This document shows positions 1 to 10,276 of a stretch of 10,276 nucleotides of DNA, one piece after another. Both the position numbers and the translations under genes were made by a program. A model generated the notes under the pieces. The model did not search any database. It saw only the letters and a program-made list of their open reading frames with translations, and had not been told where the DNA came from. This DNA is from Deltaproteobacteria bacterium. GTDB lineage: Bacteria; Bdellovibrionota; JACOXK01; 2-02-FULL-40-11. How positions within the stretch are numbered: position 1 is the stretch's first letter; every line of letters starts with the position of its first letter. The stretch covers positions 1 through 10,276 of the forward strand of contig JACPST010000053.1 in NCBI GenBank assembly GCA_016193165.1, in the 5' to 3' direction.

Positions 1-6
1 GAATTT

Positions 7-1539
7 TTAAAAGGGTTTTAAAATCATCACAGTAGAATGGTCTCTTACACATTCACCAAGAAAGAATTTTACAAAGCCGCATTTATGTTGTCGTCCCATA
101 GGACCGCTTTCTTGCCAAAGAATAGTATATTTATCCTTCAAAAAATATGGAAGCGCAAACTGACTGGATACAAACCGGATCCCCAAAAGGTTTGCCTCTT
201 GAGGAACCTGCATTTTTTCTTCCAAAAATGATTTATTTTTTAACCATCCTTGTCTTTGGCTATAAACTAAAACCGCGGGATCAGGAACATCTTGAATCAG
301 TAAAATCTTATCTGTAGGACTTGAATAAGCAGCTAACTTTTCACCTAAAACTTTACCAGAGCTATCATATCGCAAAAGTTTGTATGCGTGGCTTAGCGAC
401 AAACAAAATAAAACCGCTAAAGTGACTACTAAGATACTTCGTTTTAAATACCTCAGCTTATCAAAAACATACACCGCTCCACTTGAGGCAAGTATAACCA
501 AAAAGGGGATAAACTTTACTTGATAATACTCATGATTGTGATGCCCCAAGGTAAAAATTCCCATAGAAAGCGCCATCATGAATAACGAAGATAATAAAAA
601 GAAATCTCGATAGTTCAGAAAAATACCTAGGATGAAAAGAGCAAAGCCAACATACGTGAGAATATATTGAGAAAGCCTAGAAAACATAATTTCATAGTAA
701 AAAAAACTGTCCCATAAATAGTATTTCCAAGCTCCCCAGTGCCAGTTCTCGTAATTTTGATGCATCGTAATAGGATTTTCCACGGCAGTTAAAGAATACA
801 TGAGCCACAGGGATGGAATGATTATTGGTAAAACAAAAAAACAACCCAAGCGAAAGTTTATTTTTGACTCACGATTCCACCCATAGAAGAGCAAAGGAAT
901 AAAAAGAAAAGCCCCATAATAACGAAAGGCGGGCATAGCCATCCCACACAAAAGAGCTGCCCAATAATACCCAACGCGTTTAGTATCAAAATATTGAGAA
1001 ATAAAGTATAACGCCCCCAGAAAAGAAACCATCATGCCCATTTCTGCTAGAAATTGTGTGGAATAGGCAAGAAGAAGAGGGGCATTCCCCCAAAAAATAA
1101 GCACCCACCAGGCTATAGCTTCTCCATATTGTCTGGAGGTAAATCGATATAAAAAAACTGTCCCAAGAAGAAAAAAAATAAAACTAAGAATACGTCCCAC
1201 AAAAAGACTTTCTGTATTTATAGATTTCATAACTAGCGCTGCCAAAAGATGAAAAAGTGGAAAATCCTCTACAAAGGGATATGGGGAATTTAAATGGGTT
1301 TGCGCAGATAAGTGGGCAGGAACAAAACTAAGTTCACTTCTAAAAATATTAAAATGCTGTTTTGTCAAATTTCTAGAAAGATCTATTTGAAAAGTCTCTT
1401 TCGTATTCCACGCCGGAAGCTGGATGGCGTATAACCGAACAAAGAGAGTAAGAATAAAGAAAACACCAATTGTCCACTTTGAGAAGAGATCCATAAGACT
1501 CGTTTGGCTCCCCATTGTGATGGATATTAGAACCATCAT
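7..1539 (-). CDS. Polytopic membrane glycosyltransferase, GT39/PMT_2 (ArnT-like)
   Basis: This 510-residue protein has about eleven hydrophobic segments (for example near residues 21-38, 110-131, 160-182, 232-250, 286-307, 313-331, 341-357 and 368-386) and a soluble C-terminal part from about 390. The layout is that of GT-C enzymes which move a sugar from a polyprenyl-phosphate donor to lipid, glycan or protein on the outer face of the inner membrane. An acidic first loop (WNTKETF, 44-50), VEDFPLF (90-96) and NHEYYQ (335-340) before a transmembrane segment fit GT39-like proteins. The start at 1539 is chosen because GAGG lies 5 nt upstream and a good promoter lies just before it. Met9 and Met16 are alternatives; Met16 is close to where recognisable membrane sequence begins. 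The first 13 codons and the promoter lie in a 91-bp repeat found again at 3415-3505. Acceptor and donor cannot be inferred. Family fairly sure, specific role unknown. Confidence 0.75.
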   Translation of the reverse strand: MMVLISITMGSQTSLMDLFSKWTIGVFFILTLFVRLYAIQLPAWNTKETFQIDLSRNLTKQHFNIFRSELSFVPAHLSAQTHLNSPYPFVEDFPLFHLLAALVMKSINTESLFVGRILSFIFFLLGTVFLYRFTSRQYGEAIAWWVLIFWGNAPLLLAYSTQFLAEMGMMVSFLGALYFISQYFDTKRVGYYWAALLCGMAMPAFRYYGAFLFIPLLFYGWNRESKINFRLGCFFVLPIIIPSLWLMYSLTAVENPITMHQNYENWHWGAWKYYLWDSFFYYEIMFSRLSQYILTYVGFALFILGIFLNYRDFFLLSSLFMMALSMGIFTLGHHNHEYYQVKFIPFLVILASSGAVYVFDKLRYLKRSILVVTLAVLFCLSLSHAYKLLRYDSSGKVLGEKLAAYSSPTDKILLIQDVPDPAVLVYSQRQGWLKNKSFLEEKMQVPQEANLLGIRFVSSQFALPYFLKDKYTILWQESGPMGRQHKCGFVKFFLGECVRDHSTVMILKPF

Positions 1540-1592
1540 TCAAGCCTCATCAGACTATATTTTTATTCCAAAACTAAGGCAAGCTGCTTAAT
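1502..1592. repeat. 91-bp direct repeat, copy A
   Basis: This matches 3415-3505 in the same orientation at 86 of 91 positions, with no gaps. On the minus strand it contains a promoter, GAGG and the first 13 codons of the glycosyltransferase. Together with copy B it brackets the methyltransferase gene; the unit length is 1913 bp. Confidence 0.9.
1554..1582 (-). promoter_or_regulatory. Promoter of the glycosyltransferase gene
   Basis: Read on the minus strand, TTGCCT (-35) and TATAGT (-10) are separated by 17 nt. The -10 ends 14 nt before the ATG at 1539, and GAGG sits between them. The promoter lies wholly in the 91-bp repeat. The second copy keeps TATAGT and GAGG but has TTTTCT at -35. Confidence 0.55.
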
Positions 1593-1720
1593 TAGATTCT
1601 GGTGAAAAAGTCATTCCGAGCATCCTCGATTTTTAGAGGACAGGCTCCGTGCGAGGAATCTCTTCGACGATAACAGATCCTTCGCTATGCTCAGGATGAC
1701 TTATTCAGCAGAATCTAATT
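1590..1720. mobile_element. 131-bp palindromic MITE-like dispersed element
   Basis: The 34-bp ends at 1590-1623 and 1687-1720 are inverted repeats matching at 30 of 34 positions; the outer 12 bp (AATTAGATTCTG) match exactly. The middle contains a CCTC/GAGG stem and the phrase GCGAGGAATCTC. Phrases such as GTCATTCCGAGC and GCTCAGGATGAC resemble palindromic intergenic repeats I recall from many bacterial genomes. It has no coding capacity. It begins at the end of direct-repeat copy A. It could be a non-autonomous transposon remnant or a REP-like element; no clear target-site duplication is visible. Confidence 0.65.
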
Positions 1721-1762
1721 TATACGGAGATGTTTTTTGAAAACCATTTTGAGAGGAATGTG

Positions 1763-1793
1763 TTGACTAATGATGTCTAATGTTGCATAAAAT
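1763..1793 (+). promoter_or_regulatory. Promoter of the HTH-methyltransferase gene
   Basis: TTGACT (1763-1768) is followed after 17 nt by CATAAA (1786-1791); TAAAAT at 1788-1793 is an alternative -10 with a 19-nt spacer. The expected transcript start is near 1798, on top of the first ATG (1799). This favours initiation at the second ATG (1844) with a leader of about 45 nt. Confidence 0.45.
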
Positions 1794-1843
1794 TAGAAAT
1801 GGGGGCGACATCTATATTTTTAACAAAACAAGAGTCAGGTGAA

Positions 1844-3282
1844 ATGTTAAATACAAAACAAGCCGCCATGTTTTTAGGAGTAAGTACCAAAACAATTTAC
1901 CGAATGGAAGAAAAAGGGTTGATCCATCCTATCAGAACACCAGGGGGACAACGTCGTTTTACAAAGTCCGCCCTTCAACAATATCTTAATAAAAGTCATG
2001 CATTTACCGCCCCCCAAAATCCCAGTAAATTCCTCGTAAAAGAAAATGGTAGCACTTATTCTTTATTCAAGGAAACAGAACTAAAACAAGAAGTCCCAAC
2101 TCGTCAACGAATTGACCATTTAGAGCAAATTGTCTCATTAGGCGCATCTCGAAATCATCAGCAGCATTACGATCAACAAGTTGATCCTAAACGATGGGTT
2201 GAAGAATGGGATTTTAGGACTTATCAGACAAAAACCTATACACACGGATTTCATAATTATCCAGCAATGTTTATTCCGCAAGTCGCACGTAAATTAATCT
2301 TGGCTTTTTCTGAAGAAAATAGTCTCGTCTGTGATATATTTTGTGGCTCTGGAACTACATTAGTGGAAAGTTGCCTACTTAATCGCAATTCTATTGGAAT
2401 TGAACTTAACCCATTAGCGGTTTTAATTGCCCGCGTTAAGACTATACCCATTGACCCAAAAACCTTAACGATTAAGCTTAAGGCTATTTTAAATGACTAT
2501 CAGCAAATTAAGAATATAGAGCCACCAAACTTTGCTAATCTTGGATTCTGGTTCAGTAAGAATGTTATTAGAGATTTGACACGTTTGCGTCAGGCAATAT
2601 GGAATATCTCTGAAGAAAATATCCGTAATTTCTTCTCGGTCTCTTTTAGTGAAGTCGTTCGTGTTGTTTCATTTACACGCCATAACGAATTCAAGCTCTT
2701 CCGCTCGCCAGATAAATTAACAGACAAGTTTAAGCCGGAGGTATTAGGTGAATTTATTAAGATGTGTGAGAATAATATTATTGGAATGAAAGAATACGTC
2801 CACGATGTTTTACCTCATACGAATTCTCGTATTATTATGGGGGATACAACTAAAGATAACGGCATTCCGCATAATTCAGTGGACTTTATTATTACTTCAC
2901 CACCTTATGGCGACAGCCGAACTACCGTAGCTTATGGTCAATTCTCCAGATTATCATCCCAATGGTTGACAAGGATAGGGCTAAAGATGTATTGAGCTTT
3001 TACATAGATTTGAATAAGGCATTAACACAAGCCTATAATATTCTCAAACCAAGAAAATACTTCTGTTTGATTGTTGGCAATCGCACGGTAAAAGAATTAG
3101 TCTTAAAGACTGACACAATTATCTGTGAATTAAGCGAAAAGATAGGATTTACACAGCAGGGAATTCTATACCGCAATATTCCAAATAAACGAATGCCTCT
3201 AAAAAACAGTCCCACAAATGAGACTGGCAAAACTGGTTCTACAATTCTAAGAGAAAGTATTATTTTATTAAGAAAAATTTAA
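1844..3282 (+). pseudogene. HTH–DNA methyltransferase (N4/N6 type) fusion, frameshifted
   Basis: Numbered from the upstream ATG at 1799, residues 17-64 form a MerR/excisionase-type HTH (NTKQAAMFLGVSTKTIYRM, then PGGQRRF). A linker leads to an amino-methyltransferase domain with the AdoMet motif DIFCGSGTT (179-187) and catalytic motif TSPPYGD (366-372). Motif I before IV, about 180 residues apart, suggests the alpha arrangement. Near 2964-2968 the frame breaks: it runs into a stop at 2993-2995, while the rest of the domain (DKDRAKD to SIILLRKI) continues one frame back to 3282. Adding one G in TGGTTGAC restores a protein of about 479 residues from Met at 1844, the preferred start on promoter position and HTH boundary. 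The protein would methylate cytosine N4 or adenine N6; the target is unknown. No restriction endonuclease is adjacent. The HTH suggests self-regulation, as with controller-type modification enzymes, but that is inference. A sequencing error is possible. Confidence 0.85.
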
Positions 3283-3567
3283 GTAAGAAATTCATTTATT
3301 TTTAATAATTTCAATATTCTGTATATGCTACAAATCTGTTATTTTTTTAAACAGGCACGATAATTTATTCTCATAGGTTCTAAATCCAGTTCCATGATTT
3401 CGTGCAACCGTCAAGTTTGGCTCCCCATTGTGATGGATATTAGAACTATCATTCAAACCTCATCAGACTATATTTTTATTCCAAAATTAAGAAAAGCTGC
3501 TTAATGACCCCCATGATCTATATTTTATTTTATAAAGGAATGCGTATCCATCCCAGAGTATATGATG
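3283..3567. other. Intergenic region with direct-repeat copy B
   Basis: These 285 bp separate the convergent methyltransferase remnant (+) and the exported-protein gene (-). The only structure seen is the 91-bp repeat at 3415-3505. The flanks are AT-rich without a clear terminator hairpin, promoter or small gene. Confidence 0.6.
3415..3505. repeat. 91-bp direct repeat, copy B
   Basis: This is the second copy of 1502-1592, with five mismatches. On the minus strand it keeps the -10 TATAGT, the GAGG site and an ATG reading MIVLISITMGSQT before TGA just past the repeat edge, so it would encode only a 13-residue peptide. It looks like a detached copy of the glycosyltransferase 5' end, or a dispersed sequence present twice. 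Confidence 0.9.
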
Positions 3568-4443
3568 TTATTGTAACGGTTTAAGTTGTTTTTCGAACTC
3601 CGGATAAAAATTCGATTGTTTTAGTGCTTCTTCATAGGCAGTCAAAAAATTATTTTTTCCAGAAACATCGGGTGGCCAAATTGAATGAATAAGATCGAAA
3701 GCTACTTTTTTGTTACCCGTAAATATTAAATCTGTCATTGTTTGGATGAGAGACGGGGAAGGCCAATCTGGATCTTTTCTACGTAAGTCATTTTTCCAGG
3801 ATTCAATTTTAGATTTCCAATGATTAGGACTGGGTGGCGGTTTTTTCATGAGTTCCGATGAAACCTGGTATTTTCCATAGGAATATTTCAATACAACAGT
3901 TCCAAAAGCAGACATGGCAAAACTCGAAAATTGATAGGCTAAAAAATCATCTAAAACTTCAATTTCCGGAATACGATCTCCATCTAGGTCTTTAAGAATG
4001 GGTTGAGAGTTTCCACCATCAATCGAGGCCACTTTTCGAAAATCCTTACCGAGTGAAAAAATATGAAGGGAATAACAGCAATGGGCTCCACCTGTCCATT
4101 TTGAAAATACAAAATAGGGATTATTTTTGCCGGCAAAAAAGAAAAATGGGTTTTCATGTTTTTCGAAGCGGTCACTTAAAAAATAGTAACCTCCGATTTC
4201 TTCATTACGGAAAAACAATTTTCCATCTTTTTCGATGGTGATAGACTGACATATCCAATCTTCTGCTCTTGATATGGTAATGTCATAATTATGATAACGT
4301 TTTTTCTCCATCAATATTTTATTTTCCTGACAAAGCGGATCAATTTTGTGCACAATCATGAATTCATAGTTCGTATCACTACGCAAAAAAATACTTAAAA
4401 ACAAACTAAAGAACCAAAGATATTTTTTTATTTTTTTAAACAT
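3568..4443 (-). CDS. Exported protein with TGGAHCC and DLDGD motifs, unknown function
   Basis: The 291-residue product begins with a Lys-rich N-region and a hydrophobic core (about residues 4-20), a likely signal peptide or N-terminal anchor, so it should act in the periplasm or at the surface. The middle has TGGAHCC (117-123), with adjacent cysteines, and the Asp-rich DLDGDRIPE (142-150), reminiscent of Ca-binding FG-GAP/VCBS-type loops. I recall similar TGGAHCC-plus-DLDGD proteins in proteobacteria, all without assigned function. The C-terminal third is charged and Trp-rich with no recognised domain. The ATG at 4443 lies inside the last codons of the upstream transglycosylase gene (16-nt overlap), so the two are probably co-translated. 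I cannot name a function; sharing an operon with a peptidoglycan lyase suggests an envelope role. Confidence 0.75.
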   Translation of the reverse strand: MFKKIKKYLWFFSLFLSIFLRSDTNYEFMIVHKIDPLCQENKILMEKKRYHNYDITISRAEDWICQSITIEKDGKLFFRNEEIGGYYFLSDRFEKHENPFFFFAGKNNPYFVFSKWTGGAHCCYSLHIFSLGKDFRKVASIDGGNSQPILKDLDGDRIPEIEVLDDFLAYQFSSFAMSAFGTVVLKYSYGKYQVSSELMKKPPPSPNHWKSKIESWKNDLRRKDPDWPSPSLIQTMTDLIFTGNKKVAFDLIHSIWPPDVSGKNNFLTAYEEALKQSNFYPEFEKQLKPLQ

Positions 4444-5234
4444 GCCTGAAGCTTTAATAGGTATTCTCGAAATTTGTCCATTAATTCGTTGGCCCGAGAT
4501 GAAGAAGTGCTTTTTCCTCCCTTGTATTCAAAAACGGCCTCTTCCCAAGAAGCATTTCGCTTTAATTTTGTCGAGGCCAATTTTTGTTTATGAAAGAGCC
4601 AACGTATGCCGGCACAAATATTTATGTTTGGATTATTCAGATTCTCTTTAGTGGCAGTAATATAATGTTCTCCAAGTTCACCTTTTTCATTCCCTAATAT
4701 TTTTCGTGTAGCATTGGTGATTTGCATCAGTCCGCGAGCACTATTAGAATCTTTTTTATTTGCTAATATTTTGGGATCAAAGCTAGATTCACTTGCGATC
4801 AAAGCTTTAACCAAATTTGAGTCTAACGGAATTTCAGACTTAAGAACCTCATGCCAATATTGCGTCCAGCCCGCAATTAATAAATCATAATCATTCCCTT
4901 TTGGAAATCCTAAATTAAAAGAGCAAGGCTGTGCTATAGCTTTTGAAAAATGTCTAGCTGTCATTTCAAAAATTTCGTCGGGATATAGCTGATCTTTACC
5001 TGTCGGATTGCGTGCGCAATGTCCTTTACGAGAGGTGACAGAGCCTGCAGGATTCTTCTTGCTTGGGGGTACGCTCATGGGGTGAGTGCGCACCCAATGC
5101 TGGCCAAGTGGACAGAGTCTCCAAGGATGAACTTTTTTTTCTTTTGACGATGTCTTTTTGGATGTTTTTTGACGTGGTTTTTCCGGCCACTTTATTTTCG
5201 GTAATTTTATTTTTGGAAATCTTATTCCAGTCAT
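4428..5234 (-). CDS. Lytic transglycosylase (SLT domain) with Cys/His-containing N-terminal segment
   Basis: Numbered from the ATG at 5234 (268 residues), the C-terminal half has the GH23/SLT signature: ALIASESSFDP with catalytic Glu149, SARGLMQIT (165-173), NNPNINICAGIRWL and a later EAVFEYKGG. Such enzymes cut the MurNAc–GlcNAc bond to form 1,6-anhydroMurNAc ends. The N-terminus is unusual: a Lys/Pro stretch with a repeated PKIK (7-10, 12-15), then a segment with LCPLGQHWVRTHP (40-52), PPSKKNPAG and RKGHC (69-73), giving Cys41, His46, His51, His72 and Cys73, a plausible small metal-binding or adaptor fold. No Sec signal peptide or lipobox is visible, so export or virion/secretion-system delivery is unexplained. 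Start is uncertain: TTG at 5240 is in frame and neither start has a clear ribosome binding site. It overlaps the next gene by 16 nt. Confidence 0.85.
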   Translation of the reverse strand: MTGIRFPKIKLPKIKWPEKPRQKTSKKTSSKEKKVHPWRLCPLGQHWVRTHPMSVPPSKKNPAGSVTSRKGHCARNPTGKDQLYPDEIFEMTARHFSKAIAQPCSFNLGFPKGNDYDLLIAGWTQYWHEVLKSEIPLDSNLVKALIASESSFDPKILANKKDSNSARGLMQITNATRKILGNEKGELGEHYITATKENLNNPNINICAGIRWLFHKQKLASTKLKRNASWEEAVFEYKGGKSTSSSRANELMDKFREYLLKLQACLKK

Positions 5235-5302
5235 ATACAAAAATTAACAAAAAAATAATTTGATGTCAGTAAAATATAATAGAAATTGAATAGTGGCTGA
5301 TT

Positions 5303-5408
5303 TTTTCATCGACCCCGCCTCGGCAGCCACCAGCATAGCTGGTGCCGGCTGCCTCCGGCATTCTCATCCTGCTATGGTCGAAATTTTTTCGCTTCACTCA
5401 AAAATTTC
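5303..5408. other. GC-rich structured intergenic block with nested hairpins
   Basis: In otherwise AT-rich DNA this block is conspicuously GC-rich. A long stem forms between 5322-5334 and 5338-5353 (GGCAGCC and ACCAGC arms, ATA loop, one 3-nt bulge), enclosed by CGACC/GGTCG at 5310-5315 and 5376-5380. Next to it, GAAATTTTT (5380-5388) pairs exactly with 5400-5408. It lies in the gap (5235-5454) between the WWD-gene remnant and the transglycosylase, so it may be a terminator, leader or dispersed repeat. No conserved reading frame was found. Confidence 0.55.
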
Positions 5409-5454
5409 TCCCCCTACTGGACGCTTTTCAAACTGAAATTATTGCACTTGCAGC

Positions 5455-5947
5455 TTAATCCCACCAATGCCAAATATACTTATAGATCAGATCAAATGCT
5501 TTCTTGAGATCTTTATCTCTGAGCCAGTCCGCTCGTTTATATAGTCTAAAGGATTCACGACGGATTTGATCTCTATTGGCTGGCGTCTCACGTGTATATT
5601 TTAAAATAACAGGGACGGAGCGTGCCCCTTTTTCAGCTTTTCCAGAGAGCATTTTAAGATGCCCATACTTTCTATGAAAATCCTTAGAAATCTCGTCATA
5701 ATATTTAATATTTATCTTTAAGTACCCGATCCAATAAATCTTCTACCACTTTAATTTGACGACCTTTTTTTGGAGCACTTTGGATTATATGATTAGAAAC
5801 AATACATTTTCGAGTTCTTTCAAGCTTATATTTGAGAAGTCTTAAGATATATGCCCCGTCCCAATCATGATCATTTTTAAGAAATTTTTTATAATCAGAA
5901 ATCTTTTTCTTAAATTCTTTCGTGCGTGCTGATATTTTCTTTTTCAT
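5455..5947 (-). pseudogene. Small phage-type protein with C-terminal WWD, frameshifted
   Basis: The first frame (5705-5947, 80 residues) contains NDHDWDGAYILRLLKYKLER and ends in LKDKY. A second frame then continues as YDEISKDFHRKYGHLK and reaches IYKYIWHWWD at 5455. The break coincides with a 7-bp tandem duplication at 5700-5713; removing one unit joins the halves in frame with no stops, giving 161 residues. That length, the HDWD...LLKYKLER block, the KYG element and the terminal WWD match a small protein of unknown function that I recall from large phages and environmental contigs. It starts 5 bp after the Fic stop, so it was probably the second gene of a Fic operon. Whether either fragment is still made is unknown; a start at 5652 could give the 65-residue C-terminal piece. 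Confidence 0.65.
5700..5713. repeat. 7-bp tandem duplication causing a frameshift
   Basis: AATATTT occurs twice in tandem (5700-5706 and 5707-5713). Seven is not a multiple of three, so the extra unit introduces the TAA at 5705-5707. With one unit the codons read through as KDKYYDE. Confidence 0.8.
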
Positions 5948-5952
5948 TATTC

Positions 5953-6855
5953 TTATTTTGTATTTTTACTGCTGAACTTTTCGCCTATTTTCCACGTACC
6001 TTTTTCTCGGAACGCAGATATATTTTGACGATGAGCTGCATTTAATAAAGCTGGAGCAGATTTCTTGTACTTCTTTGTATAGTCAGAAAGAGTAATAATA
6101 TTTTCTCCTTTTAAATAAGTAATCCTTTTGTGCAGCGATTCCATGAGAGCTAAGACCACAATTTTTTCCATCGTTTGACTCTTTTTAGAACTTCGATAAT
6201 CATTAAAAGCTTTGTAATATTCTTTTTTTCCTTTATTGCGAACAATGAGTACTGGAAATCCTAGACGAAGAAGTTGGTAATTCATAAGCACGCGTCCAAT
6301 ACGACCATTGCCATCATTGAAAGGATGAATGGTTTCGAAATCTAAGTGAAATTTAGCAATTTTATCTACAAAATAAGAGGATAAATCACTTGAATAAGAA
6401 ATTAAAATATTTTCTATCATTTGCTCCACATGCTCTGGTGCTGGAGCAACATGTGTTCCCACCCGGACATACTCCCCTTTGGCACGAAAACGCCCCGCAA
6501 TACCATCATCAATCCCACCGATAAGCATTTGGTGTAGAAATAAAATGACCTCCCTAGACAAATCTGTTTCTTGAACTTTACTACGAATATAGCCCATGAC
6601 ACGGGCAAGATTTTTTGCCTCAAAAACTTCACGTAGGGAGACATTGCGCGACACTTCCATTTCAAGTAAAATCTTTTCAGTTTCTTTAAGCGTTAGGGTC
6701 GAATTTTCAATTGCATTTGAGTTATAAACACTTTCTGGAGTTTCTGTCTCATCGATCATAGCCAACAAAGAGTCTTTCCCTTTACCTTTACGCAGCTTGT
6801 CATATTCTAACTTTAGAGCTTGGAGTCTTTTTTTAATGGGATGAGTAGTCGGCAT
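5953..6855 (-). CDS. Fic family AMP transferase, class II, with C-terminal HTH-like segment
   Basis: The 300-residue protein carries a complete Fic motif, HPFNDGNGRIGR (177-188), with catalytic His177, so transfer of AMP (or another nucleotide moiety) from a nucleotide to a target hydroxyl is expected. An inhibitory-helix motif SNAIEN (46-51) precedes the domain, which defines class II Fic proteins; Glu50 should compete with the second Fic arginine (Arg188) and keep the enzyme off. GRFR (121-124) belongs to the fold. After the domain, residues about 253-292 (TLSDYTKKYKKSAPALLNAA then AFREKGTWKIG) resemble a small winged or excisionase-like HTH, suggesting DNA binding. The target is unknown. 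The gene is first in a unit with the WWD remnant 5 bp downstream. Its promoter is surrounded by three copies of TTAGTGAAT, fitting autorepression. The 5' leader is about 16 nt with no clear ribosome binding site. Confidence 0.9.
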   Translation of the reverse strand: MPTTHPIKKRLQALKLEYDKLRKGKGKDSLLAMIDETETPESVYNSNAIENSTLTLKETEKILLEMEVSRNVSLREVFEAKNLARVMGYIRSKVQETDLSREVILFLHQMLIGGIDDGIAGRFRAKGEYVRVGTHVAPAPEHVEQMIENILISYSSDLSSYFVDKIAKFHLDFETIHPFNDGNGRIGRVLMNYQLLRLGFPVLIVRNKGKKEYYKAFNDYRSSKKSQTMEKIVVLALMESLHKRITYLKGENIITLSDYTKKYKKSAPALLNAAHRQNISAFREKGTWKIGEKFSSKNTK

Positions 6856-6858
6856 ATT

Positions 6859-6920
6859 TTAGTGAATATTATAAAAAACTATACTAAATTCACTAAAAAA
6901 TGTCAAATATTAGTGAATTT
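6859..6920 (-). promoter_or_regulatory. Fic promoter with three operator-like repeats
   Basis: On the minus strand TTGACA (6901-6906) and TATAGT (6878-6883) are exactly 17 bp apart. TTAGTGAAT, or its reverse complement, occurs at 6859-6867 (in the leader), 6888-6896 (in the spacer) and 6910-6918 (just upstream of -35). The last two extend to an 11-bp perfect inverted repeat (6886-6896 and 6910-6920). A protein on these sites would block polymerase. The HTH-like tail of the Fic protein is the obvious candidate, by inference. Confidence 0.75.
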
Positions 6921-6924
6921 TATT

Positions 6925-7225
6925 TGGCTCCCCGGACAGGACTCGAACCTGTGACCCGTTGATTACGATCTGACTCCACTTTCATGGAGAGTCGGACTTT
7001 CTCTTTACCCTCGACTAAACGTTAGGGTAATGGGTGTAAAGTCTCTGCACTCCCTCTTTTATAAAAAGAGGTAGCTCAGGATTGCCGTAGCTTTTCAGCT
7101 TTAGGGTTCCCTGACTTAGCCCATTTTTCATCTTAGCATTTCTGCTAAGAGCTGCTAATTCTGCATGAATCTTTCATTCACGCTTCCGGTACAGTCAACT
7201 GCTCTACCAACTGAGCTACCGGGGA
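6925..7225 (-). tRNA. tRNA-Asn(GUU) interrupted by a group I intron
   Basis: The exons are 7191-7225 and 6925-6965. Joined, they give a standard 76-nt tRNA: acceptor TCCCCGG/CCGGGGA all paired, D arm GCTC/GAGC, anticodon arm GTTGA/TCAAC with loop CTGTTAA, short variable loop GGGTC, T arm ACAGG-TTCGAGT-CCTGT, discriminator G73 and an encoded CCA (6925-6927). The loop gives anticodon GUU (Asn), and G73 fits bacterial tRNA-Asn. The intron lies between U35 and U36, inside the anticodon. The gene starts 21 bp after the truncated mglA stop, and its 3' end faces the Fic promoter. Confidence 0.93.
6966..7190 (-). ncRNA. Self-splicing group I intron (IC3-like), 225 nt
   Basis: The intron core contains GGCAATCCTGAGC (7087-7075) and GTGCAGAGACT (7050-7040), the Q/P6 and R/P7 words I know from the tRNA-Leu(UAA) intron of cyanobacteria and plastids. 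The 5' exon ends in U and the intron in G, as group I splicing requires. P1 can form between exon CTGT and GCAG (7164-7161), with U·G at the splice site. Other visible elements are a P2-like hairpin with GAAA loop (7131-7148), AGCT-GAAA-AGCT (P5), CCTCTTTT/AAAAGAGG (P6), TTACCCT/AGGGTAA (P8), ACTTT/AAAGT (P7) and a CTCCA/TGGAG hairpin (P9). There is no homing endonuclease frame. Confidence 0.92.
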
Positions 7226-7246
7226 GCATTTAAGATTTTAAAAACA

Positions 7247-7726
7247 CTAGCCAAAAGGGTTTTCTTTGTCAAGGAATGGAACAGCATTGGCAAGATCGCG
7301 CTTATTATATTGAAGAATATGGGGCAGATTTTTAAATTCATATCCTTGATCTGATAAATTGTTTTTTAAATTTGAAAGGCTTTCTAAATTTTCGTCCATC
7401 CGATGGAGCTGCGAGTCAGCCACAAAAATAATTCCATCGACTCCTTTTAGAATCAGTCTGCGACTGACATCATAATAAGACTGCCCAGGTACCGTATATA
7501 AATGAAACCGCACATTAAATCCTCGAATGGGCCCAATGGCGAGAGGCAAAAAATCAAAAAAAAGAGTCCGTTCGTTTTCGGTAGCCAAGGTCACCATTTT
7601 GCCTTTGGTTTGAGGATTGGTTCTTGCGTAAATATACTGAAGATTGGTGGTTTTCCCACTTAAACCGGGGCCATAGTAGACGACTTTGCAGTTGATCTCT
7701 CGAGTGGCATAGTTCACAAATGACAT
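7247..7726 (-). CDS. mglA: MglA-type Ras-like GTPase, C-terminally truncated
   Basis: From residue 1 the sequence follows Myxococcus MglA closely: Walker A GPGLSGKTT (19-27), the TVPGQ switch II region, LILKGVDGIIFVADSQ and the G4 motif NKRD. MglA is a cytoplasmic polarity and motility switch whose GTP-bound form marks a cell pole and is turned over by MglB. Here the match ends at about KRDLANAVP, followed by nine unmatched residues (FLDKENPFG) and a stop. M. xanthus MglA is 195 residues; this is 159, so the last strand, the G5 region and the final helix are missing. AGGA lies 7 nt before the ATG, and the gene sits 9 nt after recR as the last gene of the dnaX–ebfC–recR unit. The missing end faces the intron-bearing tRNA, which points to a deletion or insertion there. 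It may be non-functional. No mglB is visible. Confidence 0.85.
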   Translation of the reverse strand: MSFVNYATREINCKVVYYGPGLSGKTTNLQYIYARTNPQTKGKMVTLATENERTLFFDFLPLAIGPIRGFNVRFHLYTVPGQSYYDVSRRLILKGVDGIIFVADSQLHRMDENLESLSNLKNNLSDQGYEFKNLPHILQYNKRDLANAVPFLDKENPFG

Positions 7727-7735
7727 AGGGGTATC

Positions 7736-8329
7736 CTACGAAACTACGACTCGATTTTCAATGGCGCTCCCAATTGTCATAACATCAAGATATTCCAAAT
7801 CACCCCCCATAGGAATGCCATGAGCAATACGAGTTAGTTTTAAAGGAAATGGTTTTAAAAGCTTAACCAAATATAAAGCTGTCGTTTCTCCTTCCACCGA
7901 AGAATTGGTAGCCAAAATCACTTCTTGAATTGAAGCATCTTGGAGCCGTCGCAAAAGTTCCTTAATCTTGAGTTGTTCAGGGCCTATCCCTTCTAAAGGC
8001 GAAAGCACTCCATGGAGAACATGATATCTTCCTCGAAACGTTCCAGATTTTTCAATGGCTAAAAGGTCTTGCGGCTCTTCAACAACACATAAAAGAGTTT
8101 TATCCCTTCCCTCATTTTGGCAGAACTGACAGGGATCCGCTTCCGTGAGATTAAAACAGACAGAACATAATCGAATTTTATTTTTTATTTCTAAAATGGC
8201 TTGGGAAAGCGCTTGAGAATACTGGCCCGGAGCTCTTAAAATATAAAAAGCCAAGCGCGCGGCTGTTTTCTCACCAATGCCTGGAAGTTTAGAAAGCTCA
8301 TTGACCAGTTTTGCCAGGGGGTTTTGCAT
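7736..8329 (-). CDS. recR: Recombination mediator protein RecR
   Basis: This is a full-length, 197-residue RecR. An N-terminal helix-hairpin-helix (LSKLPGIGEKTAARLAFYIL) is followed by a four-cysteine zinc finger (CSVC ... CQFC), a TOPRIM domain (LLCVVEEPQDLLAIE and later EVILATNSSVEGETTA) and the C-terminal element TRIAHGIPMGGDLEYLD. RecR acts with RecO, and with RecF at gaps, to load RecA on SSB-coated single-stranded DNA. Its ATG is 3 nt after the ebfC stop, so translation is probably coupled, and dnaX–ebfC–recR is a widely conserved order. Nothing is odd about this copy. Confidence 0.98.
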   Translation of the reverse strand: MQNPLAKLVNELSKLPGIGEKTAARLAFYILRAPGQYSQALSQAILEIKNKIRLCSVCFNLTEADPCQFCQNEGRDKTLLCVVEEPQDLLAIEKSGTFRGRYHVLHGVLSPLEGIGPEQLKIKELLRRLQDASIQEVILATNSSVEGETTALYLVKLLKPFPLKLTRIAHGIPMGGDLEYLDVMTIGSAIENRVVVS

Positions 8330-8332
8330 CTC

Positions 8333-8656
8333 TCAAAGAAGGCCGGGAAGGTTTAATCCTCCTGTGAGTTTTCCGATTTCATTTTGAGCTAATGTTTGCG
8401 ATTGTTTCAATGCCTCATTGGTCGCGGCAACTACTAAACTTTGAAGCATTTCAATATCATTTTGTTTTATAATTTCTGGATCAATCGTCACAGATAAAAT
8501 TTCTTGCCGTCCATTCACTTTCACCGTAACCATTCCTCCTCCACTCGAAGCTTCAATGGTTTTATGTTCTAACTCTTCCTGAATCTTTTTGATCTGCGAT
8601 TGAAATTGCTGGGCTTGTTTAAGCATATTTCCCATATTTCCAAATAGTTTACTCAT
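8333..8656 (-). CDS. ebfC: Nucleoid-associated protein, YbaB/EbfC family
   Basis: The 107-residue product starts MSKLFGNMGNMLKQAQQ, with helical N- and C-terminal parts around the conserved EASSGGGMVTVKVNG strands and DPEI, the standard YbaB/EbfC fold that forms dimers and binds DNA. The ATG at 8656 is chosen over the upstream one at 8692 because it gives the family's usual length and AAAGGA lies about 8 nt upstream. It overlaps the end of dnaX by 8 nt (ATGAGTAA), so the genes are likely translationally coupled. Confidence 0.95.
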   Translation of the reverse strand: MSKLFGNMGNMLKQAQQFQSQIKKIQEELEHKTIEASSGGGMVTVKVNGRQEILSVTIDPEIIKQNDIEMLQSLVVAATNEALKQSQTLAQNEIGKLTGGLNLPGLL

Positions 8657-10276
8657 GAGGACTATCCTTTCTTTTTTCAACCTTAACATCAATCACTTTT
8701 CCATCAAAAACTTTTTGCGCTTCTTGGACGAGTTCATGTTGCATAACCTTTTTTTTGATTTGATCCATCTGCTGTTCATTTTCTTGAACAAGATTGGTGA
8801 GGCTCCCATCACCCTTGGTTGCCATTTCTGTAACAAGGAGCGTCGCCTTGGTATTTAAAAACTCTTGCGCAACTTTTTCAAAAGCCAAGACATTTTCTCG
8901 ATCAGACAAAAGCTTATAAAACACAGAACCCTTGGGAAGGCCTAGCGTAATTTTATGGTCGGCCCACTGAACCAAATAACTATGCTCTAAAAGAGCCGCT
9001 AAGGAGGGTTTTTTGGTTTTAACAAACTCGACCAAAGTACCCCAGTTTTTAGCTCCTAGAGAATGGATAGGAGATGACGATACTGGTGTTACAACGGGCG
9101 CCGAAGATTGCACAGAGACCGATGGAAAAGGGCTTTCTCTCCATGATTTTTGAAGCATTTCTACTTTTTCCAATAAATTTTCAATTGAAATTAAAGGCTT
9201 AAGCTGCAAAAGTTTAATCAGCGTTGTCTCTAACACCATGTGGGGATAAAGCGTCAACGCCATATCTTGACTTCCTTTAAATAGAATATGAAAGGCCTGT
9301 TCCATCTCTTCTAAAGAAAGAAGCCCAGAAAGATCTTTAAGCCGAGAGAGTTCATAATCCGTAAGATTTAAAAAGTTTTCTTTTTCAATAGCTTCAAAAG
9401 AAGAAATTTTGATTAAAAGCAATACCCTGACATACTCTAAAATCTGAGAGGTCAGTTGCTTCATATCTTGGCCTCGTTCATAGATCTCAGATAATAGTTT
9501 TAGTAAGGCGGCTGATTCTTTTTTAAAAGCTTTTTCTAAAAGCTCTAAAACTTTTTCTTCATGTGCTGACCCTAAAATTTCTTGAAGATCTTTGAGCGCC
9601 ACGTTGTTTCCAGAAAAAGAAATGACTTGGTCTAACAGAGAAAGAGCGTCTCGAAAGCTCCCCTGGGCTTCTTTGGCAATTTTTGTTAGCGCCTCTTTTT
9701 CAATCTTGAAGTTTTCTTTCTCCGAAATTCCAGCCAAATGTTGCTCGAGCTGCTTTAACGGAATTTTTTTAAAATCAAATCTTTGGCATCGGGAAAGAAT
9801 GGTCATTGGAATCTTATGCGCCTCAGTTGTCGCAAAAATAAATTTGAGATGAGCCGGAGGTTCTTCTAAAATTTTAAGCAACGCATTAAACGCGCTTTGA
9901 GAAAGCATATGCACTTCATCAATAATATAAACCTTAGTGTGCCCATGGGTGGGGAGATAGTGCGCTCGATCTCTCAATTCTCGAATAGAATCTACACCAT
10001 TATTAGAAGCACCATCAATTTCAATCACAGCTACGGAAATCCCTTTTGAAATTTCCTCGCAGGCAGAACATTGGTTGCAGGATTTGGCCTCTTTAGCTTT
10101 GGCGCAGATCAAAGTTTTAGCTAAAATGCGCGCGGCCGATGTTTTTCCAACACCCCTGGGCCCGCAAAACAAAAATGCATGCGCAATGCGATTTTGAAGG
10201 ATGGCGTTTTTGAGGGTTTGGCTCACGTGCTCTTGCCCTAAGAGTTCCTCAAAATGTTGAGGACGCCATTTTCTAG
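8649..10276 (-). CDS. dnaX: DNA polymerase III subunit tau/gamma (5' end outside window)
   Basis: 541 codons are visible, and the frame runs off the window edge. The first complete residues, RKWRPQHFEELLGQEHV, match the DnaX N-terminus, so only about eight residues are missing and the GTG at 10224-10226 is an internal Val. Seen in order are Walker A GPRGVGKTSAA, the zinc module C-x8-C-x2-C-x2-C (CAKAKEAKSCNQCSAC), Walker B IIDEVHMLS, sensor 1 ATTEAHKIP and the SRC arginine finger (ILSRCQRFDF), then the lid and collar regions and a variable C-terminal part. DnaX is the clamp-loader ATPase and, as tau, links polymerase cores to the replisome. The length of about 550 is in the usual range. A slippery A AAA AAG lies in frame near the 3' end. 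Confidence 0.97.
   Translation of the reverse strand, partial: RKWRPQHFEELLGQEHVSQTLKNAILQNRIAHAFLFCGPRGVGKTSAARILAKTLICAKAKEAKSCNQCSACEEISKGISVAVIEIDGASNNGVDSIRELRDRAHYLPTHGHTKVYIIDEVHMLSQSAFNALLKILEEPPAHLKFIFATTEAHKIPMTILSRCQRFDFKKIPLKQLEQHLAGISEKENFKIEKEALTKIAKEAQGSFRDALSLLDQVISFSGNNVALKDLQEILGSAHEEKVLELLEKAFKKESAALLKLLSEIYERGQDMKQLTSQILEYVRVLLLIKISSFEAIEKENFLNLTDYELSRLKDLSGLLSLEEMEQAFHILFKGSQDMALTLYPHMVLETTLIKLLQLKPLISIENLLEKVEMLQKSWRESPFPSVSVQSSAPVVTPVSSSPIHSLGAKNWGTLVEFVKTKKPSLAALLEHSYLVQWADHKITLGLPKGSVFYKLLSDRENVLAFEKVAQEFLNTKATLLVTEMATKGDGSLTNLVQENEQQMDQIKKKVMQHELVQEAQKVFDGKVIDVKVEKRKDSPHE
8748..8754 (-). promoter_or_regulatory. Possible -1 frameshift or slippage site in dnaX
   Basis: On the minus strand a run of eight A followed by GG places the heptamer A AAA AAG in the zero frame (QIKKKV). 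A -1 shift would add GYAT and stop, removing the last 32 residues. The same heptamer makes gamma in E. coli, but there it lies much earlier in the gene. No strong downstream stem is evident. Confidence 0.3.

Follow-up and report, generated by a model that had tools for sequence, protein, structure and literature searches.

The window, the whole 10,276-nt stretch of DNA analysed here, carries on its minus strand (7225-6925) a tRNA-Asn(GUU) gene that is split by a group I intron inside the anticodon, as the initial annotation had proposed. Our best explanation, to which we assign a probability of roughly 0.9 with all of its parts taken jointly, is that the insert is a ribozyme from a clade of tRNA-Asn introns that spread horizontally and that, in this copy, lost its endonuclease. 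In the precursor, exon CUGU would pair with intron GCAG to form P1, and a guanosine bound in P7 would attack after U35; the freed U35 would then attack after the intron's terminal G, held by P10 (UAAU with AUUA), so that U35 would be joined to U36 and the anticodon GUU restored. The intron would come from a clade found mostly at this one tRNA-Asn bond, spreading horizontally partly or wholly by means of an HNH endonuclease encoded in the P1 loop. The endonuclease gene would have been lost after that spread, making the window copy a later, endonuclease-less stage.

Structure of the interrupted gene

When introns were allowed, ARAGORN reported a 76-nt tRNA-Asn(GUU) with an insertion between positions 35 and 36 in the window, and the joined exons alone were likewise recognised as a 76-nt tRNA-Asn with anticodon GUU. 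In its default mode, without introns, the program found zero tRNAs in the window; carrier genomes can therefore seem to be without an asparagine tRNA. The 5' exon (7191..7225, minus strand, 35 nt) comprises tRNA positions 1-35 and ends in ...GACUGU, and the 3' exon (6925..6965, minus strand, 41 nt) comprises positions 36-76 and starts with UAAUC. Between them lies the intron (6966..7190, minus strand, 225 nt), whose first base is A. The exons are identical, at 35/35 and 41/41 bases, to the uninterrupted tRNA-Asn of two genomes of the same genus (G001 and G002), and the 76/76 identity of the joined exons bears out the earlier description of them as a perfect tRNA-Asn. In both genomes the two parts of the query, bases 1-35 and bases 261-301, are found at 100% identity directly next to each other. 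These empty sites fix the splice sites, further exclude chance and place the terminal base of the intron, a G, at 6966. Neither end base of the intron equals the exon base next to it, so the boundary is unable to slide, and the 225-nt length and the cut between U35 and U36 given in the initial annotation are exact.

A cmscan search of the insert matched the Rfam family RF00028 (Intron_gpI) at 7177-6973 with 86.9 bits (E 1.5e-21; gathering score 50), spanning all model positions (1-253 of 253), and found no other family above its own cut-off. Compared by eye with Leu introns of the same phylum, the core words do show the previously noted likeness to the tRNA-Leu intron; the subgroup, IC3 in the initial annotation, is putative. 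Two other kinds of intron were also considered, the archaeal/eukaryal type, which a splicing endonuclease removes, and group II. The insert does lie in the anticodon loop, the usual site of protein-spliced tRNA introns (PMC4033280, in the part consulted); however, it is 225 nt long, is located inside the anticodon and not 3' of it, contains a P1 guide and P7, and matches RF00028 over its full length and no other family over cut-off. Both kinds were rejected on the full-length match, the P1 guide and P7, and we regard them as scarcely credible.

The tRNA-Asn gene is located downstream of dnaX (8649-10226; Pfam DnaX), ybaB (8333-8692; Pfam YbaB), recR (7736-8329; Pfam RecR) and, directly upstream of the tRNA, a small GTPase gene (7247..7726, minus strand; Pfam Arf) that we take to be MglA-like; the empty sites of relatives are found in the same locus. 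On the recR-mglA side, 1250 bases of the G001 flank match the window at 88%; on the other side, 144 bases, 3' exon included, match at 92%. With orthologous flanks on both sides, the window and G001 represent filled and empty alleles of one locus. The site is thus filled in the window genome (G000) and empty in G001 and G002, with locus orthology seen for G001; G003, G004 and G006 are likewise empty at tRNA-Asn. A DNA query of 97 genomes recovered a 78% identical intron, cut by a contig end, in the tRNA-Asn of G018, which belongs to another family of the same phylum and carries the intron at the same recR-mglA locus. The same query found a partial, related and longer tRNA-Asn intron in G005, a member of the window's family.

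The assembly is fragmented and could in principle contain a chimeric contig in which the intron of a foreign organism or phage had been placed in the tRNA. We rejected this artefact, which we consider extremely improbable, in view of flanks orthologous to G001 on both sides (88% and 92%), related introns at the locus in G018 and G005, and exact exon boundaries.

Two further features of the window were observed. Several copies of TTAGTGAAT/ATTCACTAA, candidate sequences that are perhaps operator sites, occupy 6856-6925, between the tRNA and a Fic-family gene. At 1799-3282, an open reading frame with HTH and DNA methyltransferase similarity overlaps a second one, and the two are possibly a single gene split by a frameshift.

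Related introns at the U35/U36 bond and their pairings

Genome and viral collections were searched with a pattern in which G and AGTC precede the 3' half of tRNA-Asn. Among the matches listed and the other loci gathered, at least 31 distinct complete tRNA-Asn introns were found at U35/U36 (18 cellular and 13 on viral contigs), a position that the pattern itself demanded of all 31. Duplicate views of one place were dropped from this count, as was L282, whose intron is identical to that of L236; the partial introns of G005 and G018 stand outside it, although G018 was included in the tree described below and G005 was not. By ARAGORN, 168 of the 238 matched places were ordinary uninterrupted tRNAs, and the hosts named here are a minimum that does not amount to a sample.

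The cellular hosts include the cyanobacteria Microcoleus and Tychonema, Hormoscilla, an Elusimicrobia bacterium, two Omnitrophota, a Nitrospira, a Patescibacteria bacterium and a betaproteobacterium, as well as two Pacearchaeota (L086 and L108) and two records titled only bacterium. The site is therefore recurrent, occurring in at least six bacterial phyla and in the two Pacearchaeota, and it includes an endonuclease-bearing form. In an RF00028 scan of 144 relatives of the window genome, 14 matched, and six of these (G000, G018, G055, G067, G074 and G078) have introns in tRNA-Asn. The gathering cut-off of RF00028 was reached in 17 of the 20 cellular sources scanned; the other three are L027, which is partial, and L108 and L129, which in another scan gave 78.8 bits and 47.5 bits (below cut-off), respectively. 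It was also reached in 6/13 viral sources, with L330 outside the scan. Three viral introns (L236, L293 and L222) scored 36-45 bits, below the gathering cut-off, and L210, L272, L282 and L303 gave no RF00028 match at E 0.001, even though L304, from which L210 and L272 hardly differ, scores 87.5 bits.

The two Pacearchaeota contigs come from different assemblies and have FtsZ and nitroreductase genes nearby in common, and the L108 contig also encodes TYW3/Taw3, a protein of archaea and eukaryotes. The shared neighbours, the separate assemblies and TYW3/Taw3 together make a bacterial contaminant unlikely. Six of the 13 viral contigs were tested with ten proteins: phage-type matches (tail, DnaB-like helicase, HNH, RIIB, integrase) were found in L212, L229, L304, L293 and L330, and none in L233. 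As the intron-bearing tRNA-Asn of L330 lies beside an integrase gene, it may be a host gene at the edge of a prophage. Three queries run by similarity against named phages returned overlapping lists of 3, 14 and 14 records, and the eight regions inspected (L410-L417) contained no interrupted tRNA-Asn; plasmids gave no match in the similarity search.

Other group I-like elements were encountered during these searches. On the viral contig L293, a weak group I match (2056-2392, 35.9 bits) overlaps a permuted tmRNA match. In Shewanella phage 1/4 (L415), a stretch of some 720 bases upstream of a gene annotated as HNH contains three group I matches. ARAGORN placed introns of 205 and 278 nt in the tRNA-Leu(UAA) of a 735-kb phage (L410, LR756501.1) and of the 490-kb Agrobacterium phage Atu_ph07 (L413), respectively; neither gave an RF00028 match at E 0.001. 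Tychonema (L321, G148) and Microcoleus (L322, G144) each have a further group I intron, located in tRNA-Arg(CCU), and close relatives of the window genome (L059 in G004 and L060 in G001) have tRNA-Met(CAU) introns of about 650 nt.

We then compared the pairings of the window intron with those of the other 30. In the window, the guide GCAG (7152..7155, minus strand) pairs with exon CUGU to form P1, with a U-G pair at the 5' splice site, and the AUUA directly 5' of it (7156..7159, minus strand) makes 4/4 pairs with the 3' exon UAAU (P10). When the 5' region of the window was folded, forcing P1 with a hairpin in its loop cost +0.2 kcal/mol relative to the unconstrained fold. P1 is 4/4 in 31/31 tRNA-Asn introns, all with guide GCAG fitting exon CUGU, but the guide was located by looking for GCAGC just before P2 and the exon half was set by the GUU anticodon and the search pattern. 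Since that pattern demanded a G before UAAYC as well as the GUU anticodon, the terminal G and exon CUGU are partly built in, and the terminal G of introns other than the window's is no test. P10 is 4/4 in five of the 31, including UAAU/AUUA in the window and UAAC/GUUA in Pacearchaeota L108 and Omnitrophota L172, and has no contiguous pair in 11/31. Summed over the 31 introns, P10 amounts to 50 pairs, compared with a letter-shuffled mean of 29.4 (0/2000 shuffled sets as high), a figure that is not an independent count because the introns are related.

A MAFFT alignment of 28 of the 31 cores (leaving out L095, a near copy of L074, as well as L129 and L164) yielded 22 consensus pairs, 13 of them with changes on both sides: six of six pairs in P2, four in P4, two in P5 and one in P7. 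In the window, P2 is a hairpin with a GAAA loop (7132..7149, minus strand), and P4 is formed by a 5' strand at 7109..7114 and a 3' strand at 7081-7076 (minus strand). Five of the six P4 pairs vary with pairing kept, as do both pairs found in P5. P7, the guanosine-binding helix of group I introns (5' strand 7039..7043, 3' strand 6999-6995, minus strand), has four invariant pairs and one that covaries. The Rfam alignment adds a P9 hairpin region (6972..6993, minus strand), together with P3 and P8, which the MAFFT alignment did not recover, probably owing to misalignment of introns that carry an additional domain. The 22 consensus pairs also include three, between columns 1-3 and 142-144, that correspond to no helix of group I introns and are in competition with P1.

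The initial annotation had further suggested that the site was reached by a change of the internal guide sequence. At the same U35/U36 bond, five viral contigs (L194, L205, L243, L276 and L290) carry group I-like introns in tRNA-Lys(UUU) or tRNA-Lys(CUU), with other guides: exon and guide are CUUU/GAAG in the tRNA-Lys(UUU) of L194 and L243 and CUCU/GGAG in the tRNA-Lys(CUU) of L205, and the fit is poorer in the tRNA-Lys(UUU) of L276 and L290 (three pairs, and two G-U pairs). L205 is sister to the viral tRNA-Asn intron L222, with support 95/96. Such changes are what would be expected as compensatory if the guide defines the host. Guides matched to other hosts do exist at this bond, although the viral introns that provide them lie outside the window's clade.

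A pattern search for uninterrupted tRNA-Asn gave no match in 19 of the 20 genomes that carry the intron, of which several are incomplete and 13 are given without a completeness value, and exactly one match in each of five intron-less relatives. A looser pattern, applied to the 20 genomes and two intron-less controls, added one match, in G067, which proved to be no tRNA; a tRNA outside both patterns would escape. The exception, Elusimicrobia G150, has one uninterrupted tRNA-Asn, the only one found there, in an array of 25 closely packed tRNA genes (L329). Among the 19 is the Omnitrophota G154, whose record CP070837.1 (the source of L172) is titled a chromosome. In the window genome (219 contigs, 71.6% complete), a count of tRNA-Asn genes likewise revealed no second one. 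As no other tRNA-Asn was found, the cell should depend on splicing to decode AAC and AAU, and splicing looks essential for asparagine decoding, judging from gene content.

Conversely, the intron could be decayed and unspliced in a tRNA pseudogene, with the cell using another tRNA-Asn that was lost in assembly gaps. At about 72% completeness over 219 contigs, and with 18 tRNA matches over cut-off, below a full set, the genome leaves room for such a gene. The exons, however, are 76/76 identical to the uninterrupted gene of two species of the genus, the core is full length at 86.9 bits, P1 and P10 are intact, and the 19/20 carrier genomes without an uninterrupted copy include the record titled a chromosome. 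An unspliced pseudogene was rejected on the identical exons, full-length core and intact P1/P10, and we judge it very unlikely.

Endonuclease genes and the history of the intron

HNH-type frames are located between the 5' splice site and the guide in G005 (110 residues, running to the contig end), G074 (124 residues) and Nitrospira L142 (123 residues), and a shortened HNH frame is present in Pacearchaeota L108. In G074 and L142 the frame continues through the guide and P2-P4. The Pfam HNH cut-off was passed in one of the four frames (G074), and PHROGs HNH families match the two frames tested, G074 and G005, at E about 1e-30. On L330, a relative 57% identical over query residues 5-118 lies inside a 544-nt intron; among the best 80 of 268 HNH relatives on viral contigs, examined with a crude word search for cores, it alone was recognised as part of a tRNA-Asn intron that has group I core words.

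The window intron has no open reading frame of 60 or more amino acids, and so is without an endonuclease gene of its own. It does contain, inside the P1 extension, a stretch (7160..7175, minus strand) that matches the end of the G005 HNH frame at 13/16 bases. The end of the window leader reads ATT CAT GCA GAA TTA GCA GC, compared with ATT CAT GCT GAA CTA GCA GC in G005, and both encode IHAELA. Matches as good were obtained in 9/2000 shuffles against the 42 bases adjoining the guide and in 78/2000 when the whole HNH segment was the target. The stretch is probably a remnant, the 3' end of the frame of a deleted HNH gene.

A tree of 46 tRNA introns (206 columns) placed the window intron with that of G018 (support 100/98), then with L076 (100/89), and grouped it with Pacearchaeota L108 and L086 and Omnitrophota L172 (97/94). 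A clade with support 99/96 contains all 19 cellular tRNA-Asn rows, three of the 13 viral ones and one tRNA-Gln intron. This last intron, in the tRNA-Gln(CUG) of G093 (L055), is a group I intron that sits within the tRNA-Asn clade next to the cyanobacterial introns (93/80). The tRNA-Asn introns of family f4, which belongs to the window's phylum, fall in a different part of the same clade, and the simplest reading is that tRNA-Asn would have been entered at least twice in that phylum. The other 10 of the 13 viral tRNA-Asn rows are located outside the main clade, among Lys, Met and Leu introns and mostly on weak branches, so more than one arrival at the bond is possible.

If the intron were instead old in the phylum and inherited vertically, its patchy occurrence would reflect repeated loss without mobility. 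A 78% identical intron at the same recR-mglA locus in another family (G018) and a related, longer intron within the window's own family (G005) are consistent with such descent. On the other hand, the f4 introns are located elsewhere in the clade, archaeal and Omnitrophota introns group with that of the window, and several relatives carry HNH genes. Further, the introns of G000 and G018 are more alike (78%) than the RecR (55%) and MglA (59%) proteins of the two genomes, a comparison that is suggestive only. We consider purely vertical descent unlikely, and favour horizontal spread with later loss of the endonuclease gene.

A broader reading would see in these introns a clade of mobile group I introns that crosses domains and is specialised on the tRNA-Asn anticodon. 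Such a clade would (i) move among bacteria, phages and DPANN archaea by means of an HNH endonuclease whose frame extends through the guide into the core, (ii) often rest in the only tRNA-Asn of a genome, and (iii) supply the first cases of group I introns within tRNA genes of archaea; phage introns that are not part of it would have reached the same tRNA-Asn/tRNA-Lys bond by guide changes. Taken jointly, these parts have in our estimate an even chance of being right, lowered by the 10 of 13 viral tRNA-Asn introns that fall outside the clade.

Earlier reports and known systems

The initial annotation had raised the possibility that Asn(GUU) is a new host and site, and we found no earlier report in the open-access literature searched. 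In the parts consulted, Asn(GUU) is not named as a host in PMC8450103, PMC4033280, PMC3984707, PMC5733544, PMC6125680 or PMC11835236. The consulted portions of these and other papers describe fMet and Ile2 introns among bacterial tRNA hosts (PMC8450103), Leu and fMet introns and alpha- and betaproteobacteria (PMC4033280), and Arg(UCU) and Leu(UAA) introns (PMC4853749). Inserts of 22-49 nt have been claimed in Arg, Gly and Lys tRNAs (PMC5733544, as excerpted), which in our view are too short for group I introns. An excerpt of PMC8172020 says, citing a private communication, that tRNAs are particularly invaded by group I introns. As far as the consulted text goes, PMC11835236 mentions tRNA once, with Asn absent from the main text, PMC11270868 concerns rRNA only, and PMC11878797 has tRNA in its references only. 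The mechanism is already known; the host and the site are apparently undescribed.

The intron thereby adds a tRNA host and an insertion bond, U35/U36 inside the anticodon, to the short list for bacterial introns, and the same bond is occupied in at least six bacterial phyla, in two archaeal assemblies and on virus contigs. The guides matched to anticodons at this one bond provide sequence evidence of how introns could switch tRNA hosts.

Group I introns are known from archaea, Pacearchaeota included: in the part of the report consulted, all 39 are located in rRNA genes (Nawrocki et al. 2018, PMC6125680), whereas the two Pacearchaeota contigs described here (L086 and L108) have theirs in tRNA-Asn. 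Similarly, a review states, in the section consulted, that all phage introns known by 2014 were in protein genes despite the many phage tRNA genes (Hausner et al. 2014, PMC3984707); those introns have homing endonucleases in common with the ones described here, but the introns on our viral contigs interrupt tRNA-Asn and tRNA-Lys.

The group I introns of the known bacterial hosts tRNA-fMet, tRNA-Ile2(CAU), tRNA-Arg(CCU) and tRNA-Arg(UCU) likewise lie in or near the anticodon, in different tRNAs and with different guides. Of these, tRNA-Arg(CCU) is interrupted, by ARAGORN, in L321 and L322. The tRNA-Met intron of G004 (L059) encodes not an HNH protein but a relative of PDB 2ost (219 bits), which we take to be I-Ssp6803I of the cyanobacterial tRNA-fMet intron. 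The closest parallel in form is offered by the bacterial and plastid tRNA-Leu(UAA) introns, which belong to subgroup IC3: they too are small ribozymes in the anticodon loop, with like core words, a terminal G and a guide next to P2. The window intron differs from them in its host, Asn(GUU), its bond, U35/U36, and its guide, GCAG, whereas the Leu(UAA) intron L061 of the same phylum is inserted one base earlier, after U34, and has the guide GAG.
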